A stretch of 64,000 bases of DNA from Nocardiopsis gilva YIM 90087 (lineage in GTDB: Bacteria > Actinomycetota > Actinomycetes > Streptosporangiales > Streptosporangiaceae). The stretch is taken from NCBI RefSeq assembly GCF_002263495.1, contig NZ_CP022753.1, positions 930,001 to 994,000 of the forward strand. Direction: 5' to 3'. The notes beneath the pieces were generated by a model. The model searched no databases and was not told the origin of the DNA. It was given only the letters and a program-made list of their open reading frames with translations. Numbering within the stretch: the first letter of the stretch is position 1; each line of letters begins with the position of its first letter. This document shows positions 1 through 64,000 of this stretch, in pieces. The position numbers and the translations under genes are program-made.

Positions 1-1691
1 TCACGCTGGCCATCCAGTTGGGCCTGCTGCTGCGTTCCCGCGGGGTGGCGCTGGCTTCCTACCTGTCCATGGTCGTGGCCGCAGCACTGTGGTCACCGCT
101 AATCTTCGCCGTGCAGCTGGCTGTCATGACCGCCTTCGGCTGGACCAGCCACGACGACGAATCGTCAGTATGGGTGGCAGGCCCGACAGAGGAGGTACTC
201 AAGCTCGCCCCCCTGGCCGCGGTGCTGATATTCGCCCGCAACCGCGCCGCCCGCTTCGGCATTGCCGACCACATCCTGCTGGGTGCGGCCTGCGGGGCGG
301 GTTTCGGACTGGCCGAGAACGTCTCCCGCGGCCTGGGCGGGTCGGGCGGCCCCAGCCTGTTGAGCGTCCTCACCACCATGGAGGACGGTGTCGGCCACAC
401 CTACTCCCTGTTCACCCTCTTCCCCGGTTGGACCTCCGACACCAGCATCGAAAGTTCCGGGCACGCAGTGTGGACCGCGCTGTTAGCCGGCGGTATCGGG
501 ATTGCCCGACGCTACGGACGCGTGCTGTGGTCCCCACTGGTGCTGGCACTGTTGGGCTGGGTGTGCCTGGACCACATGGCGTGGAACGAGCAGGCCGGCC
601 TGCTCAGCGCCGGGCTCCTGCCCGAGCCAGCACAGACGCTGCACGCGTGGCTGGGGTCGGGGTTCGCTGCCCGCCCCGCACTGCTCGCCATGATTCTGCT
701 GGCGGTCTGGCTCGACTATCGCACCCTGGCCAAGGTCCATCAGGGGCTGCCCCCGATCCCGGGAAAGATCGGTACGGGAAGCGGCCCGCCTCCGGCGTTC
801 GTCCTGGCGATCCTCACTGAGCTCGGCCTGCAGTGGCGAATGCTGCGGCGGGCGCCGTTGATGTATCCCCAGGCGACGGCCTTTGTCCGCGCACGCCGCG
901 AGCTGGGGTACGGACTTCACCGCGCCGCAGGACATCCCCGGCGCGACGCCCCGCCGCTCCGGCTGATGTGGCAGACCGGCGCCCGTCTGCACAACGCAGT
1001 CGCCATCGGGGTGGCGCTGATTATCACGGGCGCGGCTGTGCTGGCGGTCATGCAGGGCGATCCCGTGGCAGCGCACGCCTTCCTGGCCCCGCAACTGGAA
1101 AGCCTGGCCGACTGGTGGAACGGGCTCAGCCCTGGAGGGCAGTTCCTGGTCACCGCCGGTGGTGTCGCCGGGTTGATGCTCATCCCCGGCGTGGGCTTCA
1201 TGGCCGCGGTCGGAGCCGCCACGACTGCTACCGGTGTTGCGGCCAGTGGGCGTGACATCGCCCGTGCCATTCGTGACAAGGCCCCTGGAGCCCTTGCTGC
1301 GCACCTGGCGATCGCCGTCTTCGTGGGGCGGCTCCGGCCCGCCACAGTAGTCAAAGTCAACGGCCGGTGGCCGATCAACTCCCAATGGGCCGGAAAGGAG
1401 TATCGTGACTTCCGGCGATACCCCCAGGAGCTCTATGAAAAGTACGGCCCCGTACGGTTTACAGATAGAGGATATCCTGACTTCAGTCCGAACGCGCGGT
1501 TCACAGTTGATGTGCCGACAACCGGAAAGCGGTCCACAGATTTCAGGCTTGCCAATCAGGCGGCGGGACTTCCGGCAACTCCGAAGGGGTGGACATGGCA
1601 TCACGTCGAGGACGGCCGAACCATGCACTTGATTCCCTACGAACTGCATGACGCGGTTAAGCATAGCGGTGGTATAGCGAACAGCAGATGA
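1..1691 (+). CDS. PrsW-family intramembrane protease fused to C-terminal WHH nuclease toxin (5' partial)
   Basis: The frame is open from the window edge (codons in frame from base 3), so the true start lies upstream; a TTG at 18 is only a formal start. Counting from that TTG, the multi-pass membrane region carries the PrsW catalytic signatures: EExxK at 58-62 (PTEEVLK), FGLAEN at 96-101, a lone His at 149 and HxxxN at 186-190. More hydrophobic segments lie around 325-345, 375-410 and 425-440. The last ~110 residues are soluble and end in GWTWHH (W527, H528, H529) followed by LHDAVKHSGG, the hallmark of the HNH/EndoVII 'WHH' polymorphic toxin nucleases. PrsW is a site-2-type membrane metalloprotease; that it frees or exports its own nuclease tail is inference. 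The tail and next gene are less GC-rich than their neighbours, suggesting module exchange. A SUKH immunity gene follows at once, supporting the toxin reading. Confidence 0.85.
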   Translation, partial: TLAIQLGLLLRSRGVALASYLSMVVAAALWSPLIFAVQLAVMTAFGWTSHDDESSVWVAGPTEEVLKLAPLAAVLIFARNRAARFGIADHILLGAACGAGFGLAENVSRGLGGSGGPSLLSVLTTMEDGVGHTYSLFTLFPGWTSDTSIESSGHAVWTALLAGGIGIARRYGRVLWSPLVLALLGWVCLDHMAWNEQAGLLSAGLLPEPAQTLHAWLGSGFAARPALLAMILLAVWLDYRTLAKVHQGLPPIPGKIGTGSGPPPAFVLAILTELGLQWRMLRRAPLMYPQATAFVRARRELGYGLHRAAGHPRRDAPPLRLMWQTGARLHNAVAIGVALIITGAAVLAVMQGDPVAAHAFLAPQLESLADWWNGLSPGGQFLVTAGGVAGLMLIPGVGFMAAVGAATTATGVAASGRDIARAIRDKAPGALAAHLAIAVFVGRLRPATVVKVNGRWPINSQWAGKEYRDFRRYPQELYEKYGPVRFTDRGYPDFSPNARFTVDVPTTGKRSTDFRLANQAAGLPATPKGWTWHHVEDGRTMHLIPYELHDAVKHSGGIANSR

Positions 1692-1698
1692 GTTGCAA

Positions 1699-2148
1699 AT
1701 GAGCATCGGATTCATAGAGGTATTTCCACCAGCAACTGCCGACCAGATCATCGGCCTAGAACAGCATGTCGGTAGTCCAATCCCGCCGGCATTCCGTGCG
1801 TTCCTCGGGGCGAACAACGGTGGGCAACCGTATCCCAATTACCTGAGAACCAACCACGATGTCAGTGTCCACCTGTTCCTTGGGATCGGCCACAAGTGGG
1901 AGCCCTACTTCGATATCTACCGCTACCTGCGCGTCTACTCGGACCGCGTGATTCCCAGGTTTCTTCCCGTTGCCACGGACGAGGGTGGCAACCTCCTCTA
2001 CCTGTCCTGTAATGACAGCGACTATGGTCACGTCTACTTCTGGGACCACGAGCTCGAAGCCGAAGACGACGCGCCGCCTACGACGGAGAACATTACCTTC
2101 GTTGCCCCCGATTTCCGGGTCTTCTTCGATAACCTCCAACCGCGGTGA
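1699..2148 (+). CDS. SUKH (SMI1/KNR4) family immunity protein
   Basis: A 149-residue protein starting at the ATG 7 bases after the toxin stop; a TTG at 1693 is a weaker in-frame alternative. It has the SUKH layout: an N-terminal helix with IPPAFRAFLGANNGG, a middle LFLGIG/IPRFLPVATDEGGNLLYL strand pair, an acidic YGHVYFWDHELE segment and a closing FVAPDFRVFFDNL. SUKH proteins are the commonest immunity proteins of bacterial polymorphic toxins, usually binding nuclease toxins. Its position directly behind the WHH nuclease and the tiny gap argue that it neutralises that toxin and is translationally coupled to it. No strong ribosome binding site is visible, which fits coupling. Its partner specificity cannot be proved from sequence. 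Confidence 0.9.
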   Translation: MSIGFIEVFPPATADQIIGLEQHVGSPIPPAFRAFLGANNGGQPYPNYLRTNHDVSVHLFLGIGHKWEPYFDIYRYLRVYSDRVIPRFLPVATDEGGNLLYLSCNDSDYGHVYFWDHELEAEDDAPPTTENITFVAPDFRVFFDNLQPR

Positions 2149-2316
2149 CCCCTGGTGCTCCGCTTGTACGTCCGTTTTTTCGTGATTCACGAACTGCTTG
2201 TCTGCGGTGATGGCACCGCAGAGCCTGTGCTTGGCGGGGCGGGCGCGTCCCGTGTCGGTCGTTCCGATGTTCCCGGGGGAGCACAGCACTGGGGCCGCAG
2301 CACTGGGGAGCACAGC

Positions 2317-2353
2317 ACTGAGGGCGGAGGGGCCGTGCCCCTCCGCCCTCAGT
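2317..2353. terminator. Bidirectional hairpin between immunity gene and pstB
   Basis: A perfect 17-bp stem (2317-2333 with 2337-2353) closes on a 3-base loop. It sits between the convergent ends of the immunity gene (+) and pstB (-). There is no clear T-run, as is common for GC-rich actinobacterial terminators. Just before it the motif CAGCACTG recurs three times in 45 bases. Confidence 0.75.
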
Positions 2354-2383
2354 GCCGTCCTCGACGCCTCGTCGAACCGCCGG

Positions 2384-3163
2384 TTACCCGAAGCGGCCGG
2401 TGATGTAGTTCTCGGTCTCCTTCTTCTCCGGCTTGGTGAAGATCTTGTTGGTCTCGTCCATCTCGATCAGCTTGCCGGGCTTGCCGGTGCCGGCAAGGTT
2501 GAAGAAGGCCGTCTGGTCGCTGACGCGGGCCGCCTGCTGCATGTTGTGGGTGACGATGACGATCGTGAAGTTCTCCTTGAGCTTGGAGATCAGGTCCTCG
2601 ATCGCCAGGGTCGAGATCGGGTCGAGCGCGGAACACGGCTCGTCCATGAGCAGCACCGCCGGTTCGACGGCGATGGCGCGGGCGATGCAGAGGCGCTGCT
2701 GCTGGCCGCCCGACAGGCCCGCTCCAGGGCGGTTCAGCCGGTCCTTGACCTCGTCCCACAGGTTGGCGCCGCGCAGGGAGCTCTCGACGAGGTCGTCGGC
2801 GACGCTCTTGCTCAGCCGGTTGTTGTTCAGCTTCGCGCCCGCGATGACGTTGTCGTAGATCGACATGGTGGGGAACGGGTTGGGTCGCTGGAAGACCATG
2901 CCGATCTCCCGGCGGACCGCCACCGGGTCCACATCGGGGCCGTAGATGTCCAGGTCGTCGAGCATGACCTTGCCCTCGGCCCGGGCGCCCGGGGTCACCT
3001 CGTGCATGCGGTTGAGGGTGCGCAGGAAGGTCGACTTGCCGCAGCCGGAGGAGCCGATGAAGGCGGTCACCGAGCGGGGCTCGATGGTCATCGACACGTC
3101 CTCGACGGCGAGGAAGTCGCCGTAGTAGACGTGCAGTCCGGAGACGTCAATTCTCTTGGCCAC
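2384..3163 (-). CDS. pstB: Phosphate ABC transporter ATP-binding protein PstB
   Basis: This 259-residue ATPase energises high-affinity phosphate import through PstC/PstA at the inner face of the membrane. Visible motifs are Walker [10 protein letters not shown] near residue 37, the Q-loop in [11 protein letters not shown], the ABC signature LSGGQQQR, Walker B VLLMDEP with D-loop SALDP, and the switch His in [16 protein letters not shown] and the closing NYITGRFG are typical of PstB. The start is a GTG with GAGGA six bases upstream. It is the last gene of pstSCAB, 81 bases after pstA, and ends at a strong bidirectional hairpin. The length is normal for the family. Confidence 0.97.
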
Positions 3164-3244
3164 TGGAAGTCCTCAGGTCAGTCAGTGTGAAGCTTTGGGT
3201 CGATGGGTCGACTGCGGTCAATGGGTCGAATCGTCGGTCGGCGG

Positions 3245-4339
3245 TCATCGCCCGAGCTTCGGGGCGAAGAAGCGCGAGATCAACCGGGCGCCGAGGAAGA
3301 GCAGCATCACGATCAGGATCAGCGTGAGCGCCGCCGCCCACGCTCTGGCGTAGGCCGCGTCGGTCCCCATGCGGACCTGCTGGTAGATGAAGACCGGAAG
3401 ACTCATCATCTGCCCGTTGAAGAGGTTCCAGCTGATCTTGTCGGCGGCGATCCCCGCGGTGAGCACCAGCGGAGCCGTCTCCCCGATAACGCGCGCGAGC
3501 GCCAGCATGATTCCCGTGGTCAGCCCGGCGATGGCGGTCGGCAGCACGACCTTGACGATGGTCAGCCACTTGGGCACGCCCAGGGCGTAGGACGCCTCCC
3601 GCAGCTCGTTGGGCACCAGCTTCAGCATCTCCTCGCTGGACCGCACCACCACCGGGATCATCAGCACCGACAGCGCGATCGCACCGGCCGCGCCGTTGGT
3701 CTTGCCGGGGCCGAAGAGCATCATCCACAGCGCCACCACGAACAGGCCCGCGACGATCGACGGGATGCCCGTCATCACGTCCACGAAGAACGTGATGGCC
3801 TGCTTGAGGCGGCCGCGTCCGTACTCCACGAGGTAGATCGCCGTCATCAGGCCGACCGGGATCGAGATCAGCGCCGCGAAGCCGGTGATCGCGATGGTGC
3901 CGACGATCGCGTGGTAGACACCGCCCGCCTCCATGCTCGGCAGCACGCCGTTCATCGAGACGGTGAGGAAGTAGCCGTCGAACCGGTCCATGCCGTTGAC
4001 CAGCACGGTGAACAGCAGCGAGAGCAGCGGGACGATCGCCACCGCGAAGCAGCAGTAGACGACCCCGGTGACCAGCCGGTCCTTGGCCTTGCGCCAGTTC
4101 TCGACGATGGTCGACGCGGTTCCGATGAGCACGAGGTAGCCGACGGCGAGGAGCACCGCGAAGGAGGCCGGGTGGAACGCGTTCAGCGCGAACTGCGAAC
4201 CGCCGACCACGATCGCCACACCGGCGAGCAGCGCCGGAGGAAAGTAGCGCGGCAGCGTCCCGGTCGTCAGCGCGGGCCGCTTCAGCTGCGGGCCCTTGCC
4301 AGCGGCGCCGGGGGAGGGGGCGTTGCTCGTGGTGGTCAT
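3245..4339 (-). CDS. pstA: Phosphate ABC transporter permease PstA
   Basis: A 364-residue membrane permease subunit. After a Ser/Gly-rich cytoplasmic start there are two early hydrophobic segments, then the core of six membrane segments carrying the ABC permease coupling loop (around ELREASYALGVPKWLTIVKVVLP), where the EAA motif contacts PstB. The start codon abuts the pstC stop exactly (TAAATG), and the upstream strand shows no Shine-Dalgarno sequence, so translation is probably coupled to pstC. It is longer than the E. coli protein because of the N-terminal extension with extra membrane segments, common in actinobacteria. Function is secure from context and motif. Confidence 0.96.
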   Translation of the reverse strand: MTTTSNAPSPGAAGKGPQLKRPALTTGTLPRYFPPALLAGVAIVVGGSQFALNAFHPASFAVLLAVGYLVLIGTASTIVENWRKAKDRLVTGVVYCCFAVAIVPLLSLLFTVLVNGMDRFDGYFLTVSMNGVLPSMEAGGVYHAIVGTIAITGFAALISIPVGLMTAIYLVEYGRGRLKQAITFFVDVMTGIPSIVAGLFVVALWMMLFGPGKTNGAAGAIALSVLMIPVVVRSSEEMLKLVPNELREASYALGVPKWLTIVKVVLPTAIAGLTTGIMLALARVIGETAPLVLTAGIAADKISWNLFNGQMMSLPVFIYQQVRMGTDAAYARAWAAALTLILIVMLLFLGARLISRFFAPKLGR

Positions 4340-5308
4340 TTAGGAGAACTCCTTGCGCCGCGCGACGATGAAGCGTGCACCCATGTTGACGGCCAGCGTG
4401 ATCGCGAAGAGCACCAGACCGGCCGCGATCAGCGCGGACACACCGTAGCCGGTGGCCTCCGGGTACTGCAGCGCGATGTGCGCCGCGATGGTCTGGTTGC
4501 CGCTCTGCAGCAGGAACGGCGAGATGACCAGGGCGGGCGAGAGGATCATCGCCACGGCCATGGTCTCGCCGAGCGCGCGGCCCAGGCCGAGCATGGCACC
4601 ACCGATGATGCCGGGGCGGCCGTAGGGCAGCACCGCCATGCGGATCATCTCCCAGCGGGTGCCGCCCAGCGCCAGCGCCGCCTCCCGGTGGGCCTGCGGC
4701 ACCTGGTGGAAGACGTCCCGGGACATCGCGGTGATGATCGGCAGGATCATCACCGCCAGCACGATCCCGGCGCTGAGCATCGTCCGCCCGGTGGTCGAGA
4801 CCGGCCCCTCGAACAGCGGGATCCAGCCCAGGTACTGCTCCATCAGCTTGTAGACGGGCTGCAGCTGGAAGACCAGGTAGCCGACGCCCCACAGGCCGTA
4901 GACGACGCTGGGGATGGCCGCCAGCAGGTCCACGACGTAGCCGAGGACCGCGGCGATGCGGCGCGGCGCGTAGTAGACGATGAACAGCGCGATGCCGATG
5001 GCGAGCGGCGTCGCGATTACCAGCGCGATCGCAGCGGCGAGCACGGTGCCGAAGGCCAGGGCCGCCACACCGAAGGCGGGGTCGGTGCGGGTGCTCGCGT
5101 CCCACTCGGTGGTGGTGAAGAAGTTGGCGGTGTTGGCCAGTAGCGAGTCCCAAGACTGGAAGAGCAGGAAGGCCGCGACCCCCGCGAGGATCAGCAGGAT
5201 CAGGAGCCCTGACCCGCGTGCGGTGTTGGCGAATACGACATCGCCGACACGCCGTTTGCCCTTGGGCGGCGGGGCCGCCGCGGACGTGTCCGCGTCCGTG
5301 GTGGTCAT
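4340..5308 (-). CDS. pstC: Phosphate ABC transporter permease PstC
   Basis: A 322-residue permease that pairs with PstA to form the phosphate channel. One N-terminal membrane segment (about 32-50) is followed by a periplasmic stretch and five further segments. The permease coupling loop is HREAALALGGTRWEMIRMAVLP, and LLAAIPSVVYGLWG matches the conserved PstC/PstA membrane signature. The ATG has GGAG seven bases upstream. The stop codon touches the pstA start. It lies 262 bases after pstS; that gap holds a long hairpin which may lower pstCAB expression relative to the binding protein. Confidence 0.97.
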   Translation of the reverse strand: MTTTDADTSAAAPPPKGKRRVGDVVFANTARGSGLLILLILAGVAAFLLFQSWDSLLANTANFFTTTEWDASTRTDPAFGVAALAFGTVLAAAIALVIATPLAIGIALFIVYYAPRRIAAVLGYVVDLLAAIPSVVYGLWGVGYLVFQLQPVYKLMEQYLGWIPLFEGPVSTTGRTMLSAGIVLAVMILPIITAMSRDVFHQVPQAHREAALALGGTRWEMIRMAVLPYGRPGIIGGAMLGLGRALGETMAVAMILSPALVISPFLLQSGNQTIAAHIALQYPEATGYGVSALIAAGLVLFAITLAVNMGARFIVARRKEFS

Positions 5309-5510
5309 GTGAGACTCCGGTCGAGATTCGTCACGGTCGTGGTCGCGGTCGCCCCTCCGGAGACCGATCCCGTTCCGTGTTGTCCTGACGTGGGCTGACA
5401 GGGCCCGTTATATTGTGCGGCTTTCGCGTAGGCGTTTCGACCACGCCGTGCCGCCGCCGGCACGGAAGGCGCGTTGCGGCCAGGAGCGGCCGGCCGCAAA
5501 ACGCCGTGAA

Positions 5511-5546
5511 GGGCAGGGCCCGCACCCGTTGGTGTGGACCCCGCCC
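5511..5546 (-). terminator. Hairpin between pstS and pstC
   Basis: On the minus strand a GC-rich arm (GGGCGGGGTCC) pairs with GGGCCCTGCCC, with one G-U pair, and an inner CACC/GGTG pair closes an AACG loop; one A-C mismatch interrupts the stem. No T-run follows. It may be a partial terminator or a 3'-end stabiliser giving excess pstS mRNA. Confidence 0.5.
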
Positions 5547-5570
5547 TCGCGGAGGTTAGCGGCGAGCAGC

Positions 5571-6683
5571 TCAGGCGCTCGCGCCGATCTTGTCGATGGT
5601 GGCCTGGAGCTTGTCCCGCGTCTCGGAGGAGATCGGAGCGGAACCGGTCTCATCGGAGGAGGCCTGCTGGCCCGCCTCGCTGACGACGTAGGACAGGAAG
5701 GACTTCACCAGCTCGGCGTTCTTCTTGTCCTCGTACTCCATGCAGGCGATCTCGTAGCTGACCAGCACGATCGGGTAGGCCGAGGACTCCTTGGTGAGGT
5801 AGTCGAGCTCGATGGCGTGGTCGTTCTCGGTGTTGCCCTCGCGCTCGGGGGAGGCGTCCACGATCGCGGCCGCGGCCTCGGGGCTGTAGGCGACGAATCC
5901 GTCGCCGACGCCCACCGAGGCGGTGCCCAGACCGCCGACGTGGGAGGCGTCCACGTAGCCGATGGTGCCCTGGCCGCCCTGGATGGCGGAGACCACACCG
6001 GAGGAGCCCTGGGCGGCTTCGGCCGGCTTGATGGGCCAGTTGCCGTCAGCCTCGTGCGGCCAGGCGTCCCCGGCGGCCTCGGCCAGGTAGGCGGTGAAGT
6101 TCTCGGTGGTGCCGGACTCGTCGGAGCGGTTCACCGGAACGATCTTGGTGTCCGGGAGCTCGACGTCGGGGTTGTCCGCGGCGATCTTCTCGTCGTTCCA
6201 CTTGGTGATCTTCTGGTTGAAGATGTCACCGATCACCTCGGGCTTGAGGTTGAGGGAGTCGATGCCGTCGAGGTTGAACGCGACGGCGATGGGGGAGATG
6301 TAGGCGGGGAGGTTGACGACCTCGGAGCCCTTGCAGCGCTCGGTGGCCTGCTCGGTCTCCTTCTTGTCGAGGGCGGCGTCGGAGCCGGCGAAGGTCACGG
6401 CCCCGTCGATGAACTGCGAGCGGCCCGCGCCTGAGCCCACGGCGTCGTAGTTGATGGTGGTGTCACCGCACGCGCCCTCGTAGGCGGCCGTCCACGCGGC
6501 CACGGCGTTCTCCTGGGCGCTGGACCCGGCGCCACTGAGCGTGCCGCCGCCGTCGACGCAGTCGACGTTGCGGGCGTCGGCCGCGTGCTTGGGGTCGACG
6601 GCCTGGTCACTGCCACAAGCCGAAAGTGCGAGGGAACCGGCGAGGGCGAGCCCCGCGAACTGACCGTACTTGGAGAGCTTCAC
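5571..6683 (-). CDS. pstS: Phosphate-binding lipoprotein PstS
   Basis: A secreted lipoprotein that captures phosphate and delivers it to PstCAB. I choose the GTG at 6683 (370 residues) because it gives a compact signal peptide (KLSKYGQFAGLALAGSLALSAC) ending in a lipobox with Cys23; an ATG at 6716 is an in-frame alternative. The mature protein shows the PBP hallmarks GAGSSAQ, the AGSDAAL loop, VNRSDESGTTENF (phosphate-contacting S-D-E-S-G-T-T) and GSSGV. It is the first gene of pstSCAB. A multi-unit PHO box lies 84-127 bases upstream, so strong induction on phosphate starvation is expected. Confidence 0.96.
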   Translation of the reverse strand: MKLSKYGQFAGLALAGSLALSACGSDQAVDPKHAADARNVDCVDGGGTLSGAGSSAQENAVAAWTAAYEGACGDTTINYDAVGSGAGRSQFIDGAVTFAGSDAALDKKETEQATERCKGSEVVNLPAYISPIAVAFNLDGIDSLNLKPEVIGDIFNQKITKWNDEKIAADNPDVELPDTKIVPVNRSDESGTTENFTAYLAEAAGDAWPHEADGNWPIKPAEAAQGSSGVVSAIQGGQGTIGYVDASHVGGLGTASVGVGDGFVAYSPEAAAAIVDASPEREGNTENDHAIELDYLTKESSAYPIVLVSYEIACMEYEDKKNAELVKSFLSYVVSEAGQQASSDETGSAPISSETRDKLQATIDKIGASA

Positions 6684-6766
6684 AGCTCCGGTGTCCTTCC
6701 TGTGGACCTTCGTCATGGCTGGACAGGCCCCATCCGAAGGGTCCCGCCGACTGTGAAGGTAGGCAG

Positions 6767-6810
6767 GCCAGGTGACCAGCCATTCCAGGGAGGGTGAACG
6801 GAGAGTGAAC
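6767..6810 (-). promoter_or_regulatory. PHO box upstream of pstS
   Basis: On the minus strand two adjacent 11-base units, GTTCACTCTCC (6810-6800) and GTTCACCCTCC (6799-6789), are followed by a degenerate unit (6788-6778) and GGTCACCTGGC (6777-6767), all in 11-base phase. This matches the actinobacterial PhoP/RegX3 direct-repeat unit G(G/T)TCAYYY. A further lone GTTCACC lies near 6885. The expected effect is activation of pstS by the RegX3-type regulator encoded at 55674-56369. Confidence 0.85.
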
Positions 6811-6974
6811 GCGGGCGTCACCTCGGCAGAAGAAGAGGCAATAAAGCGATGGATGTACGGTTAATCACCCTGATTTTACCTAGGTGAACCCGTATTGACC
6901 TGCGAAGATAACGGGCGATCCCGGGGTGGTGACGAAGCGTTTCGCGTGGTATCGGTTCGGCAACGCGGGCGTGA

Positions 6975-7946
6975 TCAGGGGGCCGCGTACATCACGTCGG
7001 CGTCCCACAGCGTGAACCCGAGCGACTCGTACAGCCGCACCGCCGCCCGGTTCTCCTCGTCCACATACAGCAGCACCCACGGCAGGCCCCGGTCGCGCAG
7101 ATAGCGCAGTCCGACGAGGGTGAGTGCGCGGCCGAGGCCGGTGCCCTGCCAGGCCGGGTCGATCCCCACCACGTAGACCTCGCCCACCGGCTCGCCATCG
7201 GTCAGCCCGGCGCCGTCGGCGTGGGTCTTGGTCCAGTGGAACCCGGCGATGGCGCCGGTGGCGGTCTCCTCGGCGACGAAGAAGCCCTCCGGGTCGAACC
7301 ACTCCTCGGCCTCCCGCTGCCGGAGGTCGTCGAGGGTGACACCGCCCTGCTCGGGGTGGTCGGCGAACGCGGCGGCGTTGGCCTTCAGCCACGCCGGTTC
7401 ATCGGTGCCGGCCTGGAACGTGCGGATGACCACCCGCTCGGCCACCTCATCGGACAGCACCGGCTCCGGCAGGACCTGCTCGGACGGTTCGGGGGTCTCG
7501 CCGCCGCGCAGCCGCAGCCGCATCTTCAGCAGCCCTCGCACCTGCTCCCAGCCGAACGAGCGTGCCAGCGCCACCGCGCCCTCCAGCCGTCCATGAGCCC
7601 AGACGCGCAGGCCGTCCGGCCCGGCGTCCTCGACCAGGGAGCGCAGCAGGGTTGATCCGTGCCCGCGGCGGCGCCACTTGGGCAGGACGACGACCTCGGC
7701 GGAGTCCGGCTCGCCGGGCGTCCGCTCCGCGAAGGCGAAACCGGCCAGCGACGCCGGGCGGCTCCCGGTCTCCTCGAAGATCAGGTGGAAGCGCGTGGTG
7801 CCCGCCTCCGCGCCGTGGCGCACACGCAGCAGCGTCTGCTCGGCCAGCGGAGCGACCCCGTCGTGTTCCTGGGCCGCCTCGGCCAGGGCGATCACCGCCT
7901 CGGCCTCGTCGGTCTCCAGCTGCCCGGTGATGTCCACAAAGCTCAT
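6975..7946 (-). CDS. mshD: Mycothiol synthase MshD
   Basis: A 323-residue protein with two tandem GNAT acetyltransferase domains. It performs the last step of mycothiol synthesis, acetylating the cysteine amine of Cys-GlcN-Ins with acetyl-CoA. Acetyl-CoA-binding loops are visible as PKWRRRGHGSTLL in the N-terminal domain and DPAWQGTGLGRALT in the C-terminal domain; NRAAVRLYESLGF is the usual GNAT end. Length and the N-terminus (MSFVDI) match the family. It lies upstream of pstS on the same strand, an arrangement seen in other actinomycetes. MshA is also encoded in this window (43379-44752). Confidence 0.94.
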   Translation of the reverse strand: MSFVDITGQLETDEAEAVIALAEAAQEHDGVAPLAEQTLLRVRHGAEAGTTRFHLIFEETGSRPASLAGFAFAERTPGEPDSAEVVVLPKWRRRGHGSTLLRSLVEDAGPDGLRVWAHGRLEGAVALARSFGWEQVRGLLKMRLRLRGGETPEPSEQVLPEPVLSDEVAERVVIRTFQAGTDEPAWLKANAAAFADHPEQGGVTLDDLRQREAEEWFDPEGFFVAEETATGAIAGFHWTKTHADGAGLTDGEPVGEVYVVGIDPAWQGTGLGRALTLVGLRYLRDRGLPWVLLYVDEENRAAVRLYESLGFTLWDADVMYAAP

Positions 7947-8557
7947 GGGAAGAGCCTAGGGCCTGTCCGGCGGATCAATCCGAGTGCGCGACCACCGGAT
8001 CGGTGTCAGCCCCGCCATCTCGAGCGGCGGGAATAGCCGCTACAGCTACACCAACACTGTCCCGCACTGGAGTCCCCTGCTCAGGCAGATCGCGGGGGCG
8101 GTGACGACCACCGATGGTCCGGAAAGTCATCGCCGGACAGGCCCGGCTTTTTTCGGATCACCCTGAGGATGGAGGGGGAGGGTGACCCGATTCAGAAGGG
8201 TCGGATCGGTTGCACGCGTCGTTCTCTTCTGTCGCGGACACCTTCCCTCATGCCCGCGTCGGTGACGATAGACCACCCTCCGACCGGGCGAAAAGGCCTT
8301 CTCATAGTGTTTCGGGGAGCGCCGAAAGAGGCGGCCGGAGGTGTGGCGGAGCGCACATCCGGCGGTCCTGTGCACCCTTCCGGTCGGCGCTGCGGAGGCG
8401 GGCGGTTCTCCGTGACCGCGGTGACGTTCCCGACTCCGCACGGTGTTCCCTGGGTCACCCCCGCCCGCATATCCTGACTGCCGCGCACCTCGATTCAGTG
8501 GAGATCCGCCGATCACCAGGCCGCACGCGGAACTCAGTCAGCGGAACGGAATTCCAG
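7947..8557. other. 611-base intergenic region between divergent mshD and ArsR-type regulator
   Basis: No convincing gene is seen. The open frame from 8210 continues into the regulator but lacks family similarity upstream of 8558. The only structure is an attenuator-like pair of hairpins at 8118-8153, described separately. Confidence 0.5.
8118..8153 (+). promoter_or_regulatory. Attenuator-like alternative hairpins ending in T6
   Basis: GTCCGG (8118-8123) can pair with CCGGAC (8133-8138), while GCCGG (8132-8136) can pair with CCGGC (8143-8147) directly before six T residues (8148-8153). The two pairings exclude each other, the layout of a transcription attenuator. Both stems are short, so this could also be a chance weak terminator. 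Confidence 0.35.
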
Positions 8558-9547
8558 ATGCTGCGTGTCCACTTCTCCTCCCGAGACTGGGAGCGACTCC
8601 GTATCGTCTCCCGGCCCGAGCCCATGTGGGAGCTCGTTCTCAGCCTGTACATGCTCGCCGAGGCGTCCGACGAACTCGTCTTCGGACAGTGGCGGCACCG
8701 GGTGCTCTCGCGGTTGTCCCCCGACAGCAGGATGCTGCTCGACCTCGTCCCCGCCCAGGGGTACTCGCCGGACTTCCTCAGCCCCGTCGTCGGGGGAAGC
8801 GAACCGTCGGACGGCATCGAGGCGGTACTGGACACTCCCCGCCGGCGCATCGGGGAAGAACTCGATCTGCGCTACGGCCCGGGGGACCGCCCCGCGTGGA
8901 CCCAGGGCCTGGTGAGCAAGGAGAGCACCGCGGTGCGCGCGCTGGGGCGGGCGCTGTCCGGCTACTTCGACGTCGCGCTGCGACCGTACTGGAGCTACAT
9001 CACGCGGGTCGCCCAGCGCAGCGCGAAGGCCGTCGGCGAGGGCGGGCTGGGGGCGCTGGGCCCGATCGCGCCGATAGCGGCGCCGACGTCGGTCCGTCGC
9101 CGTCCCGTCACCACGGTGGAACTCGACTACGGAGTGGAGCAGGACCAGGATCTGCACCTGCGCGGGCGCGGCCTGCTGCTGATCCCCGCCTTCTTCTGCG
9201 CGACGCACCCGGTGACCTTCTACGACTCCTCGCTGCCGCCCGTGCTGCTGTACCCGGTGGGCCATCCACCGGTGTCGTTCCTGGCCAAGGCGTACGAGGG
9301 CAACGCGCCAGGCGGCGACGTGCTGGGGCGCCTGCTCGGCCGCACCCGCGCGTCGGTGCTGCGGACGCTCAGCACCGACCACACGACCGGTGAGCTCGCG
9401 CGCCGCCTCGACATTTCGATGGCCTCGGCGAGCGAGCACGCCTCGCTCCTGCGCGCCGCCGGGCTCGTCGCGAGCGAACGCCAGGGCAACACCGTGCGGC
9501 ACTCCCTCACCCCGCTCGGGATGGAGCTGCTGTACCCCGCCCAGTGA
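8558..9547 (+). CDS. ArsR-like winged-helix transcriptional regulator (DUF5937 type)
   Basis: A 329-residue cytoplasmic DNA-binding protein. The start MLRVHFSSRDWERLRI is the usual beginning of a large actinomycete family in which a conserved N-terminal region (MLRIHF...DPLWE-type) precedes a C-terminal winged helix. Here the helix-turn-helix is near residues 280-320 (TTGELARRLDISMASASEHASLLRAAGLV). The frame is open upstream to 8210, but only the ATG at 8558 fits the family start. The regulated genes are unknown; nothing adjacent is an obvious target. It is divergent from mshD across a long gap. Confidence 0.82.
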   Translation: MLRVHFSSRDWERLRIVSRPEPMWELVLSLYMLAEASDELVFGQWRHRVLSRLSPDSRMLLDLVPAQGYSPDFLSPVVGGSEPSDGIEAVLDTPRRRIGEELDLRYGPGDRPAWTQGLVSKESTAVRALGRALSGYFDVALRPYWSYITRVAQRSAKAVGEGGLGALGPIAPIAAPTSVRRRPVTTVELDYGVEQDQDLHLRGRGLLLIPAFFCATHPVTFYDSSLPPVLLYPVGHPPVSFLAKAYEGNAPGGDVLGRLLGRTRASVLRTLSTDHTTGELARRLDISMASASEHASLLRAAGLVASERQGNTVRHSLTPLGMELLYPAQ

Positions 9548-9586
9548 CGTTTCGCCACCGAAGCCCCAGTCCCTCCGTGGATCTCG

Positions 9587-10744
9587 TCAGCCCTTGCGGC
9601 GGCGGCCCATGTAGCCGGTTCCCGTGCGCACCCGGCGGAAGGGGCTCAGCGGGACGGAGAGGAAGAGCAGGAGCAGCAGGAACGCGAACATCACCAGCGG
9701 CGTGATGGACGACGACACGTCGGTGTCGCCCGCGGCGACGGTGGTGCTGTCCTTTTCGTCCTCGCCCGGCTCCACCGTGGGCAGGTCCGCCAGGTCCTCA
9801 GAGGAGCTGGGCGTGTCCAGCTCGGGAATGTCGGCGGGCCCGGTGGGCAGCGACGGGCGGCCGTCCGCCGCGTCGGACCCGGAGTCGGGGGAGCGCGTGG
9901 TCACCGGGCTGTGCGGCGGTGCCGGCCGCGGAGCGGACGTGTTCTGCCGCGGGGAGCGGGTGGCGGGCTCCTTCGTCGACGGCTTCTCGGTGGAGGGCGA
10001 CGACGGCTTCTTCTTCGGCGGCGTCTTCTCCGGGGGCGTCGTTTTCGGCGGCGTCGCCTCGGGCGAGCCGCTCTTGTCCGGTGGGTCCGAAGGGTCGCCG
10101 GTTTCCGGTGGGTCGGAGGGGTCCTCGGTCGCGGGCGGCTCCGAGGGGTCTTCGGTCTCCGGCGGCGCCGTCGGGTCCTCGGTCTCCGGTGGGTCACTCT
10201 CGTCCGGCGGGTCGGTCTCGTCCGGGGGCGACGGCTCTTCGGTTTCCGGCGGGTCGGGCTCCTCCTCGGCGACGACCTCCACCTCCACCGGAGCGGACGC
10301 GGCGGTGTCGCGCGGCACCTCGTCGACCAGAGCGCAGTCGATGCCCTTGTTGGTGGCGACGTAGTCGACCATGGCCGTGACCGTCACCGACTCCGTTGGC
10401 GTGCCGGTGACCTTGGCGGTGGCGGGAGCGGTCCGCGCCTCGTGGTCACCGATGCCGAAGTCGTTGTCGACACGCTGGTCGTAGAGGCAGAACTGGATGT
10501 TGGGGCGGTCGGGGGAGGGTTCGACCTTCAGGTCCAGCGTCGCGGTGTCGCCGGTCTCGATGGTCAGGCGTTCGGGAGCCAGCGAGATCATCGGGCGGAG
10601 CTCGGTGTGGAGCGCCAGGGTGTCGGCCGAGGCGGACGGAACGAGCGCGACCAGCGTCGAGCCGATGAACACCGTGCCGAGCGGGAGTGCTGCGACGACG
10701 CGCAGTGACGCCCGGCGGGTTCTGCCGTCCTTACCGCTCAGCAT
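9587..10744 (-). CDS. Secreted, C-terminally membrane-anchored Pro/Glu/Ser-rich surface protein
   Basis: A 385-residue protein of unknown function. The ATG at 10744 is chosen because GGAGGAG lies eight bases upstream; longer in-frame starts exist. It has a twin-basic signal peptide (about 1-40, cleavage near SASA-DT), then a ~100-residue beta-type extracellular domain with two Cys, then about 190 residues of low complexity built on PPETEDPS/DPPD repeats and Lys/Pro blocks. A membrane segment (about 350-370) and a basic tail close it. This is a wall-spanning stalk architecture: a small domain held outside the membrane by a long flexible linker. It lacks an LPXTG signal. It converges with the ArsR-type gene, 39 bases away. 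Confidence 0.75.
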   Translation of the reverse strand: MLSGKDGRTRRASLRVVAALPLGTVFIGSTLVALVPSASADTLALHTELRPMISLAPERLTIETGDTATLDLKVEPSPDRPNIQFCLYDQRVDNDFGIGDHEARTAPATAKVTGTPTESVTVTAMVDYVATNKGIDCALVDEVPRDTAASAPVEVEVVAEEEPDPPETEEPSPPDETDPPDESDPPETEDPTAPPETEDPSEPPATEDPSDPPETGDPSDPPDKSGSPEATPPKTTPPEKTPPKKKPSSPSTEKPSTKEPATRSPRQNTSAPRPAPPHSPVTTRSPDSGSDAADGRPSLPTGPADIPELDTPSSSEDLADLPTVEPGEDEKDSTTVAAGDTDVSSSITPLVMFAFLLLLLFLSVPLSPFRRVRTGTGYMGRRRKG

Positions 10745-10965
10745 GGGCCGCTCTCCTCCGCCATGACTCATCGGGCTGCTGCGGGCACACCGCAATTGCG
10801 GTCACCGCGGACGCACACTGCCGTCTTTTCCGGCCGTCCCAGCATCCTAGGGGGTCCTCCGCTTTATCACGAGACCCCGAAGTCGGAGTGCACAAGAAGT
10901 AACCCGGCGGATGCTGGGGATTCAGATCGATCCGGTTGATCCCGTCAGTCCGGCGGGTCTACGGG

Positions 10966-11751
10966 TCACTGGCGCGCCGAAGCCGACCGCTGATCGGACC
11001 CGCCGCCCGCGGCCTCCTCACCCTCCGACGCCGAAGACGGTTCCTTGGCCCCCGACTTCGCCGTGGTGTCGGGAACGAACCGGTACCCGACGTTGCGCAC
11101 GGTGCCGATGAGTGATTCGTACTCGCTGCCCAGTTTCGCCCGAAGTCGTCGCACATGCACGTCAATCGTGCGCGTGCCGCCGAAATAGTCGTATCCCCAC
11201 ACTTCCTGCAGCAGCTGGGCGCGGCTGAACACCCGCCCCGGGTGCTGGGCGAGGAACTTCAGCAGCTCGAACTCCTTGAACGTGAGATCGAGAATGCGTC
11301 CGCGCAGCCGCGCGATGTAGGTGGCCTCGTCGATGACCAGGTCGCCGCGGCGGATCTCGTCGGGGTCATCGGTTCCGGCGTCGGCCTGGCCGACCGCCAG
11401 CCGCAGCCGCGCCTCGACCTCGGCCGGACCCGCCGTCGTGAGGAGGAAGTCGTCGACCTGCCAGTCGGAGGTGAGCGCGGCGACGCCGCCCTCGGTGAGA
11501 ATGGTGATCAGAGGACAGTCCAGGCCGGTGGTGTCGAGCAGCCGGCAGAAATTGCGGGCCGCCACGAGATCGGTGCGAGCATCCACCAGAATGGCGTCTA
11601 CCGGGGGACTCGCGGCGCGATCGCCGCCCGACACCAGGAGGGCACCCGCCTCGGCCGGTGCGACGCGCACCGAGTGCAGGAGCAGGCCCAGGGCCGGCAG
11701 CACGTGATCCGACGGTTCATTGGAGTTCGTCAGTAGCAGCAGGTGGCTCAT
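10966..11751 (-). CDS. glnR: Nitrogen response regulator GlnR
   Basis: A 261-residue OmpR-family orphan response regulator. In actinomycetes GlnR activates or represses nitrogen assimilation genes without a cognate kinase. The N-terminus MSHLLLLTN and the body ([28 protein letters not shown] with Asp57, [14 protein letters not shown]) closely follow the GlnR pattern. The DNA-binding half contains [20 protein letters not shown] and [18 protein letters not shown] start three codons upstream (11760) is possible. The acidic/Ser tail after ~235 is longer than usual. It is divergent from moaD with a 114-base promoter region. Confidence 0.93.
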
Positions 11752-11865
11752 GCGTCCCATCCCGTGGCCCCGCGCGAGGCGGGTGATCGAAGGCGCCGTT
11801 GCCCCCGGTGAAGAATAGATCTCGACTGATGAATCGCCTCCGAGACCTTCAAGGATAATCAATCG

Positions 11866-12126
11866 ATGGTGAGCGGAATCATCCGGTACTGGGCGGCGGC
11901 CAAAGAGGCCGCCGGAACCGGCGAAGAGAGATACCACGCCGACACGCTGGCGGAGGCGCTGGAGGCGGTGCGTGCCGGACACTCCGGCGACGACCGGCTG
12001 CTCCGGGTCCTGGAGCGCTCGTCCTTCCTGGTGGACGAGAGGCCCGTGGGCACGCGGGAGCACTCCTCGGTGAAGCTGACCGAGGGCGGGGTGATCGAGG
12101 TGCTCCCGCCCTTCGCGGGAGGATGA
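11866..12126 (+). CDS. MoaD/ThiS-family sulfur-carrier protein
   Basis: An 86-residue ubiquitin-fold protein ending in Gly-Gly (PPFAGG), the residues that are thiocarboxylated to donate sulfur. The start [17 protein letters not shown] matches the small MoaD subunit of molybdopterin synthase in actinobacteria. No MoaE or MoaB gene is nearby, so the pathway (molybdopterin or another sulfur transfer) is not settled. It is divergent from glnR and upstream of the glutaredoxin gene. Confidence 0.85.
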
Positions 12127-12221
12127 GGGGCCGGGGCCGCACGCAATATCGGCACCATCGGCAACACACGAGCGCACGGGGACCCCACGCGACAGCGCTC
12201 GACGCAAACGTGAGGACGCGG

Positions 12222-12491
12222 ATGAACAGCGGGACGGACGGGGCACACGGTGCCGCCCACACGATCACGATGCTCGGCAAGGCGGGCTGCCACCTGTGCG
12301 ACGAGGCGCTGGAGGTGATCCAGCGGGTCGCCGCCGACCTCGGCGCGGCCTACGAGGTACGCGACCTCACCACCGCGCCGCAGGAGGAGAAGGACGAGTA
12401 CTGGGACAAGATCCCGGTCACGTTCGTCGACGGCGCCCAGCACGACTTCTGGCGGGTGAGCGAGAAGCGCCTGCGCGCCGCTCTGTCATGA
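12222..12491 (+). CDS. Glutaredoxin-family thiol protein
   Basis: An 89-residue thioredoxin-fold protein with a CHLC redox motif ([12 protein letters not shown]) near residue 25 and the cis-Pro region KIPVTFVDG. The ATG at 12222 is chosen over upstream in-frame starts because homologs begin shortly before the ITML strand; AGGACGCGG precedes it. It lies upstream of rex, the usual place for this small redoxin in actinomycetes. It may buffer mycothiol-linked disulfides, which is inference. Confidence 0.86.
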
Positions 12492-12631
12492 GCCGTCCCG
12501 GCGGGCTCCCCGACCCCGGCCGCACCACCCTGCCGCCGCTCCGCGTCGCGCGGCCCGGAAGCGCCACAGGTACGGGGTTTCCGCGTTCGCGCATGTGGCC
12601 CGGGAGGTCCGCGCGTTACGCCGACCCTACT

Positions 12632-12649
12632 TTGTGCCTACTTTCACAA
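12632..12649 (+). promoter_or_regulatory. Rex operator (ROP)
   Basis: TTGTG-CCTACTTT-CACAA is an 18-base site matching the TTGTGnnnnnnnnCACAA consensus bound by the NADH-sensing repressor Rex. It is 132 bases before the presumed rex GTG at 12781, so rex, and probably hemA behind it, should be autoregulated and derepressed when NADH/NAD+ rises. Confidence 0.9.
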
Positions 12650-12844
12650 GGGCGTAATCTTAGGTTCAAAATCCATTCCGGCCGGGATCTTGACGAGTGC
12701 GTCGCGCTCGTAAGGAGCAACGGACCTGTGTCGGCCCGCACCTTGCCACTTCGTCGATCGAAGCCCTGGAGCACACGCCCGTGACCCCTCCTACGCCACG
12801 TCCCGGAGAGGGGAATCCCGGAGGCGACAGTCGCTCGACTGCCG

Positions 12845-13474
12845 GTGTATCTGCGCGCCCTGCAGGCGCTGAACGCCAGTGGGACGCCGACGGTCTCCTC
12901 CGAGGGCCTTGCTACCGCGGCGGGGGTGAACTCGGCGAAGCTCCGTAAGGACCTGTCGTATCTGGGGTCCTATGGAACGCGCGGGGTCGGGTATGACGTC
13001 GACTACCTCATCTACCAGATCTCGCGTGAGCTTGGTCTCACAAAAGACTGGACGGTGGCGATCGTCGGAATAGGCAACCTCGGGCGCGCGCTGGCCAATT
13101 ATGGGGGGTTCGGCACCCGCGGGTTCCGAATCGCGGCACTGCTCGACGCCGATACAGCGGTCGTCGGCCGGGAAGTGGCCGGTCTCTCGGTGCGTCACAT
13201 CGACACGCTGGAAGAGACCGTCAAGATGGAAAAGGTGTCCATAGGAGTCATCGCGACTCCGGCGGCGGCCGCACAGGGCGTGTGCGACCGTTTCGTCGAG
13301 GCCGGTGTCACCAGTGTGCTCAATTTCGCACCGGTGGTGCTCAATGTGCCTCCCGGCGTCGATGTGCGTAAGGTCGATATGTCCATCGAACTGCAGATCC
13401 TCGCCTTCCACGAGCAGCGGAAGAACGGCGGCCACGGGCGACCGGAGTGGATCGAAGCCGCGGAAAGCCTGTGA
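12845..13474 (+). CDS. rex: Redox-sensing transcriptional repressor Rex (5' end disrupted or misframed)
   Basis: The open frame gives 209 residues: the rest of a winged-helix DNA-binding domain (SSEGLATAAGVNSAKLRKDLSYLGSYGTRGVGYDV) then a Rossmann domain with GIGNLGRA binding NADH/NAD+, and the domain-swap helix LQILAFHEQRK. The GTG at 12845 is not a credible start, because the conserved Rex residues RGIPEATVARLP are encoded in the same frame just upstream (12809-12844). That frame has no ATG/GTG/TTG before a TGA at 12782. A GTG at 12781 with GGAG nine bases upstream is in another frame. A one-base shift within 12781-12808 would restore a normal protein. The gene lies before hemA. Confidence 0.88.
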   Translation: MYLRALQALNASGTPTVSSEGLATAAGVNSAKLRKDLSYLGSYGTRGVGYDVDYLIYQISRELGLTKDWTVAIVGIGNLGRALANYGGFGTRGFRIAALLDADTAVVGREVAGLSVRHIDTLEETVKMEKVSIGVIATPAAAAQGVCDRFVEAGVTSVLNFAPVVLNVPPGVDVRKVDMSIELQILAFHEQRKNGGHGRPEWIEAAESL

Positions 13475-13547
13475 CGACGGGCGCGGCAGCGGCAGCGGAA
13501 TGGACCGAGGTACGGAGCGTGGCGGTAATCCCCGCATTGGAGTGCAG

Positions 13548-15041
13548 ATGAGTGTCCTCGCCGTTGGGCTGAGTCACCGGGGCTCACCGGTGGCGCTGCT
13601 GGAGCGCGCCGCTCTGGACGGCCAGACCCGGCTCAAGGTCATGGCGGAGATGGCCAATGCCGCGGCCGTCAACGAGGTGATGATGGTCTCCACGTGCAAC
13701 CGCACGGAGATCTACGCCGATGTCGAGAAGTTCCACCCCGGCGTCGCCGCCATCACCGAGTTCCTCTCCTGGCACACCGGTATCTCGCTGGCCGAACTCA
13801 CCCAGCACTGCTACGTGCACTACGAGGAACGCGCCGTCCAGCACCTGTTCTCCGTGACCTGCGGGCTCGACTCCATGGTCGTCGGCGAGGGACAGATCCT
13901 CGGCCAGGTCCGCAACGCCATCAAGGACGCCCAGCACACCGGCACCATCGGCCGCGTGCTCAACGACCTCGGCCAGCGGGCGCTGCGCGTGGGCAAGCGC
14001 GCCCACACCGAGACCCACCTCGACCACGCCGGTGCCGACATGGTCGGCCTCGGCCTCATGGTCGCCGGACGCCACTTCGGCCCCTTCGGCTCCGCCCGGA
14101 TCGACACGATCGCCTCCTGCGGCGCCGACGCCCCCGCCCGCTGCCCCATGGGCGGCGACGAGGCGCTGGCCGAGCCGACCGCCGACGTCGCTGCCGCCGT
14201 CCCGCAGCCGCAGGTCCTCACCGGGGCGCGAGTCCTGGTGCTGGGCGCCGGGTCGATGAGCGCGCTGTCCGCCAACACCGTCGCCCGCCAGGGTGCGAGC
14301 ACGGTCATCGTCGCCAACCGCACCCACGAGCGTGCCGCCCGGCTGGCCGAGTGCCTCACCGAGGCCTACGAGCCCATCCAGAGCCGCGCCGTCCCGTTCG
14401 AGGACGCCGCCGACATCCTTCCCGAGGTCGACCTGGTGATCTCCTGTACCGGCGCCCAGGGCCTGGTGCTGACGCGCGCGGACGTCGCGTCGGCCATGGA
14501 GAAGAAGTCCTGCAGACGGCCGCTGGTCTTCCTGGACCTCGCCCTTCCCCGTGACATCGACGACTCGGTGCGCGAGATCCCCGGCGTCCACCTGGTCGAC
14601 ATCGAAGACCTCCGCCGGGCCGCCGCCGAAGGCGCCGACGACGTCTCCGGCCGTTCCGGCGCCATCTCCGTGGTCCGCGACATCGTCGAGGAGGAGGTCG
14701 CCGAATACCAGGCGGTGCGCCGCGCCGAGCAGGTCGCTCCGACCGTCGTCGCGCTGCGCAGCAAGGCCCGCCAGGTCGTCGACACCGAGCTCTCCCGCCT
14801 GGAGGGCCGCCTGCCCGACCTGGACGACAAGACCCGCGGCGAGGTCGGCCACGCCCTGCGCCGCGTCGTGGACAAGCTCCTGCACCAGCCCACTGTCCGG
14901 GTCAAGGAACTCGCGGCGGGACCCGACGGCGACTCCTACGAGGCGGCCCTGCGCGAGCTGTTCGACCTTGACCCGACGGCACCCGACGCGGTGAGTGCCG
15001 ACCGCGGTTCCGCACAGAGCACCGCAGGGGAGACGAAGTAG
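13548..15041 (+). CDS. hemA: Glutamyl-tRNA reductase HemA
   Basis: A 497-residue enzyme that reduces Glu-tRNA to glutamate-1-semialdehyde with NADPH, the first step of five-carbon heme synthesis. The catalytic Cys50 lies in STCNRTE. GLDSMVVGEGQILGQVR is the family signature, and the NADPH domain has VLGAGSMSA. The C-terminal dimerisation helices end with QPTVRVKELAA. Between the catalytic and NADPH domains lies an extra ~50-residue Ala/Pro-rich stretch with two Cys (ASCGADAPARC), absent from the E. coli protein. The ATG has GGAG six bases upstream. hemC follows two bases later. Confidence 0.96.
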   Translation: MSVLAVGLSHRGSPVALLERAALDGQTRLKVMAEMANAAAVNEVMMVSTCNRTEIYADVEKFHPGVAAITEFLSWHTGISLAELTQHCYVHYEERAVQHLFSVTCGLDSMVVGEGQILGQVRNAIKDAQHTGTIGRVLNDLGQRALRVGKRAHTETHLDHAGADMVGLGLMVAGRHFGPFGSARIDTIASCGADAPARCPMGGDEALAEPTADVAAAVPQPQVLTGARVLVLGAGSMSALSANTVARQGASTVIVANRTHERAARLAECLTEAYEPIQSRAVPFEDAADILPEVDLVISCTGAQGLVLTRADVASAMEKKSCRRPLVFLDLALPRDIDDSVREIPGVHLVDIEDLRRAAAEGADDVSGRSGAISVVRDIVEEEVAEYQAVRRAEQVAPTVVALRSKARQVVDTELSRLEGRLPDLDDKTRGEVGHALRRVVDKLLHQPTVRVKELAAGPDGDSYEAALRELFDLDPTAPDAVSADRGSAQSTAGETK

Positions 15042-15043
15042 CC

Positions 15044-16048
15044 ATGACCTCCGTGCCCGCCCGGCTCGGCACCCGTCGCAGCACCATGGCCACCACGCAG
15101 TCCCAGCAGGTGGCCGACGCCATCACCGAGCGCACCGGTATCCCCGTCGAACTGGTCCTGATCACCAGCTTCGGCGATGTCACCAAGGCCCAGCTGACCC
15201 AGCTCGGCGGTACCGGTGTCTTCGTCAACGCGCTGCGCGACGAGCTGCTCGCGGGAAATATCGACTTCGCGGTGCACTCCCTGAAGGACCTGCCCACCAC
15301 CCCGGCGGACGGGCTGACGCTCGTCGCCATCACCGGGCGGGACGACCCGCGCGACGCGCTGTGCGCCCGCGACGGCCTGAAGTTCGCCGACCTGCCGCGC
15401 GGCGCCACCATCGGCACCGGCTCGCCGCGGCGCGTCGCCCAGCTCGCGGCGCTCCGCCCCGACCTGAACTTCGTGCCGATCCGCGGCAACGCCGAGACGC
15501 GGCTGGGCAAGGTCGCCTCCGGCGACCTCGACGCCGTCGTGCTGGCCTACGCCGGCCTCGAACGGATCGGTCGCGCCGACGACGTCACCGACATCTTCGA
15601 GCCCTCGCAGATGCTGCCCGCCCCCGGCCAGGGCGCTCTGGCCGTCGAGTGCGACATCTCCCGCGCCGACCGCGACCTGGGCTACCTCACCGCTGTCGAC
15701 CACACGCCGACCCGGATGGCGGTGGCCGCCGAGCGCACGATTCTGGCCGAGCTGGAGGCGGGCTGCGCCGCCCCCGTCGGGGCGTACGCCGAGTATCACG
15801 ACGGCCTGCTGCGGCTGCGCGCCGCCGTCGTGGCCACCGACGGTCGGCAGGCGGTGCATCGCGAGCGCGCCGTCGCGCTGGACGGCCCCGACATCACGGT
15901 CGCGGCGGCCGAACGCCTCGGCCGCAAGCTCGCCCGCGAGATGATCGCGGAGGGGGCCGACCGCATCGTGGCCGCCGCCGCGGGGGAGTCCTCCGGCACG
16001 GAGGCCGAGCCAGAGCAGGGGGAGCACGAGCAGGGGGAGCAAGGGTAG
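15044..16048 (+). CDS. hemC: Porphobilinogen deaminase HemC
   Basis: A 334-residue cytosolic enzyme that polymerises four porphobilinogens into hydroxymethylbilane. LGTRRSTMATTQS, FAVHSLKDLPT, GTGSPRRVAQL and IRGNAETRLGK are standard active-site segments. Cys241 in LEAGCAAPVGAYAE carries the dipyrromethane cofactor. It begins two bases after the hemA stop, so the two are one transcriptional unit. The C-terminus ends in an acidic EQGEHEQGEQG repeat not needed for activity. Length is otherwise normal. Confidence 0.96.
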   Translation: MTSVPARLGTRRSTMATTQSQQVADAITERTGIPVELVLITSFGDVTKAQLTQLGGTGVFVNALRDELLAGNIDFAVHSLKDLPTTPADGLTLVAITGRDDPRDALCARDGLKFADLPRGATIGTGSPRRVAQLAALRPDLNFVPIRGNAETRLGKVASGDLDAVVLAYAGLERIGRADDVTDIFEPSQMLPAPGQGALAVECDISRADRDLGYLTAVDHTPTRMAVAAERTILAELEAGCAAPVGAYAEYHDGLLRLRAAVVATDGRQAVHRERAVALDGPDITVAAAERLGRKLAREMIAEGADRIVAAAAGESSGTEAEPEQGEHEQGEQG

Positions 16049-16293
16049 GCCGCCGCCCTGACGGGGCGCCCCGGCCAGCGCGCCATCGGGGCATCGGGGC
16101 ATCGCGACCCGGGATACCGGGCGGGATCGCGGTGGCGCCGGGACGCCGAGCCGCGGGGAAACGCGGTGGCGGAGAAACCAAGGAGCGAGCGCACATTGAC
16201 TACGCCCCACAGACAACCGCGGGAATTCCTGTGCTCGCGGGCAGGGGTCCGATTCCTCCTCGGGCGTGATGTCCGGGGCATCCTCGGAGGTTC

Positions 16294-17949
16294 ATGGTGA
16301 ATCAGCACACTGAGCCGAGCGCTGGCCACGTCGCGATCGTCGGGGCCGGGCCGGGCGGCGCGGAGCTGCTGACGCTGCGGGGTGCCGCGCTGCTCGCGGA
16401 GGCCGACGTCGTCATCACCGTCCGCGAGCCCGGGCCCGAGCTGGCCAAGTACCGGGCCGCCCTGCTCAAGCACTGCCGTGACGACGTCACGGTGCTGGAG
16501 CCGGCCGAGTGCGGCGGCGAGATCAACGCCCTGGCCGTCAACCACGCCCGCGAGGGCAGCCGCGTGGTCCGCCTGTACACCGGCGACCCGCTGGTGGGCT
16601 GCCGGGGCGCCGAGCTGGCCGCGGCCTGCCAGCGGGCCGGTATCGAGTGCGAGGTCGTGCCGGGGCTGTCCTCGATCACCGCGGTCCCGTCCTTCGCGGG
16701 TATCCCACTGATGCCCGAGGGCGTCAGCGGGATGCACGTCGTCAACGCCCGCAACAGCGGGTTCGACCTGGAGCGGCTGCCCGAGGACGACGGCGCGACC
16801 CTGGTCGTGCTGGGGCCGGAGATCCCCGAGGACGACCCGGACCACGCCGGTCCCGGCTACGACCGGCTGTGCAAGGCTCTGATCGCGGGCGGACGCGCCG
16901 CTGACACCCCCGTCGCCGTCACCCGCATGGGCAGCACCACCGAGCAGAGCACGGTCGTGTCCACGCTCGGTCGGCTCACCGCCGACATCAAGGCCGCCGA
17001 CGCCAAGGGCAACAACGTCACCTCGCCCGCGACGCTCGTCGTCGGCCCGGGGGTCGCCCAGCAGCAGGAGCTGTCCTGGTTCGAGACGCGTCCGCTGTTC
17101 GGCTGGCGGGTGCTGGTCCCGCGCACCAGGGAGCAGGCGGCCGGGCTCGCCGACCAGCTGCGCGGGTACGGCGCTGTGCCCGAGTCGGTGCCCACGATCT
17201 CCGTCGAGCCGCCGCGCACCCCGCAGCAGATGGAGCGAGCCGTGCGCGGCCTGGTGACCGGCCGCTACCAGTGGGTCGCGTTCACCTCGGTCAACGCGGT
17301 CAAGGCCATCCGGGAGAAGTTCGAGTCCTACGGCCTGGACGCCCGCGCGTTCGCCGGGGTCAAGGTCGCGGCCGTCGGCGAGCAGACCGCCGCGGCGCTG
17401 CGCGAGTTCGGCATCCAGCCCGACCTCACCCCGCCTTCGCACCAGCAGTCCGGTGCCGGACTGGTCGAGGTGTGGCCGCCCTACGACGCTGAGATCGACC
17501 CCATCGAGCGGGTGCTGCTGCCGCGCGCCGACATCGCGACCGAGACGCTCGCCGCCGGTCTGGCCGACCTGGGCTGGGAGGTCGACGACGTCACGGCCTA
17601 CCGGACCGTCCGCGCCGCGCCGCCGCCCGCTCCGATCCGCGAGGCGATCAAGGGCGGCGGGTTCGACGCCGTGCTCTTCACGTCCTCCTCCACCGTCCGC
17701 AACCTGGTGGGCATCGCCGGAAAGCCGCACAACACCACCGTCATCGCGGTGATCGGCCCGGAGACCGCCAAGACCGCGGAGGAGTTCGGCCTGCGCGTCG
17801 ACGTCGTCGCACCGAAAACCTCGGTTTCCGCCCTTGCCGCCGCGCTGTCGGAGTACGGTGCGGCACAACGGGCCGAGGCGCTGGCAGCGGGGAAGCCGGT
17901 CCTCAAGCCCAGTCAGAAGCGGCGCGGCCGACGGCGCAAGACGCTGTAG
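16294..17949 (+). CDS. hemD: Bifunctional uroporphyrinogen-III C-methyltransferase / uroporphyrinogen-III synthase (CobA-HemD)
   Basis: A 551-residue fusion. Residues ~10-250 are an SAM-dependent tetrapyrrole methylase (VGAGPGGAELLTLRG, YTGDPLVGCRGAE, VVPGLSSITAVP), which makes precorrin-2 for siroheme and cobalamin. Residues ~265-530 are uroporphyrinogen-III synthase (GWRVLVPRTREQA, WVAFTSVNAVKAI, AAVGEQTAAAL, VLFTSSSTVRNLVG), which closes hydroxymethylbilane. This fusion is usual in actinobacteria. The tail KPSQKRRGRRRKTL is strongly basic. GGAGG lies six bases before the ATG. It follows hemC after 245 bases without other genes. Confidence 0.94.
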   Translation: MVNQHTEPSAGHVAIVGAGPGGAELLTLRGAALLAEADVVITVREPGPELAKYRAALLKHCRDDVTVLEPAECGGEINALAVNHAREGSRVVRLYTGDPLVGCRGAELAAACQRAGIECEVVPGLSSITAVPSFAGIPLMPEGVSGMHVVNARNSGFDLERLPEDDGATLVVLGPEIPEDDPDHAGPGYDRLCKALIAGGRAADTPVAVTRMGSTTEQSTVVSTLGRLTADIKAADAKGNNVTSPATLVVGPGVAQQQELSWFETRPLFGWRVLVPRTREQAAGLADQLRGYGAVPESVPTISVEPPRTPQQMERAVRGLVTGRYQWVAFTSVNAVKAIREKFESYGLDARAFAGVKVAAVGEQTAAALREFGIQPDLTPPSHQQSGAGLVEVWPPYDAEIDPIERVLLPRADIATETLAAGLADLGWEVDDVTAYRTVRAAPPPAPIREAIKGGGFDAVLFTSSSTVRNLVGIAGKPHNTTVIAVIGPETAKTAEEFGLRVDVVAPKTSVSALAAALSEYGAAQRAEALAAGKPVLKPSQKRRGRRRKTL

Positions 17950-18028
17950 GTCCTCCGAGGTCCTCGACCCCGGTCCGCCCGCTCCGAGAACCAATCCGCA
18001 CCCTGCCCCACATAGGGAGTGTCGCCAC

Positions 18029-19012
18029 ATGTCCGCTCGTTATCCCGCCGCCCGCCCGCGTCGGCTGCGCCGCACACCCGCGCTGCGCCGCCTGGTGGCG
18101 GAGACGCGGTTGCGACCGGAAGAGCTGATCCTGCCGATGTTCGTCAAGGAGGGCATCGACGCGCCGAACCCGGTCGAGTCGATGCCCGGCCAGGTTCAGC
18201 ACACGCGCGACAGTCTGCGCAAGGCGGCGCAGGAGGCCGCTGAGGCCGGTGTGGGCGGGCTGATGCTGTTCGGCATCCCGGAGTTCAAGGACGACCGCGG
18301 CGCGGCCGCCGACGACCCGGGCGGCATCGTGCAGCGGGCGCTGCGCGACCTCTCCGCCGATCTCGGCGACGACATGGTGATCATGGCCGACCTGTGCCTG
18401 TGCGAGTACACCGCGCACGGGCACTGCGGCGTGCTCACCCCCACGCACCAGGTCGACAACGACGCCACCCTGGAGCGCTACGCTTCCATCGCCATCGCGC
18501 AGGCGGCGGCCGGTGCGCAGGTGGTGGGGCCGAGCGGGATGCAGGACGGACAGGTCGGCGCGATCCGTGCGGCGCTGGACAAGGCGGGGTATACCGACGT
18601 CGTGATCCTGGCCTACGCCGCGAAGTACGCCTCGGCGTTCTACGGCCCGTTCCGCGACGCCGCCGAGGGCGCGCCGCAGTTCGGCGACCGCACCGGCTAC
18701 CAGCAGGACCCGGCCAACGTGCGCGAGGCGCTGCGCGAGGTCGAGCTCGACCTCGGCGAGGGGGCCGACATGGTCATGGTCAAACCGGGGCTGGCCTATC
18801 TCGACATCATCGCCAAGATCGCGGATCGGGTCGACGTACCAGTCTCCGCCTACCAGGTCAGCGGTGAGTACGCGATGATCGAGGCCGCCGCGCGTAACGG
18901 CTGGATCGACCGCGAGCGCGCGATCATGGAGGCGCTCCTCGGGTTCCGCAGGGCCGGAGCAGCTCAGATCCTCACCTATTGGGCCACGGAGGCCGCACGC
19001 CTCCTGCGCTGA
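18029..19012 (+). CDS. hemB: Delta-aminolevulinic acid dehydratase (porphobilinogen synthase) HemB
   Basis: A 327-residue enzyme condensing two 5-aminolevulinates into porphobilinogen. Catalytic lysines are Lys199 (YAAKYASAFYGPFR) and Lys252 (MVKPG). Cys123, Cys125 and Cys133 in DLCLCEYTAHGHC form the zinc-type metal site. The ATG fits family length and is preceded by AGGGAG at ten bases; the frame is open further upstream. It is the last heme step encoded here before the conserved prim-pol-like gene. Confidence 0.96.
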   Translation: MSARYPAARPRRLRRTPALRRLVAETRLRPEELILPMFVKEGIDAPNPVESMPGQVQHTRDSLRKAAQEAAEAGVGGLMLFGIPEFKDDRGAAADDPGGIVQRALRDLSADLGDDMVIMADLCLCEYTAHGHCGVLTPTHQVDNDATLERYASIAIAQAAAGAQVVGPSGMQDGQVGAIRAALDKAGYTDVVILAYAAKYASAFYGPFRDAAEGAPQFGDRTGYQQDPANVREALREVELDLGEGADMVMVKPGLAYLDIIAKIADRVDVPVSAYQVSGEYAMIEAAARNGWIDRERAIMEALLGFRRAGAAQILTYWATEAARLLR

Positions 19013-19099
19013 CGGGAACAGACGCTTCCCGGTCGCCCAGGTCGAGGTCGGGAAGGCGAGAACCGACCGACACGACCGGGACGAACAGGGAGGGAACCC

Positions 19100-19756
19100 A
19101 TGGCCGATGTGATCCAGCGGCGGAAACGCCGCCACGCGCTGGGCGACATGTTGGGCGCGGCCTTGAAGTACGCGTCTCTGGGCTGGCCGGTCTGCCGTGG
19201 TGCCGCACCCTCCGCGATGGGCGGCCGCGCCTGCGGCTGCGACCGCATCGGCTGTCCCGACCCCGCCGCCCACCCGATGTCGGCCGCCTGGGGCATGGAG
19301 GCCACCGTCAACCCCGACACCATCCGCCGATGGTGGACGACCACGCCCACCGCCAACGTGGTCCTGCCCACCGGCCGCGTCTTCGACGTCCTCGACGTCC
19401 CCGCGGGTGCCGGAGTCATGGCCCTGACCCGCATGGACCGCGCGGGCGTCCCGGCGGGCCCGGTGGGGGCCGTGGACGGCCGCCACCTGTTCTTCGTCGC
19501 CACGCGCTCGCCGGTCGACGAGGACGAATGGTGGTCCTGCCACCTCGACTGCGTCCCCGAGACCAGCTCCGACACCCCCGGTCTGCGCTGGCACTGCCGC
19601 GACAGCTACGTCCTCGCCCCGCCCTCGCAGCTCCCCTCGGGCGCCGCCGCCACCTGGATCCGCGGCCCGCGTGAAGGCGCGGCCCCCACGGGCCTGCCCG
19701 ACCCCATCACGGTCCTGGACATCATCTCCGACGCCTGCGAGGAGTTCACCTCCTAA
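19100..19756 (+). CDS. Bifunctional DNA primase/polymerase (prim-pol) N-terminal domain protein
   Basis: A 218-residue protein related to the prim-pol N-terminal domain, with ALKYASLGWPVCRGA at the start, a CGCDRIGCPDPAAHP Cys-rich insert, TIRRWWTTTPTANVVLPTGRVFDVLDVP (two acidic residues at the expected metal site) and WHCRDSYVLAPPS. The domain is typical of plasmid and phage primases, but a short stand-alone copy beside hemB is a recurring chromosomal gene in actinomycetes. No helicase domain is attached, so primase activity is doubtful and its role is unknown. It follows hemB by 87 bases with GGGAGGG upstream of the ATG. Confidence 0.8.
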   Translation: MADVIQRRKRRHALGDMLGAALKYASLGWPVCRGAAPSAMGGRACGCDRIGCPDPAAHPMSAAWGMEATVNPDTIRRWWTTTPTANVVLPTGRVFDVLDVPAGAGVMALTRMDRAGVPAGPVGAVDGRHLFFVATRSPVDEDEWWSCHLDCVPETSSDTPGLRWHCRDSYVLAPPSQLPSGAAATWIRGPREGAAPTGLPDPITVLDIISDACEEFTS

Positions 19757-19856
19757 AGCCGCTGGGGTCCGCAGGGGCACGGACGTCCCTGGGCGAGCAG
19801 GGGGTCGGCCGACCCCGGCGGTCCGGCGGCCGCGCGGGGCGGACCGGGGCAGAGGG

Positions 19857-20348
19857 CTACGGAAGGTCCAGTTTCTCGTCGCTGACGACGATGCCGTCCT
19901 CGTCGCTGTAGAGCCAGCTCTCCGGCGTGAAGACGACGTTCCCGAAGGACACGGCCCCGTCCAGGTGGCCGGCGCCGGTCTTGGTGGACTTGCGCGGGGT
20001 GCTGCCCAGCGCCTTGATGCCCAGGTCGAGCTTGGCCAAGGTCGCGGTGTCGCGGACCGCGCCGTTGATGACAACGCCGGCCCAGCCGTTGTCGAAGGCC
20101 GCCTGGGCGATCAGGTCGCCCATCAGGGCCGTGCGCAGGGAACCGCCGCCGTCCACGACCAGGACCCAGCCTTCGCCGGGCTGGTTGAGCTGTTCCTTGA
20201 CCATGGCGTTGTCCTCGTGGCACTTGATCGTGGCGATCGGGCCGTAGAACGCCGTGCGTCCGCCGAACTGGCGGAACTGGGTCTCGCAGGTGACGATCGC
20301 CTCCCCGTGGGCGTCGATCAGGTCGGCGGTGGCGAACACCTCAGACAT
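19857..20348 (-). CDS. rraA: RraA-family protein (RNase E regulator / HMG-type aldolase fold)
   Basis: A 163-residue trimeric RraA-fold protein. Visible family features are TADLIDAHG at the start, [37 protein letters not shown] and [15 protein letters not shown], with the Asp/Arg pair (GAVRD) of the metal/substrate site. E. coli RraA binds and inhibits RNase E; related actinobacterial proteins may act as oxaloacetate decarboxylase or HMG aldolase. The ATG is chosen at MSEVFATAD; the frame extends upstream without similarity. It is divergent from hemL across 199 bases. Confidence 0.88.
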
Positions 20349-20547
20349 ACAGTCCCCCTGGATTGGGTGCGGTGGTGGTGGGTCTGGCAGTGCTGGATAG
20401 GGAAGTACTGGACAGCGCGGTGATGGATGTGCCGGTGGTGCGGGTGTGCCTGCGGAAGCTGTGCCCTCGAACCTAACAACTCGGGTCGCGGCACGTGCGG
20501 CGGGTCTCGGGAATTCACCCGTCCGGCCAGGTGCGACACTGGGAGGC

Positions 20548-21843
20548 GTGGCTACACATACGACTTCCGATGAGTTGTTCCAACGAGCCGGTGCGGTGGT
20601 TCCGGGGGCGGTGAACTCCCCCGTCCGCGCGTTCGGCGCGGTGGGCGGTACCCCGCCCTTCATGGCGTCGGGGAACGGCCCCTACCTGACGGACGTGGAC
20701 GGCAACACCTACGTCGACCTCATCTGCTCCTGGGGTCCGCTGATCCTCGGCCACGCGCACACCGCCGTGGTGGAAGCGCTGACCGAGGCCGCGAGCAAGG
20801 GCACCTCCTATGGCGCGCCGACACCGGGCGAGGTGGAGCTGGCCGAGGAGATCGCCGCGCGTACCCCCGTGGAGCGGGTGCGGCTGGTCAATTCCGGGAC
20901 CGAGGCCACCATGTCGGCGATCCGGCTGGCGCGCGGCGCCACCGGCCGCAGCAAGGTGGTCAAGTTCGCCGGGAACTACCACGGGCACGTCGACGCCCTG
21001 CTGGCCGCGGCCGGGTCCGGGGTGGCGACGTTCGCGCTGCCCGACTCCCCGGGCGTCACGGGCGCGAGCGCCGCCGACACGCTGGTCCTGCCCTACAACG
21101 ACATCGAGGCCGTGGAGCGGGCCTTCGCCGAGTCCGGGGACGAGATCGCCTGCGTGATCGCCGAAGCGTGCCCGGCCAACATGGGCATCGTGCCGCCGAA
21201 GGACGGCTTCAACGCGCGGCTCAAGGAGATCACCGCGAAGCACGGCGCGCTGCTGGTGCTCGACGAGGTCCTTACCGGCTTCCGCGTCAGCCGCTCGGGC
21301 TGGTTCGGCCTGGAGGGCGTCACCCCCGACCTGATGACGTTCGGCAAGGTCATGGGCGGCGGGCTGCCCGCGGCGGCGTTCGGTGGCCGTGCCGACCTCA
21401 TGGAGCAGCTGGCCCCGGCCGGCCCCGTCTACCAGGCCGGGACGCTCTCGGGGAACCCGCTGGCCACGGCGGCCGGACTGGCGACCCTGCGCAACGCGAC
21501 CCCCGAGGTCTACGCGCACATCGACCGCGTGTCGGCGCAGGTCGCCGAGGCGGCGGGCAAGGAGCTCAGCGCGGCCGGGGTGCCGCACCGCATCCAGCAC
21601 GGCGGCAACCTGTTCACGGTGTTCTTCACCGAGGACGAGGTGACCGATTTCGACGGTGCGCGGGCGCAGAACACCGCCGCCTTCGCCGCCTTCTTCCACG
21701 CGATGCTGGACCAGGGCGTGTACCTCCCGCCCGCGGCGTTCGAGGCGTGGTTCTTCTCCGCCGCCCATGACGACACGGCCATCGACCGGGTCGTCTCGGC
21801 CCTGCCCAAGGCCGCGCGCGCCGCCGCGGAGGCCAGCGCCTAG
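20548..21843 (+). CDS. hemL: Glutamate-1-semialdehyde 2,1-aminomutase HemL
   Basis: A 431-residue PLP enzyme converting glutamate-1-semialdehyde to 5-aminolevulinate, the step after HemA. The PLP lysine is Lys267 in [49 protein letters not shown] and [10 protein letters not shown] are class-III aminotransferase and HemL signatures. The GTG at 20548 gives the conserved start; GGGAGG is only one base away, so initiation is atypical. It is separated from hemACDB by the prim-pol and rraA genes. Confidence 0.95.
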
Positions 21844-21930
21844 GCCTTTTTGGAAAGCAGGGCGACGGGCGGCAAAGGAGCGCTACGCCGTTTGCTGACC
21901 GATCGTTAACCGGCGCTTTATGATGTGGAG

Positions 21931-22830
21931 ATGTTGGATCTCGACCGGTTGCGCGCGCTCACCACGATCGCCCAGTACGGCTCGGTGAGCGCGGCGGCCG
22001 ACGTCCTGGGTATCACCACATCGGCCGTCTCCCAGCAGATCACCAAGCTGGAGCGGGAGACCTCCGCAACGCTGTTGGAACGCAATGGGCGCGGCGTCCA
22101 GCTCACGGACGCCGCGCACGTGCTCGTCCAGCACGCCGACCGGATCCTCGGACTGATCACCGAGGCCGAGGCCGACCTGGAGGCGCAGCAGGGCGGCGTC
22201 GTCGGGCCGCTGCGGGTCGCCGCGTTCCCCACCGCGGCCCGCGGGCTCATGCCGCAGGTCCTCGTCGACGCGGCGGAGCGGCACCCGCGGCTCAGCGTCA
22301 CGCTCACCGAGTGCGACCCCATGGCCTCCCAGACGCTGGTGCTGCGCGGCGAGAGCGACCTCGCCGTCGTCCAGGACTGGGAGGGCTCGCCGCTCCCGAT
22401 CCTCGAGGGCATCGAGCGCGTGCACCTCTTCGACGACACCGCCGAGGTAGCCGTGCCGGTGTCGCACCCGCTCGCCGAGCGGGAGGACGTGGAGATGTCC
22501 GAGCTCGCCGACGAGAAGTGGATCTCCTCCCCACGGGGCACCATCTGTTTCGACTGGCTCGCCGACACCCTGCGCCGCCGAGGTGTGGAGCCGCGGATCG
22601 CGCACTACAGCGGGGAGTACCCCACCCAGCTGGCCCTGGTCGCGGCCGGACTGGGCCTCGCGCTGCTGCCCCGACTGGGCCGGGGGCGGCTGTGGCCCGA
22701 TGTGGTGACGGTGCCGGTTCGCCCGCTGCTCTTCCGCAGCGTCTACGCGCTGTGGCGGCGGGAGGCGGGCCGACGGCCCGCCGTGCGGGCCATGGTGACG
22801 GCCCTGCGCAGCGCGGCCGATACCGTTTAA
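21931..22830 (+). CDS. LysR-family transcriptional regulator
   Basis: A 299-residue regulator with an N-terminal winged helix (LDRLRALTTIAQYGSVSAAADVLGITTSAVSQQITKLE) and a periplasmic-binding-type effector domain (PLRVAAFPTAARGLMPQVL to LGLALLPRLG). Start at ATG 21931; a GTG two codons earlier is an alternative. The last part (FRSVYALWRREAGRRPAVRAM) matches LysR proteins that sense small organic ligands. The target is unknown; the neighbours are hemL upstream and a histidine phosphatase downstream, both on the same strand. Confidence 0.92.
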   Translation: MLDLDRLRALTTIAQYGSVSAAADVLGITTSAVSQQITKLERETSATLLERNGRGVQLTDAAHVLVQHADRILGLITEAEADLEAQQGGVVGPLRVAAFPTAARGLMPQVLVDAAERHPRLSVTLTECDPMASQTLVLRGESDLAVVQDWEGSPLPILEGIERVHLFDDTAEVAVPVSHPLAEREDVEMSELADEKWISSPRGTICFDWLADTLRRRGVEPRIAHYSGEYPTQLALVAAGLGLALLPRLGRGRLWPDVVTVPVRPLLFRSVYALWRREAGRRPAVRAMVTALRSAADTV

Positions 22831-22959
22831 GGGCGCGCCGCCTCGCGCGTGACGTCGTCACCACCCGTAACGACCCGGTCGGTGGCGCCACCGGCGGCGC
22901 CGACGCCGCGGCGCGGCGTGCCCGGCTGAGAAGAACCACGAAGGGAAGCGGTCGCACAC

Positions 22960-23595
22960 ATGCCCACGACCACCGTCGTCCACCTGCTTCGGCACGGTGA
23001 AGTGCACAACCCTGACGGAATCCTCTACGGGCGGCTTCCGGACTTCCACCTCAGCGAGACCGGACGCCGGATGGCCGATCTCGCCGCGGCCTGGTTCTCG
23101 GACCGGGACATCGCCGCGCTGTACTCCTCTCCGCTGGAGCGCACCCAGGAGACCGCCCAGCCGCTGGCGGACCGCTTCGGGCTGCCCGTCCGACTCGACG
23201 AGCGGCTGATCGAGGCGGCCAACTCGCTGCAGGGCCGGCACGTCAGCCGCGGATCGTTCACCGACCCGCAGGTCGTCCGGCGGCTGTACAACCCCTTCCG
23301 GCCGTCGTGGGGCGAGCCCTACACCGAGATCGCGGCCCGCATGGTCGACATCGTGAAGGTCGTTCGCAAGGAGGCGTGGGGACGCGAGGCCGTGTGCGTC
23401 AGCCACCAGCTGCCGATCTGGACGGTGCGCCGCGCGGCCGAGCACAAGCGGCTGTGGCACCGGCCGGACCGCCGCCAGTGCGAGCTCGCCAGCGTCACGT
23501 CGCTGACCTTCGAGGACCAGCGGCTGGTCAGTGTGGGGTACTGCGAGCCCGCGGCCGAGCTCTACGGCTCGGGTCCGGGCGTCCCCGGCGCGTAA
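22960..23595 (+). CDS. Histidine phosphatase (phosphoglycerate mutase-like) family protein
   Basis: A 211-residue cytosolic protein with the branch-2-like catalytic core: LLRHGE (phosphorylated His near residue 11), SPLERTQET and CVSHQLPIW carrying the second catalytic His. The YGRLPDFHLSETGR segment is as in actinobacterial homologs that sit beside hemL. The substrate is not known. It follows the LysR gene by 129 bases. Confidence 0.88.
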   Translation: MPTTTVVHLLRHGEVHNPDGILYGRLPDFHLSETGRRMADLAAAWFSDRDIAALYSSPLERTQETAQPLADRFGLPVRLDERLIEAANSLQGRHVSRGSFTDPQVVRRLYNPFRPSWGEPYTEIAARMVDIVKVVRKEAWGREAVCVSHQLPIWTVRRAAEHKRLWHRPDRRQCELASVTSLTFEDQRLVSVGYCEPAAELYGSGPGVPGA

Positions 23596-23931
23596 CCGCC
23601 CAGCCGCAGGGGTCGGAGGGGCGCGGGAAGGAACGGCCGGTGTTCGGCGTTGTGCGCAGGTGGAGCCCCCCGCATCCGGTCACTAGATCAGCGGTCGTGC
23701 GTTCGGTGGTTGGCGCGAGCGGGTAGGCTGGCTCGTTGGGTGCGGCGTATGCGTCGCTCTCCGTTCGCACGGAGGGACGGCACGCGTTTCCGCGTTCCGA
23801 GCCCGCGTTCATGAGCCCGTGGGGCGGCGCGTCGTATCCCCCTCGATGGCACCCGATGGTCCGCCCGCGTTCGCGGGAGTGGGCTGGGTGGGCTGTCGTG
23901 TCTTCAGCAACCGTTGGCGAGAGGTGATCCT
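23596..23931. other. 336-base non-coding region before bS22
   Basis: I see no convincing gene or strong hairpin. Several short open frames here lack ribosome sites or family similarity. The last ~15 bases hold the strong ribosome site for the bS22 gene. Confidence 0.4.
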
Positions 23932-24030
23932 ATGGGTTCCGTCATTAAGAAGCGCCGCAAGCGCATGGCGAAGAAGAAGCACCGCAAGCTTCTCAAGAGG
24001 ACTCGCATCGCGCGCCGCAACAAGAAGTAG
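23932..24030 (+). CDS. bS22-type small ribosomal protein (AURKAIP1/COX24 domain)
   Basis: A 32-residue, extremely basic protein ([19 protein letters not shown] and then [13 protein letters not shown]). This is the actinobacterial AURKAIP1/COX24-domain protein, found in mycobacterial ribosomes as bS22. GAGAGGTGATC precedes the ATG by three bases, a near-ideal ribosome site. It is easily missed because of its size. The epimerase gene follows after 102 bases, a recurring actinomycete arrangement. Confidence 0.93.
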
Positions 24031-24132
24031 GTCGTGTCTCTCCGCTGACGCCGCACCTGTCGGTCACGGCCGTGGCGGACGCGGAGACACCCCCTCATTC
24101 ACGCGTACCCAACTCTTCGAGGCGTGCTAGTC

Positions 24133-25173
24133 ATGGGCCGAGTCGTACTTGTCACCGGGGTCTCCCGCCATCTGGGCGCCCGGGCCGCGGAGAAACTGCT
24201 CGACGACCCCGGTGTCGACCGGGTCATCGGCGTCGATCCCGCGCCGCCGGGATACGCGCCGGGGCGGGTCGAGTACGTCGCCGCGGATCTCCATGACGAC
24301 AGTGTGAGCAGGGTCGTCCGCGACTCCGGCGCGGACACGGTCCTGCACCTCGGCCTCGCCACGGCGCCCGAGAGCGCCGAAGGCCGGACGGAGTCACAGG
24401 CCAACCACGTCCTCGGCACCATGCAGCTGCTGGCCGCGTGCCAGCGGTCCACGACCGTGCGGCGGCTCGTGGTGCGCTCCAGCGCGGCCGTCTACGGCGC
24501 CGCCGCGCACTCCGCGGAGCTGTACACGGAGGACCTGCGGGCGCGTGACATCCCGCGCTCCGCCTACGCCCAGGACGCCGCCGAGGTGGAGCGGCACACG
24601 CGCGGCCTGGCCCGCCGACGCCCGGACATGTCCGTGGCCGTCCTGCGCCTCGCCAACCTCATCGGCCCGTCGATGGAGACCCCGCTCGCCCGCTACTTCG
24701 GGCTCCGGGTCGTTCCCACGGTCCGCGGTTACGACCCGCGCATGCAGTTCATCCACGAGGACGACGCCGTCGAGGCCCTGAGCCTGATGGCCGTCGGCGA
24801 CGGCGCGGGCGTCTTCAACGTCGCGGCCCCCGGGGCCATCCCGCTGTCCCAGTGCCTGCGCCGGGCCGGGCGGCCCGGTGTGGCGATGCCCGAGCGCGGC
24901 CTGCGCATGCTGCGCGGCCTGGCTCGGCGCGGACGGATCGACTACTCGCCGGAGCAGCTGCGCCTGCTCTGCTCCGACCGCGTCATGGACGTCAGCAAGC
25001 TCCAGCGGACGGTGGGCTGGTCGCCGGCCTACACGTCGCAGGAGACCTTCGAGGCGTTCCTCGCGGAGCGCGGGGTCGACGGCGACGGCCCGAAGAACGG
25101 CCGCGAGCGCGGCCGAGACCGCGATCGCAGTCCCGTGATCCACCGGGTGCGGGCCGCGGTGGGGCGCTCGTAG
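24133..25173 (+). CDS. NAD-dependent epimerase/dehydratase (extended SDR)
   Basis: A 346-residue Rossmann-fold protein. The N-terminus VVLVTGVSRHLGARAAE is a variant of the TGxxGxxG dinucleotide site, followed by DLHDDS, LHLGLATAP and VVRSSAAVYG. The usual YxxxK is poorly kept (YAQDAAEVE, no Lys), so classic SDR catalysis may be altered. Residues after ~325 are a charged Arg/Asp tail. ATG 24133 is preferred over an upstream GTG at 24124. In other actinomycetes it is followed by a lysophospholipid acyltransferase; here a palindromic repeat and a convergent HAD gene follow. Confidence 0.85.
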   Translation: MGRVVLVTGVSRHLGARAAEKLLDDPGVDRVIGVDPAPPGYAPGRVEYVAADLHDDSVSRVVRDSGADTVLHLGLATAPESAEGRTESQANHVLGTMQLLAACQRSTTVRRLVVRSSAAVYGAAAHSAELYTEDLRARDIPRSAYAQDAAEVERHTRGLARRRPDMSVAVLRLANLIGPSMETPLARYFGLRVVPTVRGYDPRMQFIHEDDAVEALSLMAVGDGAGVFNVAAPGAIPLSQCLRRAGRPGVAMPERGLRMLRGLARRGRIDYSPEQLRLLCSDRVMDVSKLQRTVGWSPAYTSQETFEAFLAERGVDGDGPKNGRERGRDRDRSPVIHRVRAAVGRS

Positions 25174-25185
25174 CCCTCACTCTCT

Positions 25186-25249
25186 CGTTGATCTCGGGGA
25201 TATCGACCGAATACCCGCCAGAATTCGGTCGATATCCCCGAGATCAACG
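25186..25249. repeat. Long palindromic element, copy 1
   Basis: Perfect 27-bp inverted arms (25186-25212 and 25223-25249) begin CGTTGATCTCGGGG and end in CCGAAT, with a 10-base loop containing CCGCCA. The copy at 42735-42802 has the same arms. It lies between convergent genes (epimerase and HAD phosphatase), where it could also terminate transcription. Confidence 0.95.
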
Positions 25250-25266
25250 GAGGATCAGCGCTGGTA

Positions 25267-26085
25267 CTACTGCGTCCCCCGGCGGCGACGCATCACGCCC
25301 ACCGCCACCGCCCCGCCGATCGCGCCCGCGACGGCGGCGGACATCCCGACCCGCAGCTTCGCCCGGTGCCGGCGGAACTCGTGCACCGGCCACCCCTGCG
25401 CCTCGGCGTGCTCGCGCAACGCGTCGTCGGGGTTGACCGCGTTGGGGTGGCCCACGAGTGACAGCATCGGCAGGTCGTTGCACGAGTCGCTGTAGGCGGC
25501 GCAGGCCGACAGGTCCAACCCCTCGCGCCGCGCCAGGGTGCGCACGGCCTCGGCCTTGGCCGGGCCGTGCAGCAGGTCGCCCACCAGCCGTCCGGTGTAG
25601 ACGCCGTCGACCGTCTCGGCGACGGTCCCCAGAGCGCCGGTCAGGCCCAGCTTCCGCTTGATGATCTCGGCGAGTTCCACCGGGGTCGCGGTAACCAGCC
25701 AGACGCTCTGCCCGGCGTCGAGGTGGCGGCGGACGAGGTGGCGCGCGCCCTCCCAGATCCGGTCCGACATCGTCTCGTCGTAGATCTCCTCGCACAGCGA
25801 AACGAGGTCGTCCACGGCGTGCCCGGCGACGAACGCCAGCGCGGCCTCGCGCGCGGCGTGGATGTGCTCGGGCCGTTCGCTGCCGCTGAGCCGGAACACC
25901 GCCTGCCCCCACGCGAACCGCAGCAGGTCGCGCGTGGTGAACAGGTCGCGGGCGGCGAGTCCGCGCGCGAAGTAGTAGATCGACGCACCGCGCATCAGGG
26001 TGTTGTCGACATCGAAGAAGGCCCCGCCGCGCCGGACGATGGCGGCATCGCCGCCATTCTCATCAGGTCGGATATGCGCCCACAT
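25267..26085 (-). CDS. HAD-IB family hydrolase (SerB-like phosphatase)
   Basis: A 272-residue HAD phosphatase. Motif I is FFDVDNTL (nucleophile and acid Asp), motif II is LVTATP, a Lys follows in the GPAKAEAV region, and motif III is YSDSCNDLPML. The cap helix SIYYFARGLAARDLF is typical of the actinobacterial IB subgroup that includes SerB-like phosphatases of unsettled substrate. A hydrophobic segment near the C-terminus (AAVAGAIGGAVAVGVM, then RRRRG) suggests membrane attachment. It converges on the epimerase gene. Confidence 0.88.
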   Translation of the reverse strand: MWAHIRPDENGGDAAIVRRGGAFFDVDNTLMRGASIYYFARGLAARDLFTTRDLLRFAWGQAVFRLSGSERPEHIHAAREAALAFVAGHAVDDLVSLCEEIYDETMSDRIWEGARHLVRRHLDAGQSVWLVTATPVELAEIIKRKLGLTGALGTVAETVDGVYTGRLVGDLLHGPAKAEAVRTLARREGLDLSACAAYSDSCNDLPMLSLVGHPNAVNPDDALREHAEAQGWPVHEFRRHRAKLRVGMSAAVAGAIGGAVAVGVMRRRRGTQ

Positions 26086-26146
26086 GTCTTGAGCCTACGG
26101 TCACCGGCGTGCGTGGCGTCCGGAACGCGAATACGAGGTCACTCCG

Positions 26147-26162
26147 GGTGAGCTAACTCACA
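26147..26162. promoter_or_regulatory. CRP/cAMP-receptor-type operator
   Basis: GGTGA-GCTAAC-TCACA matches the TGTGA-N6-TCACA site of CRP-family regulators with one change. It lies between the divergent HAD gene and the membrane/ABM gene, 62 bases from the HAD start and about 108 from the other. Confidence 0.6.
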
Positions 26163-26270
26163 GCACAATTGGGGCATCTGCGCCTGGTCCCGGGAAATCG
26201 GGGCAAGTCGGCGATGGGAAAGCCGCGTCGTGTGCACGAGCGGGGTTGAGAGTGCAGCATTATTAGCGGG

Positions 26271-27515
26271 ATGGTCGAGGTAGGACTGGCATTCGTCTGC
26301 GCACTGGTGGCATGGAGCGCCACCGCTGCGCTGATCGCACGTACTCAACGGGAACCGCAGGTCTACACGGGTGCGTGGGTCGCGTCGTCAGTGGGCGTCG
26401 CGATCGCGCTGAGCGCTGCCTTCCCCGGGGCGCTGCTGGATTTCTCGGACGTGACCTTCCGGATCTTCCAGATCGGGGTGGCCCTCATCGGGCCGCTGAT
26501 GGCGGCGTGGGGCGCGGTCGAGTACGCGGTCGATTCGCCCCGGGCGCGCTTCGGAACCCGGCTGGTGGTGACGGCGCTGACCATCGTCCCGCTGGTGGTG
26601 CTCGCCATAGACCGGCTGCGCGGCCGCTACGACGGCAGCTATCCGGCCATGGCCGACCACTACGACCTCATCCCCAAGACCGTGCTGGGCCTGGTGCACA
26701 CGTTCGCGGTGCTGGCCCTGATCGCGTGTGCGATCGTGGCGGTGCGGCGGATGCGCGAGCGCCCGCGGTTCGCGCAGCACCAGCTGACGGTGATCGGTCT
26801 GGCCGCCCTCGCGGTCGTGCTGGAGATCCTGGTGGCCCGCGTCGGGCTGGCCGTGCTCGGCCAGCTCATGATGCTGGGGGCGGTGGGCGCGCTGTGGGCG
26901 GCCCTGGTCCGCGCCCAGAAGCCGCCGAGGGAGCGGCGCGGGCGGGGACGCGGCGGTCGGCGCCGGTCCACGGCTCCGCCGCCGGACGCATCCGATGTCG
27001 ATGAGGACGAGCAGGACTTCCAGGACGTCCGCGATCAGGAGGAGGACGGCGTGTGGGGTAGGCGGCGCCGTAAGGAGCCCGAGTACGACGAGTACGACGA
27101 CGGCTTCGACCGCGGGTTCGACGACGCGGACGACTACGACGAGTACGACGACGAGCCGGCGGCGTCCGCGCGCCAGCCCTCGCGGCTGCGCGGCATCATC
27201 ACCATCTACACGCTGGCCGAGGGCCATGCGGACGCGTTCGACGACTGCGCCGACGAGGTCGTCGACGAGGTCGCCCGCCGGGAGCCGGACACCCTGCTGT
27301 TCGCCGCCCACACCGTGCCCAGCGCGCCGCAGCAGCGCATCGTCTACGCCATCTACCGCGACCAGCTCGCGATCGAGGAGCACGACCAGCAGCCGCACGT
27401 CATGGAGTTCCAGCGCCGCAGCTCCTCGCACGTGGTGGCCACCAATGTGATCGAGCTCGCGCTGTCGGGGGCGTCGGCCACCGACAACCTGGCGAGCATG
27501 CTGATGCCGCGCTGA
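26271..27515 (+). CDS. Polytopic membrane protein with C-terminal ABM-like (antibiotic biosynthesis monooxygenase fold) domain
   Basis: A 414-residue protein. Residues 1-225 hold about six or seven membrane helices. A strongly charged linker follows (about 225-305: an Arg-rich block, then Asp/Glu/Tyr repeats such as YDEYDDGFDRGFDDADDYDE). The last ~105 residues (GIITIYTLAEGHADAFDDCADEV to FQRRSSSHV) resemble a dimeric alpha-beta barrel of the ABM type. ABM domains act on quinones or heme, or serve as structural dimers. No catalytic assignment is justified. A CRP-type site lies upstream. It is probably a conserved actinobacterial orphan. Confidence 0.7.
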   Translation: MVEVGLAFVCALVAWSATAALIARTQREPQVYTGAWVASSVGVAIALSAAFPGALLDFSDVTFRIFQIGVALIGPLMAAWGAVEYAVDSPRARFGTRLVVTALTIVPLVVLAIDRLRGRYDGSYPAMADHYDLIPKTVLGLVHTFAVLALIACAIVAVRRMRERPRFAQHQLTVIGLAALAVVLEILVARVGLAVLGQLMMLGAVGALWAALVRAQKPPRERRGRGRGGRRRSTAPPPDASDVDEDEQDFQDVRDQEEDGVWGRRRRKEPEYDEYDDGFDRGFDDADDYDEYDDEPAASARQPSRLRGIITIYTLAEGHADAFDDCADEVVDEVARREPDTLLFAAHTVPSAPQQRIVYAIYRDQLAIEEHDQQPHVMEFQRRSSSHVVATNVIELALSGASATDNLASMLMPR

Positions 27516-27585
27516 ATCCGGGGCGAACGCGCGCGGACGCACCGATGAGCACGGGATGAGAAGTGCCCGACGTTTCCTGGGTCGG

Positions 27586-27615
27586 CGGTGGGAATCGGCT
27601 GGGAGATTCCCACCG
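27586..27615 (+). terminator. Hairpin downstream of the membrane/ABM gene
   Basis: An 11-bp perfect stem (27586-27596 with 27605-27615) and an 8-base loop lie 70 bases after the stop. No T-run follows. This is a likely terminator or 3'-end stabiliser in the 258-base gap before the lmeA-like gene. Confidence 0.5.
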
Positions 27616-27773
27616 GAAACCGGGAGAAGGGGACGCGTCAAGTACGCTTCCTTCTCGTCGACTAGTCAGCCTGGGCGTCCTGTGGCGTCGCTGAGCTGTG
27701 CTCCGCGGCCCGTGGACCATCTCCCCCGGGCCGTGCGGAGCGCCGGGACTAACGGGAGTGTGCTGGAACCCCG

Positions 27774-28472
27774 ATGCGTAAGTTTCTCGTCTTCATCCTG
27801 ATCTTCCTGCTGGTGATGGTCGTGGTCGCCGACCGCGGGCTGCACTCGGCCGCGCAGAACGAGATCGCCAAGCGTGTGAGCCAGCGGTACCAGCTGTCCT
27901 CGGAGCCCGAGGTCACCATCGGCGGATTCCCCTTCCTGACGCAGGCGATCGGCGGGGAGTACTCCGAGATCCACATCGTCACCGGCGCGATGACCGTCAA
28001 CGACGTCAACCTCGACCGTGTGGACATCACCGCCCGAAACGTCCAGGCTGCCATCGGCGACCTGATGACCGAGCCGAAGGTCATCGCCGGTGCCGCCGAC
28101 GCCAAGGTGATGCTGCCCTACAGCGAGCTCCAGTCGCGGCTCCCGCAGGGCATCGTGATCGAGAACAAGGACGGCAAGCCGCGGATGACCGGCGACCTCG
28201 CGGTGCCCGGCGGCATCAGCGTCCCGGTCGCGGCCGACCTCGACGTGAGCATCGACGGCGACATCATCAACGTCACGCCGACCGATATCGAGGTGAGCGA
28301 TGCCCCGATCGACCTCGGCTCGGCGGTCAAGGACCGGCTGACGGTCAGCTTCCAGGTCCCCCAGATGCCGTTCGACCTGCAGATCACCAAGATCGACGCG
28401 CTGCCCAACGGTGTCGAGGTGTCGGCCGAGGCCACCGACGTCCGGCTCGTGGGCGCGGCTTCGGAGGGGTAA
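27774..28472 (+). CDS. LmeA-family (DUF2993) phospholipid-binding lipid-transfer protein
   Basis: A 232-residue protein with an N-terminal signal anchor (KFLVFILIFLLVMVVVADRG) and the DUF2993 extracellular domain: LSSEPEVTIGGFPFLTQAIGGEYSEI is the diagnostic segment. Mycobacterial LmeA binds phospholipids and supports lipoglycan maturation, so an envelope role outside the membrane is likely. It is followed six bases later by the membrane thioredoxin gene, so the two are probably co-transcribed. Confidence 0.9.
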   Translation: MRKFLVFILIFLLVMVVVADRGLHSAAQNEIAKRVSQRYQLSSEPEVTIGGFPFLTQAIGGEYSEIHIVTGAMTVNDVNLDRVDITARNVQAAIGDLMTEPKVIAGAADAKVMLPYSELQSRLPQGIVIENKDGKPRMTGDLAVPGGISVPVAADLDVSIDGDIINVTPTDIEVSDAPIDLGSAVKDRLTVSFQVPQMPFDLQITKIDALPNGVEVSAEATDVRLVGAASEG

Positions 28473-28478
28473 CCGCGC

Positions 28479-29012
28479 ATGGGGCCGGATCAGCTCGTCG
28501 GCGGGGCGGTGGTCATCGCGACGCTCGCTCTGGCGACGCTGGCCGGTGTGCTGTGGCAGCGCGGCAATGGGCGGATGCGCGAGGTGCGGCCGACCGCTGC
28601 CGCGAACGCGGGGGAGCGCGGCGGGTCGGGGGACGACCGCGCTGCGCCGGACGACGGAGGAGCGGGTGTGAGCGAGGCCGACGGCAGCAGTCTCGACGGA
28701 ATGGCCCTGACGGCCGAGGACATCGGGTCCCCGCTGGGGGAGCGGGCCACCCTGGTGCAGTTCTCCACCGCCTTCTGCCAGCCCTGCCGCGCCACGCGGC
28801 GCGTACTCACCGAGGTCGCGACCATGGTCGAGGGCGTCGCGCACGCGGAGATCGACGCCGAGTCGCGGCTCGACCTGGTACGGCGCCTCGACATCATGCG
28901 CACGCCCACCGTCTTCGTCCTCGACGCCCACGGGCGCGTCACCCGCCGGGCCAGCGGCCAGCCGCGCAAGGCCGACGTCATCGCCGCGCTGGGCCACACC
29001 ATCGACTCCTGA
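28479..29012 (+). CDS. Membrane-anchored thioredoxin-like protein
   Basis: A 177-residue protein with one N-terminal membrane helix (residues 6-26), an Arg/Gly-rich linker to ~75 and a thioredoxin fold. The redox motif is CQPC in LVQFSTAFCQPCRATRRVL, and RTPTVFVLDAHGRV holds the cis-Pro. The fold should face outside the membrane. It lies next to lmeA-like and upstream of the sulfur cluster, so it may deliver electrons to envelope thiols. Confidence 0.9.
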   Translation: MGPDQLVGGAVVIATLALATLAGVLWQRGNGRMREVRPTAAANAGERGGSGDDRAAPDDGGAGVSEADGSSLDGMALTAEDIGSPLGERATLVQFSTAFCQPCRATRRVLTEVATMVEGVAHAEIDAESRLDLVRRLDIMRTPTVFVLDAHGRVTRRASGQPRKADVIAALGHTIDS

Positions 29013-29106
29013 GAACGCACCCCGCGCCGATCGCCGACGCCAGCGCGGATGGATGTGATCCGCCCCACTCGTGACATCGGCGCGTCCAACCCGTACGATC
29101 GTGAGC

Positions 29107-29196
29107 GTGACTTCTCCGACAGATGCGCTTTTGACGAAGCGACGCGCCGTGGACTTCTGCCGCGTCGCCACCGCACTCTGTCGCGCTTCCCGCTAG
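29107..29196 (+). CDS. Cysteine-containing leader peptide upstream of sulfur genes
   Basis: A 29-codon ORF from GTG 29107 (or GTG 29101) with the core RRAVDFCRVATALCR. It resembles the short 'putative leader peptides' with a VDLCRVA-type core found before sulfur and cysteine genes in streptomycetes and mycobacteria. Two Cys codons make ribosome stalling on cysteine shortage plausible, controlling the DUF4395-rhodanese-DUF1416 genes that begin 126 bases later. Confidence 0.8.
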   Translation: MTSPTDALLTKRRAVDFCRVATALCRASR

Positions 29197-29321
29197 AGCG
29201 GATCTCCGCGGCGCCCATGCCCCGGATCCGGCCCGCGGCCAGCCGTCCGTGACCACGGAGGACTGACCAGGCCACCGCCTCTCGCCCCTCCCGCACCGCT
29301 CACGCAGCTGGGAAGCCCATC

Positions 29322-29744
29322 ATGCAGGTCGACCCCCGCGGACAGCGATTCGCCGCCGTCGTCACCACCGTCGTTCTCGCCCTCGTGCTGATCACCGGCA
29401 GCCCCTGGCTGCTGGCGTTCCAGGCGCTGGTGTTCGCCGTCGCCGTGATGATCGGCGTCCGCCACTCGCCCTACGCGTGGATCTTCGCCCGCTTCGTGCG
29501 CCCCCGCCTCGGTGATCCCGAGGAGCTGGAGGACGCGGCCCCGCCGCGCTTCGCGCAGGGGGTGGGGCTGGCGTTCGCCCTCGTGGGGCTGGCCGGATAC
29601 CTGTTCGTCGGTGCCTGGCTGGGGATGGTCGCCACGGCATTCGCTCTCTTCGCCGCTTTTCTCAACGCCGCCTTCGGCTTCTGCCTGGGCTGCGAGATGT
29701 ACCTGTTGCTCCGCCGCCTGCCCCTCCCGGGCAGGGCCGCATAG
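29322..29744 (+). CDS. DUF4395 membrane protein
   Basis: A 140-residue protein with four hydrophobic segments and a conserved FGFCLGCEMYLLLRR near the C-terminus, whose two Cys are typical of DUF4395 proteins that sit beside thiosulfate sulfurtransferases. VDPRGQRFAAVVT at the start is the family opening. It probably handles a sulfur compound or thiol redox at the membrane together with the rhodanese downstream; this is inference from gene order. Confidence 0.9.
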   Translation: MQVDPRGQRFAAVVTTVVLALVLITGSPWLLAFQALVFAVAVMIGVRHSPYAWIFARFVRPRLGDPEELEDAAPPRFAQGVGLAFALVGLAGYLFVGAWLGMVATAFALFAAFLNAAFGFCLGCEMYLLLRRLPLPGRAA

Positions 29745-29898
29745 GCGCGGCTCGGTGGCCCCCTACGTGGGAACGCATCACACCGGTCCGTGGGTAGGGA
29801 CAGACACAGTCGGTTCCCCGCCTGCGGACGACACACAACCGACCGACCGATCCGGCCATTGAGGCCATCGCAGGCAACGATCTATGAGGAGGATCCCC

Positions 29899-30738
29899 AT
29901 GAGCCGCTCCGACGTCCTTGTGGACGCCGACTGGGTGGAGGCTCACCTGAACGACCAAGATGTCGTTCTCGTGGAGGTCGACGAGGACACCTCGGCCTAC
30001 GACAAGGGGCACATCCCCAACGCCGTCAAAATCGACTGGAAGAAGGACCTCCAGGACCCGGTCCGGCGCGACTTCATCGACAAGACCGGCTTCGAGACAC
30101 TGCTCTCCGAGCGCGGCATCTCCAATGACGACACCGTCGTCCTCTACGGCGGCAACAACAACTGGTTCGCCGCCTACGCCTACTGGTACTTCCGCCTGTA
30201 CGGCCACCAGAAGGTGCGGCTGCTCGACGGCGGCCGGAAGAAGTGGGAGCTCGACTCCCGCGAGCTGGTCGAGGAGGTGCCCGAGCGCACCAAGACCTCC
30301 TACAGCGCCCAGGACCAGGACCGGGCCATCCGGGCCTTCCGCGACGAGGTCGTCGGCGCCATCGGCACCAAGGACCTGGTGGACGTGCGCTCCCCCGACG
30401 AGTTCGTGGGCAAGCTGCTCGCCCCGGCCCACCTGCCGCAGGAGACCTCGCAGCGGCCCGGCCACATTCCGACCGCCCGGAACATCCCGTGGGCCAAGAC
30501 CGCCAACGAGGACGGCACGTTCAAGTCCAACGATGAGCTGCGTGAGCTCTACACCGAGGCCGGTGTGGACCTGAACAAGGACATCATCGCCTACTGCCGT
30601 ATCGGCGAGCGCTCGTCGCACACCTGGTTCGCCCTGCACGAGCTGCTCGGCCTGGAGAACGTGAAGAACTACGACGGTTCATGGACCGAATACGGCTCGC
30701 TGGTCGGCGTGCCGATCGAGCTTGGGGAGGCCAAGTGA
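29899..30738 (+). CDS. sseA: Thiosulfate sulfurtransferase (rhodanese)
   Basis: A 279-residue two-domain rhodanese. The N-terminal domain is inactive; the C-terminal loop CRIGERS (Cys233) carries the persulfide and its sequence favours thiosulfate as donor. DVRSPDEF and RPGHIPTARNIPW are conserved. It starts at the ATG with a perfect GAGGAGG at seven bases; an in-frame start five codons upstream overlaps that ribosome site and is rejected. It shares its last bases with the DUF1416 start (GTGA). It resembles CysA2/CysA3-type enzymes of mycobacteria. Confidence 0.94.
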   Translation: MSRSDVLVDADWVEAHLNDQDVVLVEVDEDTSAYDKGHIPNAVKIDWKKDLQDPVRRDFIDKTGFETLLSERGISNDDTVVLYGGNNNWFAAYAYWYFRLYGHQKVRLLDGGRKKWELDSRELVEEVPERTKTSYSAQDQDRAIRAFRDEVVGAIGTKDLVDVRSPDEFVGKLLAPAHLPQETSQRPGHIPTARNIPWAKTANEDGTFKSNDELRELYTEAGVDLNKDIIAYCRIGERSSHTWFALHELLGLENVKNYDGSWTEYGSLVGVPIELGEAK

Positions 30739-31043
30739 GTAACGACGGATGCGGAGCGCCGGTCGGCGGCGTGGCCCTGGCCAACGCGGACGCCGGTGAC
30801 CAGGCGGTCATCCAGGGCGTCGTGAAGCGCGACGGGGCCCCGCTGCGCGGCGCCTACGCGCGGCTGCTCAACACCGACGGTGACTTCGTCGGCGAGGTCG
30901 CCACCGGCGACGAGGGAACGTTCCGCTTCTTCGCCGCCGATGGGGACTGGAAGGTCCGCGTGCTCGCCTCCCAGGGCTTCACCGCGGAGTACGACGTCGC
31001 GGCCCAGGTGGGCAAGGTCATCGACCTCCAGGTCGAGGCCTGA
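30735..31043 (+). CDS. DUF1416 protein
   Basis: A 102-residue protein with a single Cys near the start (SNDGCGAPVGG) and a carboxypeptidase-regulatory-like beta sandwich (VIQGVVKRDGAPLRGAYARLL to VRVLASQGFTAEYDV). It overlaps the sulfurtransferase stop by four bases (GTGA) and has GGGGAGG upstream, so translation is coupled. DUF1416 is always found with this rhodanese in actinobacteria; the single Cys may accept sulfane sulfur, which is inference. Confidence 0.93.
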   Translation: MSNDGCGAPVGGVALANADAGDQAVIQGVVKRDGAPLRGAYARLLNTDGDFVGEVATGDEGTFRFFAADGDWKVRVLASQGFTAEYDVAAQVGKVIDLQVEA

Positions 31044-31160
31044 TCGTCCACCGCGCCCTCCACCGGAACGTCGGTCGGCACCACGTCTGACATGCCGACC
31101 GGCACGGAACGCGCCTGACATCGTTCAGGCCGCCCGATCGGACGCCGGCCGATCGGACAC

Positions 31161-31211
31161 CGAGCGCGTGCCCGCAGAGGAATCCCCTCTGCGGGCACGC
31201 GCTCGTCTTTT
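31161..31211 (+). terminator. Intrinsic terminator after the sulfur operon
   Basis: A perfect 20-bp stem (31161-31180 with 31186-31205), a 5-base loop and a following TCTTTT make this the clearest intrinsic terminator in the window. It ends the DUF4395-sseA-DUF1416 unit and lies before the EamA gene. Confidence 0.93.
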
Positions 31212-31291
31212 CGCCGTGATCACCGCGAGGAGGGGGTCCGGACAGCACCCTCCCCGCTGTATCGGCGGTCGGGTTGGGAGGATCGGCTTCC

Positions 31292-32131
31292 ATGAGCCCC
31301 GCCATCCTCGCCGCCGTGCTCGGCGCCGCGCTTCTGCACGCCGCCTGGAACGCGATCGCGCACGCGATCACCGACCGCCTTCTCGGCTTCGCGCTCATCG
31401 GTGCCTCCGGGATGGTCTGCGGCGGGGCGCTGGCCGTGGCGACCGGGCCGCCCGCGCCGGAGGTCTGGCCGCTCCTCCTGGGGTCGGCCCTGGTGCACGT
31501 GGTCTACATGAGCCTGCTCATGCTCTCCTACCGGACCGGGGAATTCGGTCAGGTCTATCCGCTGGCCCGGGGGACGGCGCCGTGGGTGGTGGCGCTGGCC
31601 GCGACCGTCGTCATCGGCGAGGCCCTGCCCCCGGTCCACCTGGCCGGGGTGCTGGTGATCTCCGCCGGGCTGATGGCGCTGGTGTTCGCCGGCGGACGGC
31701 CCCGACCTGGTCAAGCTCCGGCTCTGGTCGCGGCCGTCGCCACCGGGCTGGCGATCGCCGCCTACACCGTCCTCGACGGCTCCGGCGCCCGCCTGTCCGG
31801 CGACCCCGTCGGCTATCTGGCCTGGCTGATGCTGCTGCAAGGGCCGGTCTTCATGATCGTCGCCGTCATCACGCGCCGGGGGCGGCTCGTGGAACAGCTG
31901 CGCCCGATCTGGCGCGTCGGTGCCCTGGGCGGCGCGCTGAGTGCGGGCGCCTACGGTCTCGTGCTGTGGGCGCAGACGCAGGGGGCGCTGGCGAGCGTCG
32001 CGGCCCTGCGCGAGACCAGCATCGTTTTCGGCGCCATAATCGGCGCGATCGCGTTCAAGGAGAGTTTCGGCCATGTCCGATCTATCTCCGCGATCGCTGT
32101 CGTGACCGGTATCGTCCTGCTCGCGCTCTGA
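31292..32131 (+). CDS. EamA/DMT-family transporter
   Basis: A 279-residue membrane protein with ten hydrophobic segments in two EamA repeats (about 1-135 and 145-279), each ending in a typical glycine-rich segment (LAGVLVISAGLMALVF; AIAVVTGIVLLAL). AAWNAIAH and VYPLARGTAPW are common in this branch. DMT proteins export or exchange metabolites and amino acids; the substrate is not predictable. ATG 31292 has GGGAGGATC nine bases upstream. It seems to be a single gene behind a strong terminator. Confidence 0.88.
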   Translation: MSPAILAAVLGAALLHAAWNAIAHAITDRLLGFALIGASGMVCGGALAVATGPPAPEVWPLLLGSALVHVVYMSLLMLSYRTGEFGQVYPLARGTAPWVVALAATVVIGEALPPVHLAGVLVISAGLMALVFAGGRPRPGQAPALVAAVATGLAIAAYTVLDGSGARLSGDPVGYLAWLMLLQGPVFMIVAVITRRGRLVEQLRPIWRVGALGGALSAGAYGLVLWAQTQGALASVAALRETSIVFGAIIGAIAFKESFGHVRSISAIAVVTGIVLLAL

Positions 32132-32250
32132 ATTACCGGTCGCGTTATTTCCCGGGAGGTCGTGACAACTCGGCTACCGCCTGAAACCATTCCACCGTAC
32201 CCATCCCGATCTCCCCGGCTCCCGTTGGCCCGGGCAGGAGGTGCGACGCG

Positions 32251-34275
32251 GTGGCAGCCCCTCGATCAGGAGTACAGACCGGGCTGACCTATCTCGGATG
32301 GCGCCATGAGCTACTGGTCCCGGACCCCGGACCGGCGCCCCGCCGTCCCGCACCTCCGGAGAGAGCCGCCATCAGCGAGGAGTGGCGCGCCGCCCAGCGG
32401 CGCCACGAGGCGAGAACGAACCGGCCCCTCACCGCCCTCCTCGCCCTGCTGAGCCTCGTGGCCCTGGCCTGCGTCGGCCTGTGGCCGGTGCGCATCCTCC
32501 CCGGGCTCATCGCGCTGGGCCTGTGCCTGGCCTGCCTCGCCATGGCGGCGCCCATCGTGGTCGCCCTGATGCAGAGCCGCCAGGTCATGGCCGAGCGTCT
32601 GCGCCGCGAGGAGGCCCGCCTCGCCGAAGAGCAGGAGCGGCTCGACGCGCAGCAGCGTGAGCGCTTGGAGGAGCACGCCCGCCGGTACGCCGCATGGCAG
32701 ACCCGCAAGCGCGCATTCGAGGCGCAGCCCCGCTGGTACGGGGTGCGGGTACCCGAGGACGCCGGAACCGTGGTCGTCGCCGGAGGGACAGAAAGCGGCT
32801 GGTCGGCCCTGCTCACCACCCTTGGCGCGTCCCGGCTCCGCAGCGGGCGCGACCTCACCGTCGTGGACCTCTCCGGCCGCGCGCTCGCCGGAGACCTCAT
32901 GGCCCTGGTCAAGCGCTCCGGCATCACCCCGCGCATCCGCGTCCTCCCCGCCGACCTGCAGCGCCTCCACCTCGGCACCGACCTCGACGGCGCGCAGCGC
33001 GCCCGCATCCTCTCGTCGGTCGCCTCGGCCCTCGACCCCAAGGCCGACATCGACATCGACGAGATGCTGCTGCTCCAGATCCTCGACGTCGTCGGCCCCG
33101 GGGCAAACGTCTCCGCTCTCATCGGCGGACTGCGCGCCCTGGCCGAACCCGCCGAAGGCGCCGCCACCCGGAGCGACCCCGCCCTGATGCTGCTCAGCCC
33201 GGAGCAGCGGGCCGAGATCCGCGAACGCTGCGGATCGGACCGGCCCGTCATGGAACGCGCCTGGGAACTGGAACGGCACATCGCCCCGTTCGAGGGCATC
33301 GGCACGCGCTGCGGCGACGAACCCTACGCGCAGATCAAGGTGATCGCCACCGACCGCGCCTCGGGGGCTGTCTCCACACGCGCCTACGGCACCTACGCCG
33401 TCGCCGCCCTGCGCGAGCTGCTGGAACTGCGCTCCCGCAACCCCCAGAGCGCGCAGCGCGCCCTCCGCCCGTGGGCCAACACCATCGTGGTGTGCGGCGC
33501 GGACGTGCTCCCGGCCGCCGAGATCGACCGGCTGATCGGGGCGGCCTCCTGGTGCGGGGCCGGCCTGGTGCTGATGATCCGCGAGGTCGGCGAACGCACC
33601 GCGCACCGGCTGGCCGCCCACGGGGTCTTCCCCGTGCTGATGCGCCAGCCCACCTCCGCATCGGCGGCACGCGCCGCCTCCTGGCTGGCGACCGGACGCG
33701 TGGCGGCGTCCGCGGCCGCGGGAGCGGCGGCCGAGAAGGCGGAGGACGTGGAGGTGCTGGCCGCGAGCAACGGCCACCGGGGGGCGGCGCGGCTCCCGAT
33801 GCATCAGCTCACCGAGGTCATCGGCGAGGCGCTGAACGACGCGGTGGGCGAGGGCTACGTGGCCGAGGACAGCGAGGGCATCACCGCTCCCGTGCCCGTG
33901 CGCACCGCGGCCCCGCCGATCGCCCCGCTCAACCTCGCGCAGAACATGCGCGCGGCCACCGCCTGGGGCCGCGTCACCACCCAGGCCACCGAGATCGGCG
34001 AGGCCGACGGCACCGGTCCGGTCAACGGCTACCAGGTTGACCCGCACGGCCTGCGCACCCTGCCGCCCACCGCGATGGTCGTCCCCGGTGACGCGGGGCC
34101 GGTCCTCGCCGACGCCAACCCGGGCATCCTGACCCTGCCCACCGCCACCCTCAGCACCGTCGAGGAGTCCCGTGGGGAACCGGCCCGCCCGCCGGAGCCC
34201 CCGACCGCTGATCCCGGCGCCGCGCACCCCAACGTCGGCCCGCCTCCTGAGCGCCTGGACTGGCGCACGGTCTGA
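32251..34275 (+). CDS. Large membrane protein of unknown function with degenerate nucleotide-site-like segment
   Basis: A 674-residue protein that I do not recognise. Residues ~60-110 contain two membrane helices, followed by a charged coiled coil (~115-160: RLRREEARLAEEQERLDAQQRE). A globular part begins with VVVAGGTESGWSALLTTLGAS, which sits where a P-loop would be but lacks the Lys, then VVDLSGRAL and VVCGADVLP where Walker-B-like and sensor strands would fall. This resembles an inactivated ATPase of the VirD4/FtsK kind in outline only. The last ~130 residues are Ala/Pro-rich and disordered. GTG start with AGGAGGTG nine bases upstream. It lies upstream of murT. Confidence 0.6.
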   Translation: MAAPRSGVQTGLTYLGWRHELLVPDPGPAPRRPAPPERAAISEEWRAAQRRHEARTNRPLTALLALLSLVALACVGLWPVRILPGLIALGLCLACLAMAAPIVVALMQSRQVMAERLRREEARLAEEQERLDAQQRERLEEHARRYAAWQTRKRAFEAQPRWYGVRVPEDAGTVVVAGGTESGWSALLTTLGASRLRSGRDLTVVDLSGRALAGDLMALVKRSGITPRIRVLPADLQRLHLGTDLDGAQRARILSSVASALDPKADIDIDEMLLLQILDVVGPGANVSALIGGLRALAEPAEGAATRSDPALMLLSPEQRAEIRERCGSDRPVMERAWELERHIAPFEGIGTRCGDEPYAQIKVIATDRASGAVSTRAYGTYAVAALRELLELRSRNPQSAQRALRPWANTIVVCGADVLPAAEIDRLIGAASWCGAGLVLMIREVGERTAHRLAAHGVFPVLMRQPTSASAARAASWLATGRVAASAAAGAAAEKAEDVEVLAASNGHRGAARLPMHQLTEVIGEALNDAVGEGYVAEDSEGITAPVPVRTAAPPIAPLNLAQNMRAATAWGRVTTQATEIGEADGTGPVNGYQVDPHGLRTLPPTAMVVPGDAGPVLADANPGILTLPTATLSTVEESRGEPARPPEPPTADPGAAHPNVGPPPERLDWRTV

Positions 34276-34378
34276 CCATCCGGGCCCCGACCGGCCGCCG
34301 TCGCGTGCGAAGCGGGCGTCCGCCCGCCCTCCGCCTCCCCTTTTGGTCCCACAGGAGGCCACGGGCAATAGGCTTAGG

Positions 34379-34408
34379 AGGCGCCGCCACTCGCGTCAGG
34401 CGCCTTTT
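34379..34408 (+). terminator. Terminator-like hairpin upstream of murT
   Basis: AGGCGCC (34379-34385) pairs with GGCGCCT (34399-34405) across a 13-base loop, followed by TTTCG (T-run 34405-34408). It ends the upstream unknown gene or acts as an attenuator 49 bases before murT. Confidence 0.6.
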
Positions 34409-34456
34409 CGAACTGCCTTTCCGGCAGCCACCTCCAGCAGCAATCTAGTGGGGATC

Positions 34457-35713
34457 ATGAGCGAACTTCCCTTGCGCGCCCAGCTGGCCGCGGTTTTGGG
34501 CAAGGGCGCGGCCACGCTGTCCCGGGCCACCGGGCGCGGCGACGGTTCCGTCATCGGCGGCCGGGTCGCGCTCAAGGTCGAGCCGGAGCTGCTCGCCAAA
34601 CTCGCCCGCGGACGCAGGCTGACGCTGGTCAGCGCGACCAATGGCAAGACCACGACGACCCGGCTGATCGCGTCGGCACTGCGCGAACTCGGCGAGATCG
34701 CGACCAACGAGCACGGCGCGAACATGCCGACCGGGCACATCACGGCCTTGGCGAACGCCCCGGAGGCCCGCAACGGCGTCCTTGAGGTCGACGAGAAGTA
34801 CCTGCCGCAGGTCCTGCGGGACACCAGCCCGGCGGTCGTCGTGCTGATGAACCTGAGCCGCGACCAGATGGACCGCGCCTCGGAGATCAACCTGCTCGCC
34901 AAGAAGTGGCGCGACGCGTTGCGCCGCAGCGAGGCGCACGTCGTCGCCAACGCCGACGACCCCCTCGTCGCGTGGGCGGGCCTCGGCGCGCGGCACGCCA
35001 CCTGGGTGGCGGCGGGCCAGCGCTGGAAGGAGGACTCCTGGTGCTGCCCGGAGTGCGGCGGCCACCTCAAGCGTGAGCCCGATCCCCACTGGGAGTGCCC
35101 CGAGTGCGGGCTGAGCCGCCCGGAGGCGAGCTGGGCCGTCGACAACGAGAACGACACGATCACGGACTCCAACGGCCAGCCGATGCGGATGGAGCTCGGC
35201 CTGCCCGGCGACGCCAACCGCGCGAACGCGGCCGTCGCCGTGGCCACCGCCGCCGCCTACGGCATCCACCCCAAGCAGTCGCTGCCGCGGCTGCGCGAGA
35301 TCCGTTCGGTGGCCGGGCGCTACACCTCCGTCGTCACCGACGGCGTCGAGGTGCGGCTGCTGCTCGCCAAGAACCCGGCCGGGTGGCTGGAGTCGTTCGC
35401 GGTGCTCAGCCAGCCGCACGTGCCGGTGATCCTGTCCGTCAACGCGCAGATCCCCGACGGCAAGGACACCTCCTGGCTCTGGGACGTCGACTACACGGTG
35501 CTGCGCGGGCGGCGGGTCTTCGTCATGGGCGAGCGCCGTACCGACCTGGCGCTGCGGCTGGAGACCGACGGTGTTCCGTTCCAGGTCGCCGACACGGTCG
35601 CCGACGTGGTCAGCCACGTCAAGGCGGAGCAGTCCGGCATCACGCAGATCGACGTCATCGCCAACTACACGGCCTTCCAGCAGATCCGCACGGCCTACGG
35701 CCGTGTGCAGTAG
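34457..35713 (+). CDS. murT: Lipid II isoglutaminyl synthase subunit MurT
   Basis: A 418-residue Mur-ligase-like subunit. With GatD it amidates the alpha-carboxyl of D-Glu in lipid II. The ATP loop is SATNGKTTTTRLIA; NMPTGHITALAN and VLEVDEKYLPQVL follow. A four-Cys zinc ribbon (CCPECGG ... CPECG) interrupts the middle domain, as in other MurT proteins. The C-terminal DUF1727 region (YTVLRGRRVFVMGERRTDLALRLE, IANYTAFQQIRTAYG) is intact. Start at ATG 34457; the long open frame upstream has no similarity. gatD follows 12 bases later. Confidence 0.95.
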   Translation: MSELPLRAQLAAVLGKGAATLSRATGRGDGSVIGGRVALKVEPELLAKLARGRRLTLVSATNGKTTTTRLIASALRELGEIATNEHGANMPTGHITALANAPEARNGVLEVDEKYLPQVLRDTSPAVVVLMNLSRDQMDRASEINLLAKKWRDALRRSEAHVVANADDPLVAWAGLGARHATWVAAGQRWKEDSWCCPECGGHLKREPDPHWECPECGLSRPEASWAVDNENDTITDSNGQPMRMELGLPGDANRANAAVAVATAAAYGIHPKQSLPRLREIRSVAGRYTSVVTDGVEVRLLLAKNPAGWLESFAVLSQPHVPVILSVNAQIPDGKDTSWLWDVDYTVLRGRRVFVMGERRTDLALRLETDGVPFQVADTVADVVSHVKAEQSGITQIDVIANYTAFQQIRTAYGRVQ

Positions 35714-35725
35714 GAGGGGGACCCC

Positions 35726-36439
35726 ATGAGCGACTCCAGCAGCGCCCTGCGCATCGTCTGGATCTATCCCGACCTGCTCAGCACCTACGGGGACAAGGGC
35801 AACGTGCTCGTGCTGCGCCGCCGCGCCGAGCTGCGCGGCATCCCGGTGGAGGAGGTGCACGTCCACTCCAGCGACCCCGTCCCGGCCGAGGGCGACATCT
35901 ACCTGCTGGGCGGGGGCGAGGACCGGCCGCAGATCCTGGCGGCGGAGCGGCTGCGCGCCGACGGGGGGCTGAAGCGGGCGGCGGAGCGCGGCGCCTGCGT
36001 CTTCGCGGTCTGCGCCGGATACCAGATCGTCGGCGAGAGCTACGGTGACGACGACGACAACCCGCTGCCGGGTGTGGGCATCCTGGACATCCGCAGCGGG
36101 CGGGGCCAGGTCCGCGGGGTCGGCGAGATCGTGGCCGACGTCGAGCCGTCCCTGGGCGTCGGGCGCATCACCGGCTTCGAGAACCACCAGGGCCGCACCG
36201 CGATCGGGCCGTCCGCCACCCCGCTGTCGCACGTGGTCAAGGGCGTGGGCAACGACGACGGCCAGACCGAGGGCGCCGTCCAGGGCCAGATCCTCGGCAC
36301 CTACCTGCACGGTCCCGCGCTGCCGCGCAACCCGGGCCTCGCCGACCTGCTGCTGCGCTGGCGCGTCGGGCAGATCCCGCCGCTGGAGCCGTCGTGGGGT
36401 GAGCGCCTGCACGAGGAGCGGCTCACGGCCGTCCTGTAG
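35726..36439 (+). CDS. gatD: Lipid II isoglutaminyl synthase glutaminase subunit GatD
   Basis: A 237-residue class-I (CobB/CobQ-like) glutamine amidotransferase supplying ammonia to MurT. The nucleophile is Cys96 in VCAGYQ, and the catalytic His195 lies in TYLHGPALPRNP. YPDLLSTYGDKGNVLVLRRR is the family start. TAGGAGGGGG precedes the ATG. murT-gatD form an operon closed by a strong hairpin at 36531-36566. Length is normal. Confidence 0.95.
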   Translation: MSDSSSALRIVWIYPDLLSTYGDKGNVLVLRRRAELRGIPVEEVHVHSSDPVPAEGDIYLLGGGEDRPQILAAERLRADGGLKRAAERGACVFAVCAGYQIVGESYGDDDDNPLPGVGILDIRSGRGQVRGVGEIVADVEPSLGVGRITGFENHQGRTAIGPSATPLSHVVKGVGNDDGQTEGAVQGQILGTYLHGPALPRNPGLADLLLRWRVGQIPPLEPSWGERLHEERLTAVL

Positions 36440-36530
36440 GACCCCGCGCGGCGCGCTCTTCGCACGTTCCCGCCTCCGTCGCGAGGACCAGCGGAAGCGC
36501 AGGGAGGCGGAGCAGAAGCGGAGCAACGCT

Positions 36531-36566
36531 GAAGGGCGGTGCCCCCGAACGGGGGCACCGCCCTTC
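36531..36566. terminator. Bidirectional terminator between gatD and GIDE-like gene
   Basis: A perfect 16-bp stem (36531-36546 with 36551-36566) with a GAAC loop lies between the convergent ends of gatD and the minus-strand gene at 36609. Confidence 0.85.
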
Positions 36567-36608
36567 ACCGTCGTGGCCCCGTCACCGGGGCACGCGTGCC
36601 ACGCCCTC

Positions 36609-37388
36609 TTACAGCAGGATCAGCATCGCGGCCAGGATCAGCAGCGCGACGGGCAGCAGCCCGAACCCGAGCAGCTCCTTGTGCCAGTCGGCGCTGATCA
36701 TCTCCTGCTCGGTGTGGGTGGAGATGCTCACCGGGTCGTCTTCGGTGCCCTCGATGAACATGTCGCCGTCCTCGTTGCGGCGTGCCAGGCCCCCGACGAA
36801 CAGCTCCTGGCCGGGGCGGATGACCCACTCCTTGTAGGTGCAGCCCGGGGTGAGACCGGCGGGGCCGATGACCGTGGTGCTGGTGCACTTGTCCTTGCCC
36901 ACGGCGGCCAGCTGCGCCGGAGAGAGGATGTCGGCCGGCGGCTCCTCGCTCGCGACGAACTGGTCGACGCTGACCTCGGGGTCGTTGACCTCGGCCCAGT
37001 CGGGCGCGCAGAGCACGCTGCCGGTCGTGTCGCTCATCCGGAACGGTTCGTGGGAGTGCAGGCCGAACAGCCGCTCGACCTCAAGGCGGTCGCCCGGTCC
37101 CCGCTCCTCCCGGTAGTGGTGGTGGGTGACCTCCACACGGAACCAGACACACGGTGTCTGCGAGTAGGGGGAGGTCAGCAGGCCTCCGGGCCCCTCGGCG
37201 GCGGTCGCGTTGATCTCGGCGCGTGACGGCAGCCGTTCGCACGCCTGCAGACCACCCGCCGTGTAGTCGGGGGTCAACTCAAGCCGCCGACGGTGCCGGT
37301 GGGCCCGCATGGCACGCAGCCACAGGAAGGCACTGAAGCCGACCAGCGCTAGCGCGATCAGCTGGAGTGTTGGCGCTACTTCATCCAC
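36609..37388 (-). CDS. GIDE-domain (MULAN-like) membrane protein, paralog 1
   Basis: A 259-residue protein with an N-terminal membrane helix (8-26), a basic stop-transfer (RAHRHRRR), and a large soluble domain closed by a C-terminal helix. The soluble region has PCVWFRVEVTHHHYREERGPG and YKEWVIRPGQELFVGGLAR, the strand pattern of the GIDE domain known from the mitochondrial ubiquitin ligase MULAN; no RING finger is present. Bacterial members are of unknown function and probably lie beside the membrane. A second copy is at 40603-41379 on the other strand. The assignment rests on pattern, not search. Confidence 0.65.
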   Translation of the reverse strand: MDEVAPTLQLIALALVGFSAFLWLRAMRAHRHRRRLELTPDYTAGGLQACERLPSRAEINATAAEGPGGLLTSPYSQTPCVWFRVEVTHHHYREERGPGDRLEVERLFGLHSHEPFRMSDTTGSVLCAPDWAEVNDPEVSVDQFVASEEPPADILSPAQLAAVGKDKCTSTTVIGPAGLTPGCTYKEWVIRPGQELFVGGLARRNEDGDMFIEGTEDDPVSISTHTEQEMISADWHKELLGFGLLPVALLILAAMLILL

Positions 37389-37740
37389 GGTGTCGTCCTC
37401 GTGAACCGATGCGAGTCAATGATTGTTATGGCAGGTCGGGGGGCATTTCCCGATGCCGATTCCATCTGTATCCCGAGGCGAATCCACGGGGCAATGATTT
37501 CGGGTGTTCAGGTTTCGCTAAGAGAGACCCTGGGTACCCGCATTTGGCCTGCTCCTTGGGCGCGCGGAGGGCCTACTGCTCATGGCATCCCGCGCACATA
37601 TCAGATGCGGAATACCACGCCCCGGTTCCCCGCAGTGGCAAAGAGCACACACATATAAGGATAGGGCCGGTCGTGGGACCGGCCCCGCACGCATGTCCGC
37701 TTGTGGCCGCGTGTTTTCGCGTCCGTCATTCGGCCGGTGA
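37389..37740. other. 352-base intergenic region with a terminator hairpin
   Basis: No gene is supported. A 9-bp stem (37664-37672 with 37677-37685, loop GTGG) lies about 55 bases past the ygfZ stop on the minus strand and is followed there by an AT-rich TATCCTTATA stretch, so it is the likely ygfZ terminator. The AT-rich part near 37400-37520 may hold the promoter of the GIDE-like gene. Confidence 0.5.
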
Positions 37741-38769
37741 TCAGGCCGGCCGGCGCCGGAGGCCGATCTGGGCGTTGGCGCCCGTGTCCGGCGGGACGAT
37801 GACCTCCTGACCTGCCGCGATGCCGTCCACGACGAATTCGGCGTCGACGGGGACATTGCGCTTGACCAGACCGAGCGCGATCGGGCCGAGCTCGTGGTGG
37901 CGCGCGGAGGAGCCCACGGCGCCGACGGCGCGGCCGCCGAGCTCGATCGACGCCCCCTGCTCGGGCAGGCGCTCGGCGGTGCCGTCCAGGTGCAGCAGCA
38001 CCAGGCGGCGCGGCGGGCGCCCCAGGTTGTGCACCCGCGCGACCGTCTCCTGGCCCGGGTAGCAGCCCTTCTCGAGATGCACGGCGCGGCCGACCCAGTT
38101 CATCTCGTGCGGGATGCTGCGGTGGTCGGTGTCCCGCCCCAGGCGGGGCCGGTGCTCGGCGATACGCCGGGCCTCATACGCCCACATCCCCACCGGGCGG
38201 GCACCGGCGGCGGTGAGCGCCTCGGCGACCGGGGCGAGAGCGTCGGCCGGGAGGAACAGGTCGGTCTCGTCCTCGGCGCGGCGTAGGGGAACGTCGTCCA
38301 GCCGGTCGGCGACGGCCTCCAGGGCCTTCTCCCGCTCGGGGCCGGCCAGCGTGAGGACGCGGCGGCTGTCGCTGAGGTCCTCGACCTCCACGCGCAGCAT
38401 GAACCGCATGGAGTCCAGGAACTGCGCCAGGTCCGCGGCGGCCCCGGGCTCGGTGTGCGCCCAGACGGCCGTGCCGTCCTCGACGACCGACAGGTGGAAC
38501 CGGATGTGCCCCTTGGTTTCCATCACCAGGGCCTCGGTCGCGGTGCCCGGCGCGATGCCGTCCAGGAACTGGCTGGTGAGGCTGTGCAGCCAGCTCAGGC
38601 GGTCGGGGCCGGTCACCCGGACGACGCCGCGGTTCCCGCGGTCGATCCATCCGGCGGCGTCCTCCAGGGCGCGGCCCTCCTGGGCGGGTTCCCCGTAGTG
38701 TGCGGCGACGTCGGCGTCCGGGGGCTCGGCGGCGACGGCCCCGGCGCGCGTCAACAGCGGCGAAGTCAT
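37741..38769 (-). CDS. ygfZ: Folate-binding YgfZ-like protein
   Basis: A 342-residue homolog of the T-protein/YgfZ family, which uses folate to support iron-sulfur cluster repair. The signature KGCYPGQE with its reactive Cys is present (AVHLEKGCYPGQETVARVHN). RLSWLHSLTSQFL and the C-terminal barrel (VLLHLDGTAERLP ... GLVKRN) match. It follows the Fur-family gene by nine bases, so iron- or zinc-linked control of Fe-S repair is plausible. The start ATG at 38769 fits family length. Confidence 0.93.
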   Translation of the reverse strand: MTSPLLTRAGAVAAEPPDADVAAHYGEPAQEGRALEDAAGWIDRGNRGVVRVTGPDRLSWLHSLTSQFLDGIAPGTATEALVMETKGHIRFHLSVVEDGTAVWAHTEPGAAADLAQFLDSMRFMLRVEVEDLSDSRRVLTLAGPEREKALEAVADRLDDVPLRRAEDETDLFLPADALAPVAEALTAAGARPVGMWAYEARRIAEHRPRLGRDTDHRSIPHEMNWVGRAVHLEKGCYPGQETVARVHNLGRPPRRLVLLHLDGTAERLPEQGASIELGGRAVGAVGSSARHHELGPIALGLVKRNVPVDAEFVVDGIAAGQEVIVPPDTGANAQIGLRRRPA

Positions 38770-38778
38770 ACTTCGAGC

Positions 38779-39249
38779 CTATGCGGTCTCGGTGCCCCGT
38801 TCCGCGCCCGCGTCCGCCTCCTGCCCGGCCGCCGCGGCGCGGCAGCGGCTGCACTGGCCGACCACCGTCAGGTGGCGGGCGTCGGCCTCGAAGCCGAGGT
38901 CGCGGCGGAGCCGCTCGACCAGCGGATCGGCCAGCTCGAGCGCGGTGTCGGTGACCTCGCCGCACTCCCGGCACACGACGTGCAGGTGGTCGGCCTCCTC
39001 GGCGAGATGGTAGGAGGGCGCGCCCGCTCCGAGGTGGGTGTGCGTGATCAGCCCGACCTTCTCGAGCACGTCGAGGGTCCGGTAGACGGTGGAGAGGTTG
39101 AGCCCGGCGGCGGTCTTCTGCACCTCGGTGCAGATGGCGTCCGGGGTGGCGTGCTCCAGCTCCCGGACGGCTTCGAGCACCAGCTGCCGCTGCGGGGTCA
39201 CGCGGTAGCCACGGGCGCGCAGCTCTTCACGCCAGGTGAGGTGCGACAT
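38779..39249 (-). CDS. Fur-family metalloregulator
   Basis: A 156-residue repressor. The winged helix is RGYRVTPQRQLVLEAVRELEHATPDAIC through LNLSTVYRTLDVLEKVGLI. Metal residues include DHLHVVCRECGEVTD (HVVCxxC) and CSRCRA near the end, the two CxxC pairs of structural zinc. Which metal it senses (Fe or Zn) is not decidable. The ATG at MSHLTWREELRARG is preferred over upstream starts. It heads a two-gene unit with ygfZ. Confidence 0.93.
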   Translation of the reverse strand: MSHLTWREELRARGYRVTPQRQLVLEAVRELEHATPDAICTEVQKTAAGLNLSTVYRTLDVLEKVGLITHTHLGAGAPSYHLAEEADHLHVVCRECGEVTDTALELADPLVERLRRDLGFEADARHLTVVGQCSRCRAAAAGQEADAGAERGTETA

Positions 39250-39365
39250 GCCCTCGAGTCTAGGCGGTGGCCGGGTGACACCCGCCACGCCGGAGTCCGG
39301 CGTGAGGCCCGCGAAAAAACATTTGCCCTGTGTGGAGCGGCGGACATAACGTCAGAATCACGCAG

Positions 39366-39424
39366 GAAAGGAGGTGGTCCTAACAGTGAAGGCTTATGGG
39401 ACTTGCGAGGTGTCCGCCCGCTAG
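39366..39424 (+). other. Exceptionally strong ribosome site followed by a 12-codon ORF
   Basis: GAAAGGAGGTGGTCC (39366-39380) matches 14 of 15 bases of the full complement of the 16S rRNA 3' tail, the one change giving a G-U pair. Five bases later a GTG opens a 12-codon ORF (VKAYGTCEVSAR) ending at 39424. An ATG at 39397 opens another short frame. No larger gene follows on this strand for 1 kb, so this may be a leader or micropeptide. The rest of the 357-base gap (39250-39606) shows no gene. Confidence 0.45.
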
Positions 39425-39606
39425 GGCGACACGAAGAGTCGGATCGCTCTAGCGAATCCACAGTGGACACCCGGATCCCCGGGCAGCCGGACCTTGTCCT
39501 ACCCGGCCCCGCCGCCCAGCGGAGGGAAGCGCCTGGGGATCTGTCATGCCCGCGCCGTCCCCGGCCACGGGCATGACAACGGGCACCGCACCCGCCTGTT
39601 CCCGGC

Positions 39607-40152
39607 TCAGCTCTGCGTGGTGGCCTGCTTGAGCTGGGCGGACATGTAGGAGCGCAGCTCCTGGCCGTGTGCGGCCATGTCCCACGCGTAGCCCAGCGTC
39701 TCGCGGTTGTCGCCGAACAGCCCGTAGAGCCGGTGCCCGGCGGTGACGTGCTTGCCCGTCTCGGTGCGCAGCACCACGTCGGTGGACATCTCCACGCGGT
39801 GGGCGAAGATGTTGCCGAGGTAGAGCTCCGTGAAGCCCTCGGGGTGCGAGATCAGCACCTCCAGGTGGATCGTCGGAGAGTCGGCGGTCGGCTCCGTGCC
39901 CTGCTCCGCCTCCGACTGGCGGATCCGCCAGAAGCCGGACTCGGAGGTCACGAAGTCGCCGAGGGAGCCGTCCTCGTTGATCCGCCACACGCGGCTGCGG
40001 TAGGTCAGGTAGGGCTCTCCGTCGTGCGTGAACTCGATCTCCTGGCCGAACTGGAACTCGTCCATGTCCGTGTAGCCGGCGACGCCGACACCTTCCCAGC
40101 GACCGATCAGGAACGACAGCTTCTCAAGATCGGGGTGCACCTCAGGCTGCAT
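39607..40152 (-). CDS. Nitrobindin-like heme-binding FABP-family protein
   Basis: A 181-residue beta-barrel protein of the nitrobindin family, which binds ferric heme and can isomerise peroxynitrite. The conserved opening LEKLSFLIGRWEGVGVAGY and the GQEIEFTHDGEPYLTYRSR strand are clear. FWRIR and IHLEVLISHPEGFTELY also fit. The ATG at 40152 gives MQPEVHPDLEKL; the open frame upstream is a shadow. It lies near the Fur/ygfZ pair, a recurrent actinomycete neighbourhood. Confidence 0.9.
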   Translation of the reverse strand: MQPEVHPDLEKLSFLIGRWEGVGVAGYTDMDEFQFGQEIEFTHDGEPYLTYRSRVWRINEDGSLGDFVTSESGFWRIRQSEAEQGTEPTADSPTIHLEVLISHPEGFTELYLGNIFAHRVEMSTDVVLRTETGKHVTAGHRLYGLFGDNRETLGYAWDMAAHGQELRSYMSAQLKQATTQS

Positions 40153-40328
40153 AATGTCCGAGGGTAGTCGCGGTGCGGGGGTGGCCTGTGCACTTTGGAG
40201 TACGGGTGTCGTCCGCCCCCTCGCCCCCCGTCCGAATACCGGTGGCTGTTCCGTCCGTTCCTGGTGAGCGTGTGGCATGCCTCGCAGTGCCGCCGCGTAC
40301 GGGCTCGCGCGGGGCCGTACCGTGCCAT

Positions 40329-40357
40329 TGACACCGATCGCCTGGATATCGGTGTCA
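40329..40357. promoter_or_regulatory. Operator-like inverted repeat in divergent promoter region
   Basis: TGACACCGAT (40329-40338) is exactly inverted as ATCGGTGTCA (40348-40357) around nine bases, in the 450-base gap between divergent nitrobindin and GIDE-like genes. A 12-base palindrome ATCAACGTTGAT lies at 40451-40462. The cognate regulator is not known. Nothing else is seen in the gap. Confidence 0.5.
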
Positions 40358-40602
40358 CGCAACGTACGCGACGTGCCAGGACATGCCGCGTCTTCCGCTG
40401 AACGGCGCGTTATCAATCTGTAATTTACGGTTCTGTCGTCCGCGTCGGGTATCAACGTTGATCGCTCCCGACCTGGGAAATCGGCCGCGAACAGGGGCAG
40501 CTGCGGTGTTCCGTCGCTACGTCCGTGCCCGCGGAACCTGGTAAAGAAGATGCCAATGCCACGACGATGTGTGGACGGCGAGTCACAGAAAAGAGGCGGC
40601 CC

Positions 40603-41379
40603 GTGTTGCTGGTGATCGGGGTAGTGCTGCTGCTCGGCGCAGCGATCCTGGCACCCCTGGCCATCCGGGCGGTGCGCAGATGGTCCCTGCAGCGGGGCAT
40701 GGCCGAGGTGCGCCCCCGGGCGCTGGCCACGTGTGCCGGGCGGCAGGTCAGCGTCTCCGGGACCGCCGTGCCCGGCCCCAACGGCGCCATCGAGTCGGGC
40801 CTGGCCAGCGCCGAGTGCGTCTGGCACGGCCACGAGGTGCTGCGGCACTACTGGGCGCTCACCCGCAGCCCCGAGACCGCCGTTCACGACCGGGAGCGCG
40901 CCTCGGACTCCATCGCCGACTACGGTTCCTCCGAGCTGTTCGGCATCGTCGGTCCCGGAAACTCCGCCGACGGCTCGCCGGTCCTGATCGATCCCGAGGA
41001 CGCCGCACTGTCCGGCGCCCACATGTGCCTGCAACGCGTCGTCGGCCGCCCGCAGCCCGGTGTGCCCGCCCAGGCCGACGACCTGCTGCCCCGGGTCAAG
41101 GGGAAGATCTCCGGTCTCTTCCGCGGCGAGACCATCGAGTTCGAGTACCGCGAGTGGGTGCTGCGCCCCGGCGACCCGATCGTCGTCCACGGGCGCCTGG
41201 AGATGCGCGACGGCCGCCCGGTGATCACCGCGCCGCTCGACGGGCGACTCCGCATCGAGCAGGGCGGCGACCGCCCGGAGGCCCCGTCCGCGCACCGCGC
41301 CACGGACGCTCTGCTGCTCAGCGGCAGCGCCGTGGTGACCGCCTGCACCGGCGTGCTGCTGGTGTTCGCCGGAGCCTGA
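40603..41379 (+). CDS. GIDE-domain (MULAN-like) membrane protein, paralog 2
   Basis: A 258-residue membrane protein: N-terminal helix LLVIGVVLLLGAAILAPLAI, then ATCAGRQVSVSGTAVPGP, ECVWHGHEVLRHYW and EYREWVLRPGDPIVVHGRLEMRDGRPVI, and a closing hydrophobic helix. The EYREWVLRPGDPI segment parallels YKEWVIRPGQELF of the protein at 36609-37388, so the two are paralogs. The GTG at 40603 has GAGG six bases upstream; ATG 40567 and GTG 40525 are longer in-frame options. Function unknown; probable membrane-side domain. Confidence 0.65.
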   Translation: MLLVIGVVLLLGAAILAPLAIRAVRRWSLQRGMAEVRPRALATCAGRQVSVSGTAVPGPNGAIESGLASAECVWHGHEVLRHYWALTRSPETAVHDRERASDSIADYGSSELFGIVGPGNSADGSPVLIDPEDAALSGAHMCLQRVVGRPQPGVPAQADDLLPRVKGKISGLFRGETIEFEYREWVLRPGDPIVVHGRLEMRDGRPVITAPLDGRLRIEQGGDRPEAPSAHRATDALLLSGSAVVTACTGVLLVFAGA

Positions 41380-41445
41380 GGGAGCGCGGAGGGCTATCGG
41401 CAGGGGCGCGCTTCATCGCGGTGCCCGCGGGGCTACGCTGGCCCC

Positions 41446-41808
41446 ATGAGTCGCTCATTGGTGATCAAGGCCACGTCCGGTGAGGATGCCCCGGAACGGT
41501 GTAATCAGGCGTTCACGGTCGCCGCGGCAGCGGTGGCGAGTGGCGTCGACGTGTCACTGTGGCTCACCGGTGAGGCCAGCTGGTTCGCCGTCCCCGGTCG
41601 GGCCGAGTCCTTCTCCCTCCCGCACGCGGTGCCGCTCGGCGACCTGCTCCAGGGCATCCTGGCCGGTGGGAGGGTCACCGTCTGCACCCAGTGCGCCGCG
41701 CGCCGGGACCTCACCGAGGACGACCTGATCGACGGCGTGCGCATCGCGGGCGCCCCGACCTTCGTCGAGGAGGCCACCGCCGACGGAGTACAGGCGCTGG
41801 TGTACTAG
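41446..41808 (+). CDS. DsrE-family protein
   Basis: A 120-residue DsrE/DsrF-like protein (SLVIKATSGEDAPERCNQAFTVAAAAVASGVDVSLWLTGEA). DsrE-fold proteins carry sulfane sulfur on a Cys; here VTVCTQCAARR holds a CTQC pair at the position of the active loop. It has a strong family match in length and ending (GAPTFVEEATADGVQALVY). It may act in a thiol relay related to mycothiol or sulfide. Confidence 0.88.
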   Translation: MSRSLVIKATSGEDAPERCNQAFTVAAAAVASGVDVSLWLTGEASWFAVPGRAESFSLPHAVPLGDLLQGILAGGRVTVCTQCAARRDLTEDDLIDGVRIAGAPTFVEEATADGVQALVY

Positions 41809-41874
41809 CCGCCACGTCCACACCGCGTCCCTGACCCTGATCACCGCCGGGTGCGGGCCGCTGGAACAGCGAAA

Positions 41875-41902
41875 GGCCCGCGCCCCCATGGGAGCGCGGG
41901 CC
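41875..41902 (-). terminator. gpmA terminator hairpin
   Basis: GGCCCGCGC pairs with GCGCGGGCC (41875-41883 with 41894-41902) around a 10-base loop that itself contains CCCATGGG. On the minus strand it lies 23 bases past the gpmA stop and is followed by TTTC. Confidence 0.8.
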
Positions 41903-41925
41903 GTGGACAGCGGGATGGGCGGCGG

Positions 41926-42672
41926 CTACTTCTTGCCCTGGTTCTTCACGGCTTCGATCGCGTCCTTGGCGGCCTCGGGGTCGAGGTACTCGCCACCGGT
42001 CTTGCGCGGCGTGAAGTCGTCGTTGAGCTCGTAGACGAGGGGGATGCCGGTCGGGATGTTGAGCCCGGCGATGGTCGCGTCGTCGATCCCGTCCAGGTGC
42101 TTGACCAGCGCGCGCAGCGAGTTGCCGTGCGCCGCGACCAGGACGGTGCGCCCGGCGGCCAGGTCCGGCACGATCTGGTCGTACCAGTACGGCAGCATGC
42201 GGTCGACGACGTCGGCCAGGCACTCCGTGCGCGGCATCAGCTCGGTCGGGAGCTCCGCGTAGCGGCGCTCGCCCACCTGGGAGTAGGGGTCGTTGTCGGC
42301 GATCGGCGGCGGGGGCGTGTCATACGAGCGGCGCCAGACCATGAACTGCTCGTCGCCGTACTCCTCGCGCGTCTGGGCCTTGTCCTTGCCCTGGAGCGCG
42401 CCGTAGTGGCGCTCGTTGAGCCGCCAGGAGCGCCGCACCGGAAGCCAGTGCAGGTCGGCGGCCTCAAGGGCGAGGTTGGCCGTGCGGATCGCGCGCTTGA
42501 GTACCGACGTGTGCACGATGTCGGGGCGAAGGTCGGCCTCGTGCAGCAGCTTGCCGCCCCTGCGCGCCTCCTCCTCACCCGTTGCCGAAAGGTCGACGTC
42601 CACCCAGCCGGTGAACAGTCCTTCGGCGTTCCAGACGCTTTCGCCGTGTCGAAGTAGAACCAGAGTCCCCAT
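41926..42672 (-). CDS. gpmA: 2,3-bisphosphoglycerate-dependent phosphoglycerate mutase
   Basis: A 248-residue glycolytic enzyme interconverting 3- and 2-phosphoglycerate. [20 protein letters not shown] holds the phosphorylated His. [22 protein letters not shown] and [19 protein letters not shown] are classic. Length matches E. coli GpmA. A palindromic repeat lies in the 139 bases upstream. The neighbourhood gpmA-YbjN-mshA is conserved in actinomycetes. Confidence 0.97.
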
Positions 42673-42734
42673 GGTGGCCAGCCTAGCGAGTCGGTGCCGG
42701 CGCCCTGACCTCGCCTTCGGCTTGGAGCCTCTCC

Positions 42735-42802
42735 TCCGTTGATCTCGGGGATATCGACCGAATTATGGCGGACATTCGGTCGATATCCCCGAGATCAACG
42801 GA
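42735..42802. repeat. Long palindromic element, copy 2
   Basis: Perfect 29-bp arms (42735-42763 and 42774-42802) with a 10-base loop. The inner 27 bases are identical to copy 1. The loop read on the minus strand contains CCGCCA, as in copy 1, so this copy is in the opposite orientation. It lies between YbjN (upstream) and gpmA, both on the minus strand. Confidence 0.95.
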
Positions 42803-42811
42803 AGTGGGGGG

Positions 42812-43321
42812 TTACCCGGGCCCCGGGCTCTCGATCAGGTGCCGGAAGGCCTCCAGGTTGCGCAGGCTGTACCCGCTGCTCTCGCGCCAGGCCCACTCCT
42901 TGCGGATCGAGGAGGCGAACCCGCGCTCCAGAGCCGCGTTGAAGTTCTCGTCGGAGTAGGTGAGCACGCAGCCCAGCAGCCGGTCCACCTCGTGCGGAGT
43001 GACGGCGGCCAGCGGCATTCGGCCGGTGATGTAGACGTCCCCGTTGTCATCAGCGGAGAAGGCCATGCCGTACATGTCCTCGTTCAGCTGCAGCAGCCAG
43101 CGGTAGAACCCGCCCTCGTTCTCGTCGGGCCGACGGCAGAAGAACGTCTTCACCAGGAGACTGTGCTCTCCGACGTTCAACCAGACCAGCGTCTTGAGCT
43201 TGCGCACGCCGGGCAGGGAGATCAGGAACGCTTCGGGGCGCGGACGCTCGAACTCGAGCTCCGCCTCCTTGACCGCGGTCTCGATCGCGGTGATGGCGTC
43301 GGCCTGGTGCTGCGTCGGCAT
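42812..43321 (-). CDS. YbjN-domain protein
   Basis: A 169-residue protein of the YbjN superfamily, related to type III secretion chaperone-like folds: LVWLNVGEHSLLVKTFFCRRPDENEGGFYRWLLQLNEDMYGMAFSADDNGDVYITGRMPL is diagnostic (only partly quoted by its blocks LVWLNVGEHS, FYRWLLQLNE and DVYITGRMPL for reference). It lies just after mshA on the same strand, a position conserved in actinomycetes, so a shared regulation is likely; its biochemical role is unknown. Confidence 0.87.
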   Translation of the reverse strand: MPTQHQADAITAIETAVKEAELEFERPRPEAFLISLPGVRKLKTLVWLNVGEHSLLVKTFFCRRPDENEGGFYRWLLQLNEDMYGMAFSADDNGDVYITGRMPLAAVTPHEVDRLLGCVLTYSDENFNAALERGFASSIRKEWAWRESSGYSLRNLEAFRHLIESPGPG

Positions 43322-43378
43322 CGGTGTCCCTCGTGTGCGAGTCGGGGCGGAGTGCTGGTGGGCGGACCTGTGGCGGGC

Positions 43379-44752
43379 CTACTGGCAGGCCGCGACGGGG
43401 AGCGGTTCGGAGACCAGGGTTCCACGGTAGACGTCCAGCAGCCCGTCCACCGTCGCCGACCAGGTCAGTGTGGCGGCGTGGCCGACACCCGCGGCGCCCA
43501 GGGCGTCGCGCCACGACCGCTCGGTGATCATGTGGTGCAGCGCCCGCGCGTAGTCGTCCGGGTCGTGTCCGTCGATGAGCACGCCGGAGACCCCGTCGCG
43601 CACCGCCGTGGGCAGGCCGCCCACCCGCGCCGCGACAACGGGGGTGCCGCACGCCTCGGACTCCACGGCGACCAGACCGAAGGACTCCGAGTGGGAGGGG
43701 ACGACGGTGGCGGTCGCCGCGCGGTAGTAGTCGGCCAGCTCGGCGCGGGAGCGCGGCGGCTCCATCCGCACCACGTCGGCGATCCCCAGCGACCGGGCGA
43801 GTTCGGCCAGCCGCCGCGGCTCGGCGACATCGGCGCCGGACTGGCCGCCGACGACGGCCACCACGAGTCGGTCGCGCAGCGCGGGGTCGCGCTCCAGCAG
43901 CGCCGCCGCCGCGCGCAGCAGCACGTCGGGTGCTTTGAGCCGCTGGACGCGGCCGACGAAGAGCAGCAGCTCGGCGTCGGGCGGCAGCCCGATGCGGCGC
44001 AGCGCCTCCGTGCGCGACCCGGGGGTGAACATGTCCAGGTCGACGCCGGGCGGCACGGTGCTGACCCGGCTCGGGTCGGCGTCGTAGTAGGTCATGAGCT
44101 GGGCGGCCTCGTCGGCGGTGTTGGCGACGAGGTGGTCGGACTGCCGGACCAGCTGGTCCTCGCCGCGCACGCGTGCGTCCGGCTCGGCGGTGTCGCCCTG
44201 GGCCAGTGCCATGTTCTTGACCCTGGCGAGCGTGTGCATCGACTGCACCATCGGCACGCCCCACCGCTGCGCGGCGACGAGCCCGGCACGGCCGGACAGC
44301 CAGTAGTGCCCGTGGACGAGGTCGTAGTGGCCCGGAGCGTTGTGGGCCTCGGTCTGCAGCACGCCGAAGATGAACGGACACAGGTAGTGGGCAAGCGCCT
44401 GCTTGTCCAGCCCGCCGAAGGGGCCGGCGGGGATGTGCCGGACGGTGACGCCGGGCACCATCTCGACCGTGGGCGGCTGGTCGGGCCGCGTGGCCCGGGT
44501 GAAGACGTCGACGGCGACGCCGCGGTCGGCCAGCCGTTTGGCGACCTCGACCACGTAGACGTTCATCCCGCCCGCGTCGCCCGTCCCCGGCTGTTCGAGC
44601 GGGGAGGTGTGCAGGCTGATGGTCGCGATCCTGCCGGGAAGCCGGAGATGCTCGGGCTCATCGGGATCCGTCCCGGGTCCGGGCACACCACGAACGTCCG
44701 CGACCAATGTTTCCGTCCCCTCTTTCGGCTGCCGCGCCCTTCTCCTGTCCAC
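43379..44752 (-). CDS. mshA: D-inositol-3-phosphate glycosyltransferase MshA
   Basis: A 457-residue GT-B glycosyltransferase (family GT4) starting mycothiol synthesis by joining GlcNAc from UDP-GlcNAc to 1L-inositol-1-phosphate. The N-terminal domain has LHTSPLEQPGTGDAGGMNVYV, LVHGHYWLSG and VKNMALAQGD; the C-terminal domain has LFVGRVQRLKAPDVL and the ESFGLVAVESEACGTPVVA donor-site motif. The GTG at 44752 is the first in-frame start, but the first ~40 residues are variable, so the true start could be internal. Function is firm; MshD is at 6975-7946. Confidence 0.95.
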   Translation of the reverse strand: MDRRRARQPKEGTETLVADVRGVPGPGTDPDEPEHLRLPGRIATISLHTSPLEQPGTGDAGGMNVYVVEVAKRLADRGVAVDVFTRATRPDQPPTVEMVPGVTVRHIPAGPFGGLDKQALAHYLCPFIFGVLQTEAHNAPGHYDLVHGHYWLSGRAGLVAAQRWGVPMVQSMHTLARVKNMALAQGDTAEPDARVRGEDQLVRQSDHLVANTADEAAQLMTYYDADPSRVSTVPPGVDLDMFTPGSRTEALRRIGLPPDAELLLFVGRVQRLKAPDVLLRAAAALLERDPALRDRLVVAVVGGQSGADVAEPRRLAELARSLGIADVVRMEPPRSRAELADYYRAATATVVPSHSESFGLVAVESEACGTPVVAARVGGLPTAVRDGVSGVLIDGHDPDDYARALHHMITERSWRDALGAAGVGHAATLTWSATVDGLLDVYRGTLVSEPLPVAACQ

Positions 44753-45021
44753 AACACGGGCGACGGCGCGTCGTGTTCCCCGGTCGGGCCGTCCCCGCGA
44801 TGTGCGAAGCGCTACCTATGATGAACGCCGCGCTGCGCGCGGCGTGCGTCCGGGGTGGGGTAATCGGGGTGAATCGGGCGCCCACGCGGGCCTGCGGGGC
44901 CGCACGGCCGGGGAAGCCGGCACAGAAGGACCGGCCCGTCGCGGCGGGCGGAGAGAGACGGACCACATTTCCCCGGCCGACCGTGGGGACGCCCGCCGCG
45001 TGAGCGGGGCGCGGCGTCGGG

Positions 45022-46032
45022 TCAGTCCGCGCTGGACGTCGGGGCGATTCCCAGGTCGGGGGCGGCCCACTGCTCCACGAGGAAGTCCACGGCCTCGGGG
45101 AAGGTCTTCTTCCAGGTCTCGAAGTCGTGCTCGCCTTCGGGGAAGGAGGTCCGCACGGTCATGTCGCGCTCGCGCAGCAGCTTCTCGAACCGCCGCGCCT
45201 CGCCGTGGATGCTGCCCTCCTGCAGAGGGGTCCGGTCGTCGGTGCCCTCGACGAGCATGAAGCGGATGTCGCGGACGCCTGGCTCGTCCACGAGCTGGTC
45301 GGGGGCGTGGGCGTCGGCGTTGTCGCCGAAGGTGCCGCTGGGGTCGTCCACCTTGTAGTACCCCGCCCAGCTGACGGCCTGGGAGTAGAGGTCGGGGTGG
45401 CGCAGCGGTAGCGCCGCGGCCGCGTATCCGCCCATGGAGAAGCCGCCGATCGCGCGCATCGCGCGGGGGCGGCGGTGGTCGCCCTCGACCGCCTCGATCG
45501 CCTTCTCGGTCACGAAGGTCTCGATCTTGAAGCTGCCGTCGACCGCGTCGCCCCACTCGGTGTCGGCGCCGCCGATCTCCTGCCCGAAGGGCGCGGCGAT
45601 GACGAACTCCACCCCGCTGCGGCACATCTCCTCGTCCAGGAGCGGCCCGATGTCGGCCTCCATGATCGTGCGGTGCGTGCTCGTGGAGCCGTGCAGCAGG
45701 TAGAGCACGGGCAGGTCGGCGCTGTCGGGGCCGGGTGGGCGGCGGACCCAGACGGGGCGTCCGGGGGCCGGGGCGCCCGGGTCGGGGACGTGCAGGATCT
45801 CGTCGGTGCCGGGTTCCTCGCAGACGGCCACCTCGCCGGGGCGCGAGCGGAGCGGAGCGACGAGGTTCTGGGGTGTGCTGTTCACGCTCGGCCGGGGGCG
45901 GGGCGCGGTGTCCTGGGCGGCCGCCCCGGCGTGCTGTTCGGTGCCTTTGAACGCGGCGAGCGCGGCTGCGAGCGCTACGACCAGCGAGGTCGCCACCAGG
46001 AGGAGGGCCCTGCGGGAAACAGTCGTGAACAC
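45022..46032 (-). CDS. Secreted esterase-family alpha/beta hydrolase
   Basis: A 336-residue protein with an N-terminal signal segment (RRALLLVATSLVVALAAALAAF), then a Pro-rich stretch and an esterase D/antigen-85-like hydrolase domain. LPVLYLLHGSTSTHRTIM is the oxyanion region; the nucleophile elbow is GGFSMGGYAAAA, and PEGEHDFETWKKTFPEAVDF holds the catalytic His. It is exported and probably acts on envelope esters. A BlaI-like operator lies about 115 bases upstream of its start. Confidence 0.88.
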   Translation of the reverse strand: MFTTVSRRALLLVATSLVVALAAALAAFKGTEQHAGAAAQDTAPRPRPSVNSTPQNLVAPLRSRPGEVAVCEEPGTDEILHVPDPGAPAPGRPVWVRRPPGPDSADLPVLYLLHGSTSTHRTIMEADIGPLLDEEMCRSGVEFVIAAPFGQEIGGADTEWGDAVDGSFKIETFVTEKAIEAVEGDHRRPRAMRAIGGFSMGGYAAAALPLRHPDLYSQAVSWAGYYKVDDPSGTFGDNADAHAPDQLVDEPGVRDIRFMLVEGTDDRTPLQEGSIHGEARRFEKLLRERDMTVRTSFPEGEHDFETWKKTFPEAVDFLVEQWAAPDLGIAPTSSAD

Positions 46033-46145
46033 ACCGAGATCCTAGGAGTGGGGATGGAACCGATGCGGGTCCGCATCGGGTGGGGGTAGGGGGCGCGGGT
46101 TTCGGTGCCGGGTGCGCACGCTCCGACATCGAAGGGTAGGCATTA

Positions 46146-46162
46146 GACTACCAACTGTAGTC
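46146..46162. promoter_or_regulatory. BlaI-like operator upstream of the esterase gene
   Basis: GACTAC-CAACT-GTAGTC is an inverted repeat resembling the CTACC/GGTAG repeat in the blaI promoter at 46973-46985. It lies 114 bases upstream of the secreted esterase start (minus strand), in the 178-base gap between that gene and the macrodomain gene. Confidence 0.5.
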
Positions 46163-46210
46163 AATGGCGGGTTTTCGCGTGCCGGGATGGCGGGTTTTCT
46201 CCGTGTGCCA

Positions 46211-46738
46211 CTACCGGTCTGATGAGTCCGACGCGCCGACCGCCCGCTCGAACGCCGCGTATGCGTTGGCGTCGAAGAGAACGAAACGCACGTCGCGCAC
46301 GGATGCCGGGGTCTCCCGGACCGTCCGGACGGCGATGCGCGCGGCGTCGTTTATCGGCCAGTGGTAGACCCCGGTCGAGATGGCGGGGAAGGCCACACTG
46401 TGCGCGCCGAGTTCGTCGGCGACCCGCAGCGACTCCCGGAAGCACGAGGCGAGCAGCGCGGACCGGTCCTCGGTCGCGCTGTGCACGGGGCCGACCGTGT
46501 GGATGACCCACCGCGCGGGCAGCCGCCCCGCCGTGGTCGCCACGGCCTGCCCCGTGGGCAGTCCCTTCCCGTAGGTCGAGGCCCGCAGCTGTCGGCACTC
46601 GGCGAGGATCTCCGGCCCGCCCTTCCGGTGGATCGCGCCGTCCACACCTCCGCCCCCGAGGAGGGAGGTGTTCGCGGCGTTCACGATCGCGTCCACCCGC
46701 TGCTCGGTGATGTCGCCCTGAACCAGGTGGATGTCCAT
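46211..46738 (-). CDS. Macrodomain protein (ADP-ribose hydrolase/binding, MacroD type)
   Basis: A 175-residue macrodomain: IHLVQGDITEQRVDAIVNAANTSLLGGGGVDGAIHR contains the catalytic Asn-Asn-x-G-G-G-V-D cluster, and PAISTGVYHWP the distal loop. It should remove ADP-ribose from proteins or cleave O-acetyl-ADP-ribose. ATG 46738 has AAGGAGG six bases upstream and is the family start. The frame continues to a GTG at 46912, also with GGAGG, adding 58 residues of unknown type. It is divergent from blaI and so shares its operator region. Confidence 0.93.
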   Translation of the reverse strand: MDIHLVQGDITEQRVDAIVNAANTSLLGGGGVDGAIHRKGGPEILAECRQLRASTYGKGLPTGQAVATTAGRLPARWVIHTVGPVHSATEDRSALLASCFRESLRVADELGAHSVAFPAISTGVYHWPINDAARIAVRTVRETPASVRDVRFVLFDANAYAAFERAVGASDSSDR

Positions 46739-46966
46739 ATAGCCCTCCTTTTCCCAGGCGTCTTCGGCGAGTCGCGAAAGATCACGTCCTCCGCCGTAGC
46801 GCCAGGCGGTCGCCGAGCCGGTGAAGTCCATCTCCACACTGTCGAATGCCGCGAAGGCCTCCTGCGCCTGCTTGCCGACCGCGAATGAACTCCAGGCCGC
46901 ATTGGAAGTCACGGGATGCCTCCATAGTCAGAGGAAGAGGGATGTAACTCAGGGGTGCGACGTGGT

Positions 46967-46985
46967 GTAGTACTACCCTCGGTAG
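46967..46985. promoter_or_regulatory. BlaI operator in the blaI promoter
   Basis: GTAGTACTAC (46967-46976, perfect palindrome) overlaps CTACC-CTC-GGTAG (46973-46985). It lies 10 to 28 bases before the blaI ATG, close to where its promoter should be, and in the divergent region shared with the macrodomain gene. TAC/GTA half-sites are typical of BlaI/MecI operators. Confidence 0.65.
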
Positions 46986-46994
46986 ACTTGAGGT

Positions 46995-47363
46995 ATGAAT
47001 CGGCTCGGAGATCTTGAACGTGCGGTGATGGATGTACTGTGGGCACAGGACGAGCCGTTGACAGTGCGTGAAGTGGGTCGGGCCCTCGCGGATCGCGACC
47101 TCGCCCACACCACCGTGATGACGGTACTCGACCGCCTCGCCAAGAAGGAGGTCGTCTCCCGGGATCGGGAAGGGCGCGCGTGGCGCTACCGCCCGGCCGC
47201 CAGCCGGGAGAGCTACGTGTCCGAGCTCATGTACGACGCGCTTGGCGAGACCGGTGACCGCGATGCCGCCCTGGCGGCCTTCGTACGGTCCATGAGCGGC
47301 ACCGAAGCCGAAGCGCTTCGCCGTGCCCTCGCCGATGCGGATCTCGACGAGCCAAGGACGTAG
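46995..47363 (+). CDS. blaI: BlaI/MecI/CopY-family repressor
   Basis: A 122-residue winged-helix repressor: LGDLERAVMDVLWAQDEPLTVREV and HTTVMTVLDRLAKKEVVSRDREGRAWRYRPAASRESY are the family segments; the C-terminal helices (AALAAFVRSMSGTEAEALRRAL) dimerise. It binds TAC/GTA operators, like those at 46967 and 46146, and is probably inactivated by the downstream M56 protease. The two genes are separated by four bases, the usual blaI-blaR-like pair. Confidence 0.93.
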   Translation: MNRLGDLERAVMDVLWAQDEPLTVREVGRALADRDLAHTTVMTVLDRLAKKEVVSRDREGRAWRYRPAASRESYVSELMYDALGETGDRDAALAAFVRSMSGTEAEALRRALADADLDEPRT

Positions 47364-47367
47364 CCGT

Positions 47368-48309
47368 ATGGTCAGTGCCGCTCTGCTCACCGTGATCGCG
47401 GTCGGCTGTCTCTTCGCGGCGGCACGCCTCCGACAGGCCTCGTGGCCGGTCCGCGGCCCCTACGTCGCCGTCATCGCGTGGCAGGCGCTGGGCCTGGCCT
47501 GGGGCATCTCCACCATCGGCGCGCTCCTCGCGTTCGGTCTCGCGCCCTATGAGCGCGGCGTCTTCGGCGGCCTGATCTCCCTGTTCCAGGATGCCGCCTC
47601 GCACGACCTCTACCTGTCCGAGATCGCCGGGACCTCCTTCGGTTCCGCGCAGATCGCGGCCGTGGTCCTCGCGTTCGGCCTGACCCTCCTCCTCTTCTGC
47701 GGTCTGGTCGCCTCGTTCGTGCAGGTGGTGCGCACCCGGCGGCGCCACCACGACCTCCTGGGCCTCGTGGCCCGCGACGACCCCGACGTGCCCGGCGCCC
47801 GCATCCTCGACCACCCCGTGGCCGCCGCCTACTGCCTGCCCGGCGTCCTGCGCTCCCAGGTGGTCATCAGCGCCGGAGCGCTGCGCATGCTGGAGCGCGA
47901 CGAACTCGCGGCGGTCATCGCCCACGAGCACGCCCACCTGCGCCAGCGCCACGACCTCGTGCTGCTCCCGTTCTCCTCGCTCAAGCGCGCCTTCCCGCAC
48001 GTCAAGCTGGTCGAGACCTACTACAGCGCGGTCGCCCTGCTCATCGAGATGTGCGCCGACGACCAGGCGGGCCGCGAGCGCTCGCCCAAGGAGCTGGCGA
48101 AGGCGCTGGTGCGCTTCGGCACCTCCGGCTCCGCCGCGGTCCCGGCCGGTGCGCTGGCCGCCGCCGTGGACCAGCCCGAGGTCGTCACCCGCGTCTCGCG
48201 CCTGCTCAACCCCGTCGGCGAGCTGTCGCGCCGGGCCACCGTCACCGTCCTGGGATCGGCGTCGATTCTGATGGTCACTACCCTGGGTCTGTGGCATCTG
48301 CCCATGTGA
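47368..48309 (+). CDS. M56-family membrane metallopeptidase (BlaR1-like without sensor domain)
   Basis: A 313-residue membrane protease. Hydrophobic segments occupy about 2-20, 35-60, 95-120 and 285-305. The zinc motif is VIAHEHAHLRQRHD (His186, Glu187, His190), with further acidic residues in EMCADDQAGR. It lacks the extracellular penicillin-binding sensor of BlaR1, as is usual in actinobacteria, so the signal is unknown. Start at ATG 47368 with AAGGA ten bases upstream. It should cleave or otherwise relieve BlaI. Confidence 0.92.
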   Translation: MVSAALLTVIAVGCLFAAARLRQASWPVRGPYVAVIAWQALGLAWGISTIGALLAFGLAPYERGVFGGLISLFQDAASHDLYLSEIAGTSFGSAQIAAVVLAFGLTLLLFCGLVASFVQVVRTRRRHHDLLGLVARDDPDVPGARILDHPVAAAYCLPGVLRSQVVISAGALRMLERDELAAVIAHEHAHLRQRHDLVLLPFSSLKRAFPHVKLVETYYSAVALLIEMCADDQAGRERSPKELAKALVRFGTSGSAAVPAGALAAAVDQPEVVTRVSRLLNPVGELSRRATVTVLGSASILMVTTLGLWHLPM

Positions 48310-48467
48310 CGCCGGTCCTCGCGCGGGCCCGGCCGTCGGGCGGCGCGGTCACGTGGGACACGCTCGGGTCGGGCACGATCCGGCGGCGTTCGGCGTTGTG
48401 TTTGGGGAAGGCGGGTCCCGGCGCGGCCGGGGAAGCCCATCGTCACGTCAATGTTTCGGAGCGGCTC

Positions 48468-48773
48468 GTGCTCGGCAGTTCGATCGTGTTCGTCTGGCAG
48501 ATCATCTACATCGCGATCTTCGTCACGACCCTGTACGCGTTCATCGAGGCACTGCGCGTTCCTGCGCAGGCGTATCCGGCGATGGACAAGCAGACCAAGG
48601 GCCTGTGGGTGGGGATCCTCGGTGTCGGGCTGTTCGTCTCCCTGAGCGCCGCCCTGACGTCCTACGGGTTCTTCACCTTCCTGGCGCTCGTCGCCTCACT
48701 GATCTTCCTGCTCGACGTCCGCCCCGCGGTGCGCGGGATCGGCCGTAACGACGGACCCTACGGGCCGTGGTAG
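48468..48773 (+). CDS. DUF2516 small membrane protein
   Basis: A 101-residue protein with three hydrophobic segments (VFVWQIIYIAIFVTTLYAF; LWVGILGVGLFVSL; FTFLALVASLIFLLDV) and the DUF2516 signature PAMDKQTKGLWVGIL. GTG 48468 has GGAG seven bases upstream. Its last 78 bases overlap the convergent gene at 48696-51059 tail to tail. Function unknown. Confidence 0.85.
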   Translation: MLGSSIVFVWQIIYIAIFVTTLYAFIEALRVPAQAYPAMDKQTKGLWVGILGVGLFVSLSAALTSYGFFTFLALVASLIFLLDVRPAVRGIGRNDGPYGPW

Positions 48774-51059
48774 CCGCTCGACCTCCGGCGCCCGCGCCAC
48801 CCGCCTGACCGCCGCCAACGCGGCCTCGGTGTAGGCGGGATCGCGCGTGTAGAAGGAGTGGCCGAGCACCGGCGGCCGCAGGGCCTCGCCCTCGCCGGGG
48901 TCGAAGTGGCGCGGGTCCGGCAGCGGTTCGGCGAACCCGACGAACGCCGTCGCGCCCTCCTCCGCGTCGCGCTCCACCTCGATGGGGCCGCCGATCGCGT
49001 CGGTGGCGCGCCACAGGTTCCGCCAGTAGTCCACCCGCGCGTAGAGGTCGCCCAGCGCCCGCGGGCCGAAGTAGGCGGGGAAGTAGCGCGCGTACAGCCG
49101 GTAGAGCGGCGAGCCGTGCGTGAGCAGCACGACGTGCGACCGACAGCGGGCGGGCAGCTGCCAGGCCGTCGCCGCCGCCAGCACCGACCCCTGCGAGTGG
49201 CCGGAGAGCACCACCCCGATCCCCCGGCCCGTCTTCCCCGCGACCCGCGCCACCAGCTGCGGTACCGCCCGCTCGGCGTAGGACGGCGGCGCGAGCGGGT
49301 GGGCGGCGCGCGGCCAGAACGTCCCGATGTCCCACAGCACCCCGACCACCTGCCGGGTCGGCCGGTTCCGGTAGGCGCTGCCACCGATCGCCACCAGCGC
49401 GACGAGGAACAGCCCGCCCAGCCACGAGCCCACCGTCACCATGGCCGCGACCGTTCCCTGGATCCAGCCGGTCGCCCCGGAGACGGCCATGAACGGGCCG
49501 TCCACCGCCTCCGGCGCCACCGACAACCGCCCCGTCACCGCCGAATACAGGACCAGCACGATCAGCGCGACGACAGGCAGCAGGAACGCCGCGAGGACGG
49601 CGGGCAGCGTCTCGGTGAGGCTGCCGAACGCCCGCGCCTTGGCCAGCTCGCGGGTCCGGCGCTCCCGCGGGTCGCGCTGGTACAGCGCGGCCACCACGTC
49701 GACCTCGCGCCGGGTCCGGTTGTGCATCCAGATCCACAGCACGGCACCCGCCACCAGGGCGATGACCGCCTCCATGGTGAAGGCGAGCTGCAGCCACGCG
49801 AAGCCGCCGGGAGCGTGCAGCTCGATGCACCCGGTCGCCTTCGCGCCGGGGTAGTAGCACCCGCCCAGCATCCCGGCGGACTGGTAGACCACGGCCGCCG
49901 TCAGCACGCCGCCGAGCAGCGTCCCGAGCGCGGCGGCGGCAGGACCGGCCATGCCGCGCAGCGGGATGTCGGCGTGCGCCCGCCCGCCCCGGTACAGCAC
50001 GATGGCGCTGACCAGCAGCAGCACCCCCAGCGCGCACTGGGCCGCGAACAGCGCGTTGAGCCCGACGCCGAAGCCGGGCAGCCGGCCGGTGGCCTCCCAC
50101 CCCGGTCGCGGCACCAGCACATACAGCAGCGTGACCGCGAGCAGGAACAGCGCCAGATTGCGCAGCACTCGGCAGATCGCGTCGGCGTACCCGTTCCACC
50201 GGGGATCGGTCCCGGGAACGAGGACGCTCAGCGTGCTGCCGGTGAAGGTGAGCGCGACCAGGACGGACAGCGTCGTGCCCAGCACCGGGGAGCCGACCGC
50301 CCGGTCGTAGCCCAGCGCGGGCGCCAGCAGCAGAGTGGTCACCGCGGCGACGGCCGCGGCGATGTGCGCCGAGCGCAGCCGCCCCATGGTCCGGCTGTTG
50401 TGCCAGAACTCCGGGTCGCTGAGCGGCGCCTTGGGGTGGTGGACGGGCTTGTAGGGCGGTTCCACGACCTCGTAGACGCTCTCGGTCCGCCGCGACAGCC
50501 GCCAGAGCAGCGCGATCACCACGAGCGGCAGCAGCGCGCCGATGACCAGCGCCCATCCCGGCGTCGCCACGGGCGATTCGGGTGCGGACAGGAAGCCGAG
50601 CAGCGGGCGCAGCTCCGCGCACTGCTCGGCGTAGCCGGAGCACTGCCAGCCGATGAGGTCCATCCCCACCCCGGCCGCGGCCAGGGTGAGCAGCATGGTG
50701 AGGCTCAGCGCGAGCAGGCGCACCGCCAGCCCGTAGCCGGTGTCGGCGAGGCGGCGCACCGGGCCGGGGCGGTCGCCCGGCCGCCCGGGCCGCATCCAGT
50801 AGGCGATGTTGACCAGCATGAACGGAAGCAGGAGCAGCCACAGCGCGCGGGAGGCGCGACCGGAGGTCAGGTTGCCCCAGGCGAAGATCTCGCGGGGGAC
50901 GTCGTCCTCCAGTTCGGTGTCGGGTTTGCGCCGCCACCGGAAGAACCCGGCCAGGCCGTCACCGGAGATCCGCATCGCCGGTTCGACGTCCAGCAATTCT
51001 TCTGCCTCGCCGCCACTGACACCGTGGATTCGCAACTCCACCGCACGCTCATCCGGCAT
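48696..51059 (-). CDS. Large polytopic membrane protein with C-terminal alpha/beta-hydrolase (GHSQGS)
   Basis: A 787-residue protein. The N-terminus AVELRIHGVSGGEAEELLDV suggests a hydrolase-like domain entry, followed by about twelve membrane helices up to ~600, and a C-terminal part with VVLSGHSQGSVLAAA (a lipase-type nucleophile Ser) and VVLLTHGSPLYRLYARYFP. The residues at the very start and the C-terminal part may fold together on the cytoplasmic side as one interrupted alpha/beta hydrolase, the membrane part being inserted. The substrate is unknown; similar proteins are annotated as membrane lipases in actinomycetes. Its 3' end overlaps the DUF2516 gene by 78 bases. Confidence 0.75.
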   Translation of the reverse strand: MPDERAVELRIHGVSGGEAEELLDVEPAMRISGDGLAGFFRWRRKPDTELEDDVPREIFAWGNLTSGRASRALWLLLLPFMLVNIAYWMRPGRPGDRPGPVRRLADTGYGLAVRLLALSLTMLLTLAAAGVGMDLIGWQCSGYAEQCAELRPLLGFLSAPESPVATPGWALVIGALLPLVVIALLWRLSRRTESVYEVVEPPYKPVHHPKAPLSDPEFWHNSRTMGRLRSAHIAAAVAAVTTLLLAPALGYDRAVGSPVLGTTLSVLVALTFTGSTLSVLVPGTDPRWNGYADAICRVLRNLALFLLAVTLLYVLVPRPGWEATGRLPGFGVGLNALFAAQCALGVLLLVSAIVLYRGGRAHADIPLRGMAGPAAAALGTLLGGVLTAAVVYQSAGMLGGCYYPGAKATGCIELHAPGGFAWLQLAFTMEAVIALVAGAVLWIWMHNRTRREVDVVAALYQRDPRERRTRELAKARAFGSLTETLPAVLAAFLLPVVALIVLVLYSAVTGRLSVAPEAVDGPFMAVSGATGWIQGTVAAMVTVGSWLGGLFLVALVAIGGSAYRNRPTRQVVGVLWDIGTFWPRAAHPLAPPSYAERAVPQLVARVAGKTGRGIGVVLSGHSQGSVLAAATAWQLPARCRSHVVLLTHGSPLYRLYARYFPAYFGPRALGDLYARVDYWRNLWRATDAIGGPIEVERDAEEGATAFVGFAEPLPDPRHFDPGEGEALRPPVLGHSFYTRDPAYTEAALAAVRRVARAPEVERLPRPVGSVVTADPAHRGADVEQEDQ

Positions 51060-51107
51060 ATCCCGATTTTCACACGCACGGCGGCAAATTCGTATGACCG
51101 CAGTCGC

Positions 51108-52139
51108 TCATTCCAGCAGAGCCGTATTCTCGGTCGCCCAGGTGTTGCAGGTGCCGGGGCTCTGTCCGGTCAGGCCCTGGTCGAGCCAGTAGCGGCTGTT
51201 CTCCGCCGTGCCGTGGGTGCGCTCCTCCTCCGGGCCGTTCTCCCGGTCGGCGGTGGCCTCGGCGTCGGTGAGGACCGCCGACCGGTCGGCGTCGGTGAGG
51301 GGGTAGCTGACCTGGACGGAGCCGAGGAACGCCCCGGCGAAGCAGTTGGCCTGCAGTTCGCTCTTGCGGGTCCAGCTGTTCTGGTCCTCGCGGTCGGCCT
51401 CCTGGCCGCGCCGCTCGTGGTAGTACTCCAGCAGACCCGATTCGCCCTGCACGTGGTGGCCGTACTCGTGGGCGATCAGCGAGGCGTAGACGACGCTGTC
51501 GTCGGCCTCGTTCCACTTCCGCACGACGTCCTCCACGCCGATGTAGATGCCGGTGTCGGCGCGGCAGTAGAAGGCACCGGCGGCCGAGGGGTAGTCGCGG
51601 CAGGGGCTGCGGCCCGGTTCCCGCCAGAAGACCCGCCGCGGCGGGTGGAACGGGATCCCGGCCCGGTCGAACTGGCGCTGCCAGGTGTCGTCGAGGCAGT
51701 CGGCCATCGCGTTGAGGAAGGTTTCGACGGAGTCGGGGTCGTGGATGTCGAGGTCGGGGGCGGGGCAGGGGAGCGGGGACAGCCGCCCGGTGTCGTAGAG
51801 GGGGTTGGCCACGAGGGCGGACTCGCCCGACGGGCGCCGCGCGTCGGCCTCCTCGCCGCCACCGGTATCCGAGCCCGGCGTCCCGCGCAGGTCGCCCGGA
51901 TCCGACGTGGGCGGTTGCGCGGTGCCGGCCCCGGCGCTCGCTGGCGGCTGGGGGTCCGCGCCTCCGGTGGTCGCGTTCCAGGCCAGGGCGGTCAGCGCGA
52001 GGACGAAGACGGTGAGAGCGGCGTACAGCGCCAGGCGGCGTTGTTGGGGCAGCAGCCATCCGCCGAGGCGCCCCAGGGCGCCTCGGCCGTGCGCGGGCGG
52101 CTCACCGAGACCCGGTTCCACGCTTGTCCGTTGATCCAT
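51108..52139 (-). CDS. Neutral zinc metallopeptidase (YpfJ type), paralog 1
   Basis: A 343-residue membrane-anchored protease. One membrane helix (about 38-55) follows a cytoplasmic start; then a Pro/Gly-rich linker and the catalytic domain with LIAHEYGHHVQGESG (HExxH zinc motif) and the downstream SELQANCFAGAFLGS (third ligand Glu and helix). Four Cys (CPAP, DCLDD, PCRDY, YCRAD) suggest extracellular disulfides. Its neighbour at 52170-53126 is a paralog on the same strand, 30 bases upstream. Confidence 0.92.
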   Translation of the reverse strand: MDQRTSVEPGLGEPPAHGRGALGRLGGWLLPQQRRLALYAALTVFVLALTALAWNATTGGADPQPPASAGAGTAQPPTSDPGDLRGTPGSDTGGGEEADARRPSGESALVANPLYDTGRLSPLPCPAPDLDIHDPDSVETFLNAMADCLDDTWQRQFDRAGIPFHPPRRVFWREPGRSPCRDYPSAAGAFYCRADTGIYIGVEDVVRKWNEADDSVVYASLIAHEYGHHVQGESGLLEYYHERRGQEADREDQNSWTRKSELQANCFAGAFLGSVQVSYPLTDADRSAVLTDAEATADRENGPEEERTHGTAENSRYWLDQGLTGQSPGTCNTWATENTALLE

Positions 52140-52169
52140 CCGGCCGCTGGGGCGCGCGCCGCTCCGCCG

Positions 52170-53126
52170 TCATTCGACCAGGTCCTCCCGGGCGATCCAG
52201 GTGTTGCATGCGGCCGGGTCCCCCCGGTCCATTCCGTGGGCGGTCCACATCCCCCCGTTCTCGGGGGAGCCGTGCGTTCGGTCGTCGGTGCTGTAGTCGC
52301 CCCGACGCTCAGCGTCTTTGAGGATATTCGCATGCGCGCGGTCGGTGATCGGGAACGTGTCGCCGATCGCACCCAGAAACGTCCCACCCAGGCAGTTGGC
52401 CTGCAGTTCGCTGCGCCGGGTCATCAGGTGGCGGTCCTGGGCGCTGTCCTTCCCGCCACGCGCGCTGTGGAAGTAGGTCAGGATCCCCGCCTCGCCCTGC
52501 ACGTGGTGCGCGTACTCGTGGCTGAGCAGGAAAGTGTAGGCCTCGGGGTGCCGATTGTCGCCGGAGTTGCGCACGATGTCCTCGACACCGAGGTAGAGCC
52601 CCTTGTTGGCCTGGCAGTAGAACGCGGCCGTGCCCTCGGCCGGGAAGTTGCCGCACGGGCTCTGTCCGGAGGCGTACCAGTAGACCCGGGTGGGGCGCTC
52701 GAACGCCATGTCCGTCTCGGCGAACTCCTCGCTCCACGCCTTATCGAGGCAGTCGGTGATCTCGTGGAGGAAGGCCGCCATCGACTCCGGGTCGTCCGGG
52801 TCGAGCTCCGGCGCGGGGCAGGTGACCTCGGTCAGCCGCTCGCCCTCGTACAGCGGGTTGTCGGTGAGGACGTCGGGGCCACGGGAGGCCACGCCGCTAC
52901 CGGCCGCGGCTCCCCCTCCGGCAGTGGGGCGACCCGGGTCGCTGAACATCGCCGAGACACTCACGAAACCGGCCAGGCCGATGGCCGACAGGCCGGTCAG
53001 CAGGACCATCGTCACCGCGGGGTTCAGCCGCCGCCGCGTTCTGCGCGCGTACTCCGGAAGCTCGTAGCGCCGCGCGTCGCGCACCCGGCCGTCGCTCAGG
53101 CGCGTTCTGGCCCGGGTCTGGGCCAT
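52170..53126 (-). CDS. Neutral zinc metallopeptidase (YpfJ type), paralog 2
   Basis: A 318-residue paralog with the same plan: cytoplasmic basic N-terminus, one membrane helix (about 38-60), linker, and FLLSHEYAHHVQGEAGI (HExxH) with SELQANCLGGTFLGA. DNPLYEGERLTEVTCPAPELDPDDP parallels ANPLYDTGRLSPLPCPAPDLD of paralog 1. ATG 53126 has GGGGTGA eight bases upstream. The tandem arrangement points to local duplication followed by divergence. Confidence 0.92.
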   Translation of the reverse strand: MAQTRARTRLSDGRVRDARRYELPEYARRTRRRLNPAVTMVLLTGLSAIGLAGFVSVSAMFSDPGRPTAGGGAAAGSGVASRGPDVLTDNPLYEGERLTEVTCPAPELDPDDPESMAAFLHEITDCLDKAWSEEFAETDMAFERPTRVYWYASGQSPCGNFPAEGTAAFYCQANKGLYLGVEDIVRNSGDNRHPEAYTFLLSHEYAHHVQGEAGILTYFHSARGGKDSAQDRHLMTRRSELQANCLGGTFLGAIGDTFPITDRAHANILKDAERRGDYSTDDRTHGSPENGGMWTAHGMDRGDPAACNTWIAREDLVE

Positions 53127-53339
53127 GGCCGATTCACCCCCCGTCGGCGGTTGGATGGCTGCCGGCGGAGCGCGCACGCGCCACCCGCCGGTCAGTGTGA
53201 GCCGGGCGGCCCCTGCCACGCCCGACCTGAACGATTATGACGGGTATGGCGGGCTTGTGCCCTCTCTTGCCCTCCCTGTCCCCAATCCGTGACCGGCCGG
53301 TATCACGTCGACCGGGGTGAACGGATAGGCTCTCACGCC

Positions 53340-55133
53340 ATGTGGTGGGTTCGGATCATGCGCCCGGTGCCGGCGGCCGCGGCAGTCGTGGCGGCAACAC
53401 TTCTCACCGCCCTCCCCACCGCACCCGCCACCGCGTCCGAATCGCCCTCCGCCGCCCAGGCCTCGACAGCCCCGCCGAACCACGCCGTCGTCCCCTCCGA
53501 GCGCGGCGACCGCATCGTCAACGACATCTCCCTGCGCCTCGACGACGACGGTGTGCTGCACGCCAAGGAGACCATCTCCTTCGGCACCGCCGCACCCGAG
53601 GAGTTCACCCGCACCTTCGTCACGCGCGAACCCTACGACGCCGACAACGACCGGCTCTACGAGATCGACGACGTCGCCGCCGAGGCCGCCGACGGGTCCG
53701 CGGTCGCCACCACCACCGACGAGCACCGCACGACCACCGACATCCGGCTCGACTCCGCCGAGGCCGAGACCGTCGTCCTGCGCTACCAGGTGCGCGGCGT
53801 CGTGGACGAGGTCGGCGACGGCGTGGAACTGGGGTGGACGGCCGTCGGCGGCTACAGCGCCCCCGTCGCCGAGACCAACGTGGTCGTCGACGCCCCGCTG
53901 CCGCCCGTGGCACTGTCCTGCGCGGCCGGGGAGCCGCGCAGCTCCATCTACTGCACCTCCTCCGACATGGGCGGCCACCAGGCGCTGGTGGCCCGCTTCC
54001 TGCAGGCCGACCTCGCCCCCGGCCAGCGGCTGGACATCGTCGTCGGCTACCCCGCGGGGACCGCCCCCGGCACCCCCATCCTGGAGCGGAGCTGGTCGCT
54101 GAGCTCCGCCTTCGCCATCACCCCCATGACCAGCAGCATCTTCGGCGTGCTCCTGGTGGTCCTCGTCGGCGGCTTGTTCGCGCTGATCCGGATCCGCGGC
54201 CGCGACGAGCGCGCCCTGCGCACCCACGCCGCCGCGGGCGACCACGCCCCGCTGGAGCCCGGCGCAGGGGACCCCGGCGGAATCCGCTTCCACCCGCCCG
54301 ACGACGTCCACCCCGGTCAGATCGGCACCCTCGTCGACGACCAGGTCAACGTGGTCGACCTCACCGCCACCGTCGTCGACCTCGCTGTGCGCGGCCACCT
54401 GACCATCCGGGAGCTGCCGCACGCCCAGTTCTCGCCCGTGGACTGGCGCCTGGAACAGAACCCCTCCCCGGCCGACGACGCGCTGCTGCCCTACGAGCGC
54501 AAGCTGCTCGACGCCCTGTTCGACCAGTGGCACCAGATCAAACTCTCCGAGCTGGGGCACAGCGGCTTCGCCGGCCGGCTGGCCGACGTCCGCGAGGAGC
54601 TCTACCGGGACATGGTGCGGCTCAAGTGGTTCGCCAACCGGCCCAATGTGGAGCGCAACCGCTGGGCCACGGGCGGCATCGCGCTCACGGTCGTCGGCGT
54701 CGCCCTCACCGTGCTGCTGGCCGTCTTCACCAGCGCCGCGTTCACCGGGCTGGCCGTCATCATCGCGGGCGCCGCCGTCACTGTCGGCGCGCAGTACATG
54801 CCCGCCAAGACGGCGCTGGGCAGCACGGTCTACGCCCACACCCTGGGCTTCCGCGCCTACCTGCTCGGCGCCGACACCGCCGACGTGCCCGAGGGCCAGC
54901 GGGTCCGGCTGTTCTCCCGCTACCTGCCCTACGCGATGATCTTCGACAACGTCGAGCGGTGGGCGGGCATCCTGGCATCCGCGGGCTCCGACGAGATGCA
55001 GGGCGACGCGCTGCCCTGGTACGTGGGGCCCGACGACTGGACCCTGGCGGACTTCGCCGACTCCATCAAGACGTTCACCCTGACCCTGGCGGGGGTCATC
55101 TCCAACGCCCGCCAGTTCCGCACACTCGTGTAG
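53340..55133 (+). CDS. DUF2207-type membrane protein
   Basis: A 597-residue protein: a signal peptide (about 1-30), an extracellular beta-rich domain (DISLRLDDDGVLHAKETISFGTA opening, typical of DUF2207), a membrane helix near 260-280, a cytoplasmic winged-like domain (VDLAVRGHLTIRELPHAQFS), two more helices around 445-490 and a conserved C-terminus (SRYLPYAMIFDNVERWAGI). Start at ATG 53340 or 53358. Function unknown; these are widespread actinobacterial envelope proteins. dtd follows 27 bases later on the same strand. Confidence 0.85.
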   Translation: MWWVRIMRPVPAAAAVVAATLLTALPTAPATASESPSAAQASTAPPNHAVVPSERGDRIVNDISLRLDDDGVLHAKETISFGTAAPEEFTRTFVTREPYDADNDRLYEIDDVAAEAADGSAVATTTDEHRTTTDIRLDSAEAETVVLRYQVRGVVDEVGDGVELGWTAVGGYSAPVAETNVVVDAPLPPVALSCAAGEPRSSIYCTSSDMGGHQALVARFLQADLAPGQRLDIVVGYPAGTAPGTPILERSWSLSSAFAITPMTSSIFGVLLVVLVGGLFALIRIRGRDERALRTHAAAGDHAPLEPGAGDPGGIRFHPPDDVHPGQIGTLVDDQVNVVDLTATVVDLAVRGHLTIRELPHAQFSPVDWRLEQNPSPADDALLPYERKLLDALFDQWHQIKLSELGHSGFAGRLADVREELYRDMVRLKWFANRPNVERNRWATGGIALTVVGVALTVLLAVFTSAAFTGLAVIIAGAAVTVGAQYMPAKTALGSTVYAHTLGFRAYLLGADTADVPEGQRVRLFSRYLPYAMIFDNVERWAGILASAGSDEMQGDALPWYVGPDDWTLADFADSIKTFTLTLAGVISNARQFRTLV

Positions 55134-55160
55134 AGAGCCACAGAAAGGCGGGGAGCAGCA

Positions 55161-55586
55161 GTGCGAGCGGTCGTGCAACGCGTCGCCAACGCCGCGGTGA
55201 CGGTCGAGGGCGCCGTCGTCGGCGAGATCACCCGGCCCGGCCTGCTGGCGCTGGTCGGCGTCACCCACAGCGATACCGAGGCCGAGGCCCGCAAGCTCGC
55301 CGCGAAACTGTGGAAGCTGCGGATCCTCGACGACGAGAAGTCCTGCTCCGACATCGGCGCCCCGCTGCTGGTGGTCAGCCAGTTCACGCTGTACGGCGAC
55401 GCGCGCAAGGGACGCCGCCCCACCTGGCAGGCGGCGGCGCCCGGATCGGTGGCCGAACCCCTGGTCGACGCGGTCGTCAAGGAGCTCCGCGATCTGGGAG
55501 CCGAGGTCGCGACCGGGGTGTTCGGCGCCATGATGTCGGTGTCCCTCACCAACGAGGGCCCGTTCACCGTCATCGTCGAGGTCTGA
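55161..55586 (+). CDS. dtd: D-aminoacyl-tRNA deacylase
   Basis: A 141-residue trans-editing enzyme removing D-amino acids from tRNA. The catalytic [17 protein letters not shown] and the Gly-cisPro-type loop [11 protein letters not shown] are intact, and [16 protein letters not shown] is the family start. GTG start with GGGGAG upstream. It ends nine bases before the third palindromic element and converges on regX3. Confidence 0.96.
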
Positions 55587-55594
55587 TACCCCAT

Positions 55595-55666
55595 CCTCCG
55601 TTGATCTCGGAGATATTGGGGTAAAAAGCGGCGCTGAGACCCCAATATTCCCGAGATCAACGGAGG
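55595..55666. repeat. Long palindromic element, copy 3 (variant)
   Basis: 28-base arms (55595-55622 and 55639-55666) with two adjacent mismatches and a 16-base loop. The outer ends CCTCCGTTGATCTCGG/CCGAGATCAACGGAGG are shared with copies 1 and 2, but the inner arms differ (ATATTGGGGT with ACCCCAATAT) and still pair. It lies between the convergent ends of dtd and regX3. Confidence 0.92.
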
Positions 55667-55673
55667 GGGTGGG

Positions 55674-56369
55674 CTACCCCTCCGCGGCGGCGGGCTCGAA
55701 CTTGTAGCCCAGGCCGCGGACGGTGACGATGAACTTCGGATTGCCGGGGTCGTGCTCGATCTTCGCGCGCAGTCGCTTGACGTGCACGTCGAGGGTCTTG
55801 GTGTCGCCCACGTAGTCGGCGCCCCACACCCGGTCGATCAGCTGCATCCGGGTCAGCACCCGCCCCGCGTTGCGGAGCAGCACCTCCAGCAGCTCGAACT
55901 CCTTCAGTGGGAGCTGGACACTGTCGCCGCGCACCGTCACCACGTGCCGCTCCACGTCCATGCGGACCGGACCGACCTCCAGGGCGGTGGGCAGGGCCAC
56001 CTCGTCCTCACCCCGGCGGCGGAGTACCGCCCGGATGCGGGCGACGAGCTCACGCGAGGAGAACGGCTTGGTCACGTAGTCGTCGGCGCCCAGCTCCAGG
56101 CCGACGACCTTGTCGATCTCACTGTCCTTGGCCGTGAGCATGATGACTGGCACGTTGGACTTCTGCCGCAGCGTTCGGCACACCTCGGTGCCCGGCAGGC
56201 CGGGCAGCATCAGGTCGAGAAGTACCAGGTCGGCCCCGGTCCGGTCGAACGTGTCCAACGCGACCGTCCCCGTCGATGCCACCGCGACCTCGAAGCCCTC
56301 TTTGCGCAGCATGTACGACAGGGCATCGCTGTAGGATTCCTCGTCCTCAACGACAAGTACACGCGTCAC
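55674..56369 (-). CDS. regX3: RegX3/PhoP-type response regulator
   Basis: A 231-residue OmpR-family regulator of phosphate starvation. Phosphoacceptor Asp52 lies in LVLLDLMLPG, with the acidic pair VVEDEE and the Lys in TKPFSSREL. The DNA-binding half has LKEFELLEVLLRNAGRVLTR and KTLDVHVKRLRAKIE. It starts at GTG 56369 inside the senX3 stop (GTGA overlap), so the two are coupled. The predicted target is the PHO box at 6767-6810 before pstS. Confidence 0.95.
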   Translation of the reverse strand: MTRVLVVEDEESYSDALSYMLRKEGFEVAVASTGTVALDTFDRTGADLVLLDLMLPGLPGTEVCRTLRQKSNVPVIMLTAKDSEIDKVVGLELGADDYVTKPFSSRELVARIRAVLRRRGEDEVALPTALEVGPVRMDVERHVVTVRGDSVQLPLKEFELLEVLLRNAGRVLTRMQLIDRVWGADYVGDTKTLDVHVKRLRAKIEHDPGNPKFIVTVRGLGYKFEPAAAEG

Positions 56370-57544
56370 TGTGCTGCCTCCCGATAGGTGTGTTCCCCCG
56401 AGCCCGTCCGCTCGCGGGTCTGCGGCCGGGGAAGACGCAGTGTAAACGTCGACCCCGAGCCCTCCTTGCTCCACACGGTCACTTCACCGCGGTGGTGGGT
56501 CATGATGTGTTTGACGATGGCCAGCCCGAGGCCGGTCCCTCCGGTGGCGCGGCTACGGGCCGCGTCGACGCGGTAGAACCGCTCGAAGATGCGCTCCAGG
56601 TCCTGGGGCGGGATGCCGATTCCCTGGTCGGCGACGCTGATCTCCACCGCTTTCTCGGTGACATCAGCGGAGACCGATACGCGTGTGCGCTCTGGACTAT
56701 AGGCGACGGCGTTGGCCACGAGGTTGCGCATGGCCGTGACGAGCAGGCCCTCGTCGCCCATGACGGTGATGTCGTCGGTGCCGCTGGAGACCAGCTCGAT
56801 CTCCTTGGCGTCGGCGGCCATGCGCACCGCGTCGAGCGCCTCCTCGACCACGGTGGCCACCTCCACTTTGCCGGGCTCCGTCATCGGTTCGGCGCCCTGG
56901 ATCCGGGAGAGGGTGATCAGGTCCTGGATGACACTGGTCAGCCGGGCGGCCTCCTGCTGCATGCGGCCGGTGAAGCGGCGCACGGCCTCGGGGTCGTCGC
57001 TGGCGTCGGCGACGGTCTCGGCGAGCAGCGACAGCGCGCCGACCGGTGTTTTCAGCTCGTGGCTGATATTTGCGACGAAGTCGCGGCGGACCGCCTCGAC
57101 GCGGCGGCGCTCGGTCTGGTCCTCGGCGAGTACCAGGACCAGTCCGGTGCCTCCGAGCGGGGCGACGCGGACGGCGAAGGAGGTAGCGTCGGGACCGAAC
57201 TTGCGAACGGCCACCTCGATCTCGGTCTCGCGGATGACGCCGTCGCGGCGCACGCGCCGGGCCAGCGCCAACAGGTCGCTGATGACGAGTTCCTCGCCAC
57301 GCACGATGCCGAAGGCGCGCGCGGCCGAGCTCGCCCGCAGCACGCGGTCGGCGGGGTCGAGGACCACGGCGGACGAGGGCAGCGCGGCGAGCACCTCGGC
57401 GATGCCCGGTGGCAGCTCCGAGGTGAGCGGCGGCTCAGGGGCGCGGCTGCGGCCCGACTCGCTGATACGGAAGGCGAGCCCGGCGGCGAGGCCGATCACC
57501 AGCCCAACGATGCCGGCGACCGCGGCCAGCAGTTCTCCTTGCAC
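56366..57544 (-). CDS. senX3: SenX3/PhoR-type sensor histidine kinase
   Basis: A 392-residue kinase. One strong membrane segment (6-26), a PAS-like sensor (about 45-150), HisKA with His162 in FVANISHELKTPVG, and a complete HATPase domain (NLVANAVAY, DQGIGIPPQDLERIFERFYR, GGTGLGLAIVKHI). The near-absence of an extracellular domain is normal for SenX3, which senses phosphate through PstSCAB and PhoU. It overlaps regX3 by four bases and is divergent from phoU. Confidence 0.94.
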   Translation of the reverse strand: MQGELLAAVAGIVGLVIGLAAGLAFRISESGRSRAPEPPLTSELPPGIAEVLAALPSSAVVLDPADRVLRASSAARAFGIVRGEELVISDLLALARRVRRDGVIRETEIEVAVRKFGPDATSFAVRVAPLGGTGLVLVLAEDQTERRRVEAVRRDFVANISHELKTPVGALSLLAETVADASDDPEAVRRFTGRMQQEAARLTSVIQDLITLSRIQGAEPMTEPGKVEVATVVEEALDAVRMAADAKEIELVSSGTDDITVMGDEGLLVTAMRNLVANAVAYSPERTRVSVSADVTEKAVEISVADQGIGIPPQDLERIFERFYRVDAARSRATGGTGLGLAIVKHIMTHHRGEVTVWSKEGSGSTFTLRLPRPQTRERTGSGEHTYREAAQ

Positions 57545-57668
57545 ATTTTCGATCGTAAGCGGGCGGATCCGGGCTTTACCCGAATGACCATGTGTTACAA
57601 CCTAGATTCTGCGATTATTCACCGATCCTTCCGCAGTGATTCAGCTACTACCTGGGACGATGTGAACC

Positions 57669-58331
57669 ATGCGCGACACCTACCATGAGGAGCTCGACGC
57701 TCTTGGCGAGCGGCTCGTCGAGATGACACGGCTGGCCCGGAACGCCATCGCGCGCGCGACGACGGCTCTGCTCGACGCCGACCTCACCGCCGCCCAGGAA
57801 GTCATCTCCGGAGACGATGAGCTCAACCGCCTCGACGACGAGATCGAGAAGAGCGCGTTCGATCTGATGGCCCGGCAGCAGCCCGTGGCCCAGGACCTCC
57901 GGATGATCATCACCTCGCTGCACATGGCGGGGGACCTGGAGCGGATGGGCGACCACGCGGTGCACATCGCGAAGATCGCGCGGCGCCGCCACCCCGACTC
58001 CGCCATCCCGGCCGAGCTGCGCTCGATCGTGCTGGAGATGGGGCACCAGGCCGAGCTGCTCGTCATCAAGGCTGGCGAGGTCGTGGGCAACCGCGACGTC
58101 GACACGGCGCTGGAGCTCGACGCCGACGACGACCGGATGGACCGGCTGCGCCGCAAGCTGCTGGAGCGGATCCTGCGTCCGGGCTGGCAGCACGGGGTCG
58201 AGGCGACGATGGACGTCACCCTGGCCGGTCGCTTCTACGAGCGCTTCGGCGACCACGCCGTGCACGTGGCGGACAACCTCGTCTACATGGTCACCGGCGA
58301 GAAGCCCAAGGACTACGACCCGGAGGTCTAG
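57669..58331 (+). CDS. phoU: Phosphate signalling protein PhoU
   Basis: A 220-residue helical protein with the two PhoU repeats (EELDALGERLVEMTRLARNAI; MDVTLAGRFYERFGDHAVHVADNLVYMVTG) and the metal-binding E/DxxxD pattern in GDLERMGDHAVHIAK and RFYERFGDHAVHVAD. It connects the state of PstSCAB to the SenX3 kinase. It is divergent from senX3 with 124 bases between, rather than in the pst operon. A hairpin (58328-58351) covers its stop codon. Confidence 0.95.
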   Translation: MRDTYHEELDALGERLVEMTRLARNAIARATTALLDADLTAAQEVISGDDELNRLDDEIEKSAFDLMARQQPVAQDLRMIITSLHMAGDLERMGDHAVHIAKIARRRHPDSAIPAELRSIVLEMGHQAELLVIKAGEVVGNRDVDTALELDADDDRMDRLRRKLLERILRPGWQHGVEATMDVTLAGRFYERFGDHAVHVADNLVYMVTGEKPKDYDPEV

Positions 58332-58717
58332 CCAGAGGGAGGTCTGGCTAGCAGGACGAGCTCGGATCGGGGACGGCCGGAGTCATGGACACGGCCGCCC
58401 CGCTGTCAGTGGCGAATATCACGTCGTGGAGGCCGCGCTCCTTGCGCCACCGGCGATCCGGGGTCAGAGGCGGGGGCATCCGCGAGTTTTCTCGATTCCG
58501 TCAGCGGCTTCTACCCGTTACTCTGGGTAGGTACTGCGGTCGGCGATGACCGGCGAGAACGTGTGGCCGGAACGGTTTCCCTGGGTGCCGGAAGCACCTC
58601 CGGCACACTTTGTCAAGCCCTGAAAAGCGCCGCTGACCTGCGCGTACACAAACGGAATAGGTACGTTAAGTCACAGATTCATGGTACCCTTGTGGTAGCG
58701 GAAGGGGTACTTGTCAC
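58332..58717. other. 386-base region before carD
   Basis: No gene is seen. CTAGCCAGA/TCTGGCTAG (58328-58336 with 58343-58351) forms a 9-bp hairpin over the phoU stop. The 3' part is AT-richer than the surroundings (58600-58700) and probably holds the carD promoter; GGAAGGGG lies 10 to 17 bases before the carD ATG as the ribosome site. Confidence 0.5.
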
Positions 58718-59200
58718 ATGACTTTCAAGGTCGGCGACACCGTTGTCTACCCCCATCATGGGGCTGCTCGTATTGAGGCGATCGAGACTCGCGCCATTAA
58801 GGGTGAGGATAGGACCTACCTGGTTCTGAGGGTCGACAAGGGTGATCTCACGGTACGCGTGCCTGCCGAGAACGCCCAGGATGTCGGTGTTCGCGACGTG
58901 GTAGGCCAGGAAGGCCTGGACCGGGTCTTCGAGGTGCTGCGCGCGCCGCACACCGAAGAGCCCACCAACTGGTCGCGGCGCTACAAGGCGAACCTGGAGA
59001 AGCTCGCCTCCGGGGATGTCAACAAGGTGGCCGAGGTCGTCCGCGACCTCTGGCGGCGCGATAGGGAGCGCGGTCTCTCCGCCGGAGAGAAGCGAATGCT
59101 TGCGAAGGCCAGGCAGATACTGGTCAGCGAACTCGCACTCGCGGAAAAGACCAACGAGGACAAGGCCGAAGCCCTCCTCGACGAAGTCCTCACCAATTAA
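58718..59200 (+). CDS. carD: CarD-family RNA polymerase-binding transcription factor
   Basis: A 160-residue factor that stabilises open complexes. The N-terminal RNA-polymerase interaction domain has [21 protein letters not shown]; the C-terminal helical DNA-binding region has [29 protein letters not shown] with the conserved Trp for the -10 upstream edge. It is expected to be essential and abundant. carD-ispF-cysS order is typical; no ispD is present in this window. Confidence 0.96.
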
Positions 59201-59227
59201 TAAAGGCCACGAAGAACCACTGCATTC

Positions 59228-59710
59228 ATGGTGAAAATGCCACGGGTGGGCGTCGGAACCGACGTCCACCCATTTATGTCAGGACGTGTCCTTTTCCTCG
59301 CAGGTCTGGAATGGCCCGGCGAGGACGGCATGAGCGGTCATTCCGACGGCGATGTCGCCGCGCACGCCGCCTGTGACGCTCTGTTCTCAGCGACCGGCCT
59401 GGGCGACCTCGGCGCGCAGTTCGGCACATCCGACCCCCGGTGGAAGGGGGCCTCGGGCGCCGCGCTGCTGACGGAGACGGCGTCGCGGGTCCGTGCCGCG
59501 GGCTTCGAGATCGGCAACGTCGCGGTGCAGATCATCGGCAACCGGCCGAAGTTCGCGCCGCGCCGCCAGGAGGCGGAGAAGGCCCTCTCGGAGGCGGTGG
59601 GAGCGCCGGTCACGGTGTCGGCGACGACCACCGACGGCCTGGGCCTCACCGGCCGGGGCGAGGGGATCGCGGCCGTCGCCACGGCCCTGTGCGTGCCGCG
59701 GGACGAGTAG
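59228..59710 (+). CDS. ispF: 2-C-methyl-D-erythritol 2,4-cyclodiphosphate synthase
   Basis: A 160-residue MEP-pathway enzyme forming the cyclic diphosphate. The metal-binding motif GVGTDVHPF (Asp, His) and [15 protein letters not shown] are present, as is the trimer signature [18 protein letters not shown]. Start at ATG 59228; an ATG three codons later also fits. It ends just before a strong bidirectional terminator and converges on the DUF2637 gene. Confidence 0.96.
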
Positions 59711-59728
59711 AGCCGACGCGGTCAACGT

Positions 59729-59771
59729 AAACGGGGGCGGGGGACCTGTACCAGGTCCCCCGCCCCCGTTT
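59729..59771. terminator. Bidirectional terminator between ispF and DUF2637 gene
   Basis: A perfect 20-bp stem (59729-59748 with 59752-59771) with a three-base TAC loop begins with AAA and ends with TTT, so it should work on both strands between convergent genes. Confidence 0.9.
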
Positions 59772-59790
59772 CGGCCGTCGTCAGCCCCGG

Positions 59791-61518
59791 TCAGTCCTGC
59801 GGCGGCGTGGGCTCACTGCGGACCATGCGGGACGGCGGGTCTGAGGGAAACGGGAAGGCGGCCATCGGCTGTCGGCGCGGCTTGAGCACCATCGGCCGCT
59901 TCTCGAGGGGGTCGCGCTCCTCAGCCGGAGCAGGCGCGTCCTGCGGTTCTTCGCTCACCGCGTCTCGGGACGCCCCCGCCGGCGCGCGATCCCCATCCCC
60001 GCCGTCATCCGGCTGGTCCGGCGCGTGCACGGGCACGATCTCGGCCTCGTCGCTCGTGGGATCGCCCGGGATGATGTCGTGCGGGAAGCTGTCATCGGCC
60101 TCCGCGGCCGGGGCGTCGACCGCTTGGTCAGCCGGGCTCGCATCGTCCGGGCCCCGCACGAGGTCCACTGGGTGGCCGCCGCTGGCCGCGACCTCCACCG
60201 CCTCCTTGATCGGATTTCCGGAGCCGGGCGTGCGCTTCGGCAGCCCGCCCGAGTCACTCCCGTCGTGCGGGTCCTCGGGCGTGTCGCCCTCGCCGTCGCT
60301 GTCATCGGTCGGCTCGCCGTGCTCGGCGCGCCGGTCCTCCCGGCGCCTCTCCGCCTCCCTGGCCTCCTCGGCCCTGCGGATCTCCTCGATCGCCTGCGCC
60401 TTGTCCGCCCACTCGTCCTCCTCATCGGCGGGCGTCGGTGGCAGCAGAGGCTCGGCGACCAGTTCAGGGTCCGCAGCGGGCGTGGGCTCGGGCTCCGGCT
60501 CGGCGGTCGATGCGGCCTCAGCGGCCGGTTCAGCCGTCTCCGCGGGTTCGGCCTCCGGCCGGTCACCGGCGTCCACAGGGGTGTCCGCCGGGGTATCCAC
60601 GGGCCGCAGCAGGTGGACACTGGGCACCGGCGTAACGGTCACATCGTCATCAACGTCGTCATCACCGACGGTGTCGGGGGCGGGGTTCGCAACGACGTCA
60701 GGGCTCGTGCCGGAGAGAGGACCGCTCGCGCTCGCCTCCGCAGCGCTGTCGCCGCTCTTCGGGCGTTTGTCCTTGGTCTCGGCGCGGGGCCACAGCAGGG
60801 CGGGCTTGCGCCGCCGCTCCTCAGTCGGGGGTGCCTCCGCGCGTCTGTCGTCCTCGCTCTCCTCCCCCTCGCCGTCGTCGGTGTCGGTGTCCTCCGACCG
60901 CTCACGCGTCACCGCCGGGTTCGGGAACGGGCCGGTGGTCCGGACAGCGGGCGGATCGGCCTCCTCTTTCGCCGCTTCCACCAGGGGCTGTTCAGCAGGG
61001 ACGGGCGGCGGCGCGACCGCGCCGCGCCGGGGCGCCGGGGTGGCGCGGTCCTCGTTCTCGCCGCGCAGGTGCGTGTAGACCCACATGAACACGCGGAACG
61101 CGACGAGCAGGGCGAGCCAGGGGGTCGCGGCGACGGCGACGACGACCACGCCCGTGGGGACCCTAGTCTCGGTGGCGTTCAGCGCGCTCGCTCCGGCCGC
61201 CAGCAGGATCAGGGCGAGGATCAGCGCGTCCGCCCACAGGCGGCGTGGCCGTGGAGCGGCGCGCAGCAGGTAGCTGGCCCCGAACGCCATCAGGAGCAGG
61301 AGGGTGAAGCCGCCCGGGTACAGGTGGGCGTACCGCCGCTCGATGCCGCCCTGGAGCGCGATCTGGTAGATGCCGTTGTACGAGAGCAGAACGGCGCATG
61401 CGGCGATCAGCAGTACCCCGACCCCCGTCAGGGCGATGGCGGGGAGCGGGGAGCCGGTGTCGGCCTGCCCGCGAGCGGTGCGCGGACCGGTGGTTTCGGA
61501 GGAGGGTTTAACGGCCAT
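59791..61518 (-). CDS. DUF2637-like membrane protein with long acidic tail
   Basis: A 575-residue protein. The first ~160 residues hold four membrane helices (starting IALTGVGVLLIAACAVLLSY) and LYPGGFTLLLLMAFGASYLL, as in DUF2637 proteins of actinomycete plasmids and chromosomes. The remaining ~410 residues are low-complexity, Pro/Ala/Glu/Asp-rich, with a basic/coiled stretch (AIEEIRRAEEAREAERRREDRR). In plasmid systems DUF2637 proteins sit near replication or transfer genes, but nothing here supports that. The tail is unlike its neighbours in composition and is probably disordered in the cytoplasm. Confidence 0.75.
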   Translation of the reverse strand: MAVKPSSETTGPRTARGQADTGSPLPAIALTGVGVLLIAACAVLLSYNGIYQIALQGGIERRYAHLYPGGFTLLLLMAFGASYLLRAAPRPRRLWADALILALILLAAGASALNATETRVPTGVVVVAVAATPWLALLVAFRVFMWVYTHLRGENEDRATPAPRRGAVAPPPVPAEQPLVEAAKEEADPPAVRTTGPFPNPAVTRERSEDTDTDDGEGEESEDDRRAEAPPTEERRRKPALLWPRAETKDKRPKSGDSAAEASASGPLSGTSPDVVANPAPDTVGDDDVDDDVTVTPVPSVHLLRPVDTPADTPVDAGDRPEAEPAETAEPAAEAASTAEPEPEPTPAADPELVAEPLLPPTPADEEDEWADKAQAIEEIRRAEEAREAERRREDRRAEHGEPTDDSDGEGDTPEDPHDGSDSGGLPKRTPGSGNPIKEAVEVAASGGHPVDLVRGPDDASPADQAVDAPAAEADDSFPHDIIPGDPTSDEAEIVPVHAPDQPDDGGDGDRAPAGASRDAVSEEPQDAPAPAEERDPLEKRPMVLKPRRQPMAAFPFPSDPPSRMVRSEPTPPQD

Positions 61519-61860
61519 CGTGCGCAGAAGGGTAGTCCAGCAATCCCCGCTGACACGAGGTTCTGCCCGAAAGTGGCCGGATCCAGATCGGTCGGCCGTG
61601 CCGTCGGCAAAAGAAAACGGTCCAGTTCGTCGCGGATTATGCGGGGTCGGGTGACGGAAGGGTGACCGGGAGTGGGGAATGCCTCGGTTTCTTCGGACAC
61701 TAAGACGGGAAATAGATCACGTCCAATTCCCGAAGGCCGCTGAGTGGCTCCGAGGCGCGTTCGCATGGACGACCGCGGCGGGGTGACCGGAGGCGGACAG
61801 AGGTCACCGTCATGCGACGAGGCGGCCCCGCGTGGCCCTGAAACAGCTACCCTTGGCACT
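61519..61860. other. 342-base divergent promoter region before cysS
   Basis: No gene is supported, though the cysS frame is open back to 61744. TACCCT at 61848-61853 lies seven bases before the cysS GTG and looks like a -10 element; with no Shine-Dalgarno sequence visible, cysS may be translated from a leaderless transcript. Confidence 0.4.
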
Positions 61861-63264
<1,404 letters not shown>

Positions 63265-63422
63265 CCAGGATCGGCTGGGCAGAATCAGCTGACCGAGCCA
63301 GTCGAGCCCATACGGCACCATGGCAGTAGAAGCCATTCCGTACACCATCAGACCAACTGACGGGACCGTCCCAGGTTCCGGCATGCACGCGTGCGAAGTG
63401 ACGCGAGGGGGAGGCGGCGTTC

Positions 63423-64000
63423 ATGCCGGCGAAGAAGAGCAAGAAGGGCCCGACCAAGGGCAGCGGCGGCAAGGGACGTCGCTCTCTGGAGGGCAAGAAG
63501 ACCACCCTGCCCGCCGAAGAGCGGCACTGGTACCAGGGCAAGCAGCGGCGCGCGGCCAAGAAGACGGCCGCGCCGTCGGCGGCCCGTGGCCAGGGCGGGG
63601 CCCGCACCGAGCCCCACGGCCGCACGCACCGCGACAGCGCGGCCAGCGGTGACCTCCTGATCGGCCGCAACCCCGTCGTCGAGGCGCTGCGGGCCGGGGT
63701 ACCGGCCACCAAGCTCGTCATGCTCAACAGCCTGGACTCCGACGACCGCATCACCGAGGCAGCGCGCCTGGCCGGTGACGCAGGCGTGGAGATCCTGGAG
63801 GTGACCCGCGCCGAGCTGGACCGCCGCTGCGAGAGCAACGGGCAGCCGGGCGCGGCCCACCAGGGCATCGCGCTGCAGGTGCGGCCGTATAGGTACTGGC
63901 ACCACAGCGACCTCCTGAACGCCGCGCTGGACGCGGAGGAGCCCGCGCTGATCGTCGCGCTGGACAGCGTGACCGACCCCCACAACCTCGGCGCGATCGC
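63423..64000 (+). CDS. rlmB: 23S rRNA 2'-O-methyltransferase, TrmH/RlmB (SpoU) family (3' partial)
   Basis: The gene runs off the window after 192 codons. The N-terminus is a lysine-rich extension (PAKKSKKGPTKGSGGKGRR) to about residue 75, then the RNA-binding substrate domain (LLIGRNPVVEALRAGVPATKLVML, HQGIALQVRPYRY) and the beginning of the SPOUT catalytic domain (LIVALDSVTDPHNLGAI), whose Asn is the catalytic N of motif 1. It should methylate a ribosomal guanosine (G2251 in E. coli) using SAM. It follows cysS by 158 bases, as in many actinomycetes. Confidence 0.92.
   Translation, partial: MPAKKSKKGPTKGSGGKGRRSLEGKKTTLPAEERHWYQGKQRRAAKKTAAPSAARGQGGARTEPHGRTHRDSAASGDLLIGRNPVVEALRAGVPATKLVMLNSLDSDDRITEAARLAGDAGVEILEVTRAELDRRCESNGQPGAAHQGIALQVRPYRYWHHSDLLNAALDAEEPALIVALDSVTDPHNLGAI

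What the first reader, a model, noticed from the sequence alone, without database searches (positions are those of the whole stretch)
1699..2148. SUKH immunity gene tightly coupled to the PrsW-toxin
A SUKH (SMI1/KNR4) protein starts 7 bases after the toxin stop. This toxin/immunity adjacency is the strongest contextual proof that the fusion is an effector. Its pairing with a membrane protease fusion offers a defined two-gene module.
Basis: partly seen in the sequence, partly recalled or inferred. Interest (0 to 1): 0.6.

Follow-up and report, generated by a model that had tools for sequence, protein, structure and literature searches.

The report
Immunity gene paired with nuclease toxin
The small gene really does sit 7 bases behind a toxin gene and very probably encodes the protein that protects the bacterium from that toxin's DNA-cutting tail; this toxin and antidote pairing is known from many bacteria, here carried on an unusual membrane-protease carrier whose front end looks broken in this genome.

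Summary
Observation confirmed. Window 1699-2148 encodes a 149-aa SUKH-1 protein (PF09346, E 2e-18), and its ATG lies 7 nt after the stop of a PrsW + WHH-nuclease gene. Interpretation supported: it is almost certainly the cognate immunity protein.
- 34 of 35 WHH tails found in plasmids and genomes (this one included) have a SUKH gene directly downstream (22) or fused in the same ORF (12, mostly one genus).
- The predicted WHH tail matches chain A, and the predicted SUKH matches chain B, of a solved WHH toxin-immunity complex, 8BD1.
- A WHH/SUKH pair is experimentally proven in Bacteroidales (PMC12247911).
- Tail and SUKH share low GC against carrier and genome. A Nocardiopsis suaedae homologue has the same carrier with a different tail and a non-SUKH next gene: a swappable cassette.
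- About 4.5 kb with the pair lies between pit and pstB, 72-174 nt apart in relatives.

Caveat: just upstream of the window the carrier's N-terminus is split over three frames, so the toxin may be decaying or mis-assembled. PrsW carriers and WHH-SUKH pairing were both described in 2012. New member of a known kind; modest interest.

The parts
3..1691 (+). PrsW-WHH toxin gene; its 5' part lies upstream of the window
   Evidence: open frame from the window start to the TGA at 1689-1691
63..602 (+). PrsW intramembrane protease domain with EExxK, ENV, GHAVW and DHMAWN motifs
   Evidence: PF13367 E 3.8e-10; motifs shared with the Nocardiopsis suaedae homologue, which has DHMAYN for the last one
603..1340 (+). 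carrier C-terminal region and linker, shared with the N. suaedae homologue up to about residue 420
   Evidence: 62% identity to residue 426, then collapse
1341..1688 (+). WHH (HNH/EndoVII) nuclease tail
   Evidence: PF14414 E 1.7e-15; AlphaFold model matches 8BD1 chain A, TM 0.71-0.76, 37% identity; GC 56.6% against carrier 69.6%
1699..2148 (+). SUKH-1 immunity protein, 149 aa
   Evidence: PF09346 E 2e-18; model pLDDT 87.5; 3D5P Z 14.7 and 8BD1 chain B Z 9.2; GC 57.3%
2158..2238 (-). 81-nt arm of an inverted repeat that flanks the module; partner arm 2.7 kb upstream, outside the window; insertion-sequence remnant
   Evidence: related copy beside a DDE_5 transposase elsewhere in the genome
2308..2362 (.). 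strong hairpin between the SUKH gene and the convergent pstB, possible bidirectional terminator
   Evidence: 26-nt arms, 92% complementary, 3-nt loop; not called by the terminator scan
2384..3163 (-). pstB, chromosomal backbone gene bounding the island
   Evidence: 81-96% identical in relatives

Best explanation
The gene encodes the cognate immunity protein of the WHH nuclease tail immediately upstream. The SUKH protein is made together with the toxin, probably by translational coupling across the 7-nt gap, binds the C-terminal nuclease domain and blocks it, which protects the producer and its kin. Tail plus SUKH gene form one exchangeable cassette at the 3' end of a PrsW-protease carrier gene. 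Shown by sequence: both domains, the spacing, recurrent pairing, shared composition, tail swap in a homologue, island location. Inferred from solved and tested relatives: binding and neutralisation. Inferred only from the literature: PrsW-mediated release or export.
For: Domains and spacing. Of 35 WHH tails in plasmids and genomes, 22 have SUKH as the next gene, 12 are WHH-SUKH fusions and 1 (Lactococcus) has another neighbour. Separate tail and SUKH plasmid searches landed on the same loci in Burkholderia pyrrocinia and two Pseudoalteromonas plasmids. Among 22 WHH loci from viral contigs, 14 have SUKH downstream and 2 upstream. Fold: the tail model matches 8BD1_A and the SUKH model matches 8BD1_B, entry title 'RhsPWHH-RhsPI toxin-immunity pair'. 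Experiment in a relative: SUKH I2 rescues E. coli from the WHH toxin E2, and one SUKH domain suffices. Composition of tail and SUKH: GC 56.6 and 57.3% against carrier 69.6%. The carrier in N. suaedae has a different tail and a non-SUKH next gene.
Against: No direct test of this pair. SUKH proteins neutralise many unrelated toxins, and a single-SUKH homologue from Methylomonas failed to neutralise E2, so family membership does not guarantee specificity. Co-divergence of tail and SUKH is strong overall (r 0.65, 18 pairs) but falls to 0.18 between different taxonomic groups. Similarity to 8BD1_B is a shared fold only (8% identity; Foldseek E 0.015). No complex could be modelled here.
Confidence: 0.92

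Rival explanations
1. The module is decaying: the carrier is a pseudogene and the SUKH gene persists as an orphan immunity gene that protects against related WHH toxins of neighbours.
For: The N. suaedae carrier N-terminus matches three different frames of the upstream DNA within about 90 nt; the neighbouring purF, pit and pst genes are intact; the surroundings hold insertion-sequence remnants; orphan SUKH immunity is documented.
Against: Two breaks so close together in a GC-rich stretch could be assembly error. The rest of the frame, the PrsW motifs and the WHH residues are intact. This rival still treats the SUKH protein as WHH immunity.
Confidence: 0.35
2. Internal suicide device: the PrsW protease senses envelope stress and releases the nuclease inside the producer, with SUKH acting as an antitoxin rather than kin immunity.
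For: PrsW is a regulated intramembrane protease (family knowledge). No dedicated secretion gene was seen near the pair.
Against: The same WHH-SUKH cassettes sit on carriers of secreted toxins: a filamentous hemagglutinin with its ShlB partner, Rhs proteins, VgrG/PAAR operons, HINT pretoxins. A tail swap with a partner swap is typical of polymorphic secreted toxins.
Confidence: 0.15
3. The SUKH gene is an unrelated housekeeping or cell-wall-type Smi1/Knr4 protein that happens to be adjacent.
For: The superfamily is broad, and orphan relatives exist.
Against: 34 of 35 WHH tails carry a SUKH gene or domain; fusions exist; the SUKH gene shares the tail's composition; the whole insertion is absent between pit and pstB in relatives.
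Confidence: 0.03

Closest known systems
RhsP-WHH / RhsPI toxin-immunity pair (PDB 8BD1; RhsP also 8H8A-C)
   Same: WHH tail aligns at 37% identity, TM 0.71-0.76; the immunity chain has the same fold as the SUKH model, Z 9.2 over 106 residues
   Different: Rhs carrier instead of PrsW; immunity chain only 8% identical
E2-I2 effector-immunity pair of Bacteroidales T6SS (PMC12247911)
   Same: WHH nuclease neutralised by a SUKH protein, tested in E. coli and B. fragilis
   Different: T6SS effector; I2 has two SUKH domains, of which only the second is needed; here a single SUKH domain
PrsW-carried polymorphic toxins (Zhang et al. 2012, PMC3482391)
   Same: N-terminal PrsW membrane peptidase joined by a linker to a C-terminal toxin, mainly in Gram-positive bacteria
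   Different: In the passages read here, PrsW is paired with REase and deaminase toxins, among others; the WHH row does not list PrsW. PrsW-WHH looks like a new combination.
SUKH-1 structures 3D5P, 2ICG, 2PAG, 2PRV (YobK)
   Same: Z 12.9-14.7 over 119-131 residues
   Different: No toxin partner named in those entries

Membership tests
SUKH immunity superfamily (SMI1/KNR4, SUKH-1) | SMI1_KNR4 profile above the curated cut-off | tested here: met
   67.6 bits against 25.4
SUKH immunity superfamily (SMI1/KNR4, SUKH-1) | SUKH fold | tested here: met
   pLDDT 87.5; 3D5P Z 14.7, rmsd 2.4 over 123 residues
SUKH immunity superfamily (SMI1/KNR4, SUKH-1) | gene directly downstream of a toxin-domain gene | tested here: met
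   7-nt gap after PrsW-WHH
SUKH immunity superfamily (SMI1/KNR4, SUKH-1) | neutralises the cognate toxin | not testable with these tools
   needs co-expression; shown for the related E2-I2 pair
Tox-WHH nuclease | WHH profile with the conserved WHH, L, H and HxG residues | tested here: met
   PF14414 1.7e-15; WHH, LH and HSGG present
Tox-WHH nuclease | WHH fold | tested here: met
   8BD1_A, E 3.7e-07
PrsW-carried polymorphic toxin | N-terminal PrsW domain fused to a C-terminal toxin | tested here: met
PrsW-carried polymorphic toxin | toxin tail and immunity gene vary on a conserved carrier | tested here: met
   N. suaedae carrier, 62% identical, with another tail and a non-SUKH next gene; a single example
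PrsW-carried polymorphic toxin | intact full-length carrier in this genome | tested here: inconclusive
   N-terminus spread over three frames upstream of the window; assembly error not excluded
PrsW-carried polymorphic toxin | self-processing and export through the PrsW membrane domain | not testable with these tools
   proposed in the 2012 paper; no experimental test was found in the open-access library

The most novel reading that the evidence does not exclude
PrsW carriers form a self-contained toxin delivery route of actinobacteria in which tail-plus-immunity cassettes are exchanged on one membrane protease, and this WHH-SUKH member is a working weapon (its frame breaks being assembly errors).
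Probability: 0.25. Interest if true: 0.5.

Novelty: new member of a known kind. Interest (0 to 1): 0.27.

Why it matters
The pair itself is ordinary. Its value is that it gives a defined, compositionally marked tail-plus-immunity cassette on a PrsW carrier, with a sister carrier in Nocardiopsis suaedae bearing another tail and partner. That makes the 2012 proposal, that PrsW releases or extrudes toxins, directly testable. No experimental test of it turned up in the searches made here.

Tried and rejected
Carrier search in genome contigs and in plasmids: only N. suaedae, and nothing in plasmids. SUKH searches of viral contigs found no relatives, and a DNA pattern for the WHH motif found nothing. 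NCBIfam gave no family for either protein; PHROGs gave a family without known function; PADLOC gave only a weak partial match, PDC-M40A. Mirror-tree analysis looked strong (r 0.81 over 22 pairs, 0.65 over 18) but mostly reflects groups of relatives (between-group r 0.18; one or two per group r 0.24, p 0.08), so it is not used as proof. GC by codon position did not settle the frame breaks, because the N-terminus is proline-rich. Family-wide PrsW hits (71 of 343 genomes) were set aside: the ones read end without a toxin tail and appear to be a separate paralogue. A complex prediction was not possible, as the tool folds one chain.

Full report
Setting. The window is bases 930001-994000 of a single 6.14 Mb contig. 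Its family contains Nocardiopsis suaedae: genome G133 has a contig of the same length, 22112 bases, as NZ_JAQFWP010000090.1, and the same carrier match. The organism of the window itself was not named.

Observation. The gene at 1699-2148 encodes 149 residues that score 67.6 bits against SMI1_KNR4 (SUKH-1). Its ATG is 7 nt after the TGA of a frame with PrsW-protease, WHH and Colicin-DNase matches. No Shine-Dalgarno sequence is obvious in the gap, so translational coupling is likely (inference from the sequence). The genome has two other SUKH-1 genes.

Linkage. A tail search of plasmids and of family and phylum genomes gave loci whose surroundings were read one by one. A SUKH gene follows the WHH gene on the same strand in 22 of them, the window included: the window, L044-L046, L058-L063, L072-L077, L079 and L081-L085. 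They span Actinomycetota, Alpha-, Beta- and Gammaproteobacteria, Deinococcota and Bacillota. In 12 further loci (11 genomes of one genus, g70, and Streptomyces sp. NBC_01237) both domains lie in one ORF, WHH first and SUKH second, in the same order as the two-gene version; Pfam confirms WHH at 109-146 and SMI1_KNR4 at 174-309 in L047. The one exception, Lactococcus L080, has WHE instead of WHH and a DUF6985 gene downstream. Viral contigs gave 22 more WHH loci: 14 with SUKH downstream, 2 with SUKH upstream, and the rest with another neighbour, a divergent SUKH-like neighbour, or a contig end. Searching plasmids with the SUKH protein alone returned 11 records, three of them (B. pyrrocinia and two Pseudoalteromonas) beside the WHH tails found independently. 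Of the five other contexts read, four show no toxin next door, and in B. pumilus the SUKH gene follows an LXG toxin that already has its own immunity gene. SUKH without a toxin is therefore common; WHH of this type without SUKH is rare.

Structure. The SUKH model (pLDDT 87.5, pTM 0.84, 11 sequences) matches SUKH-1 structures at Z 12.9-14.7 and matches the immunity chain of 8BD1, titled 'Crystal structure of the RhsPWHH-RhsPI toxin-immunity pair', at Z 9.2 over 106 residues. The WHH tail model (pLDDT 87.2) has one significant PDB match, 8BD1 chain A, TM 0.71-0.76; sequence searches agree. A solved example of the predicted complex type therefore exists. Whether the interface is conserved here could not be tested.

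Function in relatives. PMC12247911 reports that the WHH toxin E2 of Bacteroidales inhibits E. coli, that SUKH protein I2 restores growth, that a single SUKH domain suffices, and that a single-domain homologue from Methylomonas does not protect. PMC10469887 lists Salmonella Rhs-WHH candidates next to SMI1_KNR4 genes. PMC3482391 lists Imm-SUKH, Imm28 and Imm37 for Tox-WHH and describes PrsW as a carrier, without PrsW in the WHH row.

Cassette. The carrier has GC 69.6% and GC3 0.83, the tail 56.6% and 0.62, the SUKH gene 57.3% and 0.72; 319 windows from long high-GC3 ORFs of the 64 kb average GC3 0.93, with a minimum of 0.73. The N. suaedae homologue shows the same step: carrier 70.3%, tail 56.9%, next gene 57.1%. 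Identity between the two carriers is mostly 0.5-0.8 per 30-residue block up to about residue 420 and 0.17 right after. The N. suaedae tail ends with an ExK-like motif, seen by eye; Pfam names neither that tail nor the next gene. Tail and partner thus appear to be exchanged together.

Island. In two relatives pit and pstB are convergent neighbours 72 and 174 nt apart; here about 4.5 kb lies between them. The pair is bracketed by an 81-nt inverted repeat, 86% complementary, at window 2158-2238 and 2.7 kb upstream, related to sequence beside a DDE_5 transposase elsewhere in the genome. This points to horizontal acquisition.

Carrier state. The N. suaedae carrier N-terminus matches the upstream DNA in three frames in succession: residues 1-103 in frame 3, a stretch ending at residue 132 in frame 2, and residues 132 onward in frame 1, with the changes falling between L002 9878 and 9964. 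The neighbouring housekeeping genes are intact. Either the assembly has local errors or the carrier is broken. The PrsW core, the WHH residues and the SUKH gene are intact.

Mechanism. Most likely: SUKH binds and blocks the WHH nuclease (inferred from 8BD1 and E2-I2). Release or export by PrsW is a proposal from 2012 for which the searches here found no experimental test. An internal suicide role is less likely, because the same cassettes ride on secreted-toxin carriers elsewhere.

Verdict. Real, correctly interpreted in its core, and of a known kind. The PrsW-WHH pairing, the tail swap and the island are worthwhile details; the frame breaks are the main caution.

Noticed in passing
L047-L057 (genus g70) and L078 (Streptomyces sp. 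NBC_01237): WHH and SUKH fused in one ORF in 12 loci; all have lost the 'LH' histidine (LH to VK) that most separate WHH toxins keep, suggesting a tamed, non-killing protein of unknown role.
   Followed up: partly
upstream of the window, L002 9651-9966: The N-terminus of the PrsW-WHH carrier is spread over three reading frames compared with the intact Nocardiopsis suaedae homologue.
   Followed up: partly
window 2158-2238 and L002 9348-9428: 81-nt inverted repeat, 86% complementary, flanks the toxin-immunity pair; related to sequence beside a DDE_5 transposase at 2.73 Mb of the genome.
   Followed up: yes
window 2308-2362: Near-perfect 26-bp hairpin with a 3-nt loop between the SUKH gene and the convergent pstB.
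   Followed up: no
L037 6510-6962 (-): 150-aa protein without a Pfam match behind the N. suaedae PrsW toxin with an ExK-like tail; candidate immunity protein of a new family.
   Followed up: partly
71 of 343 family genomes; G000:C1:5740620-5741342 in this genome: A roughly 730-aa PrsW paralogue; the copies read start with MLTRDLVLR-like sequence and have no toxin tail. Probably a separate, non-toxin protein.
   Followed up: partly
L103 3138-3608 and the ORF at L095 3116-3611: Non-SUKH downstream proteins paired with WHH tails in two viral contigs; L103 has no Pfam match; candidate alternative WHH immunity family.
   Followed up: no

Follow-up and report, generated by a model that had tools for sequence, protein, structure and literature searches.

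REP elements carrying a GTAG or CGTC tag are units of 20-40 bp (PMC3733652, PMC3116915, PMC8266576). Their spread by gene conversion was proposed in 1988 by Higgins et al., as cited in PMC12306157. Non-canonical terminators are said to be numerous in mycobacteria (PMC4167861). It is a long-standing question how short palindromic repeats manage to spread while remaining uniform when no enzyme is evident. The palindrome family described here is hosted by a small Nocardiopsis-related group of actinobacteria, in which it sits directly behind stop codons with a preference for convergent gene pairs. A literature search turned up no paper on palindromic intergenic repeats of Nocardiopsis.

The window, the whole 64-kb stretch of DNA that was analysed, covers positions 930001-994000 of a 6.14-Mb genome (G000) and holds three copies of the palindrome, none assigned to a strand. 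Copy 1 (25186-25249) belongs to subfamily A, with arms CGTTGATCTCGGGGATATCGACCGAAT. These 27-nt arms (25186-25212 and 25223-25249) are 100% complementary and enclose a 10-nt loop, ACCCGCCAGA. The copy lies between convergent genes, 12 nt 3' of the stop of a gene of the NAD-dependent epimerase/dehydratase family (24124-25173, + strand, PF01370) and 17 nt 3' of the stop of a HAD-like hydrolase (HAD-phosphatase) gene (25267-26085, - strand, PF12710). Copy 2 (42735-42802), also of subfamily A, has perfect 29-nt arms (42735-42763 and 42774-42802) that extend to 42728-42809 at 92%. Its 10-nt loop is TATGGCGGAC, and the reverse complement of this loop, GTCCGCCATA, contains CCGCCA and matches the orientation of copy 1. 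It sits in a tandem pair, 9 nt 3' of the stop of a YbjN-domain gene (42812-43321, - strand, PF10722) and upstream of a histidine phosphatase superfamily gene (41926-42672, - strand, PF00300). Copy 3 (55595-55666) is a diverged member of subfamily B, with 28-nt arms, CCTCCGTTGATCTCGGAGATATTGGGGT, that are 93% complementary (two mismatches) and 16 nt apart. It is again between convergent genes, 8 nt 3' of the stop of a D-Tyr-tRNA(Tyr) deacylase gene (55173-55586, + strand, PF02580) and 7 nt 3' of that of an OmpR-type response regulator (55674-56369, - strand, PF00072, PF00486). The constant 62-mer lies at 25187-25248, 42738-42799 and 55600-55661 in copies 1 to 3.

The 17-nt core of the arm, allowing up to 3 mismatches, occurs six times in the window against 0.04 expected by chance. 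Over the whole of G000 there are 145 strict palindromes of the form GTTGATCTC-N44-GAGATCAAC, nearly all of exactly 62 nt, and a reversed control pattern gave 0. Chance palindromes are ruled out by these two comparisons. The element is 62 nt long, or up to ~72 nt when the paired outer flank is counted. Its outer 11 nt (GTTGATCTCGG) are fixed. The inner arms, in which one side varies with the other, form several subfamilies: A, GGGGATATCGACCGAAT (copies 1 and 2); B, GGAGATATTGGGGT (copy 3); C, GGGAAAGTGCGCC; D, GGCGACGTGCACC; and others. The loops are variable and centred on CG-rich CGCC/GGCG-like cores. Copies in G000 are mostly single rather than paired and unevenly spread, the first 0.69 Mb containing only 3 strict ones.

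The preliminary description was made from copies 1 and 2, for which it reported identical 27-nt arms, ten-base loops and mutual inversion; the arm and loop coordinates and the loop sequences confirm all three. The loop core it singled out, CCGCCA, is common to these two copies but is one version among the varying cores of the family. Its suggestion of a REP/MITE-like element is supported by the 145 genomic copies, the copies in relatives, the differing presence between species and the identical distant copies, but not by any link to RAYT. With copies found throughout the genome and in relatives, the objection that there might be no others falls away. The original observation holds and, if anything, says too little.

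Genes were called with a simple codon-usage gene caller. Among 165 distinct copies examined in five species, 97 are at convergent, 61 at tandem and 5 at divergent positions, against a background of 410 convergent, 1271 tandem and 373 divergent gene pairs. The convergent share is 60%, compared with 20% expected (Fisher p ~8e-26). Divergent positions are depleted (Fisher p 1.6e-8), and copies are almost never at promoters. Called genes contain the remaining 2 of the 165, making the element extragenic as well as high-copy and palindromic. The median distance from a copy to the nearest stop codon is 14-42 nt, depending on the species. The relation to gene 3' ends that had been raised for copies 1 and 2 therefore holds for the family, whose members sit behind stop codons, mostly in convergent pairs. 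In short copy-free intergenic regions of a second species (G001), hairpin z-scores below -2 were found in 75% of convergent, 38% of tandem and 33% of divergent regions. The positions of the copies are the terminator niche, filled elsewhere by unrelated GC-rich hairpins.

The window has other structured elements of its own. Long GC hairpins unrelated to the family lie at 59729-59771 and 36526-36571, both between convergent genes, and at 2308-2362. A perfect 20-bp hairpin followed by TCTTTTCG (31161-31205) is the only strong canonical-looking terminator within 25-43 kb. Rfam matched RF02471 (Ms_IGR-5, an actinobacterial sRNA) at 39360-39549 on the + strand with 84.2 bits. It matched no family at any copy of the palindrome, and a known RNA family was rejected on this ground.

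The arms covary. Two species contributed 58 copies, in which 91.8% of pairs are formed, compared with 75.5% when partners are shuffled (maximum 77.1%), and 18 of 24 arm pairs had changes on both sides, compared with 7-11 when slid. Predicted RNA folds of the palindromes range from -49 to -57 kcal/mol on both strands. The flanks are C/T-rich before the hairpin and G/A-rich after it, no U-run was found 3' of the hairpins, and terminator calling did not report copies 1 and 2 as intrinsic. In tandem copies, 29 mismatches on the transcript strand are A-C and 32 are G-U. RNA-level selection through G-U pairs was rejected, as tandem copies have no G-U bias over A-C. With neither a U-run nor a G-U excess, pairing seems to be kept at the DNA level or for both strands. 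The hairpin probably has a two-way role at 3' ends, as a transcription barrier or an RNA-end structure. Arms of this kind had been thought to go beyond what terminators need. This was half right: the sites are exactly terminator-like, but the U-run is missing, and the constancy of the sequence and its exchange require a copying process as well.

The same features could be read as binding sites of a sequence-specific DNA-binding protein, related to the nucleoid, gyrase or recombination, that reads the inverted GTTGATCTCGG at a fixed distance. The constant 11-nt ends, the 62-nt spacing and the covarying inner arms fit a DNA-level dyad, as do mismatches without RNA-strand bias. However, a protein reading only the ends would not need paired inner arms, siting at gene ends is unexpected for a generic binding site, and there is no candidate protein. 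We consider this explanation improbable.

The host range is narrow. There are 93 strict copies in G001, the only other species of the genus covered, and 52 in Nocardiopsis suaedae (G009). The strict pattern gave no match in 55 other genera and one unrelated chance match in each of two more. Related sets occur in N. suaedae, N. endophytica, N. halophila, N. chromatogenes and G001. Among the matches listed from a scan of 84,980 species genomes, N. chromatogenes has a few and N. endophytica, N. suaedae and N. halophila have many; the remaining listed matches look like chance. A looser pattern stayed at background level across the phylum (396 genomes, with counts of at most 25, against 150 in G000), and a broad actinobacterial family was rejected on these counts. 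INPHARED phages, PLSDB plasmids and IMG/VR contained no match, and spread by known phages or plasmids was likewise rejected.

Some genera stood out when the looser pattern was applied to 251 genomes of the family. One genome (G065, genus g63) has an independent look-alike family, TGATC-N48-GATCA, with the same spacing and other arms (for example TTGACCTTTTCGGGGTCTCA). It numbers well over 100 copies at a similar density, as at L270 14274-14337. In another (G082, genus g80) there are arrays of a ~52-bp unit, TGATCATGCACAGATTCCC...CGTGATCA, which is non-palindromic and a different repeat family. Matches to TGATC...GATCA reach 689-851 per genome in G082 and in four genomes of genus g22 (G022, G100, G148 and G167).

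The slot comparison used 0.7 Mb of sequence from G000 and 0.8 Mb from G001. Syntenic flanks were found for 26 copies, and 10 of the 26 slots are occupied in both genomes, where 3.3 are expected (P=0.0006). Flank identity at the common slots is 82-91%, and the distance from copy to stop is conserved slot by slot (permutation p=0.002). The inner arms at these slots agree at 17.6 of 40 positions, compared with 21.8 +/- 7.9 for random pairs. Orthologous slots are occupied in both genomes, then, by inner arms that are no more alike than those of random pairs. At the slot of G000:1154631 the right flank is identical at 29 of 30 positions up to the element and the arms differ (A versus B). Some otherwise empty G001 slots carry remnants such as CCGAGATCAACG. 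The slot of copy 1, found in other genomes of the family by using the ortholog of the HAD-like hydrolase (25267-26085) as an anchor, has no copy in G001 and a copy of another subfamily in N. suaedae; at the loci read in the 27 remaining genera of the family, there was no copy.

At most G000/G001 slots an exact boundary cannot be fixed because the intergenic flanks are too diverged. The abutting flanks show no excess identity at same over different slots (13.1 versus 12.3 of 24 positions), which leaves room for independent insertions that recur close to the stop codon. Boundary identity is uninformative at most of these slots when taken as proof of exchange in place.

The slot data bear on the view that these are pure terminators, vertically inherited, with arms that drift while compensatory changes, favoured by selection, preserve the pairing. 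That view fits the 3'-end location, the covariation, the fixed length and the unrelated hairpins that occupy the same niche at copy-free convergent genes. Gradual drift, however, cannot give discrete arm subfamilies across dozens of loci in one genome, nor orthologous slots whose arms are no more alike than those of random pairs. Nor does it fit with exact distant copies in G000 (165599 and 759801 are reverse complements of each other and 1068401 and 2531391 are identical, loops included in both cases) or with an extra pair in N. endophytica beside a hairpin that is present in both species compared below. Already largely refuted, it is the least probable of the explanations we have weighed.

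N. endophytica and N. suaedae are syntenic, with 85-94% identity. Single N. endophytica copies are absent from N. suaedae at 93% and 95% flank identity, and a copy pair beside a GC hairpin common to the two species is absent from N. suaedae. Where slots have 92-98% flank identity, inner arms agree at 36-40 of 40 positions. One slot shows an exact in-place flip between N. suaedae L137 and N. endophytica, with unchanged flanks at 98% identity. Turnover between the two species is shown by copies present in one lineage, by the co-inserted pair and by the exact flip.

Other arrangements are seen in these genomes. In N. endophytica, palindromes occur as pairs 90-92 nt apart (L169, L193 and L205) and, close behind stops, within a ~160-bp unit, GCGGACAGGCGGG...CCCGCCTGTCCGC (L151, L191, L222, L223 and others). 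In N. suaedae the palindrome lies within a ~185-bp MITE-like repeat, CCTAGGACCTGTC...GACAGGCCCTAGG, at L177 1628-1813 and other loci. Two palindromes flank one gene at G009:C2 (~93.7-95.0 kb), G182:C4 (28.4-29.7 kb) and N. halophila L234, and coincide with the borders of a divergent block. The N. suaedae block between them is a divergent allele, with 65-77% identity compared with 74-85% between G182:C4 and L234. Two N. suaedae 'exchanges', polarised with an outgroup, were discarded as the two ends of this one replaced 1.2-kb block.

We give an even chance to the explanation that the family is a REP-like, non-autonomous 3'-end hairpin in a terminator-like niche, its interior renewed by copying between loci. 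The main rival, close behind, is that an unidentified transposase inserts the palindrome in trans, in the manner of a MITE, just behind stop codons, the common slots being independent hot-spot insertions or insertions after loss. We take this seriously, at somewhat less than even. Lineage-specific presence at syntenic sites, the copies within larger MITE-like units in N. endophytica and N. suaedae and the strong clustering within ~30 nt of stops would all be expected of it, and the remnants at otherwise empty G001 slots suggest loss. Against it, no target duplication was seen in empty-site alignments, in which intergenic sequence is too diverged at most sites. In the 1.5 Mb of G000 and G001 there is no autonomous element with GTTGATCTCGG ends and single half-sites form no inverted pair at a spacing of 0.3-4 kb, no PF01797 transposase adjoins the copies, and stop distance is conserved slot by slot between species.

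The REP-associated transposase that the preliminary description had envisaged did not appear. G000 has two PF01797 genes, one with no copy in the 16-kb stretch around it and the other with its nearest copy ~6 kb away. No copy lies in the 16 kb surrounding the PF01797 gene of G001, and PF01797 is represented in the copy-rich N. suaedae by nothing more than a 30-residue fragment. A RAYT-driven REP was rejected on this evidence. No enzyme behind copying or insertion was identified in this analysis.

On the favoured reading, renewal would happen by copying in place, rather than through loss and re-insertion. The slot persists between species, and its inner arms and loop would be replaced there. 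Copies of another subfamily would come into an occupied slot, the simplest route being transfer of sequence from a second locus between the constant GTTGATCTCGG ends, and the loop can flip. Ectopic gene conversion and template switching at the hairpin are candidate routes. More speculatively, and we lean against it, the family may represent a transposase-free class of repeat in which the arms of 3'-end hairpins are rewritten in place between ~11-nt constant ends and loops flip, so that position is inherited and sequence is not. If true, transposase-free rewriting would offer a direct example in nature of the 1988 gene-conversion model for REP. The family has no tagged ends or RAYT neighbour, and its slots can be traced across species at graded divergence. 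Because slots persist while inner arms exchange, conversion and re-insertion can be told apart at the strain level. The family also supplies actinobacterial genetics with candidate two-way terminators.

The family resembles REP, BIME and REPIN sequences in being short, palindromic and extragenic, with more than 100 copies per genome, several subfamilies and species-specific sets (PMC3733652, PMC3116915, PMC8266576). N. endophytica also has close copy pairs, as in REPINs and BIMEs, and the copies of G000 are mostly single. It differs from REP in its size, as its members are near-perfect hairpins of 62-72 nt rather than 20-40 bp, and in having no GTAG or CGTC tag and no RAYT neighbour (PMC3733652, PMC8266576). 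By inspection, no such tag abuts the listed copies, which end in GTTGATC...GATCAAC. It also differs in its strict preference for convergent 3' ends and its combination of constant outer ends with exchangeable inner arms. Like MITEs, the family is non-autonomous, inverted-repeat and lineage-specific, and the palindrome lies inside MITE-like units in two Nocardiopsis species. In G000, however, the palindrome itself is the repeat, and no partner transposase was found, nor a target duplication in the empty-site alignments.

With actinobacterial terminator-like hairpins that lack a U-tract, the family shares its GC-richness and its place behind stops and between convergent genes. It has the hairpin behind the stop of an intrinsic terminator, without the U-run. 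Ordinary terminators are mutually unrelated, whereas the members of this family are copies with a fixed length and fixed ends. Its likeness to the Neisseria DUS lies in a fixed short word, found as inverted pairs behind genes, forming hairpins and thought to be spread by recombination (PMC2397512). Unlike the DUS, it has no large pool of single words: 85-90% of the GTTGATCTCGG 11-mers fall within palindromes, and G000 has 168 and 158 half-sites on the two strands against 143 palindromes with the full 11-nt ends on both sides, leaving not many DUS-type single copies outside hairpins. We know of no uptake role for the palindrome family. Failing REP on size, tag and RAYT, and DUS on single copies, it nevertheless works like REP elements and inverted DUS terminators.
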